DNA of 64,000 bases from the NCBI RefSeq assembly GCF_039830135.1, contig NZ_CP156081.1, positions 3,520,001 through 3,584,000 of the forward strand. The letters are read 5' to 3'. Shown here piece by piece: positions 1 to 64,000 of the stretch (positions are counted from its first letter, which is position 1; the number at the start of each line of letters is the position of its first letter). The notes beneath the pieces were generated by a model. That model worked only from the letters and a program-made list of their open reading frames with translations, did no database searches and was not told the origin of the DNA. Source of the DNA: Defluviimonas sp. SAOS-178_SWC (lineage in GTDB: Bacteria; Pseudomonadota; Alphaproteobacteria; Rhodobacterales; Rhodobacteraceae). Position numbers and translations under genes: made by a program.

Positions 1-2
1 AC

Positions 3-725
<723 letters not shown>

Positions 726-803
726 CGCCTTCGCGGAACGGGCGGAGGGGGCTTTGTCGGCCTCCCCTCCGCCCGACACCGGACCACGGAATGAGAGGCG
801 GTC

Positions 804-1595
804 ATGAAAGACCTTACCACAGGCAAAGTCTTCCTCATCGGCGCGGGGCCGGGCGATCCGGAGCTTCTGACGCTCAAGGCGCTCAGGCTCATCCGCGAGG
901 CCGATGTGGTGGTCTTTGACCGGCTCGTCTCGGACGAGATCATGGCGCTGATCCCGAAGGAAACAAGGCTGATCGACGTGGGCAAGATGGCCGGCCGCCA
1001 CAAGGTGCCGCAGCACGGCATCAACGCGCTTCTCGTCGACCTCGCGCGCGAAGGCCTTACGGTCGTGCGCCTGAAGGGCGGCGATCCCCTCATCTTCGGG
1101 CGCGGCTCCGAAGAGGCGGAGGTCCTGCGGGCGGAGGGCATCCCCGTCGCCTATGTGCCGGGGATCACCTCCGCCCAGGGGGCGGCGGCCTCGACCGGCG
1201 TGCCGCTGACCCATCGCGGCCTCGCCACCGGCGTGCGCTACGTCACCGGCCACCGCGCAAAGGATGCGCGGCTCGACCTCGACTGGGCCTCGCTTGCGAG
1301 CGAGGAGACGACGCTCGTCGTCTACATGGGGGCGGCCAACATCGCGGAAATCGCCTTCCAGCTCATGCGGCACGGGCTTCCCGCCTCGCTTCCCGTCATG
1401 GCGGTCGCCTCGGCCACGACCCCGCGCGAGGCGCGCATCGTCTCCACCCTCGGGACCGTCGCCACCGACATCGCCACGACCGCGCCGGAGGCGCCGGTGC
1501 TTTTCGTCATCGGCCACGTCGTCTCGCTTTACGATCAGGTCGCACTCGCCGACGCGCTTGCCTGCGATGGCGCCGGGATGGCGGCCTATGCGTAG
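804..1595 (+). CDS. nirE: Uroporphyrinogen-III C-methyltransferase NirE
   Basis: 263 residues, the usual length for a single-domain SUMT. It methylates uroporphyrinogen III at C2 and C7 with S-adenosylmethionine to give precorrin-2, the first dedicated step toward heme d1. Visible motifs are VFLIGAGPGDPELLT at the N-terminus, the SAM-binding KGGDPLIFGRGSEE, and VPGITSAQGAAAS. The start follows GAGAGGCGGTC closely. It lies 78 bp after nirS, and its 3' end overlaps nirC by 8 bp. Because it sits in the nir operon, nirE is preferred over cobA or cysG. Confidence 0.95.
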   Translation: MKDLTTGKVFLIGAGPGDPELLTLKALRLIREADVVVFDRLVSDEIMALIPKETRLIDVGKMAGRHKVPQHGINALLVDLAREGLTVVRLKGGDPLIFGRGSEEAEVLRAEGIPVAYVPGITSAQGAAASTGVPLTHRGLATGVRYVTGHRAKDARLDLDWASLASEETTLVVYMGAANIAEIAFQLMRHGLPASLPVMAVASATTPREARIVSTLGTVATDIATTAPEAPVLFVIGHVVSLYDQVALADALACDGAGMAAYA

Positions 1596-1890
1596 CCTCG
1601 TCGCCCTTCTCGCGCTGAGTCTGCCGGCAGTGGCGGAAGTCAGCCCCGAGCGGGCGACGAAACTCGAAAACATCGTGATCCAGGATTGCGGCTCCTGCCA
1701 CGGGCTGACGCTGAAGGGCGGGCTCGGCTCCGCGCTCACGCCCGACATGCTCGCCCATGCCGAACCGCAAGGTCTGGCCGCGATCATCCTCGACGGTGTG
1801 CCCGGCACCGCGATGCCGCGCTGGCGGCCGGTCCTGTCGGAAGAGGATGCGCTCTGGATCGCGGACTATCTGAAAGGACGCCCCGAATGA
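1588..1890 (+). CDS. nirC: c-type cytochrome NirC
   Basis: 100 residues: an N-terminal signal peptide (about residues 1-16) and one heme c site, Cys34-Gly-Ser-Cys37-His38, with a likely Met axial ligand in GTAMPRWRPVL. NirC is a small periplasmic cytochrome thought to serve NirS maturation or to donate electrons to it. The start overlaps the end of nirE by 8 bp and its stop overlaps the nirF start (ATGA), so translation is probably coupled. Length and position match the nirC of Paracoccus-type clusters. Confidence 0.9.
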   Translation: MRSLVALLALSLPAVAEVSPERATKLENIVIQDCGSCHGLTLKGGLGSALTPDMLAHAEPQGLAAIILDGVPGTAMPRWRPVLSEEDALWIADYLKGRPE

Positions 1891-3035
1891 AAGCCCTTGT
1901 CGCCGCCCTTCTCCTGGCCGCTGCCGCCCCTGCCCTCGCGGACGAGCCCTGTTGCGCCACCGGCGATCTCGGGCTGGTGGTCGAGCGCGCGACCGGATCG
2001 CTTCTGGTCGTCGACCGCTCCGATCATGCGGCCCTCGGCCGGATCGAAGGGCTCGGGGATCTCAGCCACGCCTCGCTCACCTACAGCCCCGACGAGCGTT
2101 TCGCCTATGTCTTCGGCCGCGACGGCGGGCTGACCAAGGTCGACATGCTGACCCGCACCATCGCGAAGCGGATCGTCCAGGCCGGAAACTCCATCGGCGG
2201 GGCGATCTCCGACGACGGCAAGCTGATCGCGGTATCGAACTACGAACCCGGCGGCGTGAAGGTCTTCGACGCGGAGACGCTCGACCCGGTGGCCGACATC
2301 CCGCTCAACGCCAAGACCATCGGCCTCGTCGACGTGCCCGGCCGGCGCTTCGTCTGGTCGACCTGGGATTCCGGGGAAGCCTGGATGGCGGATTTTTCGA
2401 CACCCGACATGGCGCTGACCAAGCTCGGCGATGTTGGTGCCAATCCTTTCGACGCGGTCCTGACCGACGATGCCCACACGTACCTTATCGGGCTTTTCGG
2501 CGAAAAGGGCGTGACCGCCATCGACCTTTGGGACGACCAACCGGCACCGGTGCGATTCCTCAAGGATTACGGCAAAACCGAGGACGACCTGCCGGTCTAC
2601 AAGATGCCGCATCTTCAGGGCTGGGCTTTCACCGAAGGTCAGTACGTCCTTCCCGCCGTCGGCCAGCACGAACTCCTCTGGGTCGACCGGACGAGCCTTG
2701 AGGAGGTCGCGCGGACACCCGTTCATGGCCAGCCGGTCTTCATTATCGCCCAGCCCGGCTCGCCTTACGTCTGGGTGAACTTCGCTACCCCGCTCAATGA
2801 CACCGTTCAGGTCGTGGACAGCCGCACGCATGAGGTTGTGAAGACCCTCAACCCCGGCGCTGCCGTCCTCCACATGGAATTCGCGCCGCGCGGCGCCGAG
2901 GTCTGGATCTCGGCCCGCGACGACAACCGCGTGATGATCTACGACACCCACAGCTACAAGGTGACGGGCGAGATCGCGGCCGAAAGCCCTTCCGGCATCT
3001 TCTTCACCGCGCGCGCGCACCGGACGGGGCTCTGA
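1887..3035 (+). CDS. nirF: Heme d1 biosynthesis protein NirF
   Basis: 382 residues with a signal peptide (about residues 1-18, ending ALA) and a WD40-like propeller related to the d1 domain of NirS. NirF is a periplasmic or periplasm-facing protein needed late in heme d1 synthesis, where it binds d1 or its precursor. Internal features include repeated strands such as YSPDERFAYVFGRDGG and NFATPLNDTVQVVDS. The start overlaps the nirC stop (ATGA), and nirDL follows after 2 bp. Two cysteines directly follow the cleavage region (DEPCC), so lipidation or disulfide formation is possible but not shown. Confidence 0.93.
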   Translation: MKALVAALLLAAAAPALADEPCCATGDLGLVVERATGSLLVVDRSDHAALGRIEGLGDLSHASLTYSPDERFAYVFGRDGGLTKVDMLTRTIAKRIVQAGNSIGGAISDDGKLIAVSNYEPGGVKVFDAETLDPVADIPLNAKTIGLVDVPGRRFVWSTWDSGEAWMADFSTPDMALTKLGDVGANPFDAVLTDDAHTYLIGLFGEKGVTAIDLWDDQPAPVRFLKDYGKTEDDLPVYKMPHLQGWAFTEGQYVLPAVGQHELLWVDRTSLEEVARTPVHGQPVFIIAQPGSPYVWVNFATPLNDTVQVVDSRTHEVVKTLNPGAAVLHMEFAPRGAEVWISARDDNRVMIYDTHSYKVTGEIAAESPSGIFFTARAHRTGL

Positions 3036-3037
3036 CC

Positions 3038-4024
3038 ATGCTCGACCGGCTCGACCCCATCGACCGCCGCCTTCTGGACGAGTTCCAGCGCGACCTGCCG
3101 CTGGTGCCGCAGCCCTTCGCCGCCATCGGGGCGGCACTGGGCGTCAGCGAGGACGAGGTGATCTCGCGGCTGGAGCAGCTTGGCGCGCGCGGCATGGTCG
3201 CCCGGGTCGGCGCCACCGTTCGGCCGAACACCGCCGGCGCCTCGACCCTCGCCGCGATGGCGGTGCCGGAGGACCGCATCGACGAGGTCGCGGACATCGT
3301 CGGGGCCGAGCCGGGGGTCAACCATTCCTACCTGCGCGAGGACGACTGGAACCTCTGGTTCGTCGCCACCGCGCCCGACACCGCCGCGCTCGAGGCATCG
3401 CTCGGCCGGATCTCCGCGAAAAGCGGCCTTCGCGTCCTCGACCTGCGGCTGGTCCGCCCCTTCAACATCGACCTCGGCTTCCGCCTTGACGCCCGCGCGC
3501 GCGCGGCGATGCCCGAGTCCCGCGCGACACGTCTTGCGGTTCTCGAATCCGCGGACCGACCCATCCTTCAGGCATTGACCGAGGGACTGCCGCTCGTCTC
3601 CCGCCCGTTTGCCGCCGTGGCGCAGCGGATCGGCCGGCCAGAAGTCGAGGTCATCGCCCGGATCGCCACCCTCTCGGGGGCTGGCATCCTCACCCGTGTC
3701 GGGGTCATCGTCCGCCACCGCGCCATCGGCTGGGCGGCCAACGCGATGGTCGTCTGGGACCTGCCCGAGAACAGGATCGCCGCCGCCGGCCCGGCCCTCG
3801 CACGGCTTTGCGGCGTGACGCTGTGTTACCAGCGGCGCACCGTGCCGGGGCTCTGGGACTTTCCGCTCTATTCGATGATCCATGCCCGCAGCCGCGCCGA
3901 GGCCGAGGAGGTCCTGGCGGAGGCCGCCGCACTCCCCGAACTTGCCGGCGCGCCGCACCGGGCGCTCTTCTCGCTTCGCTGCTTCAAGCAGACCGGCGCG
4001 CTTCTGAAGGCGGATGCGGCATGA
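3038..4024 (+). CDS. nirDL: Fused siroheme decarboxylase NirD-NirL
   Basis: 328 residues made of two consecutive Lrp/AsnC-like halves, about 1-155 (NirD-type, opening with DPIDRRLLDEFQRDLPLV) and about 170-328 (NirL-type, ADRPILQALTEGLPLVSRPF). With NirG and NirH it decarboxylates siroheme to didecarboxysiroheme in heme d1 synthesis. Despite the helix-turn-helix fold these are enzymes, not regulators. Both halves carry the helix-turn-helix-like PFAAI/PFAAV element. The fused form is known from Paracoccus and relatives. It starts 2 bp after nirF; its stop overlaps the nirG start (ATGA). Confidence 0.93.
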   Translation: MLDRLDPIDRRLLDEFQRDLPLVPQPFAAIGAALGVSEDEVISRLEQLGARGMVARVGATVRPNTAGASTLAAMAVPEDRIDEVADIVGAEPGVNHSYLREDDWNLWFVATAPDTAALEASLGRISAKSGLRVLDLRLVRPFNIDLGFRLDARARAAMPESRATRLAVLESADRPILQALTEGLPLVSRPFAAVAQRIGRPEVEVIARIATLSGAGILTRVGVIVRHRAIGWAANAMVVWDLPENRIAAAGPALARLCGVTLCYQRRTVPGLWDFPLYSMIHARSRAEAEEVLAEAAALPELAGAPHRALFSLRCFKQTGALLKADAA

Positions 4025-4494
4025 GACGGACAGCGCTTTCCCCGGACGCGCTCGACGCCACCGACCGGGCGATCCTGAACGCGCTCCAGGACGGTTTCCC
4101 CCTGGCCCCCCACCCCTTTGCAAAGGCCGGCGAGGCGCTCGGCATCAGCGAGGAGGACCTGATCGCCCGGATCAGGAACCTGCGCGAGGAAGGCGCCATC
4201 ACGCGCTTCGGCCCGTTCTTCGACGCCGAGGCGATGGGCGGGGCCTTCTGCCTCTGCGCCATGTCGGTGCCCGAGGACCGGTTTGACGCGGTCGTGACTT
4301 TGGTCAATGCCCATCCGGAAGTCGCGCACAATTATGAACGCGCCCACCGGCTCAACATGTGGTTCGTTCTTGCGACCGACCAGCCGGAGGGCATCGAACG
4401 GATGGCGCAGGAGATCGAGGCCGAAACCGGGCTCACGGTGCTGCGTTTTCCGAAACTGAAGGAATTCTTCATTGGTTTCCGGGTGAAGGCATGA
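4021..4494 (+). CDS. nirG: Siroheme decarboxylase subunit NirG
   Basis: 157 residues, one Lrp/AsnC-like unit. It opens with DATDRAILNALQDGFPLAPH, paralogous to each half of NirDL and to NirH. It is one of the partners converting siroheme to 12,18-didecarboxysiroheme. YERAHRLNMWFVLATD corresponds to the region near the active site in this family. The start is set by the ATGA overlap with nirDL, and the stop overlaps the nirH start in the same way. The choice of G rather than H rests on gene order (DL-G-H-J). Confidence 0.9.
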   Translation: MRRTALSPDALDATDRAILNALQDGFPLAPHPFAKAGEALGISEEDLIARIRNLREEGAITRFGPFFDAEAMGGAFCLCAMSVPEDRFDAVVTLVNAHPEVAHNYERAHRLNMWFVLATDQPEGIERMAQEIEAETGLTVLRFPKLKEFFIGFRVKA

Positions 4495-4976
4495 CGATCG
4501 ACGCGACGGACCGGCGCCTCATCAACGCCACCCAGGGCGGCCTGCCGCTGACGCCGGAGCCCTATGCCGAGGTCGCCCGCTGGCTCGGCCTCGGCGAGGA
4601 CGAAGTGATCGACCGGATGAGATCCATGCAGGAGCGCGGCGTGATCCGCCGCATCGCGCTCGCGCCCAATCACTACGCGCTTGGTGTCACCGCCAACGGC
4701 ATGAGCGTCTGGGACGTCGAGGATGGCCGCGCCGAAACACTTGGCGCCCGTGTCGGCGCGCTCGACTTTGTCAGCCACAGCTATCTGCGGCCGCGCGCAC
4801 TGCCGGACTGGCCCTACAATCTCTTCGCGATGGTCCACGGTCGCGACCGCGACGAGGTGGAGGCCAAGCGCGCCGAGATCGCGGAGCTTCTGGGCGGTGC
4901 CTGCCGGGCGAACGACATCCTCTATTCCACCCGCATCCTCAAGAAGACCGGACTGCGGCTGAGGGAAGGAAGCTGA
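4491..4976 (+). CDS. nirH: Siroheme decarboxylase subunit NirH
   Basis: 161 residues, the last Lrp/AsnC-like paralogue of the set, opening with DATDRRLINATQGGLPLTPEP. It works with NirDL and NirG in siroheme decarboxylation. The motif SHSYLRPRALPDWPYNLFAMVHG aligns by eye with the equivalent region of NirL. The start overlaps the nirG stop (ATGA), and nirJ begins 3 bp after the stop, so the whole DL-G-H-J block looks translationally coupled. Confidence 0.9.
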   Translation: MTIDATDRRLINATQGGLPLTPEPYAEVARWLGLGEDEVIDRMRSMQERGVIRRIALAPNHYALGVTANGMSVWDVEDGRAETLGARVGALDFVSHSYLRPRALPDWPYNLFAMVHGRDRDEVEAKRAEIAELLGGACRANDILYSTRILKKTGLRLREGS

Positions 4977-4979
4977 CCG

Positions 4980-6188
4980 ATGTTCCGACTGACGCAATAC
5001 ATGCATGAACTCGTGGCGCCGACGCCAGTCCGCCGCCGCTCGGGGCCGGTCAAGCCGGTGGTGATCTGGAACCTGACCCGGCGCTGCAACCTGCGCTGCC
5101 GGCACTGCTACACGACCTCGGCCGACGTGCCCTTCCCTGGCGAACTCAGCCATGATCAGGCGATGGGTGTCCTCGACGACCTCTCGGCCTTCCGCATTCC
5201 CGCGCTGATCCTGTCCGGCGGCGAACCCCTCAGCCGTTTCGACTTCTTCGAACTGGCCGAACGCGCGAGGGCGTTGAACTTCCGCCACCTCAGCCTCTCG
5301 ACCAACGGCACGCGGGTGGCCGAGCACGCCGACCGCATCGCCGATCTCGGCTTCGACTATGTCGGCATCTCGCTCGACGGGATCGGCGCGGTGAACGACT
5401 GGTTCCGGGGCGTGGAGGGTGCATTCGACGATGCGCTCGCCGGTGTCCGCGCCTGCAAGGCGAAGGGGATCAAGGTCGGGTTGCGGTTCACGATCACAGA
5501 GGACAATGCCCACACACTCACGGACATGCTTGACCTCTGCGAGGCGGAAGGGGTGGACAAGTTCTACCTCTCCCACCTCGTCTATGCGGGCCGGGGCGAC
5601 AAGCACCGGGGCGACGATACCGCCCATGCCCGCACGCGCGCGGCGATGGACATCATCATCGACCGGGCCTGGGACGCCGTCGAGAACGGCCGACCGCTGG
5701 AAATCGTCACCGGCAACAACGACGCCGACGCGGTCTGGTTCCTGCGCTGGGCGGAAGGCCGGTTCGATGCCGCGAAAGTGGCGCATGTCCGCGATCATCT
5801 GGAAGCCTGGGGCGGCAATTCCTCCGGCCTCGGCGTCGCCAATATCGACCCGCAGGGCAAGGTCCATCCCGACACCTACTGGTCCGACTACACGGTCGGA
5901 TCGGTGAAGGAGATGCCCTTCTCCGCGCTCTGGACCGGCGCCGACCCGATGCTGGCGACCCTTCGCCAGCGGCCGCGCCCCCTGAAAGGCCGGTGCGGCG
6001 CCTGCGCCTTCCAGCCCGTCTGCGGCGGCAATACCCGTATCCGCGCGCTTCAGGTCACGGGCGATCCCTGGGCCGAGGACCCGGCCTGCTATCTCAGCAA
6101 CGCCGAGATCGGCATCGAGGATGCCGCGCGGCTGACCGTCACGCCCTTCCGAGGCAAGAGCCATGATCCGGCACATCGTTTTCTGTAG
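4980..6188 (+). CDS. nirJ: Heme d1 biosynthesis radical SAM protein NirJ
   Basis: 402 residues. The radical-SAM cluster motif is Cys36-x3-Cys40-x2-Cys43, followed by the SAM-contact element [11 protein letters not shown]-terminal SPASM-like auxiliary cluster region is visible as [18 protein letters not shown] plus a later Cys in DPACYLSN. NirJ removes the propionate side chains of didecarboxysiroheme to install the oxo groups of heme d1. The GAAGGAAGC ribosome-binding site lies just upstream. The 3' end overlaps nirN by 26 bp. Confidence 0.95.
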
Positions 6189-7710
6189 TTCCCTCGCCGC
6201 TATGCCGGCGCTTGCCGCGCCTTCGGGCGCGGCTCTTTTCTCTCAACACTGCGCCTCCTGCCATGCCGAGACCCGGCTTGGCGGCACGGGCCCGGCGCTG
6301 ATCCCCGAAGCGCTCGGCCGGATCAAGGGCGAGGCGCTGGAGGAGATCATCGCGAAGGGCCGCGTGGCAACGCAGATGCCCGCCTTCGCCGACACCCTGT
6401 CGCCCGAGGATATCGTGGCCATCGCCGCCTATATCGGCGAACCTCTCGCCGAACGGCCCGACTGGCAGCCCGCCGATATCGACGCGACGCGCGAGATGCG
6501 GGCCGACTATACTCCGGCACCGGCCCCGGTCTTCACCGCCGATCCGATGAACATCACGCTCGTCGTGGAAACCGGGGACCACCATGTCAGCGTCCTCGAC
6601 GGCGACACGTTCGAGGTGCTCGACCGGTTCCCGACGCCCTTCGCGGTGCATGGCGGTCCGAAATTCTCGCCCGACGGGCGTTATGTCTTCATCATGTCGC
6701 GCGACGGCTGGGTTGAGAAATACGATATCTGGTCGCTCCACGAAGTGGGCCGGGTCCGTGCCGGCCTGAACTCCCGCAACATCGCGATGAGCCATGACGG
6801 CAAATGGCTCGCCGTCGCCAACTACCTGCCCAATACCCTGACGATCCTCTCGACCGAGGATCTGAGCGTGGCGAAGGTGCTCGACGTCGCGGGTCGCGAA
6901 GGGGCGCCGTCCCGCGTCTCGGCCGTCTATCAGGCGCCCGACCGCAAGAGCTTCGTCCTCGCCCTCAAGGACGTGCCGGAGATCTGGGAGATCGCGACGG
7001 ACCCGGAGGCGGGCCCCTATCACGACGGCTTCGTCCACAGCTACGAAAAGGGGATGGAGGAAGGGCTGGCCGCCGAACAGGGCCTTTTCGCCCGCCGGCG
7101 GATCGTGATCGGGGCGCCGATCGACGATTTCTTCTTCGACCCCGGCTACCGCAACCTCATCGGCACCAACCGCGAGGGCGACAAGGGCGTCGTCGTCAAT
7201 CTTGACGTCGGGCGCGAGGTGGCGGAGCTTCCGCTGCCCGGCATGCCGCATCTCGGTTCCGGCATCAGCTGGATGCGCGACGGCCGCCGCGTGATGGCGG
7301 CGCCGCATCTGCGCGAAGGCGTCCTGAGCGTCATCGACATGAAGACCTGGGAGGTGGTGAAGACCATTCCGACCGACGGGCCCGGCTTCTTCCTGCGCAG
7401 CCACGACGCCTCGCCCTATTTCTGGGCCGATGTCTTCTTCGGCCCCCACAAGGACGAGATGCACGTCATCGACAAGGACACGCTGGAGATCGTCAAGACG
7501 CTCCGACCGGCGCCCGGCAAGACCGTCGCCCATGTCGAGTTCACGAAGGACGGCGCCTATGCGCTCGTCTCGATCTGGGAGGATGACGGCGCGGTCATCG
7601 TCTACGACGCGAAGACGCTCGAAGAGGTAAAGCGGCTTCCGATGAAGAAACCCTCGGGGAAGTACAATGTCTGGAACAAGATCACCTTCGAGGACGGAAC
7701 CTCCCACTGA
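6163..7710 (+). CDS. nirN: NirN, cytochrome c/d1 dihydro-heme d1 dehydrogenase
   Basis: 515 residues: signal peptide (about 1-19), a class I cytochrome c domain with Cys30-Ala-Ser-Cys33-His34 and Met in ATQMPAF, then a d1-type eight-bladed propeller from about residue 120 ([15 protein letters not shown] onward) to the C-terminus. NirN is the NirS paralogue that oxidises dihydro-heme d1 to heme d1 in the periplasm and helps hand it to NirS. It overlaps nirJ by 26 bp and the next small gene by 44 bp. The ending [20 protein letters not shown] mirrors the NirS C-terminus. Confidence 0.93.
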
Positions 7711-7930
7711 GGGGCGCTGGCCGCTCTGGAAACTCGGGCTTCTGCTCTACCCGTTCGTCGCGGCGGCGGTGGCGATCAACCTTTTCATGCTCGGCCTGAT
7801 GGGACAGGCGGTGGGTCTGTCGGCGCTGTCGCCGCTGCTCACGCTGGCCCTGTCGGTCCCGCTCGGCCTGCCGGCAACCTGGCTGGCGGCGCGCTGGGTC
7901 CGGCATCTGATCGACGAGGCAGGCGGCTAG
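7667..7930 (+). CDS. Small two-helix membrane protein at the end of the nir operon
   Basis: 87 residues. A charged N-terminus (about 1-20) precedes two hydrophobic helices, roughly residues 24-47 and 52-75, and the C-terminus (RWVRHLIDEAGG) is charged. The start lies inside nirN (44-bp overlap), so it is very probably cotranscribed with the heme d1 genes. I do not recognise a family with a known role. From its position, a part in nitrite reductase assembly or membrane association is possible, but this is inference. Codon use and GC content match the neighbours. Confidence 0.7.
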   Translation: MSGTRSPSRTEPPTEGRWPLWKLGLLLYPFVAAAVAINLFMLGLMGQAVGLSALSPLLTLALSVPLGLPATWLAARWVRHLIDEAGG

Positions 7931-8072
7931 CCGCCCGACAGGCGCTGCGACCGCGCCGCTCGGTGCGCCATGCGTCCGCCTCGTTCATCGGACCCGAGGA
8001 GAGGGCCAGACGACCCGCAGGCCCGGACAATTCGCGCGGCGAACGGCCCGATGCTCCGGCAAGGCGGATCGC

Positions 8073-8777
8073 CTACCACTTTTCGCCGAACGGCCGGATG
8101 TCCAGTTCAAAGGTCCATGCCGACCGATCCTGCCCCGCCAGCATCAGGGCCGTCTCAGCGATCTTGTCGGGACGAATGAAGAATTCGTCGGGCGCGCCCT
8201 TTGCGAAATTCGCGCGCGTGTCTGCCGTGTCGATCACGCCGTCGATCACCAGATAGGCTACATGAACTCCGCCTGGGCCGAGTTGCTTGGCCAGCGATTG
8301 CGCCAGGATGCGCTGCGCTGCCTTTGCCGGGGCGAAAGCGGTGGTCCAGAGATTTCCGCGCAAGGATGCCGTTGCGCCCGAAACGATGATAGTGCCGGAC
8401 CCGCGTTCGGTCATGCGCGGCCCGAGGATCTTCGCCGTGGAAAAAAGCCCCAGAACGCCGACGCGCCAGCTTTGCTCGAACTGATCCTCGGAGATTTCGG
8501 AGAGCGTGCCGAACTGGCCAAGATCGGCGTTGTAGATCACGACATCGACCTCCCCCATGTCACGCTCGACCGTTTCCAGCGCGGCCCGAAGCGATCCGGA
8601 CTCACCCGCATCGCTGGCGTAGCCGCGTGCAACCGGGCCCGAAGCGGTGCCCCCGCCCGGAGTGGAGCCCGACCTGCTCAACAGGGCGAGATCGTAACCC
8701 GCTTGCCGGAAAACTTCGGCATATGCTGCTCCAAGGCCCGGACCAAATCCGATGATCGCGCAGAGCTTTCCCGCCAT
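8073..8777 (-). CDS. Short-chain dehydrogenase-like protein with substituted catalytic tyrosine
   Basis: 234 residues from the ATG at 8777; an open frame continues 68 codons upstream to 8981, but the SDR fold begins with MAGKLCAIIGFGPG. The N-terminal nucleotide-binding loop reads GFGPGLGAAYA and a YNADLG replaces the usual NNAG. At the YxxxK active site the sequence is F148-A-P-A-K152, so the tyrosine proton donor is missing. The substrate is unknown. It is convergent with the nir operon and divergent from hutD. It may be a redox-inactive or altered SDR. The upstream start is less likely because its extra residues show no SDR features. Confidence 0.8.
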   Translation of the reverse strand: MAGKLCAIIGFGPGLGAAYAEVFRQAGYDLALLSRSGSTPGGGTASGPVARGYASDAGESGSLRAALETVERDMGEVDVVIYNADLGQFGTLSEISEDQFEQSWRVGVLGLFSTAKILGPRMTERGSGTIIVSGATASLRGNLWTTAFAPAKAAQRILAQSLAKQLGPGGVHVAYLVIDGVIDTADTRANFAKGAPDEFFIRPDKIAETALMLAGQDRSAWTFELDIRPFGEKW

Positions 8778-8968
8778 GCCATCCCTCTGCTGTCGGTTTT
8801 CTGACGGCACCACGATAGCACGGCAGTTGGCCAGGCATGAAATCCGCACTATCGCCTCAGGAAGGGCGGCAAGGTTGACGCGGTGCAGAATTCCTGCCGT
8901 CACGTCGAAATAGCCGGTCGTCTCCGTGGCATCTGCTTGCCGTCTGGACGGAACCCGGGAATCTGTTA

Positions 8969-8982
8969 TTTGTCTGATCATA
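8969..8982. promoter_or_regulatory. Candidate hut operator upstream of hutD
   Basis: TTTGTCTGATCATA ends 31 bp before the hutD start. It matches 10 of 14 positions of the near-palindrome before hutI (9694-9707) and has a perfect TGATCA inside. Both genes belong to histidine use, so a shared HutC-type (GntR family) operator is the simplest reading. No regulator gene is present in the window. Confidence 0.35.
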
Positions 8983-9013
8983 TCGACCTCTAGCCCAACG
9001 AAAAGGCCGCGCC

Positions 9014-9562
9014 ATGCACATTATTCCCGCCTCCGCCTTCCGCACCCAGCCGTGGAAGAACGGCGGCGGCGTCACCCACGAAATCGCGCGCGAGGACGCC
9101 GGCGACCGCCTCCTCTGGCGTCTTTCGGTCGCCGAGGTCGCCTCCGACGGCCCGTTCTCTGCCTTCCCGGGCCTTGCCCGCATCCTCACCGTGATCGAGG
9201 GCGCCGGGCTCCACCTCGACACGCCGGAGGGTCGGCTTGACGCCCTGCCCTTCACGCCCACCGGCTTTTCCGGCGACCTGCCGGTAAACTGCCGGCGCAT
9301 CGCCGGGCCGGTCCGCGATCTCAACGTGATTCACGATCCCGAACGGATCGCCGCCTCGGTCCGGATCCTTGACGGAACCGAGCGCCACGAAAGCCCACCC
9401 GTCCCCGGCCGTCGCTACGCGATCCTCGCGACAGGCCCCCGAGCCGTCGTCGACGGCACCGCGATCCCGCCGGGCGCAGTCGGATTTTTCGAACATGGAA
9501 CCGCGCAAGCCACCACCATATTCCCGGCTATCCTCGTGATTTTCGAACAAATCCCGACCTGA
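9014..9562 (+). CDS. hutD: HutD family protein
   Basis: 182 residues, a cupin-like protein of the HutD/Ves family. Typical features are FRTQPWKNGGGVTHEIA at the N-terminus, WRLSVAEVASDGPFSAFPG, and CRRIAGPVRDLNVI. HutD is found with histidine-utilisation genes and is thought to limit or sense urocanate rather than catalyse a step; its exact role is not settled. It stands 199 bp before hutI on the same strand, with its own upstream region and candidate operator. Length is normal for the family. Confidence 0.88.
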   Translation: MHIIPASAFRTQPWKNGGGVTHEIAREDAGDRLLWRLSVAEVASDGPFSAFPGLARILTVIEGAGLHLDTPEGRLDALPFTPTGFSGDLPVNCRRIAGPVRDLNVIHDPERIAASVRILDGTERHESPPVPGRRYAILATGPRAVVDGTAIPPGAVGFFEHGTAQATTIFPAILVIFEQIPT

Positions 9563-9693
9563 TCTTCCCGCTGCCCGAAGACCGCCGCCGGAGGCGCCCG
9601 ACGGTGCCGGCAATCCTTCGGCTCAGTCCCGCACAACCTTCAGCTGGCCTGACGGCACGTAACGCCCGCTTCGCGAACATCATTCCCCGCCGT

Positions 9694-9707
9694 TATGTCT
9701 AGGCATA
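9694..9707. promoter_or_regulatory. Near-palindromic candidate operator upstream of hutI
   Basis: TATGTCTAGGCATA is palindromic in 12 of 14 positions around a central CTAG and ends 54 bp before the hutI start. It resembles the site before hutD. The location and symmetry fit a GntR-family HutC operator; this is inference. Confidence 0.45.
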
Positions 9708-9761
9708 TTATCCGGACTGACATATGATCGAGTTCTCAACCGTTTTCGCCGGACTCTCCCC

Positions 9762-10970
9762 ATGCGCCAGCCGAATGTCCTTCTCGTGAACTGCCGCGCC
9801 GCGACGATGTCCGGCCCCGAACCCTACGGGCTGATCGAGGATGCGGCCGTGGCGCTGACCCCCGACGGCATCCTCTGGGCCGGAGCGGCGGACGAGATCC
9901 CCGCCGCGACCGCCGCCTTCCCGCACCACGATCTCGGCGGCCGCCTCGTCACGCCGGCGCTCATCGACTGCCACACGCATCTCGTCCACGGCGGCGACCG
10001 CGCGGGCGAGTTCGAGATGCGCCTGAAGGGCGCGAGCTACGAAGAGATCGCCCGCGCCGGCGGCGGCATCGTCTCCACCGTCCGCGCGACACGCGCGGCC
10101 AGCGAGGAAGAGCTGATCGCCGCCGCCCTGCCGCGAATCGACGCGCTGATCGCCGAAGGAGTCTCCACGGTCGAGATCAAGTCCGGCTACGGCCTCGATA
10201 TCGAGACCGAACTCACCATGCTGCGCGCCGCGCGCCGCCTCGCCGCGCTCCGCCCCATCGAGGTCGTGACCAGCTTCCTCGGCGCCCATGCCGTGCCGCC
10301 CGAGTACCGGAACCGCGCCGACGCCTATCTCGACGAGGTCTGCCTGCCGACGCTGAAGGCCGCCCATGCCGAGGGCCTCGTCGACGCGGTCGATGGTTTT
10401 TGCGAAGGCATCGCCTTCACGCCGGCCCAGATCACCAAGGTCTTCGACGCGGCGAAGGCGCTCGGCCTGCCGGTGAAGCTCCATGCCGAACAGCTCTCCA
10501 ACCTCGGCAGCGCGGCGCTTGCCGCCCGCTACGGCGCGCTCTCGGCGGATCACCTCGAATATCTCGACGATGCGGGCGTCGTGGCCATGAAGAAGGCCGG
10601 CACCGTCGCCGTGATCCTGCCCGGCGCCTTCTACACGCTGCGCGAGACCCAAAGCCCGCCCGTCGGCCTCTTGCGGACGCACGGCGTGCCGATGGCCGTC
10701 GCCACCGACCTCAACCCCGGCACCTCGCCCATGAACTCGCTCCTTCTGGCGATGAACATGGCCTGCACGCTCTTTCGCATGACACCGGACGAGGCGCTGG
10801 CGGGAACCACGCGCAACGCCGCGCGGGCCCTCGGTCTTTCGGATCGCGGCATGATCGCGCCGGGCTTCCGCGCCGACCTCGCGGTCTGGGATGTCGCGCA
10901 TCCGGCAGAGCTGTCCTACCGCATCGGTTTCAACGCACTCCACCAGCGCATCATCGGAGGCTGGCTGTGA
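9762..10970 (+). CDS. hutI: Imidazolonepropionase HutI
   Basis: 402 residues, full length. It hydrolyses imidazolone-propionate to N-formimino-L-glutamate in cytoplasmic histidine degradation. Amidohydrolase features in order: [17 protein letters not shown] (metal-binding HxH), [37 protein letters not shown], and [13 protein letters not shown]. The stop codon overlaps a GTG (GTGA) that opens what looks like the first codons of hutH, so hutI once led a longer operon. hutU and an intact hutH are not in the window. Confidence 0.96.
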
Positions 10971-11059
10971 TCGCCCTGATCCCCGGCACCGTGACGCTGG
11001 TCGGCATCCAACGCGCGAAGGAGCATGGGCGAACGCTGCCAACGCCCCCCGGCGGCTGA
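10967..11059 (+). pseudogene. Probable 5' stump of hutH (histidine ammonia-lyase)
   Basis: A GTG overlapping the hutI stop (GTGA) opens a 30-codon frame reading [21 protein letters not shown] and then ending at a TGA. The opening resembles the N-terminus of histidine ammonia-lyase (I-x-PG-x-VTL-x-x-L), and the coupled overlap is what an intact hutIH operon would show. The next 129 bp to waaA hold no HutH sequence that I can read. It could also be a chance frame. Confidence 0.4.
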
Positions 11060-11188
11060 GCGTCTTCGTCACCCGAACAGGCTTGGCGGGTCCGGGACGG
11101 CCCCGCCTCGGATCGCCCCCGACAAGGCCCGGGCGCAACCCGGCCCGGCTTGCCGCGCCCCCTCCGCCTGTGCGACATCAGCGGAACC

Positions 11189-12481
11189 ATGATCCTCTAT
11201 CGCCTGATCCTCTCCCTGCTCCTCTGGCCGTGGCTCGCGCTGCGCCTCTTGTGGCGGTTGTGGACCGGGCGCGGGGACAGGGCGCTGGACGAACGCTGGC
11301 TCCTCGACCGACCAGAGCCCGCTCCGGCGCGGCGCATCTGGGTCCATGCGGCCTCGAACGGCGAACTCACCTCGGCCCGCGGCGCGCTCCGCAGCCTTCT
11401 CGACCGCGCGTCCGACCTCCGTCTCCTCGTCACCTGCAACACGTCCACGGGCCGCGATCTCGTCGCCGGCTGGGGCGATCCCCGGATCGAGGCGCGCCTC
11501 GCCCCGGTCGACCTGCGCCCCGTCCTCAACCGCTTCCTCGACCTCTGGCGCCCCTCCGCCCTCGTCATCGTCGAAAACGAACTCTGGCCGGAGCGTTTGG
11601 TGACCTCTGCCGCGCACGGCCTGCCGGTCTTCGTCATCGGCGCGAGGATGAGCGCGCGCAGCCACCGTTTCTGGTCGCGCCTTCCCGGTCTCGCCCGCCG
11701 CCTGATGAAGAGCATCACCTGGCTCGCCCCGCAGGACGAAGACTCGCGGACCCGCTTCACCGACCTGGGCCTTGCCCCGGACCGCATCGGACCGGCGATG
11801 GTCCTGAAATCCGCCGCCGCCGCGTCAGACGCGGCGCCGCTCCCTTTCCCGCGCGCCCACACGATCCTCGCCGCCTCGACCCACGAGGGCGAGGAAGAGA
11901 TCGTGCTCGACGCCTTCGCGGCGGCCCGGGCCGACCTGCCCGACCTTCATCTCGTCCTCGCCCCCCGCCATCCCCGCCGTCGCGACGAGGTCGAGGCGGC
12001 GATCCGCAAGCACGGCCTCGCCTTCGCCACGCGCTCGCGTGGCGCGGACCCCGAGGCCGGGACGCCGGTCTACCTCGCCGATACGCTGGGCGAGATGGAT
12101 CGCTGGTATGCCGGTGCCGGGGTCACCTTCGTCGGCGGCTCGCTGATCGACCGGGGCGGGCATACGCCGTTCGAACCGGCCGCCCACGGCTCCGCGATCC
12201 TCACCGGACCGCATGTCTCGAACGCCGCGCCGGCCTATGCGGCCCTCATCGCCGCCGGCGGCGCGACCGAGGTGCGCGATGCCGCGAGCCTTGCTACCGC
12301 GATCCGCGCCCTCGCCGACCCCGCGCTCCAGGCCAAACAAACCGGGGCCGCCCGCGCGGCGCTCGCGGGCTTTGGCGCCTCGGACGCCATCGACGCATTC
12401 CTCGCCGCCCTTGCCGACGCGACCGGGATCGCGGCGCTCGCCCAGACACCGGAAGGACCCGACCATGCAGTTCACGCTTGA
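11189..12481 (+). CDS. waaA: 3-deoxy-D-manno-octulosonic acid transferase-like glycosyltransferase
   Basis: 430 residues with an N-terminal membrane anchor (about 1-24) and the GT30 two-domain layout. Family features are IWVHAASNGELTSARG, VIVENELWPERL, GARMSARSHRFW, ILAASTHEGEEEIVLDAF, LAPRHPRRRDEVEAAI and FVGGSLIDRGGHTPFEPAAHG. WaaA transfers Kdo from CMP-Kdo to lipid A at the inner membrane. The motif VHAASNGE departs slightly from the usual VHAVSVGE, so this may be a paralogue rather than the main Kdo transferase. The end overlaps the next gene by 17 bp. Confidence 0.85.
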   Translation: MILYRLILSLLLWPWLALRLLWRLWTGRGDRALDERWLLDRPEPAPARRIWVHAASNGELTSARGALRSLLDRASDLRLLVTCNTSTGRDLVAGWGDPRIEARLAPVDLRPVLNRFLDLWRPSALVIVENELWPERLVTSAAHGLPVFVIGARMSARSHRFWSRLPGLARRLMKSITWLAPQDEDSRTRFTDLGLAPDRIGPAMVLKSAAAASDAAPLPFPRAHTILAASTHEGEEEIVLDAFAAARADLPDLHLVLAPRHPRRRDEVEAAIRKHGLAFATRSRGADPEAGTPVYLADTLGEMDRWYAGAGVTFVGGSLIDRGGHTPFEPAAHGSAILTGPHVSNAAPAYAALIAAGGATEVRDAASLATAIRALADPALQAKQTGAARAALAGFGASDAIDAFLAALADATGIAALAQTPEGPDHAVHA

Positions 12482-13436
12482 CGAGCTGGAGGCGGCCGCC
12501 CGCCTCGTGCACCAGCACATGGACCCCACGCCGCAATACGAATGGCCGCTGCTCTCCAGCGCGACCGGCGCCGGTGTCTGGGTCAAGCACGAGAACCACG
12601 GGCCGATCGGCGCCTTCAAGGCGCGCGGCGCGATCACCTTCATCGACTGGCTCCGCCGCGCCCATCCCGACTGCCCCGGCATCATCACCGCGACGCGCGG
12701 CAATCACGGGCAGGCCCAGGCGCGGGCGGCGACCCGTGCCGGGCTGCGCGCCGTCGTCTACGTGCCGAAGGGCAACTCCGTCGAGAAGAACGCCGCGATG
12801 CGGGCGTTCGGCGCCGACCTGCGCGAACATGGCGAAGATTTCGACACCGCGAAGGACGAGGCGATGCGCGCAGCGGCGGCGGAAGGTCTCTTCCCGGTCC
12901 CGCCCTTCCACCGCGAACTCGTGCGCGGGGTCGCGACCTACGCGCTGGAGTTTTTCCGCGCCGCGCCGCCCCTCGACGCGGTCTATGTACCGATCGGCTG
13001 CGGGTCGGGCATCTGCGGCGTGATCGCCGCCCGCGACGCGCTCGGGCTTGCGACCGAGGTGATCGGCGTCGTCTCGGCCGAGGCGGCGGGCGCGAAGCTC
13101 TCGGTCGAGGCCGGACGGCTGACCGAGACCAACGCCGCCCGCACCTTCGCCGACGGCATGGCGGTCCGGGTGCCGGTGCAGGCGGCCCTCGACATTTACG
13201 GGCCGGGCGCCGCCCGCATCGTCGCGGTCGGCGAGGACGAAATCGCCGCGGCCGTGCGGCTCTGTTTCACCGCGACCCACAATGTCGCCGAAGGCGCGGG
13301 CGCGGCCGCGCTCGCCGCGTTGATGCAGGAGAAGGGCGCGATGCGCGGCCGGCGGGTCGGGCTGATCCTGTCGGGCGGAAATATCGACACGGACTGGTTC
13401 CGGACCATCCTGTCGGGCGGAACGCCCCGGCCATGA
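12465..13436 (+). CDS. Threonine dehydratase-like PLP enzyme
   Basis: 323 residues of the serine/threonine dehydratase fold (fold type II). The PLP lysine is Lys52 in GPIGAFKARGA; TRGNHGQAQA is the substrate-binding loop and PIGCGSGICG the phosphate-binding loop. It probably deaminates threonine or serine, or a related hydroxy amino acid. There is no C-terminal ACT regulatory domain, so it is the catabolic or broad-specificity form rather than biosynthetic IlvA. The start lies inside the 3' end of waaA (17-bp overlap). Confidence 0.85.
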   Translation: MQFTLDELEAAARLVHQHMDPTPQYEWPLLSSATGAGVWVKHENHGPIGAFKARGAITFIDWLRRAHPDCPGIITATRGNHGQAQARAATRAGLRAVVYVPKGNSVEKNAAMRAFGADLREHGEDFDTAKDEAMRAAAAEGLFPVPPFHRELVRGVATYALEFFRAAPPLDAVYVPIGCGSGICGVIAARDALGLATEVIGVVSAEAAGAKLSVEAGRLTETNAARTFADGMAVRVPVQAALDIYGPGAARIVAVGEDEIAAAVRLCFTATHNVAEGAGAAALAALMQEKGAMRGRRVGLILSGGNIDTDWFRTILSGGTPRP

Positions 13437-13529
13437 CGCTGGAAAATTCCCGGCCGGCATGTTAGATTTTCACTATTCCCACGCAAGAACGGGAAGCAAA
13501 GAGCAGGTTTCGACACAGGAGCCGGGCCC

Positions 13530-14027
13530 ATGACGGGTACCGGGCGGCCCATGAAAAAGATGGAAGAAGGCAAGACCGCCCCGACGGAGGCGATGGCACA
13601 GAACGCGGCGCTCTGTTTTCGCGTCACCAAGAAACGCGGGGCCGAGGTGCTTTTGGTCACCAGCCGCGACACCGGGCGCTGGGTCATTCCGAAAGGCTGG
13701 CCGATGAAGGGCAAGTCCGGCGCGGAATGCGCGCTCCAGGAAGCGTTCGAGGAGGCCGGGGTCGAAGGCCGGCGGGTCGCAGGGATCGTGGGGCTCTTTT
13801 CCTATGACAAGGTGATGGACGACAAGTCGCTGCAACCTTGCGTCGTTTCTGTCTACCCGGTCGAGGTCGCACGGCTGAAGGCCAACTTTCCCGAACGCGG
13901 CCAGCGCGAACGGCGCTGGATGAGCCCGAAGAAGGCCGCGCGCAAGGTGGCCGAGCCGGAATTGAGAACGATCCTCGCCGGTTTCGATCCCGCGAAACTC
14001 GCCGATGCGGATGGCGGAACCGCTTGA
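13530..14027 (+). CDS. NUDIX hydrolase
   Basis: 165 residues. The NUDIX box is visible as G-K-S-G-A-E-C-A-L-Q-E-A-F-E-E-A-G-V, with glutamine where the consensus has arginine (QEAFEEAG instead of REuxEExG). TGRWVIPKGWPMKG and RRWMSPKKA resemble diphosphoinositol polyphosphate phosphohydrolase-like members, so the substrate is probably a diphosphorylated nucleotide or inositol-type compound. The substrate cannot be fixed from sequence. Alternative starts at 13551 or 13560 would trim 7-10 residues. Confidence 0.85.
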   Translation: MTGTGRPMKKMEEGKTAPTEAMAQNAALCFRVTKKRGAEVLLVTSRDTGRWVIPKGWPMKGKSGAECALQEAFEEAGVEGRRVAGIVGLFSYDKVMDDKSLQPCVVSVYPVEVARLKANFPERGQRERRWMSPKKAARKVAEPELRTILAGFDPAKLADADGGTA

Positions 14028-14077
14028 TTTCGGCGCGGTTCTGCCCACATAGAGCGGGTAGTCCCTAGGATGACGCG

Positions 14078-14509
14078 ATGATCCGCTACGCTTTGACCTG
14101 CGCCAACGATCACGGCTTCGAAAGCTGGTTCCAGTCGGCCGAGGCCTTCGACCGCCTCGCCGCCTCCGGCTTGGTCGCCTGCGCCGTCTGCGGGTCGGAC
14201 AAGGTGGCGAAAACCCTGATGGCGCCGTCAGTGCGCCCCGCGCGCCAGTCGACGGAGCCCGCCGCCAAGCCGCTCACGACCCCGCAGAACCCGGCCGAGA
14301 TGGCGCTGGCCGCGATGCGGCGCCAGATCGAGGAAAACTCCGACTATGTCGGCATGAACTTCGCCGCCGAGGCCCGCGCGATCCATGACGGCGAGGCGCC
14401 GGAACGCTCGATCTACGGCGAGGCGCGGGCGGACGAGGCCCGGAAGCTGATCGAGGACGGCGTGCCCGTGGCACCGCTTCCGTTCCTGCCGGCGCGCAAG
14501 ACCAACTGA
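14078..14509 (+). CDS. DUF1178 family protein
   Basis: 143 residues. The N-terminus MIRYALTCANDHGFESWFQSAEAFD and a zinc-ribbon-like pair of cysteines (C8; C-x2-C in ACAVCGSDKV) are typical of DUF1178, a conserved alphaproteobacterial family of unknown function often found beside NUDIX genes, as here. The middle is proline/alanine rich, and the C-terminus carries GMNFAAEARAIHDGEAPERSIYGEA, the most conserved part of the family. Confidence 0.88.
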   Translation: MIRYALTCANDHGFESWFQSAEAFDRLAASGLVACAVCGSDKVAKTLMAPSVRPARQSTEPAAKPLTTPQNPAEMALAAMRRQIEENSDYVGMNFAAEARAIHDGEAPERSIYGEARADEARKLIEDGVPVAPLPFLPARKTN

Positions 14510-14528
14510 CGGCGCCGACTGAAGGAAA

Positions 14529-14600
14529 GGGGGCCGTCTGCCCCCTCTGCGCGCGGATGCGCGCATTCACCCCCGAGAGTATTTGCCGAACAGAAGAAGG
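14529..14600 (+). repeat. Intergenic repeat, copy A: hairpin plus GAGTATTT/AGAAGAAGG tail
   Basis: A GGGGGC/GCCCCC hairpin with loop CGTCT (14529-14545) is followed by CCCCGAGAGTATTT and ACAGAAGAAGG (14571-14600). Copy B at 54614-54665 shares both parts, and copy C at 32668-32708 shares the tail. It lies between DUF1178 and an SDR gene, whose ribosome-binding site may be supplied by the AGAAGAAGGAG tail. The hairpin could end transcription. Confidence 0.7.
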
Positions 14601-14607
14601 AGAGACC

Positions 14608-15258
14608 ATGCGCATCATCGTCACCGGGGCGAACCGGGGTATCGGCAGGGCGCTCTTCGAGGCGGCGGCGGCGCGGGGCGAGCGGGTCACGGGGACGACG
14701 CGCGGGATGCCCGGGGGGCCGGGCTGGCTCCGCCTCGACGTGACGGAGCCGGCATCGGTGCGCGCCTTCGCATCGGCCTTCGGCGACGCGCCTCTCGAAC
14801 TGCTCGTCTGCAATGCCGGGGTCTATCTCGACAAGGGCGCGGACCTCGCCTCCGGCTACCCGGCCGAGGCCTGGGCCGAAACCTTCGCGGTCAATGTCAC
14901 CGGCGTCTTCCTGACGGCGCAGGCACTCTTGCCCAATCTCCGCGCGGCGAAGGGAAAGGTTGCGATCATCTCGTCGCGCATGGGCTCGCAGGCGCTCGCG
15001 CCTGGCGGAAGTTACATCTACCGCGCCTCCAAGGCGGCGGCGGTCAATATCGGGCGCAACCTCGCCACGGATCTGAAACCGTCGGGCATCGCGGTCGGCA
15101 TCTATCACCCCGGCTGGGTCCACACCGATCTCGGCGGCGCCGGCGGCGATGTCACGCCGGCCGCGTCCGCCGCCGGGCTCCTGGCCCGGTTCGACGCCCT
15201 CTCTCTCGCGACCACGGGCTGCTACGAGGATTGGCGCGGCGCGGCGATTCCGCTTTGA
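14608..15258 (+). CDS. Short-chain dehydrogenase/reductase
   Basis: 216 residues. The cofactor loop GANRGIGRAL, the structural CNAGVYLD (NAG), catalytic Ser in ISSRMGS and YRASK (Tyr-x3-Lys) are all present, so it should be an active NAD(P)-dependent oxidoreductase. The sequence resembles the CsgA/YciK-like group of classical SDRs. The substrate is unknown. The start ATG follows GAAGGAGAGACC, a strong ribosome-binding site. It is separate from lysC downstream by 84 bp. Confidence 0.88.
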   Translation: MRIIVTGANRGIGRALFEAAAARGERVTGTTRGMPGGPGWLRLDVTEPASVRAFASAFGDAPLELLVCNAGVYLDKGADLASGYPAEAWAETFAVNVTGVFLTAQALLPNLRAAKGKVAIISSRMGSQALAPGGSYIYRASKAAAVNIGRNLATDLKPSGIAVGIYHPGWVHTDLGGAGGDVTPAASAAGLLARFDALSLATTGCYEDWRGAAIPL

Positions 15259-15342
15259 TCGCCTCCGTCTCGCCCCTTGCCCTTGGCGCCATCGCCGCAT
15301 AAGAAGCGCGCGACTTGGACTCGGGCGCGACAGGGGGGCCGG

Positions 15343-16602
15343 ATGCCGCTTCTCGTGATGAAATTCGGCGGCACCTCGGTGGCCGACCTCGACCGCATCG
15401 CCAATGCCGCCGCGAAGGTCAAGCGCGAGGTCGAGCGCGGTTACGACGTCATCGTCATCGTCTCGGCCATGTCCGGCAAGACCAACGAACTCGTCGGCTG
15501 GGTCGAGACGACCTCGCACCTTTACGATGCGCGCGAATACGACGCGGTCGTGGCCTCGGGTGAAAATGTGACCGCGGGCCTCATGGCCCTCAGGCTGCAG
15601 GAAATGGGCGTGCCCGCGCGCAGCTGGCAAGGCTGGCAGGTGCCGATCCGGACGACATCGGCCCATTCCGCCGCCCGCTTCGTCGACATCCCGCGCACCA
15701 ATATCGATGCCAAGTTCGCCGAAGGTTTCAAGGTCGCCGTCGTCGCGGGCTTTCAGGGCGTTTCCGACGAGGGCCGCATCACCACGCTCGGGCGGGGCGG
15801 GTCCGACACGACGGCCGTCGCCTTCGCCGCCGCCTTCGGCGCAGAACGCTGCGACATCTACACCGACGTGGATGGCATCTACACGACCGATCCGCGCATC
15901 ACCGACAAGGCCCGCAAGCTCGACAGGATCGCCTTCGAGGAGATGCTGGAGCTTGCCTCGCTCGGCGCGAAGGTGCTGCAAACCCGCTCGGTCGAGCTCG
16001 CCATGCGCTACAAGGTGCGCCTGCGGGTGCTATCCTCGTTCGAGGATACCGACGACAACTCCGGAACCCTGGTCTGCGACGAGGAGGAAATCATGGAATC
16101 GAAAGCCGTCTCTGGTGTCGCCTACAGCCGCGACGAAGCCAAGATCACGCTGGTGACGGTCGAGGACCGCCCCGGCATCGCCGCCGCGATCTTCGGCCCC
16201 CTCGCCGAAGCCGGAATCAACGTCGACATGATCGTCCAGAACATTTCGGAAAAGGACTACGAGGGCCACACCGTCGCCGTCACCGACATGACCTTCTCGT
16301 GCCCGGTCAATCAGGTCGCCCGCGCGAAGAAGGCGATGGAAGATGCCCGCGCCGCCGGAACGATCAATTATGACGATCTGGTCGTCGATACCGAGGTCGC
16401 CAAGGTTTCTGTCGTCGGCATCGGCATGCGTTCGCAATCCGGCGTGGCCTCGAAGATGTTCAAGGCGCTCGCGGCCGAGAACATCAACATCAAGGTCATT
16501 GCAACGTCCGAAATCAAGGTCTCGGTCCTGATCGACCGGAAGTACCTGGAGCTTGCCGTGCAGGCGCTTCATGACGCCTTCGGTCTCGACAAGGCCGCCT
16601 GA
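15343..16602 (+). CDS. lysC: Aspartate kinase
   Basis: 419 residues. It phosphorylates aspartate, the entry step to lysine, threonine and methionine. The N-terminal kinase domain starts with LVMKFGGTSVADLDRI and includes GRGGSDTTAVAFAAAF; two C-terminal ACT domains (about 265-419, with ITLVTVEDRPGIAA and VSVVGIGMRSQSGVA) provide feedback control by amino acids. This is the alpha/beta type of lysine-sensitive or concerted enzyme usual in alphaproteobacteria. An internal start for a beta-subunit is possible but not marked by a clear site. thrC of the same pathway is at 31 kb. Confidence 0.95.
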   Translation: MPLLVMKFGGTSVADLDRIANAAAKVKREVERGYDVIVIVSAMSGKTNELVGWVETTSHLYDAREYDAVVASGENVTAGLMALRLQEMGVPARSWQGWQVPIRTTSAHSAARFVDIPRTNIDAKFAEGFKVAVVAGFQGVSDEGRITTLGRGGSDTTAVAFAAAFGAERCDIYTDVDGIYTTDPRITDKARKLDRIAFEEMLELASLGAKVLQTRSVELAMRYKVRLRVLSSFEDTDDNSGTLVCDEEEIMESKAVSGVAYSRDEAKITLVTVEDRPGIAAAIFGPLAEAGINVDMIVQNISEKDYEGHTVAVTDMTFSCPVNQVARAKKAMEDARAAGTINYDDLVVDTEVAKVSVVGIGMRSQSGVASKMFKALAAENINIKVIATSEIKVSVLIDRKYLELAVQALHDAFGLDKAA

Positions 16603-16817
16603 GAGGACCGCCCTCTTACGGCGCCCGGGACGGGCACCGGCGTGGCCGGACGGTCGTTTATTTCATGCTGCCGAACTTTTGGACGGATTGCCGTCCCGAT
16701 CAGCCCCGAGGGAATCCGCAGGTCCGCCTTACTCAAAAACAATTCACTCGGCGCCCGGCTTGTGGTCTACACAGGGCCACAGGGGCGCCGCCACAGCGAA
16801 AGATATCCGGACGACAC

Positions 16818-19064
16818 ATGGCCGAACGGAGCGAAAGTGAAAGCCGCAAGCTGCTCCGCCGCTTGCGCGACCTGCTCGCCGAACCCGGCGCGGGCCAGGA
16901 GCGGCTTGACCGCATCACGCATATCATCGCCGACTCGATGCATTGCGAGGTCTGTTCGATCTACCTCTTCCGCGACGACGACACGCTGGAATTGTGCGCG
17001 ACCGAGGGCCTGAAGAAGGAATCGGTGCACAAGACCCGGATGCGGATCGGCGAGGGCCTGGTCGGCCGCGTCGCCAAGACCTCGTCCCCGGTCAATACCG
17101 GCGACGCCCCCGCCGAAAAGGGGTTCCGCTACATGCCGGAAACCGGGGAGGAGATCTATTCCTCCTTCCTCGGCGTGCCGATCCAGCGGCTGGGCGAAAA
17201 GCTCGGCGTTGTCGTCGTCCAGTCGAAGAGCGCCCGCCAGTTCTCCGACGACGAGGTCTATGCGCTCGAAGTCGTGGCGATGGTGCTGGCCGAGATGACC
17301 GAACTCGGCGCCTTCGTCGGAGAGGGGGAGGCGCTGTCGGCGCTGCACCAGCAGCCGGTTCTCTACCGTGGCGCCACCGGGCAGGAAGGCTCGGCCGAGG
17401 GCCGCGTCTGGCTGCACGAGCCGCGCGTCGTGATCACCAACCTGGTGGGCGACGACCCGAAGAAGGAACTTGCCCGTCTCAATGCCGCGGTCGACCAGCT
17501 TCGCCTCTCGGTCGACGCGATGCTGACCATGACCGACGGACAGGACAAGGAACAGAGCCAGGTTCTCGAAGCCTACCGGATGTTCGCCAATTCCCGCGGC
17601 TGGATGCGGCGCATGGAAGAGGACATCGCCCGCGGCCTGTCGGCCGAGGCGGCGGTGGAAAAGGAACAGTCGGCCGCCCGCGCGCGCCTGGAGACCGTGC
17701 CCGACCCCTATCTCCGCGACCGGCTCCATGACCTTGACGACCTGTCGAACCGGCTTTTGCGCATTCTCACGGGACAAGGGGCCGATACCGGGGCCGAGAT
17801 GCCCGACAACCCGATCCTCGTCGCGCGCAATATCGGCCCGGCAGAGCTTCTGGACTATGGCCGCAAGCTCAAGGGCGTGGTGCTGGAGGAAGGGTCCGTC
17901 GGCTCCCACGCCGCCATCGTCGCCCGCGCGCTCGTCATCCCGCTCGTCATCCATGCCGACCGGATCACGACCGAGGCGCTGAACGGCGACCACATCCTCG
18001 TCGACGGCGATCAGGGCATCGTGCACCTGCGGCCCGAAGACACCGTTGCGGCCGCCTTCCGCGACAAGATCGCGATGCAGGCCGCCGCGCAGACCCGCTA
18101 CGCCAGCTTACGCGACCTGCCCGCGACCGCGAAATGCGGCACCACGATCGCGCTTCACATGAATGCCGGGCTGATGGCCGACCTGCCGTCGCTGGTGGGC
18201 TCCGGGGCCGAGGGCGTGGGGCTGTTCCGCACCGAACTGCAGTTCCTCATCCGCAGCCACGTTCCGAAGCGCGCCGAACTGGCCACGATCTATTCAAGCG
18301 TGATGGACGCCGCGAAGGGCAAGCGCGTGGCGTTCCGCACGCTCGACATCGGGTCGGACAAGGTCCTGCCCTACATGAAGCGGGTGGACGAGCCGAACCC
18401 GGCGATGGGCTGGCGCGCGATCCGCGTCGGCCTCGACAAGCCCGGCGTCATGCGGATGCAGCTTCAGGCGCTGATCCGGGCCGCGAACGGCCGGCCCCTG
18501 ACGGTCATGTTCCCCTTCGTGGCCGAGATGGACGAGTTCCGCCGCGCCCGCCAGATGCTTCTCGACGCGATCCAGCGCGAACGCCAGCTCGGCCGCATCC
18601 TGCCCAGCGCGCTTGAGATCGGCGCGATGCTGGAAACGCCCTCGCTCGCCTATGCGCCGAAGGCGTTCTTCGAGCTTTGCGACTTCATCTCCATCGGCGG
18701 CAACGACCTCAAGCAGTTCTTCTTCGCCGCCGATCGGGAAAACGAACAGGTCCGCCGCCGCTACGACCTCCTCAACACGAGCTTCCTGTGCTTCATCTCG
18801 CACATCGTCGCCCGCTGCGCGGAGACCCGCACGCCGCTGTCATTCTGCGGCGAGGATGCCGGCCGGCCGGTCGAGGCGCTCTGCCTCGCGGCCCTCGGCG
18901 TCCGGACGCTCTCCATGCGCCCGGCCTCGATCGGTCCGGTCAAGCACCTGATCCGGCGTGTCGACCTGACAGAGTTGCGGCAGGTGATCGACGCGGATTG
19001 CGCCGAAGGCTCCCTGAACGTCCGGGCCGCGGTCATGGACTGGCTCGCCCGGCAGGATATCTGA
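16818..19064 (+). CDS. ptsP: Nitrogen PTS enzyme I (PtsP)
   Basis: 748 residues: GAF sensory domain (about 1-160), a helical linker, the phosphohistidine domain with His364 in GSVGSHAAIVARAL, and the PEP-binding domain with GVGLFRTELQFLI, MLETPSLAYAP and SIGGNDLKQFFFAADR. It autophosphorylates from PEP and passes phosphate to NPr in the regulatory PTS-Ntr, which responds to glutamine through the GAF domain. No other PTS gene is in the window. 215 bp of untranslated sequence precede it; this holds a short GGACGG/CCGTCC inverted repeat at 16681-16696 and nothing else I recognise. Confidence 0.94.
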   Translation: MAERSESESRKLLRRLRDLLAEPGAGQERLDRITHIIADSMHCEVCSIYLFRDDDTLELCATEGLKKESVHKTRMRIGEGLVGRVAKTSSPVNTGDAPAEKGFRYMPETGEEIYSSFLGVPIQRLGEKLGVVVVQSKSARQFSDDEVYALEVVAMVLAEMTELGAFVGEGEALSALHQQPVLYRGATGQEGSAEGRVWLHEPRVVITNLVGDDPKKELARLNAAVDQLRLSVDAMLTMTDGQDKEQSQVLEAYRMFANSRGWMRRMEEDIARGLSAEAAVEKEQSAARARLETVPDPYLRDRLHDLDDLSNRLLRILTGQGADTGAEMPDNPILVARNIGPAELLDYGRKLKGVVLEEGSVGSHAAIVARALVIPLVIHADRITTEALNGDHILVDGDQGIVHLRPEDTVAAAFRDKIAMQAAAQTRYASLRDLPATAKCGTTIALHMNAGLMADLPSLVGSGAEGVGLFRTELQFLIRSHVPKRAELATIYSSVMDAAKGKRVAFRTLDIGSDKVLPYMKRVDEPNPAMGWRAIRVGLDKPGVMRMQLQALIRAANGRPLTVMFPFVAEMDEFRRARQMLLDAIQRERQLGRILPSALEIGAMLETPSLAYAPKAFFELCDFISIGGNDLKQFFFAADRENEQVRRRYDLLNTSFLCFISHIVARCAETRTPLSFCGEDAGRPVEALCLAALGVRTLSMRPASIGPVKHLIRRVDLTELRQVIDADCAEGSLNVRAAVMDWLARQDI

Positions 19065-19088
19065 CCAGACGCGCCGGCCCGCCGTCGC

Positions 19089-19904
19089 TCAGTCGCCGAC
19101 AGGCCGCGCCAGCGCCGCGCGAAACTCGGTTTCGATCGCTTCGGCGCCGTGCTGCCGTTCGAGCCGCATCAACCCGAAGCGCACATGCGCCATGTCGCGG
19201 TAATACCCCAGGAATGCGAGGTTGATCCCCGCGCCCGCCGCCGCGCCGAGAACCGGCACGGCCTGGCTCGCCAGCTTGCGGCCGAGAACGGCGGCGAGTG
19301 CCGGCGCGACCTTCTGGATCACCGCCTGGACGGTCGCCCCGTTCATCGCCATCCGCGCGCCCAGGAAGCTCGTGTTGACCCCGTCGTCATCCGCCAGCGG
19401 GCCGCCCGCCCCGAAGATTTCGAGGCAGGTCAACCGCGTCGCGTCAGCGCGCGGGTCGAAGCCATGCTGGCCCGCCACCTTCTGCATCGCCGAGAAGAAT
19501 AGCGTGACCGTTGCCGGCAGCTCGATCACGGCCGAGCCGATCCCGCCGAAGCCGCCGAGTGCGCCGCCGGTGGCCACCGCGACATGGTGGCCCCATGCAC
19601 CCACATCCGGCGCGCGGGGATGAGCGCCGACCACGCCGGCCGTCCGGTAGGCGCGCTCCAGAAGCTCCGCCGTCCCGCTGTCGAGCACCCGACGCACCCC
19701 GAGCGGCAGCGCGGCAAGCCGGGTTTCGATCCCGCCGCCGACCCGGTTCATCACCCGCATCACCGGGCCGTTCGCGCGGGCAAGACGCCGCGCCAGCGCC
19801 GCGATCTCGGCCTGGACCTCGGGGGGCAGCACGCCCCCCGGACTGCCTTTGGCCGCGACCGACGTGGCCGGGTCGGGCACGGGAAGGTTCGAAACCTCTG
19901 TCAT
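19089..19904 (-). CDS. EcsC family protein
   Basis: 271 residues from the ATG at 19904. EcsC-type features are VMNRVGGGIETRLAALP, a glycine-rich hydrophobic GGALGGFGGIGSAVIELPATVTLFF, and the C-terminal LGYYRDMAHVRFGLMRLERQHG. The family name comes from Bacillus EcsC, but the biochemical role is unknown; two or three hydrophobic stretches suggest membrane association. It runs convergent to ptsP (24 bp apart) and lies 44 bp downstream of the GNAT gene on the same strand. Confidence 0.85.
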   Translation of the reverse strand: MTEVSNLPVPDPATSVAAKGSPGGVLPPEVQAEIAALARRLARANGPVMRVMNRVGGGIETRLAALPLGVRRVLDSGTAELLERAYRTAGVVGAHPRAPDVGAWGHHVAVATGGALGGFGGIGSAVIELPATVTLFFSAMQKVAGQHGFDPRADATRLTCLEIFGAGGPLADDDGVNTSFLGARMAMNGATVQAVIQKVAPALAAVLGRKLASQAVPVLGAAAGAGINLAFLGYYRDMAHVRFGLMRLERQHGAEAIETEFRAALARPVGD

Positions 19905-19948
19905 GCTGGAAAGATAAGTACTGCCGCGCGGCGCTGCAATCTGGCGGC

Positions 19949-20476
19949 TCACGCCGCCTTTTCGACCGGCCCCGTCACACCGTCCCACGCACCGGGCCTG
20001 AGCGCGAGGCCGAGAACCCGCTCCGGGTTGGTCGGCGGCGGCATCTCGACCCCGTCGAGCTTCTTGAAGCCGAACCGCCGGTAATAGGGCGCGTCGCCCA
20101 CCAGCAGCACCCGCTCCCAGCCGATCCGCGCCGCCTCGGCGAGGCTTTCGCGGATGAGAAGGCCGCCCAGCCCTTCGCCCTGCCGGGTCGGATGGACCGC
20201 CACGGGACCGAGAAGCAGGATGCGCTTGCCCGCCACCTGGGCCGGCCAGTAGCGGATCACGGCGGCGAGGATACCGTCGCCATCGCGCAGCACATGGCAG
20301 AGGTCCTTCACCTTCGGCACCCCGTCGCGAAGACGGTAGGACGAAAGCGCCGTCCGCCCCGGCGCGAAGCAGAGGTCATAGAGCGCCTCGACCTCCCACC
20401 AGTCGGCCTCGGTCTCCTCCTCGAGCCTGTACAAGCGCCGTTCCCCTTCGAATCCGCTGGAATTCGCCCCTAACAT
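19949..20476 (-). CDS. GNAT family N-acetyltransferase
   Basis: 175 residues. The acetyl-CoA binding loop VHPTRQGEGLGGLLIRESLAEA (R/Q-x2-G-x-G/A) is clear, followed by LVGDAPYYRRFGFKKLDGVEMP, which is typical of YhbS-like acetyltransferases. Substrate unknown. The gene starts close to the divergent flavin reductase (35 bp between starts), so the two share a promoter region. The predicted N-terminus (MLGANSSGFEGE) is poorly conserved in appearance and the true start may be a few codons later. Confidence 0.85.
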   Translation of the reverse strand: MLGANSSGFEGERRLYRLEEETEADWWEVEALYDLCFAPGRTALSSYRLRDGVPKVKDLCHVLRDGDGILAAVIRYWPAQVAGKRILLLGPVAVHPTRQGEGLGGLLIRESLAEAARIGWERVLLVGDAPYYRRFGFKKLDGVEMPPPTNPERVLGLALRPGAWDGVTGPVEKAA

Positions 20477-20511
20477 GGGGGCAGGATCGGTTCAAACCGA
20501 ATGAGAGGCTC

Positions 20512-21096
20512 ATGTTCTACCGACCCGAAGAAGGCCACGGCCTGCCGCACAACCCCTTCAACGCGGTCATCAACCCCCGCCCCATCGCCTGGGTCGGCAC
20601 GCGCGGGAGCGAAGGCGACAACCTCGCGCCCTATTCCTTCTTCAACGGCGTCGCCTATACCCCGCCGCAGGTCATGTTCTCCTCCACCGCGCGCAAGGAT
20701 TCGCTGCGAAACATCGAGGAAACCGGCGTCTTTTCCGTCTCGACCGTTGAATACGCCGCGCGCGACAAGATGAACCTGACCTCGGGCGCCTACCCGCCCG
20801 GCACCGACGAATTCGTGCTCGCCGGCGTGGCCAAGGCCGAATGCCGGACGATCCCCTGCCCCCGCGTCGCCGACGCCCCCGCCTGTTTCGAATGCGAGGT
20901 CGTGCAGATCGTGCGGCTTCGCGGCGACAACAACCACCTCGTCATCGGCGAGGTGAAGGGCATTCACTTACGCGACGACTGTCTTGTCGAAGGCCGCTTC
21001 GACGTCACCCGCTTCCAGCCCCTCGCCCGCGGCGGCTACCGCGATTATTCCGTCGTGACCGAGGTTTTCGAGATGATCCGGCCGAGCGAGAAGTAG
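20512..21096 (+). CDS. Flavin reductase family (FMN-binding) protein
   Basis: 194 residues. FNAVINPRPIAWVGTRGSEG, NLAPYSFFNGVAYTPPQVMFSS and RKDSLRNIEETGVFSVS are the conserved FMN-binding elements of the flavin reductase-like (split barrel) family. It may reduce flavin for a partner monooxygenase or act directly; no partner is adjacent. The start ATG follows TGAGAGGCTC. Length is standard for the family. Confidence 0.9.
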   Translation: MFYRPEEGHGLPHNPFNAVINPRPIAWVGTRGSEGDNLAPYSFFNGVAYTPPQVMFSSTARKDSLRNIEETGVFSVSTVEYAARDKMNLTSGAYPPGTDEFVLAGVAKAECRTIPCPRVADAPACFECEVVQIVRLRGDNNHLVIGEVKGIHLRDDCLVEGRFDVTRFQPLARGGYRDYSVVTEVFEMIRPSEK

Positions 21097-21120
21097 GCCG
21101 CCCGATTGAAAGACGATGCG

Positions 21121-22068
21121 ATGACAGGCACCGACCAACCGCTCTACCTGTCCGATACACAGCTCGAAGCGCTCGACATCCAGCCGTCCGAGGTCGCTGA
21201 TGCGATCGAGGCCGCGCTGATTGCCAAGGCCGAAGGGCGGCTCCATACCGCGCCGAAGACGGCCATCCTGCCCGGCGGCGGACGCTACGCGATGTCCACG
21301 CTCGCGGTTGGTGACGACGGCTTCATCGTGGTCAAGCAGGTCACGGTCTGTCCGGAAAACCCCGGCCGGGGCCTTCCCGCGATCAACGGGGCCATCATGG
21401 TCCTCGACGCCCGGACCGGGCTCTTACGGGCCGTTCTGGGGGCGAACTGGATCACAGCCGTCCGGACCGCGGCCTTGTCGGCGGTCGCGGCCCGCCGCCT
21501 TGCGGATCCCGGTGCCGAGACGGTGGCCTTCGTCGGGACAGGCGTACAGGCCCATTCCCATCTTGACGCCTTCGCGGACCTCTTCGCCCTGAAACACATC
21601 CGGGCATACGGACGCGGGCGGGCCAATATCGACAAGCTCTGCCGGCACGCGCGCGCGATCGGTCTCGAGGCCGAGGTCTGCGCCCGCCCCGAAGACGCCT
21701 TGCGCGACGCCGATCTCGTGGTGTCGTCCGTCACCCTCGACTACACGATCGACCCCTTCCTCGACGCCCGCTGGCTGAAGCCGACGGCCTTCGCCGCGAT
21801 CACCGATGCCTGCCTTCCCTGGATCCCCGACAGCATGACCGCCTTCGGAACCGTCATCGTGGACGACCGTCGGCAGGAGGCCGAAAGCGACAAGCCGATG
21901 CTTCCCTACGATCAGATCACGGGGGATCTGACGGACCTGGTTTCAGGATCGGTCGACGTCGGACCGTGCGGACGACCGGCGGCCTTTGCGTTCAGGGGCA
22001 TATCCCTCGGGGACTACGCCGCAGCGGTTCTCGCGGTCAACCGGGCCGGGAACCGCGACACGACGTGA
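21121..22068 (+). CDS. Ornithine cyclodeaminase / mu-crystallin family protein
   Basis: 315 residues from the ATG at 21121 (a TTG at 21106 in frame would add five residues). Conserved elements are GGGRYAMSTLAV, VVKQVTVCPENPGRGLPAINGAIMV, ITAVRTAALSAVAARRLA and the Rossmann VAFVGTGVQAHSHLDAF. Members catalyse ornithine to proline conversion or act as ketimine/alanine reductases, so the exact reaction is open. It lies 24 bp after the flavin reductase on the same strand and may be cotranscribed with it. Confidence 0.87.
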   Translation: MTGTDQPLYLSDTQLEALDIQPSEVADAIEAALIAKAEGRLHTAPKTAILPGGGRYAMSTLAVGDDGFIVVKQVTVCPENPGRGLPAINGAIMVLDARTGLLRAVLGANWITAVRTAALSAVAARRLADPGAETVAFVGTGVQAHSHLDAFADLFALKHIRAYGRGRANIDKLCRHARAIGLEAEVCARPEDALRDADLVVSSVTLDYTIDPFLDARWLKPTAFAAITDACLPWIPDSMTAFGTVIVDDRRQEAESDKPMLPYDQITGDLTDLVSGSVDVGPCGRPAAFAFRGISLGDYAAAVLAVNRAGNRDTT

Positions 22069-22073
22069 AGGCC

Positions 22074-22090
22074 CCGCGCCCGGAGCGCGG
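22074..22090. terminator. Short GC hairpin between convergent genes
   Basis: CCGCGC (22074-22079), loop CCGGA and GCGCGG (22085-22090) form a perfect 6-bp stem in the 40-bp gap between two convergent genes. There is no T-run, so termination is uncertain. Confidence 0.35.
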
Positions 22091-22108
22091 AAATCGGCGC
22101 CGGCCGCC

Positions 22109-23707
22109 TCAATGCCCCCCGAACAGCCCGCCGCGCACGGTGTAGTCCGCCGCCAGCGCATAGTCCGGGTCGTCGGCGCTGTCTTCCATCAGTTGCCCGG
22201 CGCGCTGCAACAACTGGTGGCAGTCGCGGCTGAGGTGGCGCAGGACCAGCGTCTTGCCAAGCGCGTCATACCGCGCGGCCAGCGCCTCGATCGCGGCCAG
22301 CGCCGACTGGTCCGCGACCCGGCTCTGGGCGAAATCGACGACGACCCGCTCGGGGTCCGCCTCGGGCGCGAACAGCTCGGCGAATCCCGCCGCCGACCCG
22401 AAGAACAAGGGCCCCTCGACCGCATAGACCCTGGCTCCGTCCTCTCCCACCGTCACCCGCGCATGGATGCGCCGCGCGTTCTGCCAGGCATAGGCGAGTG
22501 CAGAGATGATGACGCCCGCCACCACCGCCGTGGCGAGATCCGTCGCCACCGTCACCGCCGTGACCAGCACGATCACCACCGCATCGGTGCGCGGCACCCG
22601 CAAGAGAACGCGGAAGCTCTGCCAGGCGAAGGTGCCGATCACCACCATCAGCATCACGCCGACGAGCGCCGCCACCGGCACCTGCTCGATCAGGGGCGCC
22701 GCGAAGAGGATGAAGGACAGCAGGAACAAAGCCGCCGCCACCGCCGCGACCCGTGTGCGCCCGCCCGAGGTGACGTTGATCATCGACTGGCCGATCATCG
22801 CGCAGCCGCCCATGCCGCCGAAGAATCCGGTCACGGTGTTGGCCACGCCTTGCGCCACGCATTCCTGGCTCGCGCCGCCGCGCTTGCCGGTGATCTCGCC
22901 GACGAGGTTCAGCGTCAGCAGGCTCTCGATCAACCCGATCGCGGCAAGGATGACCGCATAGGGAAGGATGATCCTCAGCGTCCCGAAGGTGACGGGCACC
23001 GAGGGGATTCCGAATTCCGGCAGGCTCCCCCTGATCGAGGCGAGGTCGCCCACCCGCGGCACCTCGATCCCGAAACCGATGACCAGCGCCGCCACCACCG
23101 CGATCCCGGCCAGGGGCGCCGGCACCGCGCGGGTGATCCGCGGCATCACCCAGATCACCGCCATCGTCGCCGCCGTCAGCGCCAGCATCAGCGCGAGCGT
23201 TCCCCCTGCCATCCAGTGATGCGCCCCGTCCGGGCCCGCGATGCGGAAATGCTCGAGCTGCGCCAGCCCGATCACGATGGCGAGGCCGTTGACGAAGCCG
23301 AGCATCACCGGATGCGGCACGAGGCGGATGAACTTCCCCAACCTCAGAACCCCCGCCGCGATCTGGATCAGCCCCATCAGGATCACCGTCGCGAAAAGGT
23401 ATTCGACCCCGTGATCCGCCACCAGCGACACCATCACCACCGCCAAGGCCCCCGTCGCGCCCGAGATCATCCCCGGCCGCCCCCCGATCAGCGCGGTGAT
23501 GAGCCCGACCATGAAGGCCGCATGCAGCCCCACCATCGGATGCACCCCCGCCACGAAGGCAAAGGCCACCGCCTCGGGCACCAGTGCCAGCGCCACCGTG
23601 AGCCCCGACAAAAGCTCGGTCCGCAAGGCACCGAGCGACATCGGGAAAGCCGGCGCATGGGGCGGCGAGACGGCGGCGGCGGCAGCCGCCAGCACGGATC
23701 GGGACAT
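22109..23707 (-). CDS. SulP family anion transporter with STAS domain
   Basis: 532 residues from the ATG at 23707 (an upstream ATG at 23752 would add 15). The SulP core has about ten or more membrane segments; signatures are GLTVALALVPEAVAFAFVAGV near the N-terminus, GGRPGMISGATGALAVVM, and GGMGGCAMIGQSMINVTSGGRTR. A C-terminal STAS-like domain (about 420-520) includes LFFGSAAGFAELF and VVDFAQSRVADQSALAAIEAL. Substrates of this family include sulfate, bicarbonate and dicarboxylates; the specificity here is not clear. It is alone, convergent with the cyclodeaminase. Confidence 0.9.
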   Translation of the reverse strand: MSRSVLAAAAAAVSPPHAPAFPMSLGALRTELLSGLTVALALVPEAVAFAFVAGVHPMVGLHAAFMVGLITALIGGRPGMISGATGALAVVMVSLVADHGVEYLFATVILMGLIQIAAGVLRLGKFIRLVPHPVMLGFVNGLAIVIGLAQLEHFRIAGPDGAHHWMAGGTLALMLALTAATMAVIWVMPRITRAVPAPLAGIAVVAALVIGFGIEVPRVGDLASIRGSLPEFGIPSVPVTFGTLRIILPYAVILAAIGLIESLLTLNLVGEITGKRGGASQECVAQGVANTVTGFFGGMGGCAMIGQSMINVTSGGRTRVAAVAAALFLLSFILFAAPLIEQVPVAALVGVMLMVVIGTFAWQSFRVLLRVPRTDAVVIVLVTAVTVATDLATAVVAGVIISALAYAWQNARRIHARVTVGEDGARVYAVEGPLFFGSAAGFAELFAPEADPERVVVDFAQSRVADQSALAAIEALAARYDALGKTLVLRHLSRDCHQLLQRAGQLMEDSADDPDYALAADYTVRGGLFGGH

Positions 23708-23836
23708 CGGAACCTCGGGGATTGTCTGGTCGGACCGTCCCCTTAACGGCATTTCTCCGGCCGCGAAACCCGAAAGCCCCGTGGTGAACGCATGACTGTT
23801 GCCCGCCTGCGCCGATATACCGAAAACGACAGGCGG

Positions 23837-24505
23837 TCAGAGGTCCAGTTTCCCCTGCGCGCCCTTATCCTCTTCCCGCGCGGCCTTCTTGAACGTGTCG
23901 GACCGGCGCAGCGGAATCTGCACCGCGCGGTCGCGCAGGCGCAGCGCCTCTTCCACCGTCACGATCTGCACGCGCGGCACCGGGGCGGCGTCATCGGACT
24001 CATACTGACCGGCGGCGGCGGCCTCGGCCACCATGGGCTTGGTCGGTTCGGTCAGCGTCAGGAACACGCCGGTCTCGGCCTTCTCGCGCTCGATCACGCC
24101 GCGCAGGTCGCGGATCATCGCGACCGAGACATTGTCGCCCGCCTTGACGGAGACCAAGGCGCGGCTTGTCTTGCCGAAATAGATATTGCCGTCGATCCCC
24201 TTGTCGGCGCCCTTTTTCGACAGGTTGCCGGGCTGCGCGTTGATGAGGGAAAGAGCCCATTTCTCGAACTCGAAATAATAGTTCTTGTCGGTCCGGCCCC
24301 GGTTGGCCATGTCCCGCGCCCCGGCAAGGTCCTGCGGCACGCCGTGGGTGGTGAATTGAACCTTCGGGAAGGCGTCGCGCAGCCGCTTTTCGATCAGGCC
24401 GATGGCGAGGTGGGTGACGTCGATGCCGACCCACTGGCGGCCCAGCTTCTCGGCGGCATGGACGGTGGTGCCGCAGCAGCAGAACGGGTAGAGGACAACG
24501 TCATT
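23837..24505 (-). pseudogene. DNA methyltransferase remnant, C-terminal part
   Basis: The frame reads backwards from 24505 as NDVVLYPFCCCGTTVHAAE, then GRQWVGIDVTHLAIGLIEKRL and an Mrr-like C-terminal domain (FEFEKWALSLINAQ, KKGADKGIDGNIYF, SVKAG). The SAM-binding motif should be DPFxGxG; here Asp is Tyr and Gly is Cys, each explained by a single base change. There is no start codon before the motif and a stop lies 4 bp upstream of it. It is the second part of the gene whose N-terminal piece lies at 25051-25431. Confidence 0.88.
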
Positions 24506-25050
24506 GGATTATTGGGTTGTGGAAGTTGACCGCACATACGGTGACTGAAATAAGAACCGCGTTATTAATTACAAGAACAAGCGACTTAGGAATCATATGA
24601 ACCGATGGATAAGACGGGCTGCAGCTCTCAGTATAGTTGGTTTTGCATCATACTATTCATACGATTTTTTTCGTGCCGGGTTCATGAGTCTTCCTGAGCT
24701 TCCAGTGGGGGCTTATACTCTCTCCTTCAGGAACGGCTTTAGGGCGATCGTCTTGGATGCTGACGTTCCAGATATGTCTGGCGATGATGCACCGAGGTAT
24801 TTTAGGTCCCTCTCAGTAGCAAATCGAGAACGCAAATACCTCGGCTTTCCGTTTGAGGTTCAACCGTGGTTCAAGGATGTCTGGTCGTGGTGCGATCCGC
24901 CAACCGTAGAAGAGACAGCCGAACTTGAGCAGATGTCGGACGACTTTAAGCGCACTGTCGCGAATGCACGTTTCGAAGCTGTCTGTCGAATTGATGTGGA
25001 CGACAGTAAAGTCATACGCGGCCTGATCTTTTCAGTTCCTAGGCTCTAAC
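24506..25050. other. AT-rich replacement cassette inside the methyltransferase gene
   Basis: This 545-bp block sits exactly between the two methyltransferase fragments and replaces the middle of that gene. It is visibly AT-richer than all surrounding sequence (for example 24541-24660). It contains one ORF (24597-25049) that ends 1 bp before the right junction. I see no terminal inverted repeats, target-site duplication, integrase or transposase, so it is not a standard insertion sequence. Confidence 0.75.
24597..25049 (+). CDS. Unknown protein with N-terminal membrane helix
   Basis: 150 residues. A basic start (MNRWIRRAAA) leads into one hydrophobic helix (about 8-27), then a predicted extracytoplasmic domain with GAYTLSFRNGFRAIVLDAD, KYLGFPFEVQPWFKDVWSWCDPP and two cysteines (WCDPP, AVCRID) that could pair. 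I do not recognise the family. The gene fills nearly all of the AT-rich cassette, and its base composition and codon use differ from the chromosome, which suggests recent transfer. It is intact, unlike the methyltransferase it interrupts. A candidate ribosome-binding site TAGGAATC lies just before the ATG. Confidence 0.65.
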   Translation: MNRWIRRAAALSIVGFASYYSYDFFRAGFMSLPELPVGAYTLSFRNGFRAIVLDADVPDMSGDDAPRYFRSLSVANRERKYLGFPFEVQPWFKDVWSWCDPPTVEETAELEQMSDDFKRTVANARFEAVCRIDVDDSKVIRGLIFSVPRL

Positions 25051-25431
25051 TTCGCAGTGCAGGTAAAGGCTCCCGGTCGGCTTCAGCACCCGGTGCAGTT
25101 CGATCAGCCGCACCGCTATCATGGCGAGATAGGCCATCATGTCGTTCTCGCCCAGGAACGACCGCATCGCGCGCAGCATCTCGGCCGCCGCCCCGTTGCC
25201 CGACCGCAGCACGTCTTGGAACGCCGCTTCCGCTGAGTCGTTCTAGTGCCAGGTGCCGTCGAAGGCCTCGGTCTGGGCGGCGGACTCGTTGCCCGACGGC
25301 CCCTTGAACAGGACGTTGTAGGAGGCGTTCGAATTGAAGGGCGGGTCGAGGTAGATCAGGTCCACGCTCTCGTCCCGGATGCTGTCGCGCAGCACCTTCA
25401 GGTTGTCGCCGTAGTAAAGGTGATTGCTCAT
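25051..25431 (-). pseudogene. DNA methyltransferase remnant, N-terminal part
   Basis: From the ATG at 25431 the frame reads MSNHLYYGDNLKVLRDSI, then ESVDLIYLDPPFNSNASYN, the N4/N6 adenine or cytosine methyltransferase catalytic motif DPPF. After DGTWH a TAG (25243-25245) interrupts the frame; the continuation NDSAEAAFQDVLRSG and ELHRVLKPTGSLYLHC is still in frame, so TAG most simply replaced a TGG. The similarity ends at 25051, where the AT-rich cassette begins. The motif order (DPPF before DPFxGxG) marks a beta-class enzyme. Confidence 0.88.
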
Positions 25432-25562
25432 CGGCCTGCCCGCCCCTGTCCGGTCGCGCCCAGTCGCGCTCTTATTGGTTGAAAAGACCTTAACCGCTTT
25501 GCCGCCGCAGACAAGCGGAACCGGCCCGGCGCCGCACCGTGAACGCCCCGCACGCTCTGTAG

Positions 25563-25606
25563 CTACGGAAAACCTACGAGGCTCCTACGCGGTCCCTACG
25601 GCAAAC
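25563..25606 (+). repeat. Four tandem 11-bp repeats CTACG-N5-C upstream of apt
   Basis: Four consecutive units of exactly 11 bp begin at 25563, 25574, 25585 and 25596; each reads CTACG followed by five variable bases and C. One helical turn per unit places all half-sites on one DNA face, as in PhoB/OmpR-type operators. A CTGTAG just before the first unit adds an inverted half. The array ends 74 bp before the apt start. Confidence 0.7.
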
Positions 25607-25680
25607 CGACGCCCCGGAGCGGGTTTGCGGGGCCCTGTCCCCATGCTACCAACCCTTCGGAACGACCGACCGGGGGCCCC

Positions 25681-26214
25681 ATGCAGAAGACCGTCAAGGA
25701 CTACATCCGCACGATTCCCGACTTCCCGCACGAGGGGATCCTGTTCCGCGACGTGACCACGCTTTTCGCCGATGCGCGCGGGTTCCGGATGGCCATCGAC
25801 CAGCTTCTGCACCCCTATGCGGGGATGAAAATCGACAAGGTCGTGGGGCTCGAGGCGCGGGGGTTCATCCTCGGCGGGGCCATCGCGCATCAGTTGACCA
25901 AGGGCTTCGTGCCGATCCGCAAGAAGGGCAAGCTGCCGGGCGCGGTGATCTCGCAAGCCTACAAGCTCGAATATGGCGAGGCGGTGATGGAGGTCCATGA
26001 CGACGCGCTTCAGCCGGGCGAAAAAGTGTTGATTGTCGATGACTTGCTGGCCACGGGCGGGACCTGCGAGGCGGGGATCAGGCTTTGCGAACGGCTCGGG
26101 GCAGAGGTCGTCGGCTGCGCCTTCGTCGTCGACCTGCCAGAACTGGGCGGGCGAAAGCTCCTGGAGGCGCTCGGGATGAATGTGCATGTCTTGTGCGAAT
26201 TCGAGGGGGCATGA
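25681..26214 (+). CDS. apt: Adenine phosphoribosyltransferase
   Basis: 177 residues. It salvages adenine with PRPP to give AMP. Visible are the N-terminal [42 protein letters not shown], the flexible loop [12 protein letters not shown] and the PRPP-binding [18 protein letters not shown]. Length is typical. It is preceded by 249 bp without a gene, which holds the 11-bp repeats, and is followed by a strong hairpin at 26315. The neighbours suggest it is a single-gene unit. Confidence 0.97.
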
Positions 26215-26314
26215 GCACGGATTTAACGCGGCGGTAAGGATTCGCGCCTAGACGTGACCCTGTCCGGTTCGTCCGGACCATGCTTGCAACATGTGAAACG
26301 GTTCATTGCTCCTG

Positions 26315-26345
26315 CCCCGCCGGTCGCTCCAACCGGCGGGGTTTC
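26315..26345 (+). terminator. Rho-independent-type terminator after apt
   Basis: A perfect 10-bp stem, CCCCGCCGGT (26315-26324) and ACCGGCGGGG (26332-26341), with a 7-nt loop, is followed by TTT. It lies between apt and the convergent FAD-oxidase gene and could serve both. Confidence 0.75.
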
Positions 26346-26349
26346 CCGT

Positions 26350-27762
26350 TCAGCCCCGCAGAACCGCGCCGGGATTGAGGATGCCCAAGGGGTCGAGCGC
26401 CGCCTTCAGCGCCCGCATCGCGGCCAGTTTCGCAGGGTCGCCGTAGCGCTCGAGATCCCCGACCTTGGCCCTCCCGATGCCATGTTCGGCGCTGACCGAA
26501 CCGCCAAGTTCGTGAACGAGATCATGGACGACGCGCGTGATCTCACCGGCCTTGCCGGCATGGTCGGCGGCCCGGCCGCCTTTCGGCGGGAAGACGTTGT
26601 AATGCAGGTTGCCGTCGCCGAGATGGCCGAAACAGTTGATCCGAAACGGCCCGAGCGCCGCGACCGCCGGTCCCGCGCGGTCGAGGAACCCCGCGATTTC
26701 GCTGAGCGGCAGGGAGATGTCGTGCGACACCACCGCGCCGATACGCCGGTTGCCCTCGGGCAGGTTCTCTCGCAGGTCCCAGAGCGCCCGGCGCTGACCC
26801 TCGCCGGACGCGATCACCGCATCAACGACCAGGGCCTCTGCCTCGGCCGCCTCGTAGATCTCGCCCAGAACCGTCTCGGGATCGAGACCGGGTGGCAGGC
26901 CGATCTCGGCCAGAACCGACCATTCGGGACGGTCGGCGAAGGGTTGACGCAGCTCCGGCATGGTTTCGTCGAGGAATCTCAGCCCCTGCCCGCTGATCAG
27001 CTCGAAGCTCGTCACGTTGCCGCCAGTCCGCTCCTGCGCGATCGTCAGAAGCCGCAACGCCGCCGCCGGACCCGCGACCGCCAACATTGCGGTCCCCACC
27101 CCGGCGGGGCGCGGGAAGAGCCTGAGCGTCGCGGCGATGATCACCCCGAGCGTGCCTTCGGAGCCGATGAGCAAGTCCTTCAGATCGTAGCCGGTATTGT
27201 CCTTCCTGAGCCGCTTCAGCCCGTGAAAGACCGAACCATCGGCCAGCACCGCCTCCACCCCGAGGCAAAGCTCGCGCGCATTTCCGTAGCGCAGGACCGC
27301 GACGCCGCCGGCATTGGTGGCAAGATTGCCGCCGATCCGCGCCGTGCCTTCCGAGGCGAGCGACAGCGGAAAAAGCCGCCCCGCGCCCTCCGCCGCGGCC
27401 TGCGCGTCGGCCAGCGTCATGCCGGCCTCGGCGATCATCAGCCCCTCTTCGGGCCAGATGCCGCGCAAGGCCGCCATGCGTTCCAGCGACAGGATGAGTG
27501 GTGCGGGCCCTTCGGGCATGACCTGCCCGAGAACCAGCCCGGTGCCACCGCCCCAAGGGATGAGTCCGACCCGTTCGGCCGCACAGGTGCGCACGATCTC
27601 CGCCACCTCGGCGGTCGAGCGGGGCCGCGCGAGAAGCGCCGCCGGTGTTGCCGCCCTGCGGCGCGGTTCCTCAAGGTATCGCGGTTCGGCGGGGCCGATC
27701 GTGCCCTCCGGAAGGCGGGCGGCGAGCGTTTCGGCGAAAGCGGCATCTGCGGGGTTCAGCAT
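26350..27762 (-). CDS. FAD-linked oxidase, GlcD / D-2-hydroxyacid dehydrogenase type
   Basis: 470 residues from the ATG at 27762 (one at 27777 is also in frame). The FAD-binding PCMH domain shows RPRSTAEVAEIVRTCAAE, PWGGGTGLVLGQV and GTARIGGNLATNAGG; the C-terminal substrate domain shows NCFGHLGDGNLHYNVFPP and the ending ISAEHGIG-like SVSAEHGIGRAKV. The family oxidises D-lactate, glycolate or D-2-hydroxyglutarate, reducing quinone or an electron-transfer flavoprotein. No GlcE/GlcF partner is adjacent, so a stand-alone D-2-hydroxyglutarate or D-lactate dehydrogenase is more likely than glycolate oxidase. Confidence 0.88.
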   Translation of the reverse strand: MLNPADAAFAETLAARLPEGTIGPAEPRYLEEPRRRAATPAALLARPRSTAEVAEIVRTCAAERVGLIPWGGGTGLVLGQVMPEGPAPLILSLERMAALRGIWPEEGLMIAEAGMTLADAQAAAEGAGRLFPLSLASEGTARIGGNLATNAGGVAVLRYGNARELCLGVEAVLADGSVFHGLKRLRKDNTGYDLKDLLIGSEGTLGVIIAATLRLFPRPAGVGTAMLAVAGPAAALRLLTIAQERTGGNVTSFELISGQGLRFLDETMPELRQPFADRPEWSVLAEIGLPPGLDPETVLGEIYEAAEAEALVVDAVIASGEGQRRALWDLRENLPEGNRRIGAVVSHDISLPLSEIAGFLDRAGPAVAALGPFRINCFGHLGDGNLHYNVFPPKGGRAADHAGKAGEITRVVHDLVHELGGSVSAEHGIGRAKVGDLERYGDPAKLAAMRALKAALDPLGILNPGAVLRG

Positions 27763-27801
27763 GGCCCGATGAAGCACGGTGGGCGCGCGGCCCGCAAGGG
27801 G

Positions 27802-28620
27802 TCAATCGAGCCCCTGCGGCGCAAGTGCGATCACGGTGGGCCGGGACGGGAGCGTACGAAGCGAGATCTCGATCCCACTTTCGCGCCGGATGTCGATGAC
27901 GAACTCCTCCTCCATGCCGCGCAGGAACCGCGCGAGCCCCTCCGGCCCGAACCAGTGCATCGGCAGGACGATGGAGGAGCGCAGGCGCTTCAGGACCCGG
28001 ATCATCGTCGGCAAGTCGAGGGTCATGCCTCCATCGACCGGCGCCATAACCACGTCGAGCCGGCCAAGGGCCGCGTATTGCTCCGGTGTCGGTTCATGAT
28101 GGAGATGGCCGAGATGGCCGATGCAGAGACCCGCGACCTCGAAGACGAAGATCGAATTGCCAGAGGGCTCGACAGTGCCGGCGAACCCCCGGATATCAGT
28201 CGGGACGTTGCGGATCAGCATCTCGCCAAGGTCGAGATGATGGTCCGCAGGTTCGCCTGTATAATCCCAGCCCTGAAGCACATGCGCAATGCGCTCGTCG
28301 GGCGCGGAGGTCCAGTGCGAGGAATGGGCGTGGTTCATCGTCACCACGTCCGGCACCACGTCGGCGGCACCGAGGATCCCGGTGTAATCGGTCGCGACGG
28401 AGAGGCCGCCGGAGGTCTCGATGAAATAGGTCGAATGCCCGACATAGGAGAGCCGGACAGTCTCTTCCGGCAACGGATAGCCCCAGCCCGCGCGCCAGAT
28501 CATCTCGATCCCCGGCGCAGCATCTGCGATGGCGATGCAGTGGCTTGGTGTGCGGGTCTGCGCAGTCGCTGGTGCAGCAAGCCCGAGGAGCATCGTGCAG
28601 CAAAGGATGCGGACGAACAT
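27802..28620 (-). CDS. Exported MBL-fold protein with altered metal motif
   Basis: 272 residues from the ATG at 28620. A signal peptide (about 1-21, cleavage after ATAQ-like ATA) points to the periplasm. The fold resembles UlaG-like metallo-beta-lactamase proteins: RLSYVGHSTYFIET, VATDYTGIL, then H97-A-H99-S-S101-H102 where HxHxDH is expected, and later CIGHLGHLHHEP, MAPVDGG and VLPMHWF. Ser101 replaces the metal-binding Asp. The substrate is unknown. The gene follows the FAD oxidase upstream in transcription order by 39 bp but no functional link is evident. Confidence 0.78.
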   Translation of the reverse strand: MFVRILCCTMLLGLAAPATAQTRTPSHCIAIADAAPGIEMIWRAGWGYPLPEETVRLSYVGHSTYFIETSGGLSVATDYTGILGAADVVPDVVTMNHAHSSHWTSAPDERIAHVLQGWDYTGEPADHHLDLGEMLIRNVPTDIRGFAGTVEPSGNSIFVFEVAGLCIGHLGHLHHEPTPEQYAALGRLDVVMAPVDGGMTLDLPTMIRVLKRLRSSIVLPMHWFGPEGLARFLRGMEEEFVIDIRRESGIEISLRTLPSRPTVIALAPQGLD

Positions 28621-28707
28621 CGGCGTCACCTCCACTGGCAAGGGTAACGTGCCCGGCGTCGTCTCACCCAGCGCAAACCAGTTTCGCCCGACTTCACGCT
28701 TGCGTGA

Positions 28708-29292
28708 TCAACCGGCCCCGGTCCGCCCCCTCCGGTCGCTCCGAAGGTTGGCGTAAAGCACGTGGTTGCGCCAGCGGCCATTGATCTGAAGATAGCTCTG
28801 CGCGACGCCTTCGTACTTGTAGCCTGTCTTCTCCAGCACCCCGCGCGAGGCGGCGTTTTCCGGCAAGCAGGCGCTTTCGATGCGGCTTAGGTCGAGCACC
28901 GTGAAGCAATGGTGGATGACGGCGCGGAGGGCTTCCGCCATGTAGCCCTGCCGGGCGAAGGGCGCGCCGATCCAGTAGCCGATCGTCGCCGCCTGCGCCG
29001 GGCCACGGCGGATATTGTCGACCGTCACCGCGCCAAGAAGGCTGTCGTCCGACCGCCTGATCAGAAAGAGCGGCAGCGCCGTGCCGCCCGCATGCGCCCG
29101 CGCCGCCCAGTAGACCCGGTTGGTGAACGCCTTGCGGCTCAGGTGGTCTGCCGACCAGACGGGCTCCCACGGCTCCAGGAACGCGCGGCTTTCGGCCCGC
29201 AGGGATGCCCAGGCCCGAAAGTCCGAATGTTGCGGCAACCGCAGCGTCATCCGCTCAGTTTCGATCCGGACCTTGCGCCGGCGGACGAGCAT
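28708..29292 (-). CDS. RimJ/RimL-type GNAT N-acetyltransferase
   Basis: 194 residues. ETERMTLRLPQHSDFRAWASLR, YWIGAPFARQGYMAEALRAVIHHCF (acetyl-CoA loop) and SRIESACLPENAASRGVLEKTGY mark the RimJ family, which acetylates N-termini of ribosomal proteins or other small amines. The ATG overlaps the stop of the M16 peptidase gene by one base (TGATG), so the two are translationally coupled. It ends the cytochrome oxidase-thrC-M16 operon. Confidence 0.9.
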   Translation of the reverse strand: MLVRRRKVRIETERMTLRLPQHSDFRAWASLRAESRAFLEPWEPVWSADHLSRKAFTNRVYWAARAHAGGTALPLFLIRRSDDSLLGAVTVDNIRRGPAQAATIGYWIGAPFARQGYMAEALRAVIHHCFTVLDLSRIESACLPENAASRGVLEKTGYKYEGVAQSYLQINGRWRNHVLYANLRSDRRGRTGAG

Positions 29293-30554
29293 CAAGCCGC
29301 GAGCCTGCCGCGCAAGGCGTCCAGCGCCGGCGCGCCCCCGACCGGGCCGTAAAGTGCGAGTGCCGTCGTGGCGCCGCCGACCAGCCGCTCGGCAAAGTCG
29401 AGGACCGCAGACCGGCCCACCGCTTCGATCTCGGCGGTCGTTTCCTCGGCGGACTGCACCCGCCCCCAGATCGCGATATGACGCGCCATCCGTTCGGCGC
29501 GCCCCGAGGGGCTCTCCAACCCCATCAGCAATCCCGCCTTCATCTGCGCCCGCGCCCGCGCGATCTCGGCCTCGGTCATGTCCTCGGCCGCGCGCTTCAT
29601 CTCGTCGATGGTCAGCCCGGAGAGATCGGCGATCTCCTCGGCCGAGGTGCCGGCATAGATGGTGATCATGCCGGTGTCGTCGTAGCTGCCGGACTGCGCG
29701 TAGATCGAATAGCAGAGCCCGCGTTCCTCGCGGATCTTCTGGAAGAGGCGCGAGGACATGCCGCCGCCGAGCGCCGTCGTATAGACCTGCGCGGTGAAGA
29801 AATCGACGTCCCGCACGCCCGGCCCCTGGAAGCCGAGCGCGAAATGCACCTGTTCGAGGTCTTTCGTCTCGCGCCGCTCCCCGCCGGACCAGCGCGCCGG
29901 CTGAAGCATCCGACGTCCCACCGGCTTCAGGTGGCCGAACAGCGCCTCCGCCTCTCGGACGATGGCAGCGTGATCGACGGCGCCGGCGGCCGAAAGGATC
30001 ATCTGGTCCGGACCGTAATGCTCGCCGACAAAGTCTGTGAGGTCGGCACGACCGAAGGCCGAGACCCGCTCGGCCGGGCCGAGGATGGTGCGGCCAAGCG
30101 CCTGATCGGGAAAGGCCGCTTCCTGCAGCCAGTCGAAGATGATGTCGTCGGGCGTATCCAGCGCCTGGCCGATCTCCTGCAGGATGACGTGGCGCTCGGT
30201 CTCGATCTCCTTCGGATCGAAGGCCGGATTGAGAACGATGTCCGAGATCACGTCAAGCGCGAGCGGCACGTCCGCCTCCAGCACCCGCGCGTAATAGGCG
30301 GTCATCTCGCGGCTGGTATAGGCGTTGATGTAGCCGCCGACATCCTCGATCTCCTCGGCGATCTGCAAGGCGCTGCGCCGGGCCGTACCCTTGAACGCCA
30401 TGTGTTCGAGGAAATGCGCGATGCCGTTCTGCTCGGGCCGTTCATGCCGTCCGCCGGCGGTCAGCCAGATACCGATGGAGGCCGAGGCAAGGCCCGGCAT
30501 CCGCTCGGTCACGATCCTCAGGCCGTTCGGAAGCGTCGTCAGTTGCGTGGTCAC
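29292..30554 (-). CDS. M16 family zinc peptidase (processing-peptidase-like)
   Basis: 420 residues. The inverted zinc motif HxxEH occurs in IAHFLEHMAFKGT with the downstream glutamate in the usual region (YINAYTSREMTAYY). The C-terminal half (from about 200) is the second, non-catalytic M16 domain. Bacterial homologues (PqqL/mpp-like, PA0372 type) are cytoplasmic or periplasmic peptidases of unclear substrate; no signal peptide is visible. The GTG start overlaps the thrC stop (GTGA). thrC-M16-GNAT is a common block in Rhodobacterales. Confidence 0.92.
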   Translation of the reverse strand: MTTQLTTLPNGLRIVTERMPGLASASIGIWLTAGGRHERPEQNGIAHFLEHMAFKGTARRSALQIAEEIEDVGGYINAYTSREMTAYYARVLEADVPLALDVISDIVLNPAFDPKEIETERHVILQEIGQALDTPDDIIFDWLQEAAFPDQALGRTILGPAERVSAFGRADLTDFVGEHYGPDQMILSAAGAVDHAAIVREAEALFGHLKPVGRRMLQPARWSGGERRETKDLEQVHFALGFQGPGVRDVDFFTAQVYTTALGGGMSSRLFQKIREERGLCYSIYAQSGSYDDTGMITIYAGTSAEEIADLSGLTIDEMKRAAEDMTEAEIARARAQMKAGLLMGLESPSGRAERMARHIAIWGRVQSAEETTAEIEAVGRSAVLDFAERLVGGATTALALYGPVGGAPALDALRGRLAA

Positions 30555-31942
30555 CGCCTGCGCCTTTCATGTACCAGCGCCTCAAGGGCGGCGAGGTCGT
30601 TCGGAACACGTGTAACACGTTCGGGGCGCGAGAAAAGATCGGCCATGCGGTCGGGCAAGGGCGGACGGTGGCCGCTCGCCTTCTCGACCGCGTCGGGAAA
30701 CTTCGCCGGATGGGCGGTGGCGAGCGTGATCATCGGCACCGACGGATCGCGATGCGCCTCGGCGACCGCGACGCCGACGGCGGAATGCGGGCAGAGAAGC
30801 TCTCCGGTCGTCGCCCGCATCCGCGCGATGGTGGCAAGCGTCTCCTCCTCGGACACGTGGCCCGAGGCGTAGAGATCGCGCAGGGACTGAAGCGCGCCCT
30901 GGCTGACGCTGAAGCCGCCCTCGGCCTTCATCTCGTCCATGAGCTGCGCCACAGCCCTTCCGTCGCGGCCATAGGCATCGAAGAGCGCGCGTTCGAAGTT
31001 CGAGGAGACCTGGATATCCATCGAGGGCGAGATCGAGGGCGTCACCCCCGTCGTCTCATAGCGCCCGGTGGTGAGGCAGCGGTGGAGGATGTCGTTCTGG
31101 TTCGTCGCGATCACCAGCTTGTCGACGGGGAGCCCCATACGCTTCGCGATGGTGCCGGCGAAGATGTCGCCGAAATTGCCGGTGGGAACGGTGAAGCTTA
31201 CCCTCCGCCCCGGCGCGCCGAGCGACACCGCCGAGGTGAAGTAATAGACGACCTGCGCCAGCACCCGCGCCCAGTTGATCGAGTTCACACCGGCAAGGCC
31301 GACCGCGTCGCGGAACTCGAAATGGTTGAACATGTCCTTGAGCCGCGCCTGACAATCGTCGAAATCGCCGTCGAGCGCGAGGGCGTGGACATTGTCCTCC
31401 GAGGGCGTCGTCATCTGCCGGCGCTGGACGTCGGACACCCGGCCATGCGGGAAGAGGATGAAGACATCGACATTGGCAAGGCCCCGGAACGCCTCGATCG
31501 CCGCCGAACCCGTGTCGCCGGAGGTCGCGCCGACGATCGTCACCCGCTTTCCGTCGCGCGCGAGCGCGATCTGGAAGAGCTGGCCGATGAGCTGCATCGC
31601 GAAGTCCTTGAAGGCGAGCGTCGGGCCGTGGAAAAGCTCCAGCAGGAAGTGGTTCGGCGCGAGCTGCACCAAGGGGGCCCGGGCGGTATGGCCGAACCCG
31701 GCATAGGCGGCATCGATGGCGGCTCGGAACTCGGCATCGGTGAAGGCGTCGCCGACGAAGGGGCGCATCACCCGGAAGGCGGCCTCCTCGTAGGACAGCC
31801 CGCCAAGATCCGCGATCTCGTCTGCCGTGAGCACCGGGACGGTCTCGGGCACATAGAGGCCGCCGTCACGGGCAAGGCCGGTCAGCATCGCCTCGCCGAA
31901 GCCCAAGGTCGGGGCCTGCCCCCGGGTGGATACATAACGCAT
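30551..31942 (-). CDS. thrC: Threonine synthase
   Basis: 463 residues. It converts O-phosphohomoserine to threonine with PLP. MRYVSTRGQAPTLGFGEAML is the typical N-terminus; the PLP lysine is Lys112 in PTLAFKDFAMQ, and SGDTGSAAIEAF and SVPTGNFGDIFAG-like TVPTGNFGDIFAG bind substrate and phosphate. The start at 31942 follows GAGGACCGAC; an ATG at 31954 would overlap the SURF1 stop and lacks a good site. It lies 8 bp after SURF1 and is coupled to the M16 gene downstream. Confidence 0.95.
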   Translation of the reverse strand: MRYVSTRGQAPTLGFGEAMLTGLARDGGLYVPETVPVLTADEIADLGGLSYEEAAFRVMRPFVGDAFTDAEFRAAIDAAYAGFGHTARAPLVQLAPNHFLLELFHGPTLAFKDFAMQLIGQLFQIALARDGKRVTIVGATSGDTGSAAIEAFRGLANVDVFILFPHGRVSDVQRRQMTTPSEDNVHALALDGDFDDCQARLKDMFNHFEFRDAVGLAGVNSINWARVLAQVVYYFTSAVSLGAPGRRVSFTVPTGNFGDIFAGTIAKRMGLPVDKLVIATNQNDILHRCLTTGRYETTGVTPSISPSMDIQVSSNFERALFDAYGRDGRAVAQLMDEMKAEGGFSVSQGALQSLRDLYASGHVSEEETLATIARMRATTGELLCPHSAVGVAVAEAHRDPSVPMITLATAHPAKFPDAVEKASGHRPPLPDRMADLFSRPERVTRVPNDLAALEALVHERRRR

Positions 31943-31950
31943 GTCGGTCC

Positions 31951-32625
31951 TCAATTCGTCCGCTGCCTGATACGCCAGAGAAGAAACGCTGTCATCCCCG
32001 CCCAGACCCCCGCGAGCGAAAACCAGGTGATCGCGTATTGCCGGTGGTCGTTGGGGATCGACGCGGTATCGACCGGATCAGGCGTGACCGGCCGGTCATC
32101 GGGACCGTCGCGCCCGACGATCAGCACGGGTTCGGCATGCAGTGCCCCGGCCATTGCCTCGACGTCGCGCGCGAACCAGATATTCTTCGCGAGATCCGGT
32201 GCCGGGGTGTAGCTGTCGGCGTCCTGCGGCCAGAGCAGGTTTCCGGTGATCGTGACAGGCGCGGCGTGCATCGGTGGCGGCCCTTCATCCTCGGCGACGA
32301 ACCCCCGGTCGATCATCACGGTGCGGTCGCCGACTATGAACGGAGAGATGATGCGGTAACCGCTGCCGACATATTTCTGGCCGGACAGAATCCTGAGATA
32401 CGCCTGCCCGATCCTCCCTGTCGCCGTCACCGGCCGGTACTGGTCGCGCTCCGGATCGGGGCCGGCGATACCGTCAAAAGCCGCCGGTTCGTCGCCGATC
32501 TTCGCCTCGATCGCGGCGATGACGCCCTCTTTCCATGCCAACCGGCGCACCTGCCAGAAGCCGAGCGACATCAGGATGGCGATGCCGCCGGCACCGAGGA
32601 TCAGGGCGGAGAGATAACGCTTCAT
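31951..32625 (-). CDS. SURF1 family cytochrome oxidase assembly protein
   Basis: 224 residues with a membrane helix near each end (about 5-24 and 200-218), the classic SURF1 layout. LGFWQVRRLAWKEGVI, VTATGRIG, SGYRIISPF and the C-terminal NDHRQYAITWFSLA are family hallmarks. SURF1 helps insert heme a into subunit I of aa3 oxidase. It stands downstream of ctaE in the oxidase cluster. A GTG at 32634 is an alternative start. Confidence 0.92.
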   Translation of the reverse strand: MKRYLSALILGAGGIAILMSLGFWQVRRLAWKEGVIAAIEAKIGDEPAAFDGIAGPDPERDQYRPVTATGRIGQAYLRILSGQKYVGSGYRIISPFIVGDRTVMIDRGFVAEDEGPPPMHAAPVTITGNLLWPQDADSYTPAPDLAKNIWFARDVEAMAGALHAEPVLIVGRDGPDDRPVTPDPVDTASIPNDHRQYAITWFSLAGVWAGMTAFLLWRIRQRTN

Positions 32626-32667
32626 CGGCTCCACATCGAAGGGGCGCCGGATGACCCCGCGCCCCTC

Positions 32668-32708
32668 ATTTCTTCTTGGAAAAAATACTCAAATCCGACC
32701 GGCCGGAT
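32668..32708 (-). repeat. Intergenic repeat, copy C
   Basis: Read on the minus strand, a small ATCCG/CGGAT hairpin (32693-32708) is followed by GAGTATTTTTTCC and AAGAAGAAAT, the tail seen at 14571-14600 and 54637-54665. It lies directly after the ctaE stop codon and before SURF1. The long A/T run after the hairpin could attenuate transcription. Confidence 0.6.
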
Positions 32709-33511
32709 CAGGCGCTGCCCCAGATATAGATCGCGGCGAAGAGGAAAAGCCACACGACGTCGACGAAGTGCCAGTACCAGGCGGCGGCCTCGAAGCCGAC
32801 ATGCTGCTCGGGCGTGAAGTCGCCCTTCGTCGCACGGATCATGCAGACCAGAAGGAAGATCGTTCCGATGATGACATGGGCGCCGTGGAAGCCTGTCGCC
32901 ATGAAGAACGAGGCGCCGTAGATGTTGCCGGCGAAGCCGAAGGCGGCATGGCTGTATTCGAAGGCCTGAAGGATGGTGAAGCAGACCCCGAGGAACACGG
33001 CCAGCGCGAGGCCGTTGATCATGTCCTTGCGGTTGTTATCATGCGCGATCGCATGGTGCGCCCAAGTCGCCGCCGCCCCCGAGCAAAGCAGGATCAGCGT
33101 GTTCATGAGCGGCAGGTGCCAGGGGTCAAAGGTCTCGATCCCCGCCGGCGGCCAGACACCGTCGACGATCGGGCTCATCGGCCCCATCGGATAAAGCGCG
33201 TGCTTGAAGAAGGTCCAGAACCATGCCGAGAAGAACATGACCTCGGACATGATGAAGAGGATGAAGCCGTAGCGCAGGCCGATCCGCACGACAGGCGTAT
33301 GGTCGCCGGTATTGCCCTCGTGCACCACGTCCGACCACCAGCCGTACATGACGTAGAGGACCAGCGCGACGCCGATCAGGAACATGAAGGGCGTGATCGA
33401 CTTCATCCACAGGACGGCACCGAAAAGCATGACGAAGCCGCCGAGGGCCCCGAGGAACGGCCAAAGCGAGGGCGGAAGGATGTGGTAGTCGTGGTTTTTT
33501 GCGTGCGCCAT
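32708..33511 (-). CDS. ctaE: Cytochrome c oxidase subunit III
   Basis: 267 residues with seven hydrophobic segments, the subunit III length of aa3 oxidases. Typical regions are [19 protein letters not shown] at the start, [36 protein letters not shown] and the C-terminal [17 protein letters not shown]. It is an inner-membrane subunit supporting proton uptake. It follows ctaG by 21 bp; start after AGGGAAACCGAC. Confidence 0.97.
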
Positions 33512-33532
33512 GTCGGTTTCCCTGATTTGGCC

Positions 33533-34111
33533 TCAGTTATAGTCGGCCGTTTTTGCGTGCGAAAGACTCGCCTGCTCGCCCGGCAGTTCGGTTTGGTAGA
33601 ATGTGTAGGAGAGCGTGATATTCCGGATACGCCCGGCGTCACGGTCCTTCACGAGGTCCGGGTCGACGTAGAAGATGACCGGCATCTCGACCCGCTCGCC
33701 CGGCTGCAACACCTGTTCGGTAAAGCAGAAGCACTGGATCTTGGTGAAGTAATAGCCCGCGAGGTCGGGGGCGACATTGTAGCTCGCCGTGCCGGCGACG
33801 GGATGATCGGTCGGATTGTAGGCCTCGTAGAAGGCCATTCCGGTTTCGCCGATCTTCAGCGTCATCTCGCGCTGGGCCGGGTGGAATTCCCACGGCATGT
33901 CGGGATCGGTATTCGCGTCGAACCGCACGGTGACGAGTTCGTCCAGCACTTCGGCTGCGCCATCGGCCCGTATGCTCGGCGTGCCGGCATAGCCGGTCAC
34001 CCGGCAGAACCAGGAGTAGAATGGCACCGCCGCCCAGGCGAGCGCTCCCATCGTCACGACCACGCCGACCAGCATCGCCGCCACGCGGTTGTTGCCCTCC
34101 AGCCGCTTCAT
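33533..34111 (-). CDS. ctaG: Cytochrome c oxidase assembly protein CtaG/Cox11
   Basis: 192 residues: one N-terminal membrane helix (about 12-32) and a periplasmic domain. Copper-binding cysteines are in [11 protein letters not shown] and the [12 protein letters not shown] (CFCF) motif, diagnostic for Cox11, which delivers CuB to subunit I. The ATG overlaps the stop of the small upstream gene (ATGA) and follows a strong GGAGGCGAAGCA site. Confidence 0.96.
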
Positions 34112-34272
34112 TGCTTCGCCTCCGAGGCCGGAAGCTGGCCCTCCTCAAGATGCGAGATCTTCACGACCGTCAGACCGAACACCAGCGCAACGAAGGCGCC
34201 GAGGACGAGACCGAGACCGAGGTTGCGCCCGAAGCGGCGGCCGTGAATCTCATGATCGCGGTGAATGGCCAT
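34108..34272 (-). CDS. Small single-helix membrane protein between ctaB and ctaG
   Basis: 54 residues. Charged start ([17 protein letters not shown]), one hydrophobic helix (about 18-40), polar tail. A short membrane ORF at this place is common in alphaproteobacterial oxidase clusters (CoxF-like). The start overlaps the ctaB stop as TAATG and its stop overlaps the ctaG start as ATGA, so coupling to both neighbours is strong evidence that it is translated. It probably assists oxidase assembly. Confidence 0.85.
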
Positions 34273-35204
34273 TACCACCCTCCAAGCCCAAAGGGCGCCA
34301 GGCTCGTCTCGACCAGAAGCGCACCGAAATGCAGGAAAAGATAGGCGAGCGAGAAGCGGAAGAACGCCTTCTCGGCCTTGTAGCCGTCCGCCTCGGCCTG
34401 TCCCTCGTCGCGACGGACGATGCGGATCGCGCCGCGGATGAACATCAGGTTCAGGACCACGGCCGTCACCAGCGTGACCGGCCCGCCGATCGAGGTAAGC
34501 GCCAGCGCCAGCGCCATCGGCGCGAGCAGGAGCGTGTAGACGAGGATGTGTTTGCGGGTTGCCGCCCGGCCATGCGTGACCGTCAGCATCGGCACGCCTG
34601 CCTTGGAATAGTCGTCCTTCATGAAAAGCGCGAGCGCCCAGAAATGCGGCGGCGTCCACATGAAGATCAGACCGAACATCAAAAGCGATTCGAGCGAAAC
34701 GCCGCCCGTCGCCACGGCCCAGCCGATCATCGGAGGAAAGGCCCCGGCCGCGCCGCCGATGACGATGTTCTGCGGCGTCGAACGCTTGAGCCACATCGTG
34801 TAAACGACGACGTAAAAGAAGATCGTGAAGCCCAGGAACGCGCCCGCGAACCAGTTCGCGGCGAGCCCGAGCATCAGGCAAGAGAGGCCCGAAAGCGCAA
34901 GGCCAAGGCCCAGCGCCTCGCCTTCGGTGACACGGCCGGACGGGATCGGCCGCGACTGCGTCCGCCGCATTACCCGGTCGATATCGGCGTCATACCACAT
35001 GTTCAGGGCGCCCGACGCACCGCCACCGAGCGCGATGAAGAGGATCGCGGTGAAGGCGACGAACGGATGGACCGAAACGGGCGCCACGATCAGCCCGACC
35101 ATCGCGGTGAAGACCACCAGCGACATGACACGCGGCTTCAGGAGCTGGACGTAATCGCCGAAGCCCGCCTCCTGCCCGTGGTCAATGGCGCTCAGATCGC
35201 TCAT
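34272..35204 (-). CDS. ctaB: Protoheme IX farnesyltransferase (heme O synthase)
   Basis: 310 residues of the UbiA superfamily, with about nine hydrophobic segments. It farnesylates protoheme to heme O, precursor of heme a. Motifs: [14 protein letters not shown], the Mg-prenyl-diphosphate site [23 protein letters not shown], and [28 protein letters not shown]. Start follows GGGAGGGGACCCG. It lies 53 bp after ctaC, with a GC hairpin in between. Confidence 0.96.
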
Positions 35205-35220
35205 CGGGTCCCCTCCCTGT

Positions 35221-35250
35221 CAGGCGGGCGCGGCGTTCCGCGCTCGCCTG
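35221..35250 (-). terminator. Intercistronic hairpin between ctaC and ctaB
   Basis: A 13-bp stem with a single G/T wobble: CAGGCGGGCGCGG (35221-35233), loop CGTT, CCGCGCTCGCCTG (35238-35250). There is no T-run in the minus-strand direction. It could be a partial terminator or an mRNA-processing/stability element giving more ctaC transcript than downstream message. Confidence 0.55.
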
Positions 35251-35257
35251 GCGGCCG

Positions 35258-36121
35258 TCAGTCGGCCGATGCCACCTGAACCGGCGCGGACGTGCCGAGA
35301 GCGGCGGTCTTGGTGCGCGCGACCCAGTCGTCGTAGACCTCCTGGCTGACCACCTTGACGGTGATCGGCATGTAGGCGTGGTCCTTGCCGCAAAGCGTGG
35401 TGCACTGGCCGAAGTAGATGCCTTCCTTCTCCGGCTTGAACCAAAGCTCGCCGATGCGGCCCGGAACGGCCGAATGCTGCACCGCGAAGGCCGGCACGTA
35501 CCAGGCATGGATCACGTCGGTGGCCGTCACCTGGACGACGACGGTCTTGTTGACCGGCAGCACGACCGCATTGTCAGCGGCCAGCAGGTATTCATCCTGG
35601 GTATAGCCCGCGGCTTCCAACTCCTCGCGCCCTAGCAGGAACGCGTCGAAGGAAATGCCCTCATCCGGGTACTCGTAGGACCAGAACCACTGGTTCCCGA
35701 TCACCTTCACCACGATGTCCGCCTTCGGAATCTCCACCTGCTTGAACAGCGTCGGCAGCGAGAACGAGCCGAGCACCACGAGAATCAGCACAGGAACCAG
35801 CGTCCATGCGATTTCGAGCGGCGTGTTGTGGGTGAACTTCGCCGGCGTCGGGTTGGCGCGGCTGTTGAACCGCAGGATTACCACCAAGAGCAGGGTCACC
35901 ACGACGGCGACGACCGCGATGCAGAGGTAGAGCAGCATGTGGTCCAGCCACTGCTGTTCGTGTGCGAGTTCCGTTACCGCCGGGTGGAAGCCGGTGCCAC
36001 CGGGATGCGGCGCCCCGACGACCTCAAGCCCGGTGATTCCGTCCTGCGCCCATACGGCGCCAGCGATGAGGCTGGAGGTGAAGATGGCCCCGAGGCCGGA
36101 AAGAATGGTCGCAAAGCGCAT
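35258..36121 (-). CDS. ctaC: Cytochrome c oxidase subunit II
   Basis: 287 residues: signal peptide (about 1-25), two membrane helices (about 62-85 and 104-125) and a periplasmic CuA domain. CuA ligands are seen in VIHAWYVPAFAVQ (His) and GQCTTLCGKDHAYMPI (two Cys, His, Met). WFWSYEYP is the electron-entry tryptophan region. It lacks a C-terminal cytochrome c domain, so it is a conventional aa3-type subunit II. It opens the ctaC-B-G-E-SURF1-thrC run; subunit I is elsewhere. The upstream 188 bp hold an FNR-type box. Confidence 0.97.
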   Translation of the reverse strand: MRFATILSGLGAIFTSSLIAGAVWAQDGITGLEVVGAPHPGGTGFHPAVTELAHEQQWLDHMLLYLCIAVVAVVVTLLLVVILRFNSRANPTPAKFTHNTPLEIAWTLVPVLILVVLGSFSLPTLFKQVEIPKADIVVKVIGNQWFWSYEYPDEGISFDAFLLGREELEAAGYTQDEYLLAADNAVVLPVNKTVVVQVTATDVIHAWYVPAFAVQHSAVPGRIGELWFKPEKEGIYFGQCTTLCGKDHAYMPITVKVVSQEVYDDWVARTKTAALGTSAPVQVASAD

Positions 36122-36215
36122 GTCGTGTTCCCGTTCCTGCCGCGGCTTCTACCCGCCGCTTTCAGTCTCGTCCGACCCCGAAAACTCCCTCGGGCCGGGC
36201 GGTTGTATCCGCGCA

Positions 36216-36234
36216 CTCTAAAATCATATTAGAG
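36216..36234. promoter_or_regulatory. Inverted repeat in an AT-rich stretch upstream of ctaC
   Basis: CTCTAA (36216-36221) and TTAGAG (36229-36234) flank AATCATA. This is the only AT-rich patch in the ctaC-tldD gap; on the minus strand it contains TAATAT and TATGAT, possible -10 elements for ctaC. The assignment is tentative. Confidence 0.35.
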
Positions 36235-36274
36235 GGAGTGCGACAAGCGAAACCATTGCGGCAAAGAGCCACTT

Positions 36275-36288
36275 TTGATCCAAATCAA
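36275..36288. promoter_or_regulatory. Perfect FNR/FnrL-type box
   Basis: TTGATCCAAATCAA matches TTGAT-N4-ATCAA exactly. It lies 21 bp before the tldD start and 153 bp before the ctaC start on the other strand. FNR-family proteins (FnrL, NnrR/Dnr) control oxygen- and NO-dependent genes in this group. The position so close to tldD suggests repression there, or action on ctaC from a distance. Confidence 0.75.
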
Positions 36289-36309
36289 AGACTGCTGGGG
36301 GCGATGACA

Positions 36310-37731
36310 ATGACAGACGGCCGGTTTTCCCCGTTCGAGACCCATCTCGACCCCGAAGGCGCGCTCGCGATTCTGCGCGAGGCGACCTCGGGCGCCGATG
36401 ACGGGGAACTTTTCCTCGAACGCCGGCGCTCGGAATCGCTGGTCTTCGACGACGGCCGGCTGCGGAATGCCAGCTACGACGCCTCCGAAGGGTTCGGCCT
36501 TCGCGCGATCCGGGGCGAGGTCGCGGGCTATGCGCATTCGACCGAGATTTCCGAGGCTGCATTGCGGCGCGCGGCCGAGACCGCGCGCCTCGCCGTCGGC
36601 GAGGGCGGCGGCACACTCGCGGCCCCGCCGCGGGGCACGAACCTGAAGCTCTACACCGACGCCGACCCGATGGCCGACGCCACCTTCGGCGTGAAGGTAG
36701 AGACGCTGCGCGAGATCGACGCCTATGCCCGCGCCCTCGACCCCCGCGTCGTGCAGGTCTCGGCCACCATCGCCGCATCCTTGCAGGAGGTCTTCATCCT
36801 TCGCCCCGAGGGTGGCCTCGTCTCGGACATCCGGCCGATGGCCCGGCTCAACGTCTCGGTGATCGTCGAAGAGAACGGACGCCGCGAATCCGGCAGTCAC
36901 GGGGGCGGCGGCCGCGCCGGTCTCGCGGCGCTGATGACCGAGGATCACTGGCAGGCGACGGCGCGCGAGGCGCTGCGGATCGCGCTCGTCAACCTGCGCG
37001 CGGTGCCCGCCCCGGCCGGCGTGATGGACGTGGCGCTCGGCGCCGGCTGGCCCGGCATCCTTCTGCATGAAGCGGTGGGCCATGGGCTTGAGGGCGACTT
37101 CAACCGCAAGAAGACCTCGGCGTTCGCCGGGCTGATGGGCCAACAGGTCGCCGCGAAAGGCGTGACGGTTCTGGACGACGGCACGATCCCGGACCGGCGC
37201 GGCTCCATCACCGTCGACGATGAGGGCACACCCTCGGGCAAGAACGTCCTGATCGAGGACGGCGTGCTCGTTGGGTTCATGCAGGACCGGCAGAATGCCC
37301 GCCTGATGGGGGTAAAACCGACCGGCAACGGACGCCGTGAAAGCTTCGCCCACATCCCGATGCCGCGGATGACCAACACCTACATGCTGGGTGGCGACGC
37401 CCGCCCCGAAGATGTGGTGGCCGATGTCAAGGACGGCATCTATGCCGTGGGCTTCGGCGGCGGACAGGTCGACATCACCAACGGCAAGTTCGTCTTTTCC
37501 TGCACCGAGGCCTACCGGGTGAAGAACGGTGTCGTGGGCGACCCGGTGAAGGGCGCCACGCTGATCGGCGACGGGGCGACCGCGCTCAAGAACATCCGCG
37601 CGATCGGCAACGACATGACCCTCGACCCCGGCATCGGCAATTGTGGCAAGGCGGGTCAGTGGGTCCCGGTGGGCGTCGGCCAGCCCACCCTGCTGATCGG
37701 CGGACTGACGGTGGGCGGCTCGGCGGCCTGA
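36310..37731 (+). CDS. tldD: Metalloprotease TldD
   Basis: 473 residues. The zinc motif HExxxH is at about 253 in LLHEAVGHGLEGDF, followed by FNRKKTSAFAGLMGQQVA and the C-terminal GQVDITNGKFVFSCTEAYRV and GIGNCGKAGQWVPVGVGQP. TldD forms a heterodimer with TldE/PmbA that processes peptides such as microcins and degrades unfolded peptides. The partner gene is not in the window. The ATG at 36310 is chosen because GGGGG lies 8 bp upstream; the in-frame ATG at 36304 is too close to it. Confidence 0.95.
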   Translation: MTDGRFSPFETHLDPEGALAILREATSGADDGELFLERRRSESLVFDDGRLRNASYDASEGFGLRAIRGEVAGYAHSTEISEAALRRAAETARLAVGEGGGTLAAPPRGTNLKLYTDADPMADATFGVKVETLREIDAYARALDPRVVQVSATIAASLQEVFILRPEGGLVSDIRPMARLNVSVIVEENGRRESGSHGGGGRAGLAALMTEDHWQATAREALRIALVNLRAVPAPAGVMDVALGAGWPGILLHEAVGHGLEGDFNRKKTSAFAGLMGQQVAAKGVTVLDDGTIPDRRGSITVDDEGTPSGKNVLIEDGVLVGFMQDRQNARLMGVKPTGNGRRESFAHIPMPRMTNTYMLGGDARPEDVVADVKDGIYAVGFGGGQVDITNGKFVFSCTEAYRVKNGVVGDPVKGATLIGDGATALKNIRAIGNDMTLDPGIGNCGKAGQWVPVGVGQPTLLIGGLTVGGSAA

Positions 37732-37750
37732 GACGCCGAACCGCCGAATT

Positions 37751-39397
37751 TCACGCGGCGCGCAGCTTGCTCCGGCAATAGCAGGAGGCACGGATCGGCA
37801 CCGTGGCCCGCGCCGCCGCCTGATCGAGTTGCAGCTTGATATGCCTTGCTTCGGTCAGTTCCCCGCGTCGGACAAGGCATTCATGAAGCCCGTGCAGGCT
37901 CCAGACGTTGCGAGGATGCTGGCAGGGCCGTGCCAGCGTATCGTCGAGCCCGAGATCGGCGCGATACACCGCCTCCGCCTCGTCGAACTTCTGCGCCTCC
38001 ATCAGTAGCGCGCCGAGCGCGTGGCGGGTCGGCTGCATCCAGCCCCAGGGCTCGTCGTAGACGAGATTGTCGTCCAGTTCGACGCTCCTCCGCAGATGGG
38101 CGAGCCCTTCGTCGATGCGGCCGGCCTTGAACGCGATCTCGCCGTCCATCATCGCCTCGCCGACCTGAAGCACGTCCTCGCAGGTGTTGTTGAAGACCAT
38201 CCACTGCTCCGGAATCGCCTTTCGCGCGGACACGGCCCGCTCGCGCTCGTCCGCCGCCTCCCCATGCCGCCCGAGATTGGCCAGCGCGATGGCCCGCGCC
38301 TGATGCATCGCGGCGGTCGTGTAGCAGTAAAGCGCGCGATCCTCGGGGAAAGGTTCGTCGAGTATCCCCTGCCAGTTGCCGAACCGGATCATGGCGTGGA
38401 TCTTCTTGCCGTAGAAGCTTTCGAACAGCTCCGGCATGTAGCGCACGACCGGATCGGGCAGCATCTCCATCAGCCGTTCCGACGCGGCGAGCGCGACCTC
38501 CGGCTGGCCGAGGAACATCGCGCCGTAAGCCTCGAAATGGACATTGTGAATGCGGTAGACGGTGTAGAAGTTCTCCCCGCCCGCAAAGGCTTCGTACTTG
38601 CGGTCGATCTCGGCGGCCCACCGGTTTCGCGCGACGACGCTCTGATAATCCCCGCAAAGGACGTCGATATGCGTCGCCATGTGGATCAGATGACCGCTGT
38701 CGGGCACGAGGTCCGTCAGCCGGTCGCCATGTTTCAACGCCTTTTCCGGCGTCGGCGACATCTCCATCAGGTGGATGTAGAAGTGGAGAAGTCCTGGATG
38801 GTCCCAGGCGTCGGCGCGCTCCTCGAACGCCTTTTCCAGGACCGCCTGCGCCTCCAGCGTCGAGGCGCCTTCCATGGGACCGCCCTTCACGAGGTCCCAC
38901 AGATGCCAGGGCGTCCGGTTCATCAGCGCCTCGGCAAAGATCGCCACGACGTCGAGGTCGTCGGTATGGGCGGCGTGGACCTTTCGCATCGCGTCGGCGA
39001 ATGCGTCGGTCCAGGGTGTGTAGTCCTCGACCTCCGGGTCGTCAGGGAAACGGTGCGTGAGCGCGTCTATGAGATCGGCTTCGACGCGGGAAAGGCCGTC
39101 CCTCAACGCCAGCGCCGACGCGATCGCCGCGTGGGCGCGCTTCAACGTGGCCTTGCGTTCGGCGGCGTCGAAGATTTCCCAGGGCTTGTTGTAGTTGGGG
39201 CCGAGAGCATGGGCGAGCGCCCAATAGGCCGCGCCGCATCCGGGGTCGGCATCGATGGCCTGCTGGAAATCGTCCACGGCGGCCTCGTGGTTGTAGCCGT
39301 AAAGCCAGACAAGCCCGTGGTCGAATGCCTTCTGTGCGACGGGCGATGAAGTGGTGATGGTCCGCGTATGGCGGCCGAGGTCGAACTCGCTGGGCAC
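37751..39397 (-). CDS. Tetratricopeptide repeat protein, TTC38-like
   Basis: 548 residues. Helical TPR-type repeats run through the protein, for example VWLYGYNHEAAVDDFQQAI, HFYIHLMEMSPTPEKALKHGDRL and AMHQARAIALANLGRHGEAADER. The conserved HxxxHIDV (HMATHIDVLCGDY) region resembles the TTC38 family shared by bacteria and animals. No signal peptide or membrane segment. Function unknown. It is convergent with tldD (19 bp) and divergent from dprA over a 261-bp gap that holds the CtrA-like site and a 12-bp palindrome. Confidence 0.85.
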   Translation of the reverse strand: MPSEFDLGRHTRTITTSSPVAQKAFDHGLVWLYGYNHEAAVDDFQQAIDADPGCGAAYWALAHALGPNYNKPWEIFDAAERKATLKRAHAAIASALALRDGLSRVEADLIDALTHRFPDDPEVEDYTPWTDAFADAMRKVHAAHTDDLDVVAIFAEALMNRTPWHLWDLVKGGPMEGASTLEAQAVLEKAFEERADAWDHPGLLHFYIHLMEMSPTPEKALKHGDRLTDLVPDSGHLIHMATHIDVLCGDYQSVVARNRWAAEIDRKYEAFAGGENFYTVYRIHNVHFEAYGAMFLGQPEVALAASERLMEMLPDPVVRYMPELFESFYGKKIHAMIRFGNWQGILDEPFPEDRALYCYTTAAMHQARAIALANLGRHGEAADERERAVSARKAIPEQWMVFNNTCEDVLQVGEAMMDGEIAFKAGRIDEGLAHLRRSVELDDNLVYDEPWGWMQPTRHALGALLMEAQKFDEAEAVYRADLGLDDTLARPCQHPRNVWSLHGLHECLVRRGELTEARHIKLQLDQAAARATVPIRASCYCRSKLRAA

Positions 39398-39588
39398 GAT
39401 CCCCTCCCTTCCTGTTGCGACGTTTTCACTGGTGGATACCGATCAAACAACGGGCGGGAGCGTAGCACGGCCGGGCGATAAATTCGCCCTCGGACAGGGA
39501 AAAGCGGCACTTCGATCGGCCGATGCGCCCGCAATCTGCCCCGGGCTGCGAATTTTTCGCCACAAGGCCCTGCAATCCCGCGCGAATC

Positions 39589-39603
39589 GTAACCATTGAT
39601 TAA
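39589..39603. promoter_or_regulatory. CtrA-like binding site upstream of dprA
   Basis: GTAA-N7-TTAA followed by C matches the CtrA consensus TTAA-N7-TTAAC in all but the first base. It ends 55 bp before the dprA start. Partly overlapping is a perfect 12-bp palindrome AACCTTAAGGTT (39602-39613). CtrA controls competence-type genes including dprA in Rhodobacter capsulatus. Confidence 0.55.
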
Positions 39604-39658
39604 CCTTAAGGTTGCAGATTGCCCGTGCGAATGAGGCGAAGGCACGAGGGATCAAGGT

Positions 39659-40789
39659 TTGTTTTCTTACCCCACCCCCTTCACCCCACCCACCACGGAA
39701 GACGACAGACTGTCGTGGCTCCGCCTCATTCGCTCCCGCCGCGTCGGCGTCGCGACATTCTATCGGCTTATCGAGGAACACGGCACCGCCCGGGCGGCGA
39801 TCCTGGCCTTGCCGGAGATCGCCAGGGCCGCCGGTGTCCAGGCCTACGAACCCTGTCCCGAAGGCGTCGCCCTTGCGGAACTCAAGGCGGGCCAAGCCGC
39901 CGGGGCGCGGCTTCTCTGCCGGGGCGAGCCCGCCTATCCACAAGCGCTCGCCGACCTTCCCGACGCGCCCCCCGTGCTTTGGGCGATGGGCGATCCCGCG
40001 CACCTCGCGCGGCCGATGGTGGCGCTGGTCGGCGCCCGCAGCGCGTCCTCGCTTGGCACGCGCATGGCGCGGAAACTGGCCGAGGGCCTCGGCGCCGCCG
40101 GGTTCACTGTCGTCTCCGGCCTCGCTCGGGGCGTGGATGCTGCCGCCCATACCGCCGCCCTGCCGACCGGCACCGTCGCGGTGATGGCGGGCGGTGTCGA
40201 TGCGATCTATCCGGCCGAGAACACGGCCCTCGCGGGAGAGATCACCGAGAAAGGGCTGCGCCTGTCGGAACAACCGATGGGGCTTGCCCCGCTCGCCCGG
40301 CACTTTCCCCTTCGCAACCGCATCATTTCCGGCCTCGCCCGCGCCGTCGTGGTGGTGGAAGCGGCCGCACGGTCGGGCAGCCTGATCACCGCGCGCACCG
40401 CCCTTGACCAGGGCCGGGACGTTCTGGCCGTGCCCGGCCACCCGTTCGACGGCCGCGCCTCCGGCTGCAACATGCTGATCCGCGATGGCGCAACGCTGGT
40501 GCGCGGCGTCGACGACGTGCTTGCCGCCCTCACGCTCGATCCCCCGGCCGAGCCGCGCATCGCGGAACCCGCTGTCGCCGCGTCACCCGCCCCCGAACGC
40601 ATCTGGCGCGGCATGGCCGCCCTTCACCGCCAGATCCTCGACCGGCTCGGGCCGAGCCCGGTGGCCGAAGATCAACTCATCCGCGACCTCGCCCTTCCCG
40701 CCGCCACCATCGCGCCGGAACTCCTCACGCTCGAACTCGACGGCCGGATCGAAAGGCAGGCGGGCGGTCTCCTGTCGCGGGCCGAGTGA
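39659..40789 (+). CDS. dprA: DNA processing protein DprA
   Basis: 376 residues from a TTG start preceded by GAGGG. Rossmann-like DprA core (about 100-300): ALVGARSASSLGTRMA, VVSGLARGVDAAAH, AVMAGGVDAIYPAEN, FPLRNRIISGLA, ARSGSLITARTALDQGRDV. The C-terminal part (about 315-376) is a winged-helix domain. DprA loads RecA on incoming single-stranded DNA during transformation and in gene-transfer-agent recipients. The N-terminal SAM-like helices are also present. The CtrA-like site upstream supports regulation with competence. Confidence 0.94.
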   Translation: MFSYPTPFTPPTTEDDRLSWLRLIRSRRVGVATFYRLIEEHGTARAAILALPEIARAAGVQAYEPCPEGVALAELKAGQAAGARLLCRGEPAYPQALADLPDAPPVLWAMGDPAHLARPMVALVGARSASSLGTRMARKLAEGLGAAGFTVVSGLARGVDAAAHTAALPTGTVAVMAGGVDAIYPAENTALAGEITEKGLRLSEQPMGLAPLARHFPLRNRIISGLARAVVVVEAAARSGSLITARTALDQGRDVLAVPGHPFDGRASGCNMLIRDGATLVRGVDDVLAALTLDPPAEPRIAEPAVAASPAPERIWRGMAALHRQILDRLGPSPVAEDQLIRDLALPAATIAPELLTLELDGRIERQAGGLLSRAE

Positions 40790-40841
40790 CCCCCCCCAAT
40801 ACAACGCTGGCGATTTTCCGGCTGTGTCGCCGGGCCCGGGT

Positions 40842-41273
40842 TCAGGGGCAGACCTCGGCAATGACGGGGCGGAACTGCGCGCAATACATCGGTTCCGCCC
40901 ACCACACATCGGTCGCACCGAAGACCACCTCGGTGGCCACCCAGCCGGTGGCCGTCCGCCGGAAGAACGCCTGCCCGCCGGTCCAGTCCGCATCCGGCAA
41001 GAAATAGCCGGACTGCCAACCGGGCGTCGCGGCGATGTCGATCGCCGTTCCGCCGGGCCGCTGGGCGCTGACCATCGCGAAGGCAACGTCGCCGGCGACC
41101 CGCAAGCCGCCGACCACGAACTCCACCGGCGGGCCAAAGATGACCTCGGCCTGCGGGCGCATCGCGTTCATGATCCCGCGCCGATCCGCGCTGCCCCTTT
41201 CCGGCTCATACCAGCCCTGAGCGGCCGCTGTCCCCGCCCAGACCAACACAACGGCCGCCAATGCCCGTGCCAT
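40842..41273 (-). CDS. Exported hypothetical protein
   Basis: 143 residues with a clear signal peptide (about 1-18, cleavage near TAAAQG). The mature protein is short, tryptophan-rich, and ends with two cysteines (MYCAQF and AEVCP) that may form a disulfide. Features such as GIMNAMRPQAEVIFGPPVEFVV and DADWTGGQAFFRR suggest a small beta-rich periplasmic fold. I recall similar proteins in Rhodobacterales but no function. It is convergent with dprA. Confidence 0.75.
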   Translation of the reverse strand: MARALAAVVLVWAGTAAAQGWYEPERGSADRRGIMNAMRPQAEVIFGPPVEFVVGGLRVAGDVAFAMVSAQRPGGTAIDIAATPGWQSGYFLPDADWTGGQAFFRRTATGWVATEVVFGATDVWWAEPMYCAQFRPVIAEVCP

Positions 41274-41414
41274 CGTCACTCCCCCTTCGACGTCGCCCGG
41301 CGGCCGTTCCAAGCAGCCGCAGCTTCATGGCGCCGCACCCTGCGCAATCCGGCAAGTCGGCATCGTGCAGGTTAGCAGCGAACCCGTCATCGGAACAACG
41401 TGCCCGCGGGTCCA

Positions 41415-41444
41415 TTGACATTCGGCACCCTTGCCCCACATGTT
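41415..41444 (+). promoter_or_regulatory. Candidate promoter of topA
   Basis: A perfect -35 TTGACA (41415-41420) is followed, after 18 bp, by a weak -10 CATGTT (41439-41444). It would start transcription about 35 bp before the topA ATG at 41484, which itself follows CAAGAGGAAGTC. Confidence 0.5.
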
Positions 41445-41483
41445 CCGCGCCCATAGCGAAAGACCCGTTTTCAAGAGGAAGTC

Positions 41484-44063
41484 ATGGCCGTCGTCGTCGT
41501 AGAATCCCCCGCCAAGGCCAAGACAATCAACAAGTATCTCGGTTCCGACTACACGGTTCTCGCCTCCTACGGCCATGTCCGGGACCTGCCCCCGAAAGAC
41601 GGATCGGTCGACCCCGAGCACGGATTCGACATGAAATGGGAGGTCGCGTCGGACAGCAGGAAGCACATCCGCGCGATCACCGAGGCGCTCAAATCCGACG
41701 ACACGCTGATCCTCGCCACCGACCCCGACCGCGAGGGCGAGGCGATTTCCTGGCACCTTCAGGAAGCGCTGGCGCCGAGCCTGAAGAAGGGCAAGACCGT
41801 CCGCCGCGTCACCTTCAACGCGATCACCAAGGCCGCCGTGAGTGAGGCGATGGCCCATCCCCGCGACGTCGACACCGCGCTGGTCGAGGCCTACCTCGCC
41901 CGCCGAGCGCTCGACTACCTCGTCGGCTTCAATCTGTCGCCCGTCCTCTGGCGGAAGCTCCCCGGCGCGAAATCCGCCGGGCGCGTCCAGTCCGTCTGCC
42001 TTCGCCTCATCGTCGAGCGCGAGATGGAGATCGAGGCGTTCCGCGCCCGCGAATACTGGACCGTGACCACCGCGCTGACGACGCCGCGCGGGCAGGAGTA
42101 CCAGGCCCGCCTCACCGTTCTCGGCGGCAAGAAGCTCGACAAGTTCGACATCGCCAACGAAACGGCGGCCGAACTGGCGGTGCAGGCGATCAAATCGCGC
42201 GACCTGCTCGTCAAGTCGGTCGAGGCGAAGCCTGCAACGCGCAACCCTTACGCCCCCTTCATGACCTCGACCCTCCAGCAGGAGGCGAGCCGCAAGTTCG
42301 GCATGGGGGCGAAGGCCACGATGTCCGCCGCCCAGCGCCTCTACGAGGCCGGCCACATCACCTACATGCGGACCGACGGCATCGACATGGCCCCCGAGGC
42401 GGTGACGGCGGCGCGCGAAGAGATCAAGAGCCGGTTCGGGGGCGACTACGTTCCCGCCAGCCCGCGCCTTTACAAGAACAAGGCCAAGAACGCGCAGGAA
42501 GCGCATGAATGCATCCGGCCGACCGACATGTCGCTGTCGCCCGACAAGCTTCGGGCCGAGGGCGAGCAGAAGAAGCTCTACGACCTGATCTGGAAGCGCA
42601 CCATCGCCAGCCAGATGGAAGCCGCGCGTCTTGAGCGCACCACCGTCGACGTCGGCAGCGCCGATGGCCAGGTCGTGCTGCGCGCCACCGGGCAGGTCGT
42701 CATGTTCGACGGTTTCCTCAAGGTCTATGACGAAGGCCGCGACGACGAGGGCGACGAGGACAGCGCCCGCCTGCCGCAGATCATGGAAGGCGAAAAGGCC
42801 GAGAAGCGGACGATCACGCCCGAGCAGCATTTCACCCAGCCGCCGCCGCGCTACACCGAGGCGACGCTGGTCAAGCGGATGGAAGAGCTTGGGATCGGCC
42901 GCCCGTCCACCTATGCCTCGATCGTCACCACGATCCAGGATCGCGACTATGTCCGCAAGGACAAGAACCGGCTGATCCCCGAGGACAAGGGCCGGCTCGT
43001 CACCGCGTTCCTCACGAACTTCTTCCGCCGCTACGTCGAATACGACTTCACCGCCGATCTCGAGAACGAGCTCGACGAGATTTCGGCGGGCGACCGGAAC
43101 TACAAGGAGGTGCTCGCCCGGTTCTGGCGCGACTTCACCGCCGCCATCGCGGAGACCGCCGATCTGAGAATCGGCGAGGTTCTGGAGAAGATCGACGAGT
43201 TCCTCGCCCCCCATCTCTATCCGCCGCGCGAGGACGGGTCGGACCCGCGCGTCTGCCCGACCTGCGGCGAAGGCCGGCTCAACCTCAAGACCGCGCGCTC
43301 CGGCGGCGCGTTCATCGGCTGCTCGAACTACCCGAACTGCCGCTATACCCGCGCGCTTTCAGCCCTGAACGGCGAAGACAGCGGCACGGCGGACCGGGTT
43401 CTGGGCGAGGATGGCGGCGATGATATCTGGCTGAAATCCGGCCGTTTCGGCCCCTATGTACAGCGCGGAGAAGCGACCGAAGACACGCCGAAGCCGCCAC
43501 GCGCCAGCCTGCCGAAAGGCTGGACGCCGGATGCGATGGACCTCGAAAAGGCGCTGACACTCCTCAACCTGCCGCGCGAGATCGGGGCGCATCCCGAGGA
43601 TGGCGAAATGGTCGAGGCCGGGATCGGACGCTATGGCCCCTACGTCAAGCATGGCCGTATCTACGCCAATCTCCCCGATGTGGAGGAGGTCTTCACCATC
43701 GGCATGAACCGCGCGGTCGAGGTTCTGGCGGAGAAGGCGCAGCGCGGCCGCCCCGCCGCCACAGCCCCCTTGCGTGAGCTTGGCGACCACCCGGATGGCG
43801 GCGCGGTCCAGGTCATGGCCGGCCGCTACGGTCCTTACGTCAAATGGGAAAAGGTGAACGCGACCCTGCCGAAGGAGCTGACGCCCGAGGCCGTGACGCT
43901 CGACGAGGCGCTGGCGCTGATCGCCGAGAAGGCGGCGAAGAAGGGCGGCGGGCGGAAGACGGCAAAGAAGCCCGCGGCGAAGAAGGCGGGCGCCAGGACG
44001 GCGGCTGCAAAGAAGCCTGCGGCGAAGACAGCCACGAAGAAGACGGCCGCGAAATCCGGCTGA
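41484..44063 (+). CDS. topA: DNA topoisomerase I
   Basis: 859 residues. The Toprim domain shows VVVESPAKAKTI and ATDPDREGEAISWHL; the catalytic tyrosine is about Tyr294 in ITYMRTDGID. Only one full zinc finger (CPTCGEGRLNLK...CSNYPNC, about 590-620) remains, followed by topoisomerase C-terminal repeats (GRYGPYVKHG, GRYGPYVKWE). The last 45 residues are a Lys/Ala-rich tail of AKK-type repeats, common in alphaproteobacterial TopA and likely DNA-binding. It relaxes negative supercoils. Confidence 0.97.
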   Translation: MAVVVVESPAKAKTINKYLGSDYTVLASYGHVRDLPPKDGSVDPEHGFDMKWEVASDSRKHIRAITEALKSDDTLILATDPDREGEAISWHLQEALAPSLKKGKTVRRVTFNAITKAAVSEAMAHPRDVDTALVEAYLARRALDYLVGFNLSPVLWRKLPGAKSAGRVQSVCLRLIVEREMEIEAFRAREYWTVTTALTTPRGQEYQARLTVLGGKKLDKFDIANETAAELAVQAIKSRDLLVKSVEAKPATRNPYAPFMTSTLQQEASRKFGMGAKATMSAAQRLYEAGHITYMRTDGIDMAPEAVTAAREEIKSRFGGDYVPASPRLYKNKAKNAQEAHECIRPTDMSLSPDKLRAEGEQKKLYDLIWKRTIASQMEAARLERTTVDVGSADGQVVLRATGQVVMFDGFLKVYDEGRDDEGDEDSARLPQIMEGEKAEKRTITPEQHFTQPPPRYTEATLVKRMEELGIGRPSTYASIVTTIQDRDYVRKDKNRLIPEDKGRLVTAFLTNFFRRYVEYDFTADLENELDEISAGDRNYKEVLARFWRDFTAAIAETADLRIGEVLEKIDEFLAPHLYPPREDGSDPRVCPTCGEGRLNLKTARSGGAFIGCSNYPNCRYTRALSALNGEDSGTADRVLGEDGGDDIWLKSGRFGPYVQRGEATEDTPKPPRASLPKGWTPDAMDLEKALTLLNLPREIGAHPEDGEMVEAGIGRYGPYVKHGRIYANLPDVEEVFTIGMNRAVEVLAEKAQRGRPAATAPLRELGDHPDGGAVQVMAGRYGPYVKWEKVNATLPKELTPEAVTLDEALALIAEKAAKKGGGRKTAKKPAAKKAGARTAAAKKPAAKTATKKTAAKSG

Positions 44064-44100
44064 TCCGCATCCGGCGCCCGCTCCGGCGGACGCGGTCCGA

Positions 44101-44126
44101 TCACATACAGCTTCAAGAATATGTGA
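44101..44126. promoter_or_regulatory. Inverted repeat TCACATA-N12-TATGTGA
   Basis: Perfect 7-bp arms at 44101-44107 and 44120-44126 lie 65 bp before the L,D-transpeptidase start and 38 bp after topA. It could be an operator or an RNA hairpin. The arms are in the order opposite to a CRP site, so CRP binding is not implied. Confidence 0.4.
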
Positions 44127-44191
44127 CTGGCAATCGCGGCCGGAAGCCGTCACCTTGCCGCCTGAATCAGGCAAGAACGCGGAGCAACGCC

Positions 44192-44773
44192 ATGAACAAA
44201 AAGACAATTACCCGGCGTCACCTTCTCGGCGCCGCGGCGGCGGCGGTCGTGCTTCCGGCGACCGCACGGGCACAGATGGCGCTGCAACCGGCCGAGGTGG
44301 AGGATGACTTCACCCGCCGCAACGTGTCGAGCTTTGCGGCACATGACTGGCGCGACCATTTCAGCGATCTCGGCAAGGGCACGATCCTCGCCGACACCGT
44401 GTCGCGCGCCCTTCACTACTGGAGCGGCGACGGCAGCGACTACCGGATCTACCCGACCTCGGTTCCGAAGACGGAAGAGCTGACCAAGCGGGGCTACACC
44501 GAAATCGTGCGCAAGAAGGTCGGACCGGACTGGACCCCCACGGCATCACAGCGCGAACGCTTTCCCGACTGGAAATACATGCCGCCGGGACCGGACAACC
44601 CGCTTGGCACCCATGCGATGTATCTCGGCTGGCCGGCCTATGTCATCCACGGCACGCACGACACGAGGAAGATCGGCCGGCGGTCGTCGGACGGCTGCAT
44701 CGGGCTCTTCAACTCCAGCATCGCCGAACTATTCGAGATCACGCCCATCGGTACGCAGGTCCGCCTGATCTGA
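44192..44773 (+). CDS. L,D-transpeptidase (YkuD domain), Tat-exported
   Basis: 193 residues. A Tat-type signal ([21 protein letters not shown], about 8-28) precedes a YkuD catalytic domain with [13 protein letters not shown] and the nucleophile Cys in [14 protein letters not shown]-transpeptidases make 3-3 cross-links or attach proteins to peptidoglycan in the periplasm. Length is short, catalytic domain only, without LysM. It lies 128 bp after topA with an inverted repeat between. Confidence 0.92.
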
Positions 44774-44792
44774 GCACCGCTGCGCCGCGGCG

Positions 44793-44798
44793 ATTGAC
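44793..44798 (+). promoter_or_regulatory. Candidate -35 element for scoAB
   Basis: TTGACT at 44793-44798 lies 52 bp before the scoA start. The matching -10 region (about 44816-44821, CACAAC) is poor, so this is only a possible promoter. Confidence 0.3.
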
Positions 44799-44850
44799 TT
44801 GGGAAGCCCCCCGCGCCACAACTCCCGCGAAGACATTTCGGGGAGAAACC

Positions 44851-45555
44851 ATGAAGAAGGTATTCGGTACGGCGAAGGAGGCCCTCGACGGCCTTCTTCA
44901 CGACGGCATGTTCATCGCGGCGGGCGGCTTCGGCCTCTGCGGCATCCCGGAACTGCTGATTGACGCTCTGGTCGAAAGCGGCGTCAAGGATCTCACCATC
45001 GCCTCCAACAACTGCGGCGTGGATGGCTTCGGGCTCGGCAAGCTGCTCGATACCAGGCAGATCAGGAAGATGATGTCGTCCTATGTCGGCGAGAACGCCG
45101 AATTCATGCGCCAGTACCTTTCCGGAGAGCTGGAGCTGGAATTCAACCCGCAAGGCACGCTTGCCGAGCGCATGCGGGCAGGCGGCTGCGGCATCCCGGG
45201 CTTCTACACCAAGACCGGCGTCGGCACGGTGATCGCCGAGGGCAAGGAGCACAAGGACTTCGACGGCGAGACCTATATCCTCGAACGCGGGATCTTCGCC
45301 GACCTCTCCATCGTCAAGGCCTGGAAGGCGGACGAGACCGGCAACCTCGTCTTCCGCAAGACCGCGCGCAACTTCAACCCGCCGGCCGCGATGTGCGGGC
45401 GGACCTGCGTGGTGGAGGTCGAAGAGATCGTGCCGACCGGCAGTATCGATCCCGACCACATCCACCTGCCCGGCATCTACGTGCACCGGATCATCCAGGG
45501 CGCGCATGAAAAACGCATCGAACAGCGCACCGTGCGCAAGCGGGAGGAAGCCTGA
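44851..45555 (+). CDS. scoA: 3-oxoacid CoA-transferase subunit A
   Basis: 234 residues. With subunit B it moves CoA between succinyl-CoA and acetoacetate (or similar 3-oxoacids), linking ketone or PHB metabolism to the TCA cycle. Typical elements: [66 protein letters not shown]. The ATG follows GGGGAGAAACC. The TGA/ATG overlap with scoB (1 bp) shows coupling. The SCOT-like ISYVGEN-like motif favours this over glutaconate CoA-transferase. Confidence 0.94.
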
Positions 45556-46181
45556 TGCCTTGGGATCGCAATCAGATGGCGGCGCGGGCCGCGCAGGAAC
45601 TGAAGGACGGGATGTATGTGAACCTCGGCATCGGCATTCCGACGCTGGTCTCGAACTACATCCCCGAAGGCGTCCATGTGACGCTGCAATCGGAAAACGG
45701 CATGCTCGGCATGGGTCCCTTCCCCTACGAAGGCGAAGAAGACCCCGATCTGATCAACGCCGGCAAGCAGACGATCACCGAACTGCCGCATTCGGCCTAT
45801 TTCGACAGCGCGCAGAGCTTCGGCATGATTCGCGGCGGCAAGATCGCGATGGCGATTCTCGGCGCGATGGAAGTCAGCGAAAAGGGTGATCTCGCGAACT
45901 GGATGATCCCGGGCAAGCTCGTCAAGGGCATGGGCGGGGCCATGGATCTGGTGGCCGGCGTCGGCCGGGTCGTCGTGGTGATGGACCACACCTCCAAGCA
46001 CGGTGAATCGAAGGTGCTGCGCGACTGCACCCTGCCGCTGACCGGCAAGGCGGTCGTCGACCGGATCATCACCAATCTCGGCGTCCTCGATGTCGGCCAC
46101 AAGGGCCTTCACATTGTCGAACTCGCCGATGGCGTCACCGAGGATGACCTTCGCGCCGCGACCGAGGCAACGATCGTCTGA
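45555..46181 (+). CDS. scoB: 3-oxoacid CoA-transferase subunit B
   Basis: 208 residues. The catalytic glutamate lies in [44 protein letters not shown] and the [11 protein letters not shown] loop are family signatures. It forms the active enzyme with ScoA, to which it is coupled. A strong hairpin terminator follows at 46199. Confidence 0.95.
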
Positions 46182-46198
46182 CCTGATCGAAAACGTCT

Positions 46199-46251
46199 GA
46201 TGCGGCCGGACGGGCTTTCCCCATCCGGCCGCATCGGACTGTCGACTTTTT
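46199..46251 (+). terminator. Terminator after scoAB
   Basis: A perfect 12-bp stem, GATGCGGCCGGA (46199-46210) and TCCGGCCGCATC (46224-46235), with a 13-nt loop, is followed by a CTTTTT run at 46246-46251. Confidence 0.8.
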
Positions 46252-46300
46252 CGAAACAAATCCATAATCCTGCCCCAATCCGTTGCTAGCGACCGGGGCA

Positions 46301-47314
46301 ATGATGAGCGCAGACCTGCCCCTTCCCAAATCCCCTTCCCCGGCGCCAACGCGGCGGCTGCGGGACATCGTCGTGATCGGCGGTCTTCTCGTGCTGTTCG
46401 CCGCCGGGCTCATCGGCCTCGCCGCCGCCACCGGCTGGGAAGAGACGCGCGCCCAGATTGCCCGCCTCGCGCTTTGGCAGGGGGCGGTTCTGCTGGCTCT
46501 GTCGCTCGCCAATTACCTGCTGCGCGGGTTGCGCTGGCACTTCTTCGCCCGTCGCCTCGGCCTCGCGACGACACTTCCGCAGGACCTGCGGCATTTTCTC
46601 GGCGGCTTCGCGATGGTTGTGACGCCCGGCCGGGTCGGTGAACTGGTCCGCATGCGCTGGCTGAAGCGCGAGACGGGTTGGGCCTTCGAACGCACGGCGC
46701 CGCTGGCGCTGGTGGACCGCGCCTCCGACCTTGCCGCGATGGCGCTGCTCCTCGGGTTGTCCGTCTCGCTCGCCACGACCGGGGTAAGAGGCGCGGTGCC
46801 GGTGACGCTCCTGGCGCTGGCGGCGGCGGTCGTCGCGACGCGGCCAAAGCTTCTTGCCGGGCTCGTCACCCTCGCCCACCGGATGACAGGGCGGGTGCCC
46901 CGGATCTTCGGGCGGCTCCGCGCCTCCGCCCGATCGCTCGACCGTTTCGCCGGCGCGGGCGCCACGATCCCGGCACTTTTTCTCGGCATCGGCGGCTGGT
47001 TCGCCGAGGGCTACGCCTTCCACCTGCTTCTCGGCTGGATGGGCGCCGATATCGGTCTCATGAAGGCCATCGCCATTTTTGTCTTCGCCACCCTCGCCGG
47101 CGGCCTGACCGGGGCACCGGGCGGGGTCGGCGGGGCCGAGGCGGCGATGATCGCGCTTCTGGCATTCGAAGGCATTCCGATGGAAGTCTCGGTGCCCGCC
47201 ACTGCGATCATCCGCGTCACCACACTCTGGTTCGCGCTCGGGATCGGCATGGCCGTCTTCCCCTTCGCCGAACGCCATTCCCTGAGGGGGGCAAATGCTC
47301 TGGAAGACCGCTGA
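46301..47314 (+). CDS. UPF0104/lysylphosphatidylglycerol synthase-type membrane protein
   Basis: 337 residues from the ATG at 46301, with about eight hydrophobic segments. Family elements are NYLLRGLRWHFFARRLG, FAMVVTPGRVGELVRMRWLK (P-G-R-x-GE), LVDRASDLAAMALLL and GLTGAPGGVGGAEAAMIALL. This integral membrane family includes AglD-like proteins and the MprF flippase domain; it acts on lipid-linked sugars or lipids. It overlaps the DprE1-like gene by 20 bp, so a role in moving polyprenyl-linked arabinose is a reasonable inference. Confidence 0.85.
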   Translation: MMSADLPLPKSPSPAPTRRLRDIVVIGGLLVLFAAGLIGLAAATGWEETRAQIARLALWQGAVLLALSLANYLLRGLRWHFFARRLGLATTLPQDLRHFLGGFAMVVTPGRVGELVRMRWLKRETGWAFERTAPLALVDRASDLAAMALLLGLSVSLATTGVRGAVPVTLLALAAAVVATRPKLLAGLVTLAHRMTGRVPRIFGRLRASARSLDRFAGAGATIPALFLGIGGWFAEGYAFHLLLGWMGADIGLMKAIAIFVFATLAGGLTGAPGGVGGAEAAMIALLAFEGIPMEVSVPATAIIRVTTLWFALGIGMAVFPFAERHSLRGANALEDR

Positions 47315-48608
47315 TTATGCCGGCTGGGGCCGCGCGCTGACCGCCAAGGGCGAGATCGCCCGGCCGGAACGGCGCCGCGCCCTCGACGCGCTTCTGAAAG
47401 ACGGGCTTGTCCCGGCGATCGGCATGCGCCGCAGCTATGGCGACGCCGCATTGAACGACGGCGGCCGCGTGATCGACATGACGCGGCTTGACCGGATGCT
47501 CGGCTTCGATCCCGCGACCGGTATCCTCGATGTCGAGGCCGGCGCGCGGGTGGGCGAGATCGCCGCCACCTTCGCCCCCAGGGGCTGGCTTCCGGCCGTC
47601 ATGCCCGGCACCGGCTTCGCCACTGTGGGCGGCTGCATCGGCCAGGACGTGCATGGCAAGAACCACCATCATGCGGGTTCGTTCTGCGAACATGTGGTTT
47701 CGCTCACGCTGCTGACGGCCAAAGGCGCGGTCGAAGTGTCGCGCGACAAGACACCGGAGCTGTTCAGCGCCACCGCCGGCGGGCTGGGCCAGACCGGGGT
47801 GATCGCCTCGGCGCGCCTGAAGCTCCTGCCCTGCAAGGGCGACGTGATGGTCGTGACCGAGCGTCGGGTCGAGGGGTGGGACGAATTCCTCGCCCTCCTC
47901 GACGCGTCCGAGGCGACCTATACGGTCGGTTGGATCGACGCCACCGCGACCGGCGCCGCCCTGGGGCGCGGTATTCTGGAGGAGGGTGAGACCGGATCGG
48001 GCCTTGTCCCGAAGCGGGTCAAGTACCGCAAGGTGCCCTTCGACGCGCCGCACTTCTCGCTGGCCGGGCCGGTGGTGCGCAGCTTCAACGCCGCCTATTA
48101 CCGCCGGGTGCCCGCGACGGGGCGGACCGTTGTGAAACCGATCTCGGATTTCTTCTTTCCGCTCGACAAGATCCACGACTGGAACCGGCTTTACGGAAAG
48201 CGCGGCTTCCACCAGTTCCAATGCGTCGTGCCGCTGGCCTCCGCCCCCGCCCTTCGCGACATGCTGGATGAGATCGCCAGTTCCGGCCTCGCCTCGCCGC
48301 TCGCCGTCCTGAAACGCATGGGACCGGGGCGGGCCGGTTACCTGAGCTTCCCGATGGAGGGCTACACCCTTGCCGTCGACTTCCCCAACCGCGCTGAGGC
48401 GCGCGAACTGATCCGCCGACTCGAAGCGCTGTCGGTCGATGCCGGAGGGCGGCTTTATTTCGCCAAGGACAGCCTCGCCCGCGGCACCGACATACCCGCG
48501 ATGTATCCGGATCTTGCCGAGTGGCAGGCGGAGGTCACGAAGGCCGATCCGGATGGTGCGCTGATCACCGACCTTGTCCGCCGCCTCAACCTCAGGAGCG
48601 CCGCATGA
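47295..48608 (+). CDS. DprE1-like decaprenylphosphoryl-ribose 2-oxidase
   Basis: 437 residues. N-terminal FAD domain: GMRRSYGDAALNDGGRVIDM, MPGTGFATVGGCIGQDVHGKNHHHAGSF, GLGQTGVIASARL. C-terminal substrate domain: VLKRMGPGRAGYLSFPMEGYTLAVDF, GGRLYFAKDS and AMYPDLAEWQ, which match mycobacterial DprE1 closely by eye. It oxidises polyprenyl-phosphoryl-ribose to the 2-keto form. The position of the benzothiazinone-reactive Cys387 of M. tuberculosis is alanine here (GYTLAVDF for GWNICVDF). It overlaps the genes on both sides, making a three-gene unit. Confidence 0.9.
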   Translation: MLWKTADYAGWGRALTAKGEIARPERRRALDALLKDGLVPAIGMRRSYGDAALNDGGRVIDMTRLDRMLGFDPATGILDVEAGARVGEIAATFAPRGWLPAVMPGTGFATVGGCIGQDVHGKNHHHAGSFCEHVVSLTLLTAKGAVEVSRDKTPELFSATAGGLGQTGVIASARLKLLPCKGDVMVVTERRVEGWDEFLALLDASEATYTVGWIDATATGAALGRGILEEGETGSGLVPKRVKYRKVPFDAPHFSLAGPVVRSFNAAYYRRVPATGRTVVKPISDFFFPLDKIHDWNRLYGKRGFHQFQCVVPLASAPALRDMLDEIASSGLASPLAVLKRMGPGRAGYLSFPMEGYTLAVDFPNRAEARELIRRLEALSVDAGGRLYFAKDSLARGTDIPAMYPDLAEWQAEVTKADPDGALITDLVRRLNLRSAA

Positions 48609-49342
48609 ATTCGACCTGGATCATTCTCGGCGCTACCTCGGCGATGGCCCGCGCCTTCGCTCGCGCGGTGTCGGCCGAAGGCGCGGCCGTCCTTCTTGCC
48701 GGGCGCGACAAGGACGACCTCGCGGCCCTCGCGTCAGACTGCGCCTTGCGCGGCGCACGGCTGGCCGAAGCGGTCGAGTTCGACGCCCGCAAGCCCAAGA
48801 GCTTCGCCGCGCTGATCGAGCGGATGGAGGCGGAGGAGGGAGAACTCAACGCCGCGGTCTTCGTCGGGTCGATGCCAGAACAGTCGGCGATCGACGCCGA
48901 TCCCTCGCTGATCGACGGCGTCGTGACCGACAGCCATACCGGCCCCGCCCGCTTCCTGCAGATGCTCGCGCCCGTCATGGAGGCACGCGGCGGCGGCACC
49001 GTGGTTGGCGTCGCCTCGGTCGCCGGCGACAGGGGACGGATCGGAAATTACGTCTACGGGTCCGCCAAGGCGGGCTTCGCGACCTATTTATCCGGCCTTC
49101 GGAACCGCCTGACGCGGGCCGGCGGGCATGTGGTCACGGTCAAACCCGGCTTCGTCGATACCGCGATGACTTGGGGCCTGCCGGGGATGTTCCTCGTCGC
49201 CGCGCCGGAGGCCGTGGCGGGCGATATCCTAAAGGCGGTCCGCAAGAGGCGGAACACGGTCTACACGCCATTCTTCTGGCGCTACATCATGCTGATCATC
49301 CGGCACATCCCGGAGCCGATCTTCAAGAAGATGAAGATCTGA
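48605..49342 (+). CDS. DprE2-like SDR, decaprenylphosphoryl-2-keto-ribose reductase
   Basis: 245 residues. N-terminal ILGATSAMARAFARAVSAEGA is the cofactor loop of the DprE2 type; active site Ser in GVASVAGDRG and YGSAK (Tyr-x3-Lys) are present. VKPGFVDTAMTWGLPGMFL and a hydrophobic C-terminus (PFFWRYIMLIIRHIPEP) fit DprE2, which reduces the 2-keto intermediate to polyprenyl-phosphoryl-arabinose. The start overlaps the end of the DprE1-like gene (ATGA). Confidence 0.9.
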   Translation: MNSTWIILGATSAMARAFARAVSAEGAAVLLAGRDKDDLAALASDCALRGARLAEAVEFDARKPKSFAALIERMEAEEGELNAAVFVGSMPEQSAIDADPSLIDGVVTDSHTGPARFLQMLAPVMEARGGGTVVGVASVAGDRGRIGNYVYGSAKAGFATYLSGLRNRLTRAGGHVVTVKPGFVDTAMTWGLPGMFLVAAPEAVAGDILKAVRKRRNTVYTPFFWRYIMLIIRHIPEPIFKKMKI

Positions 49343-49348
49343 AAGCGA

Positions 49349-50326
49349 TCAGCCGCCGCCAAGCGCCGCGAGAACCTCGGCCGCCGCTTTTCCCGGCGCG
49401 GTGCGGCCTTCGGCGACCGCGCCGCCCAGCGCCTCCATCCGTGCCCGGATCGTCGGATCGGCGTTCAGCCGGGCAAGGAGGCCCTGCCGCACCTCCTCCT
49501 CGAACCAGTGCCGAGCCTGTTCGGCGCGCCGCTCGGCGAAATGCCCGGTTTCGCGTCGCCAGGCGGTCAGCGCCTGTATCTCGGCCCAGGCGGTGTCGAG
49601 CCCCATCCGTTCCGCCGCCGAGACGCACATCGCCTTCGGGAACCCTTCCGGATCCTGCGGCCGCTTGCGCAGCAGGCGAAGCGCCCCGGAATAATCCGCG
49701 CAGGTTCGAGTCGCCGTCGATTTCAGTTCTCCATCCGCCTTGTTGACGAGGATCAGGTCCGCCATCTCCATGATCCCGCGTTTGACGCCCTGCAACTCGT
49801 CCCCGCCGGCCGGGGCGAGCAGCAGCACGAAGATGTCGGCCATCTCCGCGACCAGTGTCTCGGACTGGCCGACACCCACCGTTTCGACCAGCACGACGTC
49901 GAACCCCGCCGCCTCGCACAGGGCCACCGCCTCGCGCGTGCGCCGGGCGACGCCGCCGAGATGGGTCTGGCTTGGCGAGGGCCGGATAAAGGCGTTGGGA
50001 TCGCGGGCCAGCCGTTCCATCCGCGTCTTGTCGCCGAGGATCGAGCCGCCGGAGCGCGCGGAGGACGGGTCGACCGCCAGCACCGCGACGCGCAGCCCCT
50101 GCCCGGTCAGCATCGACCCGAACGCCTCGATGAAGCTCGATTTGCCGACGCCGGGCGTACCCGACAGGCCGATCCGCAAGGCCTGCCGGCGGGTGCCGAG
50201 TGCCTCCAGCAGTGCCGTCGCCTCGGCCCGGTGATCGGCCCGGCCGCTCTCGACAAGCGTGATCGCCCGTGCCAGCGCCCGCCGGTCGCCGCGCGCAACG
50301 CGTTCCGCAAGCTCGCTCATCTCCAT
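49349..50326 (-). CDS. meaB: Methylmalonyl-CoA mutase-associated GTPase MeaB
   Basis: 325 residues. G-domain motifs: Walker A GLSGTPGVGKSSFIEAF, VLAVDPSSARSGGSILGDKTRM, VLVETVGVGQSE, and the guanine-recognition NKAD. MeaB guards methylmalonyl-CoA mutase and controls loading of its adenosylcobalamin. The mutase is not adjacent. A TTG at 50335 with a better-spaced AAAGG is an alternative start adding three residues. It is convergent with the DprE2-like gene. Confidence 0.93.
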   Translation of the reverse strand: MEMSELAERVARGDRRALARAITLVESGRADHRAEATALLEALGTRRQALRIGLSGTPGVGKSSFIEAFGSMLTGQGLRVAVLAVDPSSARSGGSILGDKTRMERLARDPNAFIRPSPSQTHLGGVARRTREAVALCEAAGFDVVLVETVGVGQSETLVAEMADIFVLLLAPAGGDELQGVKRGIMEMADLILVNKADGELKSTATRTCADYSGALRLLRKRPQDPEGFPKAMCVSAAERMGLDTAWAEIQALTAWRRETGHFAERRAEQARHWFEEEVRQGLLARLNADPTIRARMEALGGAVAEGRTAPGKAAAEVLAALGGG

Positions 50327-50427
50327 GTTACGCAACCGGCAGCCTTTCGCTGAGTGTACGGGGTTGTGAATTGACCTTCGCCGGGTTTTCTTGCCTGTTC
50401 CGGCGGGCCGATGTCCAGAGCAGAGGC

Positions 50428-51177
50428 ATGAAAAAAGCGAGCAGCGCCATGACGATCACCTCCCGTTTCCTCGCCCCAGCGGCGCTCTTGCTGGCTGTCG
50501 CCGCAGGCTCAGCCGTCGCCGATCAGAAGGACAGTGCGGTCTTCGACCTGACCCTGAAAGGCATCCATGCCGGAACCCTCTCCATCAGCGGCGCGATCGA
50601 GGGGCGTTCCTATGCCGTCTCAGGCGTCCTGAAAAGCGGCGGCCTCGTCGCGCTCGTCCGGAAGATCCGCTACGATGCCCGCGCCTACGGGACCGTTGCA
50701 GACGGTCGCTTCACCCCATCGCGCTACGAAGAGGACGCCGATACCGGCAAGCGCCAGTCGCAGTCGGTGATGGACTACAAGGCCGGGGTGCCGCAGGTGA
50801 AGGTCTATAATCCGCCGAAATCGCCGCGCCCCGGCGACGTCGACGCGGCGACGCAGGGTGGCACCATTGATCCCCTGACCGCGCTATATGCGGCCCTTCG
50901 CGACGTGCCGGCAGCGGAGGCCTGCAACCAGACGCTCGCCCTTTTCGACGGCCGCCGGAAAAGCCAGGTGGTTCTGAGCGATCCAAGGCCGGTGAACGGA
51001 GGAACGGCCTGCGCAGGCGAATACCGCCGCCTCGAAGGCTTTTCGGAGAGGGAAATGGCCGATAAAAGCCGGTTTCCCTTCACCATGACCTATGCAACGA
51101 CCGGCGATGGCCGGTTGCGCGTGACCGAGATCTCGATGGACACGATCTATGGCAAAGGCAGGCTGAAACGGCGATAA
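50428..51177 (+). CDS. DUF3108 exported protein
   Basis: 249 residues with a signal peptide (about 1-34, cleavage near AVADQ). The mature part is a beta-rich DUF3108-like domain: FDLTLKGIHAGTLSISGAIEG, SYAVSGVLKSGGLVALVRKIRYDA, RFTPSRYEEDAD and DPLTALYAALRDVP. The family is thought to bind lipid-like ligands in the periplasm; the function is unknown. The hrpB gene begins 7 bp downstream, so they may be cotranscribed. Confidence 0.85.
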   Translation: MKKASSAMTITSRFLAPAALLLAVAAGSAVADQKDSAVFDLTLKGIHAGTLSISGAIEGRSYAVSGVLKSGGLVALVRKIRYDARAYGTVADGRFTPSRYEEDADTGKRQSQSVMDYKAGVPQVKVYNPPKSPRPGDVDAATQGGTIDPLTALYAALRDVPAAEACNQTLALFDGRRKSQVVLSDPRPVNGGTACAGEYRRLEGFSEREMADKSRFPFTMTYATTGDGRLRVTEISMDTIYGKGRLKRR

Positions 51178-51184
51178 CGCCGGT

Positions 51185-53638
51185 GTGCGTGACCGCCTTC
51201 CCATAGACGAGGCCCTGCCGGGGCTGATTGCCGCCCTCCGCGCCGAGGGTCGCGCGGTGCTGCAAGCGCCCCCCGGCGCCGGCAAGACGACGCGGGTGCC
51301 GCTGGCGCTTCTCGACGCTGGGTTTGTCGCCGGCCGCATCGTCATGCTCGAACCCCGCCGCCTTGCCGCACGCGCCGCCGCCGAGCGCATGGCCGAAACC
51401 CTGGGCGAGACCGTGGGCCAGACCGTCGGCTACCGAATCCGGGGCGAGGCGAAGGTGTCGAAGGCCACCCGAATCGAGGTCGTGACTGAAGGCATCCTCA
51501 CGCGGATGTTGCAGTCCGACCCCGAACTCGGCGGCATCGGCGCGGTCATCTTCGACGAGTTTCACGAACGCTCGCTCAACGCCGATCTCGGACTCGCGCT
51601 CGCCTGGGAGGTGCGCCAGGCGCTGCGGCCCGACCTCGTGATCCTCGTCATGTCGGCGACGCTTGATGCCGAACCGGTGGCCGCGATGCTTGGCGCCGCC
51701 CCGGTGATCACCTCCGAGGGCCGCGCCTTTCCGGTCGAGACCAGGTGGCTCCCCCGCCCGACGGACGCCTCGCTGCGCTTCGAGGCGGCGGTCGCGGGGC
51801 TGGTGGCGGAGGCCGCCGGGGAAACCGAAGGCGGTATCCTCGTCTTCCTCCCCGGCGAGGGCGAGATTCGCCGCGTCGAGGCGTTGCTGAAAGGCCGGCT
51901 GCCCGCAGATTGCGCGATCCGCCCGCTTTTCGGCGCGATGGACTTCGTCGCGCAGCGCGCCGCCATCGCGCCGGCGAAGGCGGGCCGGAAGGTCGTGCTC
52001 GCCACCGCCATCGCCGAAACCTCGTTGACGATCGAGGATATCCGCGTTGTCGTCGATGCCGGCCGCTCGCGGCGGGCACGCTTCGACCCGGCCTCCGGCA
52101 TGGCCCGGCTTGTCACCGAACGGGTGACGAAGGCCGAGGCCGAACAACGCCGTGGCCGCGCCGGGCGGGTCGCGCCCGGCACCTGCTACCGGCTCTGGAC
52201 GAAGGGAGAGGAAGGCGGATTGGGTCTGTTTCCGCCTCCGGAAATCGCCGCGTCGGATCTCACCGGGCTTGCCCTCGAACTGGCGCTCTGGGGATCGGAC
52301 GGCGGCGACCTCGCCTTCCTCACGCCGCCCCCGGCCCCGGCGCTGGCCGAGGCGCGGGCGCTCCTGACCGGCCTCGGCGCGCTGGACGATGGCGGACGCA
52401 TCACCTCGCACGGGCGGGCGCTCGCTGCACTCCCGCTCCATCCCCGGCTCGGCCACATGCTGGTCACGGCGGGACCGGAGGCTGCGACGCTTGCCGCCCT
52501 TCTCGCCGAGAAAGACCCCTTGCGCGGGGCACCTGCCGATCTTTCCCTGCGGCTTTCCGCGATCCGAGATCCAAAAGGATACGAGGCTGACCATCCACAC
52601 CGCGTGGACCGTGGCACGGTCGAACGCATCCGCGCCGAGCCGAAACGGCTCTCGCGGATGGTGCGTCCGGTCGCGGACGGGTACGATGCCGCCGAGCAGT
52701 CTGCCCTCGCCTATCCCGACCGCATTGGCCTCCGGCGCAAGGGCGAGGCGCCGCGCTACGTGCTTTCGGGCGGCAAGGGCGCGGTCGTCGCCGAGGGTGA
52801 TCCACTTGGCACCGCGCGGCTGATCGTCGCGACCGATCTCGACGGCGATCCGCGCGAGGCGCGGGTCCGGCAAGGCATCGCGTTTTCCGAGGCGGCGCTT
52901 CGCCGTCTTTTCGCCGACCGCATCCACTGGCAGGACATCGCGGAATGGTCGCGCCGCGACGGCAAGGTGATCGTCCGGCGGCAGGAACGCTTCGGCGCAC
53001 TCGCGCTTGCCGAGCGGCACTGGCCCGACGCCCCGCCGGAGGCGCTGGCGCAAGCCGCCCTTGACGGTCTTCGCCAGATCGGGCTGCCGTGGTCCGCGCC
53101 CGCAGGGCGCCTCAGGGCCCGCATCGAGTTCTTGCGGCGCGAAGGGGCGGACCTGCCGGACTGCACCGACGCGGCCCTCCTCGACAGCGCTGACGGCTGG
53201 CTCCTTCCGCATCTCGCCGGCAAGCGGACCGAGGCGGAGTTGCGGGCGCTCGACCTCACCGAAGCACTCAAGGCACGCCTCGATTGGGACCAGCGTCAGC
53301 TTCTCGACCGGCTCGCTCCGGCGAGTTTCGAGACGCCTCTCGGCCGCCATATCGCGATCGACTACGAGGGCGACCATCCGTCGATCACGCTCCGGCTTCA
53401 GGAAATGTTCGGCGTGACCGGGCATCCGACCGTGGGGCCGAAGCGCCTGCCCCTGCGGATCACGCTTCTGTCGCCCGCGCAACGCCCGGTCCAGACCACG
53501 CTCGACCTGCCGGGCTTCTGGGCCACAAGCTACGCAGAGGTCAGGAAAGACATGCGCGGCCAATATCCCAGGCATCCGTGGCCCGAGGACCCGACGGCAC
53601 ACGCGCCCACGCTCAGGGCCAAGCCGCGCGGGAGCTAG
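51185..53638 (+). CDS. hrpB: ATP-dependent helicase HrpB
   Basis: 817 residues from a GTG start. DEAH-type motifs: Walker A QAPPGAGKTTRVPL, DEFHERSLNADL (DEFH box), SATLD, AETSLTIEDIRVVVD, and QRRGRAGRVAPGTCYRLW (motif VI). The C-terminal HrpB domain ends with ITLLSPAQRPVQTTLDLPGFW and GQYPRHPWPEDPTAHAPT, diagnostic for HrpB. It is an RNA/DNA helicase of uncertain role. Confidence 0.95.
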   Translation: MRDRLPIDEALPGLIAALRAEGRAVLQAPPGAGKTTRVPLALLDAGFVAGRIVMLEPRRLAARAAAERMAETLGETVGQTVGYRIRGEAKVSKATRIEVVTEGILTRMLQSDPELGGIGAVIFDEFHERSLNADLGLALAWEVRQALRPDLVILVMSATLDAEPVAAMLGAAPVITSEGRAFPVETRWLPRPTDASLRFEAAVAGLVAEAAGETEGGILVFLPGEGEIRRVEALLKGRLPADCAIRPLFGAMDFVAQRAAIAPAKAGRKVVLATAIAETSLTIEDIRVVVDAGRSRRARFDPASGMARLVTERVTKAEAEQRRGRAGRVAPGTCYRLWTKGEEGGLGLFPPPEIAASDLTGLALELALWGSDGGDLAFLTPPPAPALAEARALLTGLGALDDGGRITSHGRALAALPLHPRLGHMLVTAGPEAATLAALLAEKDPLRGAPADLSLRLSAIRDPKGYEADHPHRVDRGTVERIRAEPKRLSRMVRPVADGYDAAEQSALAYPDRIGLRRKGEAPRYVLSGGKGAVVAEGDPLGTARLIVATDLDGDPREARVRQGIAFSEAALRRLFADRIHWQDIAEWSRRDGKVIVRRQERFGALALAERHWPDAPPEALAQAALDGLRQIGLPWSAPAGRLRARIEFLRREGADLPDCTDAALLDSADGWLLPHLAGKRTEAELRALDLTEALKARLDWDQRQLLDRLAPASFETPLGRHIAIDYEGDHPSITLRLQEMFGVTGHPTVGPKRLPLRITLLSPAQRPVQTTLDLPGFWATSYAEVRKDMRGQYPRHPWPEDPTAHAPTLRAKPRGS

Positions 53639-53662
53639 GGGGCTCTGCCGCCCGCCCGCATG

Positions 53663-54589
53663 TCAGACGCCGAGGCACCAGCGCATCACGGCCTTCTGGG
53701 CGTGGAGGCGGTTCTCCGCCTCGTCCCAGATCACCGAATGCGGGCCGTCCATCACCGCGCTCGTCGCCTCGTCGTCGCGGTGCGCCGGCAGGCAATGCAT
53801 GAAAAGCGCGTCCGGCTTGGCCTCTTGCATCAGCCGCTCGTTGACCTGGTAGCCGCGCAGCTGGTTGTGCCGCCGCTCGCGTGCCGATTGCGGGTCGTGC
53901 ATGGAGACCCAGGTGTCGGTGACGACGAGGTCGGCGCCCTTGACCGCCTTCATCGGGTCGCGCTCGATAGCGATCGTGACGCCCTTGGCGCGGGCCTCGG
54001 CGACGAAACCCGGTTCGGGATCGAGCGTCTCGGGCCCGGTGAAGGTGAAGTCGAAGCCGAACTGACCGGCGGCATGAAGGAAGGACGCGCAGACATTGTT
54101 GCCGTCGCCCGACCACACGACCTTGCGGCCGGCGATTGGCCCGCGATGCTCCTCGAAGGTCATCACGTCGGCCATGATCTGGCACGGATGGCTGCGGTTC
54201 GTCAGGCCATTGATGACAGGCACATCGGCGTATTCGGCCATTTCGAGCAGCGTTGCCTCCTCGAACGTCCGGATCATGATGAGGTCGACATAGCGCGACA
54301 GGACGCGCGCCGTATCGGCGATGGTTTCGCCGTGGCCCAGCTGCATGTCGGCGCCCGAGAGAACCATCGTCTGGCCGCCCATCTGCCGAACACCGACATC
54401 GAAGGAGATCCGGGTCCGGGTCGAGGGCTTTTCGAAGATCAACGCGACCATGCGGCCCTTCAGTGGCTGGTCGTCGTCGGGCGTGCCCTTCGGCCGGCCG
54501 TTCCGCGCCGTTTTCATCGCGTGGGCGTTGTCGATCATCGACCGGAGCGCGTCCGGGGCGGTCTTGTTGATATCGAGGAAATGGGTCAT
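53663..54589 (-). CDS. argF: Ornithine carbamoyltransferase
   Basis: 308 residues. The carbamoyl-phosphate motif [21 protein letters not shown] (S-T-R-T-R), [24 protein letters not shown] and the ornithine-site [12 protein letters not shown] are intact. It makes citrulline from ornithine and carbamoyl phosphate in arginine synthesis. It lies downstream of argD on the same strand (61 bp), with repeat copy B in the gap. Confidence 0.97.
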
Positions 54590-54613
54590 GTCACGGTCTT
54601 TCCACGTCTGGAG

Positions 54614-54665
54614 CCGGGGGCTGTCTGCCCCCGGACCCCCGAGAGTATTTTCAAACAGAAGAAGG
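54614..54665 (+). repeat. Intergenic repeat, copy B
   Basis: A perfect 8-bp stem, CCGGGGGC (54614-54621) and GCCCCCGG (54627-54634) with loop TGTCT, is followed by CCCCGAGAGTATTTT and ACAGAAGAAGG (54637-54665), as in copy A. The tail runs into argD: on the minus strand it encodes the last four residues and stop of ArgD. Confidence 0.75.
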
Positions 54666-55838
54666 GGTGAGGGCGAGTTGCGTGGCGGCCGCGTCGAGCC
54701 GTCGGACCGCCTCGGCGATCTCGTCGTCGGTGATCGTCAAGGGCGGCAGGAGCCGCAGCGCATCGTGAGCGGCGGGAACGGTGAGAACATGCTGGTCGTA
54801 GCCTGCCTTCACCACATCGACCGGGGCGACCTTGCAGACGAGGCCGAGCATCAGGCCCTGACCGCGCACCCCTTCGAAGACGTCGGGATGGGCGGCAACG
54901 AGTCCTTCGAGCTTTTGCCGGAAGAGCGCGGCCTTGCGGTTCACCTCTCCGAGGAAAGCCGGGTCGGCGATGATCTCCAGAACCTTGGCGCCGACGGCGC
55001 AACCAAGGGGATTGCCGCCATAGGTGGAGCCATGGCTACCCGCGACCATGCCGGCGGCGGCGCGTTCGCTGGCCAGGACCGCGCCGAGCGGGAAGCCGCC
55101 GCCGATGCCCTTGGCGACCATCATGATGTCGGGCGTGATCCCCGAAAATTCATGCGCGAAAAGCCGCCCCGTGCGGCCGACGCCGCATTGCACCTCGTCG
55201 AGGATGAGAAGCGCGCCCGTCTCGTCGCAAAGCTGGCGGATGGCCTTCATCTCGGCGTCGGTGAGTGGCCGGATGCCGCCCTCGCCCTGGATCGGCTCGA
55301 CCATCACGGCGGCCGTCCGGTCCGATATCGCCTCCTTCAGCGCCGCGATGTCGGCCCAGGGCAACTGCCGGAAGCCCGGCATCAGCGGGCCGAAGCCCTT
55401 GACCATCTTCTCGGACCCGGCAGCAGCGATGGCGCCGGTCGAGCGGCCGTGGAAGGCCCCCTCGAAGGTCAGGATCTCGATCCGGTCGGGGTCGCCCTTC
55501 TCGTACCAGTATTTCCGCGCCATCTTGATGGCGAGTTCGGCCGCCTCGGTGCCGGAATTGGTGAAGAAGACGGTGTCGGCAAAGGTATGGGCGACGAGAA
55601 GGTCGGCCAGCCGCTGCTGCTCGGGGATCAGATAGAGGTTCGAGACATGCCAGAGCTTGCCGGCCTGTTCGGTCAGCGCGGCCACCAGATCGGGATTGGC
55701 ATGGCCGAGCGCATTCACCGCGATCCCGGCGCCGAGATCGAGGTATCGCGACCCGCCCGCCTCGATCAGCCAGGAGCCCTCGCCCTTCACGAAGGAGAGG
55801 GGCGCGCGGTTATAGGTCGGCAGAACGGTCGGGATCAT
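54651..55838 (-). CDS. argD: Acetylornithine aminotransferase
   Basis: 395 residues, class III aminotransferase. Signatures: [69 protein letters not shown], the PLP-binding [14 protein letters not shown] and [15 protein letters not shown] (active-site Lys). It transaminates N-acetylornithine, and probably succinyl-diaminopimelate as well. It precedes argF in a two-gene unit. Its C-terminal PSSV and stop are encoded by the tail of repeat B. Confidence 0.96.
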
Positions 55839-56007
55839 GCGAGAACTCCGATAGGGAAGGCCAAGGGGTGCCTCAAGGGGCGGGCCATGTCAACGATGTG
55901 AGGGGGGGTGTGGCGGGGCCACGGGGCGACGGACGTCAGGCGCGGATGCGGCGGCGTCGGGGACGGGCAAAAAGGCGGGTCCGGTGCGTCATGCCTGCCG
56001 CATATCG

Positions 56008-56250
56008 TCAAAGGGCGCGCCTGTCCATCGGGAATTCGTGCGCCGGACCATAGGCGCAACTGTCGAGAAACCGGCCGGGCGCGGCCCTGACGGCCCTGGG
56101 ATTGTCTTTATGCACGATGTTGGACGCGTCGGAAATCAGAACATGCTCGAGCTGGCGCCGTTCCGGAGTCAGGCGGCAAAGGCACGGTCCGGGAATGCCG
56201 TGGCCGGTGATCCGGATCGCTGCCGCGCCGTCGCACGCGCCGCTCCCAAG
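56008..56250 (-). pseudogene. Probable alpha/beta-hydrolase C-terminal remnant
   Basis: The 548-bp gap between argD and gcrA holds this 80-codon minus-strand frame with no ATG. Its middle reads ERRQLEHVLISDASNIVHKDNPRAVRAA, then GRFLDSC, which resembles the last strand, catalytic His region and final helix of alpha/beta hydrolases (EHVVIPxASHxxHxDNPxAVxAAIxxFL). The catalytic His is Asn (ASN for ASH). A stop lies directly upstream of the frame. It looks like the end of a decayed gene; the rest of the gap (55839-56007) shows nothing recognisable. Confidence 0.45.
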
Positions 56251-56289
56251 TCAAATGCGCCCCTCCCCCTTGTCGCGGCCGCCCTGAGC

Positions 56290-56317
56290 TTGTATCTCAG
56301 TGCGTCCCGATTAGAAT
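56290..56317 (+). promoter_or_regulatory. Candidate promoter of gcrA
   Basis: TTGTAT (56290-56295), a 16-bp spacer and TAGAAT (56312-56317) resemble a sigma-70 promoter. Transcription would start near 56325, about 60 bp before the gcrA ATG. Confidence 0.5.
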
Positions 56318-56386
56318 GGGACCAACCGAATTCAGGACCTGCCGGCCTCTTGCCGCCACTGCCGGTCCCAAACCCGAGGATCTGTC

Positions 56387-56968
56387 ATGTCCTGGACCGA
56401 CGAACGCGTCGAGACGCTGAAGAAGATGTGGGGCGAAGGCCAGTCGGCGAGCCAGATCGCAAAGGAACTGGGCGGCGTCACCCGCAATGCCGTGATCGGC
56501 AAGGTCCACCGCCTCGGCCTCTCGAACCGCGTCGGCGGCGCGCCCGAGCCCGTGAAGGCGAAGCCCGCCGACCCGGCGCCCAAACCGGAGGCCCGCCCCG
56601 CCGTCGCGAAACCCGCGCGGACGGAAGAAAAGCCCGCCGCCCAGCGCCCGGAACCCGCCCCGGTGGCCCCGCAGGCGGCACCGGGCCGCAAGCCGATCAT
56701 TCCCGCAGGCCAGCCGCTGCCGCCGCAGCCCTCGGCCGGCGAAATTAGCCCCGAGGCGCTCGCCTCCGTCCGCGAGGTCGAGAAGAAGGCGCGTAAGATC
56801 AGCCTGATGGAACTGACCGAGCGCACCTGCAAATGGCCGATCGGCGACCCCGCGACCGAGGATTTCTGGTTCTGCGGCCTCTCCACCCAGCAGGGCAAGC
56901 CTTATTGCGAGGCCCATGTCGGCGTCGCATTCCAGCCGATGTCGTCGCGCCGCGACCGGCGGCGCTGA
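56387..56968 (+). CDS. gcrA: Cell-cycle regulator GcrA
   Basis: 193 residues. The N-terminal DNA-binding domain MSWTDERVETLKKMWGEG, then SASQIAKELGGVTRNAVIGKVHRLGL (helix-turn-helix), is the GcrA signature. A Pro/Ala-rich linker (about 50-125) leads to the conserved C-terminal sigma-70 contact domain with CKWPIGDPATEDFWFCG and KPYCEAH. GcrA activates promoters with CcrM-methylated GANTC sites and is confined to alphaproteobacteria, which supports the taxonomic reading. It has its own promoter. Confidence 0.95.
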   Translation: MSWTDERVETLKKMWGEGQSASQIAKELGGVTRNAVIGKVHRLGLSNRVGGAPEPVKAKPADPAPKPEARPAVAKPARTEEKPAAQRPEPAPVAPQAAPGRKPIIPAGQPLPPQPSAGEISPEALASVREVEKKARKISLMELTERTCKWPIGDPATEDFWFCGLSTQQGKPYCEAHVGVAFQPMSSRRDRRR

Positions 56969-57048
56969 TCGTGTCGGGAAGCGGCAAGAGCCCGCTTTCC
57001 TTCGCCGCGCCCAAGGTCTAGCCTGCCGCACGCGAGCAGGAGACTTCC

Positions 57049-57975
57049 ATGAGCCCGATCATCGAGGTCAGCGACCTTTCCAAGACCTATGCCAGCGGCA
57101 CGGCCGCCCTGTCGGGCGTGACGCTCGATATCCGCGAGGGTGAGATCCTCGCACTGCTCGGCCCGAACGGCGCCGGCAAGACGACCTTCATCTCGATCCT
57201 TTGCGGCCTCGTCACGCCGACGGGCGGCAGCGCCCGGGTCGGCGGGCACGACATCGTGCGCGACTATCGCGCGGCGCGGGCCCTCATCGGCCTTGTGCCA
57301 CAGGAAATCGCGGTGGAGCCGTTCGAGACGGTGATGAATACGCTGCGGTTTTCGCGGGGGCTGTTCGGACGGCGACCGGATGACGCGCATCTGGAGAAGG
57401 TGCTGAAGGCGCTCACGCTCTGGGACAAGCGCGATGCGCGGCTCAACGAGCTTTCGGGCGGCATGAAACGCCGTGTGCTGATCGGAAAGGCCCTCTCCCA
57501 CGGGCCGCGCGTACTCTTCCTCGACGAACCGACGGCGGGCGTCGACGTGAACCTGAGGCGCGAGATGTGGTCGGTGGTCCGCGACTTGCAAAAATCGGGC
57601 GTGACGATCATCCTGACCACCCACTACCTCGAAGAGGCCGAGGAGATGGCCGACCGGATCGGCATCATCGACAAGGGGCGGCTGCTGCTCCTGGAAGACA
57701 AGGCGAAGCTCATGCACGAATTCGGCCGCAAGCGGCTGGTCGTGGAACTGGTGGAACCGCTCGCGGAACTGCCCTCGACGCTGACGGGGCAGGATCTCAC
57801 GCTTTCGGCGGATGGTACTCATGTCAGCTACGACTATGACACGCGCGCCGACCGCAGCGGCATAGCCCGGCTTCTGGCGGGGTTCGCCGCGGCAGGCATC
57901 GGCGTGCGGGATCTGGAGACCGAGCAGAGCTCACTCGAAGACGTGTTTCTGAGACTGGTGGAGGAAGGCGCATGA
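57049..57975 (+). CDS. ABC-2 type transporter, ATP-binding protein
   Basis: 308 residues. Walker [16 protein letters not shown]-loop [12 protein letters not shown], signature [15 protein letters not shown], Walker [14 protein letters not shown] and switch His in [13 protein letters not shown] are complete. The C-terminal extension is typical of YadG/DrrA-like exporters. With the permease that follows (4-bp overlap) it forms an exporter of unknown substrate. Confidence 0.94.
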
Positions 57976-58733
57976 ACTGGCAGGCCATGCGGACGATCTT
58001 TCAGCACGAAATGGCCCGGTTCTGGCGGACGCCTTGGGAGTCGCTCGCCTCTCCGGTCGTTTCGACCGTCCTCTATTTCGTCGTCTTCGGGGCGGCGATC
58101 GGGGGACGGATCCAGTCGGTCGAAGGTGTCACCTATGGCGCCTTCATCGTGCCGGGGCTGATCATGCTGACGGTGTTGCAGCAGTCGATCGCCAATGCCT
58201 CCTTCGGGATCTTCTTTCCGAAGTTCGCAGGCACGATCTACGAAATCCTCGCCGCTCCGGTGTCGTTCATCGAAGTCGTGCTCGGCTATGTCGGCGCGGC
58301 GGCGCTGAAATCGGTGATCATCGCGGTGGTGATCTACCTGACCGCGCTGTTCTTCGTCGATCTTCCCGTTGCTCACCCAGTCTGGGCACTGGCGTTCCTG
58401 ATCCTGACGGCCTTCAGCTTCTCGCTCTTCGGGTTCCTGCTCGGCATCTGGGCCAAGGACTGGCAGCAGCTGCAATTCATCCCGCTGATGGTGGTGACCC
58501 CGCTCGTCTTCCTCGGCGGCGCCTTCTATTCCGCCTCGATGCTGCCGCCCTTCTGGGAAGGGGTCGCCCGGTTCAACCCGGTCCTCTATCTCGTTTCGGG
58601 CTTCCGTTGGTCGTTCTTCGGGCAGGCGGATGTGCCCGTCGCAGCGTCTTTGCTGGCGGTCTCGGTCTTCCTCGGCCTCGGAATCTGCGCTGTCTGGTTC
58701 ATCTTCCGCACCGGCTGGCGGCTTCGGGCCTGA
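57972..58733 (+). CDS. ABC-2 type transporter, permease protein
   Basis: 253 residues with six predicted membrane helices. [33 protein letters not shown] at the N-terminus and [37 protein letters not shown] near the C-terminus are typical of the YadH group. The ATG overlaps the ATP-binding gene stop (ATGA). Substrate unknown; no dedicated partner nearby. Confidence 0.93.
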
Positions 58734-58817
58734 CACCTCATTCCCGCGCATCGGGAAATTCCTTGGGCGAAGCATCTTCCCGCCTTCACCGCGTTCCATT
58801 ATATGGCGCGGATGCCC

Positions 58818-60182
58818 ATGAACCCGCCGAACCTTCGCCCCGACCTCGCGCCGAAGCCCGTCTTCGATACCGCTGCACGTCCAGGACAGCCGAGGATCGG
58901 CATGGTTTCGCTCGGTTGCCCGAAGGCGCTGGTGGACAGCGAGCGGATCCTGACCCGGCTCCGCGCGGAAGGCTATGCGATCTCGCCCGACTACGGCGGC
59001 GCCGACGCGGTCATCGTGAATACCTGCGGCTTCCTCGACAGCGCAAAGGCCGAGAGCCTTGAAGCGATCGGCGAGGCGTTGACGGCGAACGGCAGGGTGA
59101 TCGTGACCGGCTGCCTCGGAGCCGAGCCCGATTATATCACCGGCGCGCATCCCTCCGTCCTTGCCGTCACCGGCCCGCATCAGTACGAACAGGTGCTCGA
59201 CGCCGTCCACGCCGCCGTGCCGCCCTCGCCCGATCCGTTCGTCGATCTTCTTCCGGCGACGGGCGTCAGCCTGACGCCACGCCACTACAGCTACGTGAAG
59301 ATTTCAGAAGGCTGCAATCACAAGTGCCGCTTCTGCATCATCCCCGACATGCGCGGCCGGCTCGTTTCCCGCCCGGCCCACGCGGTCGTGCGAGAGGCGG
59401 AAAAGCTGGTCGAGGCGGGGGTGAAGGAGCTTCTGGTCATCAGTCAGGACACCTCGGCCTACGGGGTGGACCTTAAGCATGCCGAGGCGAAGGGACACCG
59501 GGCGCATATCACCGACCTCGCCCGCGATCTGGGAAGCCTCGGCGCCTGGGTGCGGCTCCATTACGTCTATCCTTACCCGCATGTGCGCGATCTGATCCCG
59601 CTGATGGCAGAGGGATTGATCCTGCCATACCTCGACATTCCCTTCCAGCACGCCCACCCGGATACGCTGAAACGGATGGCGCGGCCAGCGGCCGCGGCGA
59701 AGACGCTGGACGAGATCGCCGCCTGGCGCGCCATCTGCCCCGAGATCACCCTGCGCTCCACCTTCATCGTCGGCTATCCCGGCGAGACCGAGGAAGAGTT
59801 CCAGACCCTCCTCGACTGGATGGACGAGGCGCAGCTCGACCGGGTGGGCTGCTTCCAGTATGAAAACGTCGCCGGCGCGCGGTCGAATACGCTGCCGGAC
59901 CATGTCGCCGCCGACGTGAAGCAGGAGCGGTGGGAGCGGTTCATGGAAAAGGCCCAGGCGATTTCCGAAGCGAAGCTCGCGGCGAAGGTTGGCAGCCGGA
60001 TCCAGGCCATCGTGGATACCGTTGACGAGGAAGGCGCAACCTGCCGGACGAAGGCCGATGCCCCCGAGATCGATGGCAACCTCTTCATCGACGAGGGGTT
60101 TGAAACCCTGTCGCCGGGAGATATCGTGACAGTCGAAGTCGACGAGGCCGGGGAGTACGACCTCTGGGGTCGCCTCGCGTGA
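58818..60182 (+). CDS. rimO: Ribosomal protein S12 methylthiotransferase RimO
   Basis: 454 residues. The N-terminal MTTase domain includes [32 protein letters not shown] and VTGCLGAE (three cluster cysteines); the radical SAM motif is [22 protein letters not shown]; a TRAM domain ends the protein. It methylthiolates Asp88 of ribosomal protein S12. The ATG at 58818 starts the conserved [12 protein letters not shown]; ATGs at 58803 and 58812 are also in frame and none has a strong ribosome-binding site. The stop overlaps the next gene. Confidence 0.94.
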
Positions 60183-60799
60183 CGGCGATCCGCTTCGACG
60201 AGGCGCGGCCGGAAGATCTCGACACGGTGATCGCGATCTCGGCGATGACCCACCGGGAGCATCAGGACCGTCTGCCCGAGGCCTTTCCCCCCGGCCTTGA
60301 CAACGAGCTGAACCAGATGTTCCGGGATCATTTCAAGGCGCCTCATGGCGCGCCGGCCTTTCCTGCGACCCGGATCCTTCTTTGCCGCGACGGCGGCCGC
60401 ATCGTCGGTCATGCCTTCCTGCGCGTTCAGCGGTTCGACCGGCAGACCGACGATCACGACGTGGTCGGCACGGTCCTCGATATCTCCCTCCTGCCGGAGT
60501 ACCGGCGTAAGGGGCTCGGCACGCGGCTTCTCGACGAGGCCCGGCAGACTTTGAAAGAGATGGGGGCGACCCGGGTCGATGCCCATATCTGGCGCGGCAA
60601 CCACGCCTCGGCCGCGACCTTCAGGGGCCAGGGTTTCGAGATGCTCTACGGCCTTTACGTTCAGCGCCTGTCAGAGCCGGTGGCCGGTCGGGTCCACCGG
60701 GCCGAAAAGCCCGAGACCTGGCGCGGAAAGATGCTGATCGGAAGCCTCGCGCTCAACCTCTTCCTCCTCCTCTGGCTCATGGTCTTCCTGAACCGGTGA
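60179..60799 (+). CDS. GNAT acetyltransferase with C-terminal membrane helix
   Basis: 206 residues from a GTG overlapping the rimO stop (GTGA). A GNAT domain (about 1-165) contains [26 protein letters not shown] (acetyl-CoA loop) and [22 protein letters not shown]. The last 22 residues ([21 protein letters not shown]) form a single hydrophobic helix, so the enzyme looks tail-anchored in the inner membrane. The substrate is unknown. Coupling to rimO suggests cotranscription. Confidence 0.85.
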
Positions 60800-60820
60800 C
60801 CCCTCGCGTTCCGGGATCCT

Positions 60821-60854
60821 GGCCCGCCACCGCCGGGAGCAAGCGGGGCGGGCC
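60821..60854. terminator. Hairpin between convergent genes
   Basis: GGCCCGCC (60821-60828) pairs perfectly with GGCGGGCC (60847-60854) across an 18-nt loop, between the GNAT gene and the convergent lipoprotein gene. There is no clear T-run. Confidence 0.45.
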
Positions 60855-60871
60855 ATCGGCATGCGCGCACC

Positions 60872-61159
60872 CTACCCGCGCGACACGCTGTAAAGGATCC
60901 AGCCCTGATACCGGGCCACTTCGACGGCTCCGGTCTCGGACACGAATGCGGCGGCCGCGCCGCCTCCGCCCGGACAACCGACGAGGTCGGCGCTGTCGTC
61001 GAGGAACTGGTTGGTAAAAGCGTTCTCGCCCACCCGTTTGCAGAGGTCACCGGGGCTTCGATAGCCGCTCATCACCGGCAGCGGATCGCCGACCGGAACC
61101 GGCGCCGTGCAGGCAGCCAGGGCGAAGGGAACCAAGAAGGAAGCAATAACAGGACGCAT
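60872..61159 (-). CDS. Small lipoprotein
   Basis: 95 residues with a lipoprotein signal (MRPVIASFLVPFALAAC; lipobox LAAC). The mature part contains SPGDLCKRVGENAFTNQFLDDSADLVGCPG and AVEVARYQGWILYSVSR, with two further cysteines. It resembles small secreted Rhodobacterales proteins with an inhibitor-like fold, but no function can be assigned. The ATG follows AGGAGTGTTCACG on the minus strand. Confidence 0.75.
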   Translation of the reverse strand: MRPVIASFLVPFALAACTAPVPVGDPLPVMSGYRSPGDLCKRVGENAFTNQFLDDSADLVGCPGGGGAAAAFVSETGAVEVARYQGWILYSVSRG

Positions 61160-61226
61160 CGTGAACACTCCTTCCGCGCCTCGAAAGCATATCACCGACC
61201 TGCCCCCATGACGATACGGGTATCCC

Positions 61227-61589
61227 CTACCCCAAAAGGATGACGAGCCAAGCCAGGCCGCCCGCGCTTGCCGTAAGCGCAACGGCAGCCGAGCCGCAAT
61301 CCTTGGCCTTCCCCGCGCGCGGATGCCGCTCGGGCGAGGCGAGGTCGACAATCTCCTCGATCGCCGTGTTGAAAAGCTCCGCCGCAAGGACCAGCAGACC
61401 GAGTGCCACGATCAGCGCCCGCTCACCCGTCGTGAGGTCGAGCGAAAACGCGAGCGCCACCGACAGGAGGTTGATCACACTCCATTGCCGAAGTGACTTT
61501 TCGCTCGCCCAAGCCGCCCGCCACCCCTGGAGCGACCAGCGGCAGGTGTTGGCGAAGCGCCGGATTTCGCCGCCGATGAATGCGCGCAT
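61227..61589 (-). CDS. dgkA: Diacylglycerol kinase DgkA
   Basis: 120 residues with three membrane helices. The family motif is [36 protein letters not shown], including the catalytic NTAIE. It phosphorylates diacylglycerol (or undecaprenol in related enzymes) in the inner membrane, recycling lipid by-products. The ATG at 61589 follows GGGAGGGATTC; one at 61604 would add five residues. Confidence 0.93.
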
Positions 61590-61700
61590 GAATCCCTCCC
61601 GCATCGTTTCGGGCAACGTAACGGGTGCCGCAGCGCCCTGCCAATCGGGAACCGCGCGCCGGATGACCGGCGGTGGCGGGAATGTCACGGGTACCGGCGG

Positions 61701-61979
61701 TCAGACGATGCCGCGCAGACCTTCGAGAACGGCACGGTTGGCGCACCAGTCCGGGGCCTCGGCGGCGGTTCGGTCATGCCCGGGCTGGCCGCGCAGGGCC
61801 TGTCCCTCGTCGCAGACCCGGCACATCTCCAGCATCGCGCGGAAATCGTCAGGTGTCAGGATTCCGGCCTGCACCGCGCAGCCGACGTCGACCCCGTGGC
61901 GCCGCGTCTCTTCCTCGGTCAGGAAATACGGCAGGTCCGGCACCTCCGTTTGTGCGGAAATCGAAACGACCTTGCCCAT
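61701..61979 (-). CDS. DUF6455-like small cysteine-containing protein
   Basis: 92 residues. The layout V-x-C-A-V-x-x-G-I-L-T, C-R-V-C-D-E-G and DWCANRAVLEGL resembles DUF6455, a small conserved Rhodobacterales family with metal-ligand-like cysteines. Function unknown. The ATG lies after GGAGCATCGCG. It is flanked by dgkA and the M48 gene, all on the minus strand but with separate gaps. Confidence 0.72.
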   Translation of the reverse strand: MGKVVSISAQTEVPDLPYFLTEEETRRHGVDVGCAVQAGILTPDDFRAMLEMCRVCDEGQALRGQPGHDRTAAEAPDWCANRAVLEGLRGIV

Positions 61980-62067
61980 CGCGATGCTCCTTTACGCGCG
62001 CGTGATGGCTTCAGCATCGGGCCGCAACCAGTCGTGCCGCAATGATCTGGATCAAGCGCGGACGCCG

Positions 62068-62772
62068 TTATCGGAGCCCAGCCAATGTCCGCCGCACAGT
62101 TTCGATGCGGCTGGCATTCGGCGGGTGGGTGCCGAGGAACTGGTTGCCGGGATCGGGAATGCGCGTGAAGAACACGGCGCCACGCTCGGGGTCGTAGCCG
62201 GCATCCCAGGCCAGGATGGTACCAAGCGCATCGGCCTCCAGCTCGAAATCCTTTGCATAGCGCCGCGCGCCGAGTGTGCCGCCGAGATCCTGCGCGCTTC
62301 GGACAGCCTCCGGATCCCCGCCGCTCGCCGCGGTCAGGACGCCAAGAACCAGCGCCCCGGTCATGGCCGTCTGTCGCTGGCGCGGAATATGTTCGGCAAT
62401 ATGGTGGGCCGCTTCATGGCCGAGGACGAAGGCGATTTCGTCCTCGTTCCGCGCCTCGGCGATGAGCGGCAGGGTGAATGCGATGATTGGCCGTCCGTTC
62501 GGGTCGAGCGTTTGATAGGCATTCGGCGGCTGACGAGGGCGGTCGTCGACGACGATGCGGAAATCGCAGTTGTTCCCGACGCTGCGAGCACGGCATTCGC
62601 GTTCGATCACCGGCTCCATCCGCGCGACGACGGACATGAAGTTGCTGGCGGCCACATCGGGCGCAACCGGCGGCGCGGCCCCATAGCTGACAGAGGATGG
62701 CGCGGACACCGGCGGTGCCGGCTCCACGCATCCGGACAGCGCGAGAAAGACGAAGACTAGCGTTCTTTTCAT
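62068..62772 (-). CDS. M48 family metalloprotease, lipoprotein
   Basis: 234 residues with a lipoprotein signal (VFLALSGC). The zinc motif is HEAAHH in FVLGHEAAHHIAEHIPRQ, with the third ligand in FELEADALGTILAWDAGYDP and the substrate loop THPPNASRIETV. It is a small periplasmic M48 (BepA/LoiP-like) peptidase, probably in envelope quality control. Lacks the TPR domain of BepA. Confidence 0.92.
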   Translation of the reverse strand: MKRTLVFVFLALSGCVEPAPPVSAPSSVSYGAAPPVAPDVAASNFMSVVARMEPVIERECRARSVGNNCDFRIVVDDRPRQPPNAYQTLDPNGRPIIAFTLPLIAEARNEDEIAFVLGHEAAHHIAEHIPRQRQTAMTGALVLGVLTAASGGDPEAVRSAQDLGGTLGARRYAKDFELEADALGTILAWDAGYDPERGAVFFTRIPDPGNQFLGTHPPNASRIETVRRTLAGLR

Positions 62773-62944
62773 AAGCCTCTCCGGGGCTTTTGGCTGCTCA
62801 TGTCTGCCGCGCGAATCCTACCGTCCCGAGGCGGATCGCGAAAGCCCCCGAAATACGGCAGTTTTTTCGGGTGGGGTCCGCCCGGGCCTTCCCCGCGCAC
62901 TTCAGTCCATTGAGGACCGGCCGGCATCGCGCTAGACTGAATTC

Positions 62945-63181
62945 ATGTTTACCATCGAGCACGATTTCGACGCCACCGTGATTACCCTCGTCGACGAGGG
63001 TAGCCCGCATCTTGAAGAAGATGTGACGATCCAGACGTTCGAGGAATGCGTCACGATCGAGCAATTCGATCCGCGCCGCGACGAGGTGGTAAAGATCGTC
63101 ATGTCGATGGCCCAGGTGCGCGAACTGGCGGCCGCGCTCAACCTTCCGGAAGGCGTCTACCGGCTTTCGCCGAAGCGCTAG
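62945..63181 (+). CDS. Conserved small acidic protein of unknown function
   Basis: 78 residues, no signal or membrane segment. The pattern FTIEHDFDATVITLVDEG, then EEDVTIQTFEECVTIEQFDPRRDEVVKIVMSMAQVRELAAALNLPEG, predicts a small beta-sheet with a C-terminal helix. I have no function for it. It ends 4 bp before the convergent UbiA-type gene. The sequence is free of interruptions and uses typical codons, so it is probably real. Confidence 0.68.
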   Translation: MFTIEHDFDATVITLVDEGSPHLEEDVTIQTFEECVTIEQFDPRRDEVVKIVMSMAQVRELAAALNLPEGVYRLSPKR

Positions 63182-63185
63182 AGCC

Positions 63186-64000
63186 TCAGCCCCCGAACCA
63201 CTGCGACCAGAGCCCGGCGGCCCAGAACATCAGGCTGAGCGTGATCATCAGGATGCCAATGCCGAACTTGTCGCGCATCGCGAAGACGATCGGGTCGTAA
63301 TCCTGCTTGCCGAACCAGCCGAGCATCACCATCCGCACGAGCCAGAGCGTCATCGGGATCATCGCGAGCCAAAGGATCCAGGTCGTCGGATAAAGCTCCT
63401 GCCCCTGATCGCTGATCGAATAGAGAAAGAAGATGAGGACGGCGCCGATCGTGCCGAGCCAGGCGACGTTGAGAAGATCGCCCCGGTCCGGCCGTCCGTA
63501 ACCCCGCCCCGGCAATCGTTCGTCCGAGGTCGCGAGCGTCAGTTCCGTCAGCCGCTTTACGCATCCGAGCGTGATGAAGATCGGGAAGATGAAGATCAGC
63601 ATGTAGATCGAGACCTCGACCTGACCGGCCGCGGCTCCGGCGATCACCCGGATCGTGTAGAGCGCTGCCAGGGTCGAGATATCCACCCAGCGCAGCCGCT
63701 TCAGCTTCAACGAATAGGCGAGCGAGGTGACCATGTAGAGCACGACGACCCCGAAGAACGCCCAGTTGAGCGCCGCCGCGACCCCGAGCGCGAGGAGCAT
63801 GAGCCCCCCGAACGTGGCCATCCCGACCGCAATCGGCACATCGCCGCTGGCAAATGGCCGCCGGCATTTCGTCGGATGCAGCCGGTCGGCTTCGAGGTCG
63901 AGAAGATCGTTGACGATATAGATGGAGGAGGCGGCCGCGGAAAACGCGACGATGCCCCAAAGGATCGGAACCAGTGTCACCAGATCGAAACGGTGCGCCG
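63186..64000 (-). CDS. UbiA-family decaprenyl-phosphate phosphoribosyltransferase-like protein, 3' part
   Basis: About 271 codons are visible; the frame continues past the right edge (AHRFDLVTLVPILWG). The aspartate-rich motif YIVNDLLDLEADRLHPTKCRRPFASG corresponds to the NDxxDxxxDxxHPTKxxRPIA motif of Rv3806c, and YSLKLKRLRWVDI and LGCVKRLTEL match the second conserved region. Rv3806c-type enzymes join PRPP and polyprenyl phosphate, the step before DprE1/DprE2, whose homologues lie at 47.3-49.3 kb. In many alphaproteobacteria the gene also has an N-terminal HAD domain, which would lie outside the window. A chlorophyll or menaquinone prenyltransferase is less likely because of the HPTK motif. 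Confidence 0.85.
   Translation of the reverse strand, partial: AHRFDLVTLVPILWGIVAFSAAASSIYIVNDLLDLEADRLHPTKCRRPFASGDVPIAVGMATFGGLMLLALGVAAALNWAFFGVVVLYMVTSLAYSLKLKRLRWVDISTLAALYTIRVIAGAAAGQVEVSIYMLIFIFPIFITLGCVKRLTELTLATSDERLPGRGYGRPDRGDLLNVAWLGTIGAVLIFFLYSISDQGQELYPTTWILWLAMIPMTLWLVRMVMLGWFGKQDYDPIVFAMRDKFGIGILMITLSLMFWAAGLWSQWFGG

What the first reader, a model, noticed from the sequence alone, without database searches (positions are those of the whole stretch)
46301..49342. Three-gene unit for polyprenyl-phosphate arabinose in an alphaproteobacterium
A UPF0104-like membrane protein, a DprE1-like oxidase and a DprE2-like reductase overlap one another. DprE1/E2 epimerise decaprenyl-phosphoryl-ribose to the arabinose form in mycobacteria, and homologues modify Nod factors in Azorhizobium. 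The close match of DprE1 motifs (GGRLYFAKDS, AMYPDLAEW) supports the assignment. Here there is no Nod context, so the arabinosylated product and the acceptor glycan are unknown. The membrane protein could be the flippase.
Basis: partly seen in the sequence, partly recalled or inferred. Interest (0 to 1): 0.72.

Follow-up and report, generated by a model that had tools for sequence, protein, structure and literature searches.

The report
Arabinose-donor genes tied to Tad pili
The three genes look like part of a conserved set in one bacterial family that makes a lipid-bound arabinose and probably attaches it outside the cell, most likely to the thin Tad pili, which would give these pili a sugar coat like the one known from some Pseudomonas pili.

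Summary
The overlapping trio is real: LPG_synthase_TM membrane protein, DprE1-like oxidase, DprE2-like reductase. "Polyprenyl-phosphate arabinofuranose" is well supported, but the trio is only part of the system. The priming enzyme, a HAD-UbiA fusion (phosphoribosyltransferase plus phosphatase), lies across the window's right edge (63186-64619). In most relatives fetched it sits between the trio and a Tad/Flp pilus operon whose end carries an orphan membrane protein ("GTC" here). GTC has no Pfam or NCBIfam match, but its confident model (pLDDT 93) resembles GT-C enzymes, arabinosyltransferase AftA first. In 149 family genomes all 39 with the close DprE1 type carry GTC (43 do); among 122 with the orthologous Tad gene, 38 have both, 3 GTC only, 0 DprE1 only, 81 neither. 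Where trio and Tad locus are apart, all parts tested are still kept. Best explanation: an arabinofuranose donor-and-transfer system serving the Tad pilus, analogous to TfpW glycosylation of Pseudomonas pili. Donor part about 0.85, GTC as transferase about 0.75, pilus as acceptor about 0.55. No chemistry was tested.

The parts
46301..47314 (+). LPG_synthase_TM (UPF0104-like) membrane protein, candidate flippase for the polyprenyl-phosphate sugar
   Evidence: PF03706 134 bits, TIGR00374 'flippase-like' 68 bits; found with DprE1 in 77 of 80 named loci and in 4 of 13 DprE1 loci fetched from other families or of the distant type
47295..48608 (+). DprE1-like FAD oxidase
   Evidence: nine best solved relatives are DprE1; NF053785 383 bits, below the cut-off of 500; HGKN[HQ]H in 97 of 100 and AKD in 100 of 100 loci
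48605..49342 (+). DprE2-like SDR reductase
   Evidence: best solved relative is DprE2; NF005489 at its cut-off, NF053786 second and below its cut-off
63186..64000 (-). 3' part of the HAD-UbiA fusion (polyprenyl-phosphate phosphoribosyltransferase + 5'-phosphatase); the gene runs to 64619, outside the window
   Evidence: NF006088 520 bits (cut-off 351), then decaprenyl-phosphate phosphoribosyltransferase models, below their own cut-offs; best solved relative 8j8j, E 8.9e-28

Best explanation
The trio is the epimerase-and-export part of a system that makes polyprenyl-phosphate-D-arabinofuranose and uses it outside the membrane. [quoted passage not shown] (2) its HAD half removes the 5'-phosphate; (3) DprE1 oxidises C2 of the ribose; (4) DprE2 reduces it to arabinose; (5) the LPG_synthase_TM protein flips the lipid-linked sugar; (6) GTC, a GT-C-like protein encoded at the end of the Tad/Flp pilus operon, transfers arabinofuranose to the Tad pilus, most likely to the Flp pilin. 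Shown by computation: the homologies, the shared locus, co-occurrence, and the GT-C-like fold of the GTC model. Inferred only: substrate, flippase role, sugar and acceptor.
Confidence: 0.55

Rival explanations
1. Same donor pathway and same GT-C transferase, but the acceptor is a surface polysaccharide, lipopolysaccharide or another envelope protein; the place beside the Tad genes is an inherited neighbourhood.
For: GTC sits away from Tad in six genomes, next to the same ATPase-like gene as elsewhere. In 13 DprE1 loci from other families or of the distant type no Tad set lies within the fetched flanks (one weak TadC match in L277). Known three-component systems act on O antigens (PMC11127046, passages).
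Against: 38 of 39 genomes with close DprE1 have the orthologous Tad CpaC, against 122 of 149 overall (hypergeometric P 0.0014, not free of kinship); the exception G117 has a truncated DprE2 and no HAD-UbiA match. GTC lies beside CpaA in 27 of the 30 GTC loci L069-L098.
Confidence: 0.28
2. The oxidase-reductase pair acts on polyprenyl-phosphate-ribose but yields another pentofuranose, or the system delivers ribose with the pair serving another step.
For: Both scores are below the NCBI cut-offs for DprE1/DprE2. PMC11127046 (abstract and passages) reports that auxiliary epimerases diversify the pentofuranose.
Against: HGKN[HQ]H and AKD motifs are kept and no other solved family comes close in sequence.
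Confidence: 0.1
3. The trio is unrelated to cell-surface sugars, for example an alditol or lactone oxidase with a general SDR.
For: Weak matches to lactone and xylitol oxidases.
Against: Those matches are over 200 bits weaker than DprE1 and cover the N-terminal part only; HAD-UbiA and GT-C-like neighbours.
Confidence: 0.04

Closest known systems
TfpW type IV pilin arabinosylation of Pseudomonas paraeruginosa (PSPA7_6245-6251 plus TfpW)
   Same: Donor genes that include a ubiA gene, and a transferase encoded with the pilin gene (PMC12369383, passages)
   Different: Tad/Flp pilus instead of type IVa; GTC has no Pfam family and was not compared with TfpW, whose sequence was not at hand; acceptor not shown
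Three-component pentofuranose systems of Citrobacter youngae (GT136)
   Same: Phosphatase-UbiA fusion as priming enzyme plus a GT-C enzyme (PMC11127046, passages)
   Different: DprE1/DprE2-like pair and an LPG_synthase_TM protein instead of a MATE flippase; pilus locus instead of an O-antigen locus
Mycobacterial decaprenyl-phosphoryl-arabinose pathway (Rv3806c, DprE1, DprE2, AftA/Emb)
   Same: Same enzyme families for priming and epimerisation; AftA is GTC's first structural match
   Different: Phosphatase is a HAD domain fused to UbiA; the flippase candidate is another family; no arabinogalactan is expected (recalled)
noeCHOP of Azorhizobium
   Same: Donor genes for D-arabinofuranose in an alphaproteobacterium (PMC5080398, passages)
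   Different: Nod factor acceptor and NoeP transferase

Membership tests
DprE1 | NCBIfam equivalog NF053785 cut-off (500 bits) | tested here: not met
   383.4 bits
DprE1 | closest solved relatives are DprE1; FAD domain; HGKNHH and AKD motifs | tested here: met
   (97 of 100; 100 of 100)
DprE1 | oxidises polyprenyl-phosphoryl ribose | not testable with these tools
   needs enzyme assay
DprE2 | NCBIfam equivalog NF053786 cut-off (250 bits) | tested here: not met
   156.9 bits, second best model after NF005489
DprE2 | closest solved relative is DprE2; SDR Tyr-Lys motif | tested here: met
   Y[GA][AST][AST]K in 99 of 100
Polyprenyl-phosphate phosphoribosyltransferase with HAD phosphatase | NF006088 cut-off, NDxxDxxxD and HAD DxDGT motifs | tested here: met
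   520 v 351 bits; 61 of 61 and 60 of 61 full-length proteins
GT-C glycosyltransferase (GTC) | GT-C fold with conserved acidic residues after the first helix (the latter recalled) | tested here: met
   a shared fold shows no function
Three-component pentofuranose system | flippase of MATE or SMR type in the set | tested here: inconclusive
   gene 1 is LPG_synthase_TM; no other flippase was looked for
TfpW-type pilin arabinosylation | transferase gene beside pilus genes | tested here: met
TfpW-type pilin arabinosylation | homology to TfpW | not tested
   TfpW sequence not at hand
TfpW-type pilin arabinosylation | arabinose on the pilin | not testable with these tools
   needs mass spectrometry
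noeCHOP | Nod factor genes | not tested
   no search for nod genes was made

The most novel reading that the evidence does not exclude
A glycosylation system dedicated to Tad/Flp pili: about a quarter of the sampled family genomes (39 of 149) coat their Flp pilins with D-arabinofuranose by an unclassified GT-C family fed by a DprE1/DprE2 pathway, perhaps to hide the pilus from pilus-binding phages.
Probability: 0.45. Interest if true: 0.8.

Novelty: new variant of a known kind. Interest (0 to 1): 0.68.

Why it matters
D-arabinofuranose is best known from mycobacterial walls, and pilin arabinosylation from a few Pseudomonas. A conserved donor set tied to Tad pili in Rhodobacteraceae would name the acceptor, propose a new GT-C family, and offer a harmless laboratory host (Rhodobacter capsulatus) for the DprE1/DprE2 pathway. 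It would also bear on how these bacteria attach and meet phages.

Tried and rejected
Sequence search of GTC against the PDB found nothing up to E 1, and Pfam and NCBIfam nothing up to E 0.001; the fold was needed. The GTC family was looked for in 289 genomes of the class: own genome plus two weak partial matches in one other family; the 20 kb around both show no Tad genes (L280, L282). Pilin tails as an independent test gave no significant Ser/Thr enrichment (39 pilins of 23 loci against 65 of 34 loci; 6 of the 40 GTC-free loci gave no pilin); a C-terminal pattern written after looking (17 of 39 v 2 of 65) is not used as evidence. The other long UbiA frame of this genome (C2:572 kb) matched 4-hydroxybenzoate octaprenyltransferase over its cut-off, its long N-terminus looking like a wrong start (my reading), and the two remaining ones heme O synthase. 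GTC-only genomes: G019 has HAD-UbiA near a contig start, so its trio may be cut off; G102 (35% identity, 5.8 kb contig) and G113 (32%, partial) were not resolved. The ten paper searches were made; those that could show a printed link of Tad/Flp pili with arabinose or glycosyltransferases were 32, 33, 44, 71, 73, 98, 99. Of one search's 29 papers 15 were listed. I saw listings for most papers and 'find' passages for PMC5080398, PMC12369383, PMC11841053, PMC11127046, PMC8383342 (no hits), PMC11067988, PMC12307814. None of the passages seen describes such a link; PMC12307814 mentions that RcpC has been implicated in Flp pilin glycosylation. The library holds open-licence papers only. VIA-align covers only Foldseek's own list, so absence of a family there means nothing.

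Full report
What is there. The window is G000:C2:3520001-3584000. Three overlapping + strand genes lie at 46301-47314, 47295-48608 and 48605-49342. They are an LPG_synthase_TM membrane protein, a DprE1-like oxidase whose nine nearest solved relatives are DprE1, and an SDR whose nearest solved relative is DprE2 by a wide margin (96 v 57 bits). Both enzymes miss the NCBI equivalog cut-offs for DprE1 and DprE2 (383 v 500; 157 v 250), so they are relatives, not certified members. HGKN[HQ]H is kept in 97 of 100 loci and AKD in 100 of 100. The residue before VDFP is Ala here and Cys in the aligned DprE1 chain 4aut; that this is the cysteine hit by covalent DprE1 inhibitors is recalled.

The missing first step. 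A search for UbiA proteins in the genome gave four. One is a HAD-UbiA fusion at window 63186 to 64619, cut by the window's edge. It scores 520 bits on NF006088 (cut-off 351), then on decaprenyl-phosphate phosphoribosyltransferase models below their cut-offs, and its best solved relative is that enzyme (8j8j). A phosphatase-UbiA fusion was shown in Citrobacter youngae to be a polyprenyl phosphoribose synthase (PMC11127046, passages). The other three UbiA proteins match heme O synthase (two) and 4-hydroxybenzoate octaprenyltransferase (one), over the cut-offs.

The locus in relatives. Stretches of 20 family genomes, 19 of them picked because DprE1 and GTC lay near each other, show a conserved order: LPG_synthase_TM, DprE1, DprE2, then HAD-UbiA and a transglycosylase (SLT) on the other strand, then Flp, CpaB, CpaC, OmpA-like, CpaE, CpaF, TadB, TadC, TadD, a TPR protein, CpaA, and at the end, facing back, an orphan membrane protein called GTC here. 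HAD-UbiA is beside DprE2 in 16 of 20 and GTC is present in 19 of 20; L117 has the Tad block turned round. Over all 39 close-type genomes, DprE1 and GTC lie within 20 kb on one contig in 29 (counted by eye). In 80 named loci found by DprE1 alone (hosts include Rhodobacter capsulatus, Thioclava, Defluviimonas, Aliiroseovarius, Oceanicola granulosus), LPG_synthase_TM was found in 77, DprE2 in 80 and HAD-UbiA in 46; a Tad-side gene (SLT, Flp, CpaB, CpaC or CpaF) is within the flank in 58; of the other 22, 9 have a short flank on the Tad side and 13 have 10 kb on both sides. In the window's genome 13.8 kb of other genes separate DprE2 from HAD-UbiA; in the same-genus genome G010 they are adjacent.

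Co-occurrence. In 149 family genomes DprE1 matches were found in 52: 39 of the close type (over 50% identity; one of them, G069, a 110-residue piece) and 13 of a distant type. GTC was found in 43 and HAD-UbiA in 62. All 39 close-type genomes carry GTC. GTC without close DprE1 occurs in G019, G102, G112 and G113. CpaC matched in 129 genomes, 122 of them over 50% identity; the 7 weaker were left out. Among the 122: 38 both, 3 GTC only, 0 DprE1 only, 81 neither; Fisher 1.9e-28, not corrected for kinship. On a CpaB tree of 61 rows (22 with GTC; 39 of the 40 I had fetched from the 81 'neither' genomes, one having no CpaB match) the label changes at least 7 times, 3 of them forced by starred branches. 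So trio and GTC come and go together several times.

Split loci and losses. Of the 13 named loci with no Tad gene in 10 kb on either side, 11 genomes were tested and all 11 have GTC (the other two of the 13 genomes in that call were L164 and L185, whose trio is beside Tad). Nine of the 11 were tested for CpaC and HAD-UbiA and all nine have both. In six (five Rhodobacter and one Maritimibacter) GTC is also away from Tad: only GTC, a general SDR match and in one case an OmpA-like piece were found in the 20 kb around it. G112 has Tad and GTC but no close DprE1; it has a distant DprE1/DprE2/HAD-UbiA set on the same contig. G117 shows what looks like one deletion that fuses the first two thirds of DprE2 to the TPR gene and removes HAD-UbiA and most Tad genes; LPG_synthase_TM, DprE1, CpaA and GTC are left.

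Against. Silicimonas algicola (G161) has the trio and GTC but only two UbiA proteins, both over 200 bits with frames of 308 and 324 aa, which look like the housekeeping ones (not named by a family search). G079 shows no HAD-UbiA match; a 308-aa UbiA match there was not examined. Five genomes have only a distant HAD-UbiA. In 12 of the 58 named loci with a Tad-side gene HAD-UbiA is not seen. Pilin tails do not differ significantly in Ser/Thr. Nothing here measures a sugar. 81 of 122 Tad-bearing genomes lack the system, so it is an optional trait.

Wider view. In 289 genomes of the class, DprE1 matches occur in 36 while GTC occurs in the own genome and, weakly, in two of one other family. Thirteen DprE1 loci, twelve from other families and one of the distant type, show UbiA beside DprE1 in twelve and LPG_synthase_TM in four, without the Tad set (one weak TadC match). 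The recurrent LPG_synthase_TM partner supports, without proving, a role in donor export.

Reading. The donor pathway is likely. GTC is the best candidate transferase by fold, locus and co-occurrence. The Tad pilus as acceptor rests on locus, on 38 of 39 genomes having the orthologous Tad gene, and on the Pseudomonas precedent in which TfpW arabinosylates the pilin encoded with it and so blocks pilus-binding phages (PMC12369383 and PMC11841053, passages). The paper searches named in Tried and rejected turned up no report of it for Tad pili in the open-licence library.

Noticed in passing
G011, G041, G078, G084, G101, G107, G112, G122, G125, G131, G142, G144, G147: A second, distant DprE1 type (41-49% identity) in 13 of 149 family genomes, in 13 of 13 next to a HAD-UbiA match (gap about 1 kb or less): probably a separate arabinofuranose system.
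   Followed up: partly
L269:567-1943 and GTC loci of relatives: A conserved ATPase-like protein of about 436 aa, without a Pfam match over cut-off, lies divergently beside GTC in 45 of 45 loci searched (several from the same genomes) and travels with it when GTC leaves the Tad locus.
   Followed up: partly
L220:8022-9236 (G117): Natural deletion fusing the first two thirds of DprE2 with a Tad TPR protein.
   Followed up: yes
window 61227-61688, - strand: Small protein that reads like a diacylglycerol kinase (recalled motif; no NCBIfam hit) close to the HAD-UbiA gene.
   Followed up: no
L282:8904-10697 and L280 (family f66): Distant GTC-like proteins outside the family, with no Tad genes in the 20 kb around.
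   Followed up: partly
L274:3749-5875: In another family a DUF6311/DUF7024 protein stands upstream, on the other strand, of the UbiA-LPG_synthase_TM-DprE1-DprE2 genes: a candidate transferase there.
   Followed up: no
G000:C1:16383-17270: A second heme O synthase on the small contig besides the one at window 34272-35204.
   Followed up: no
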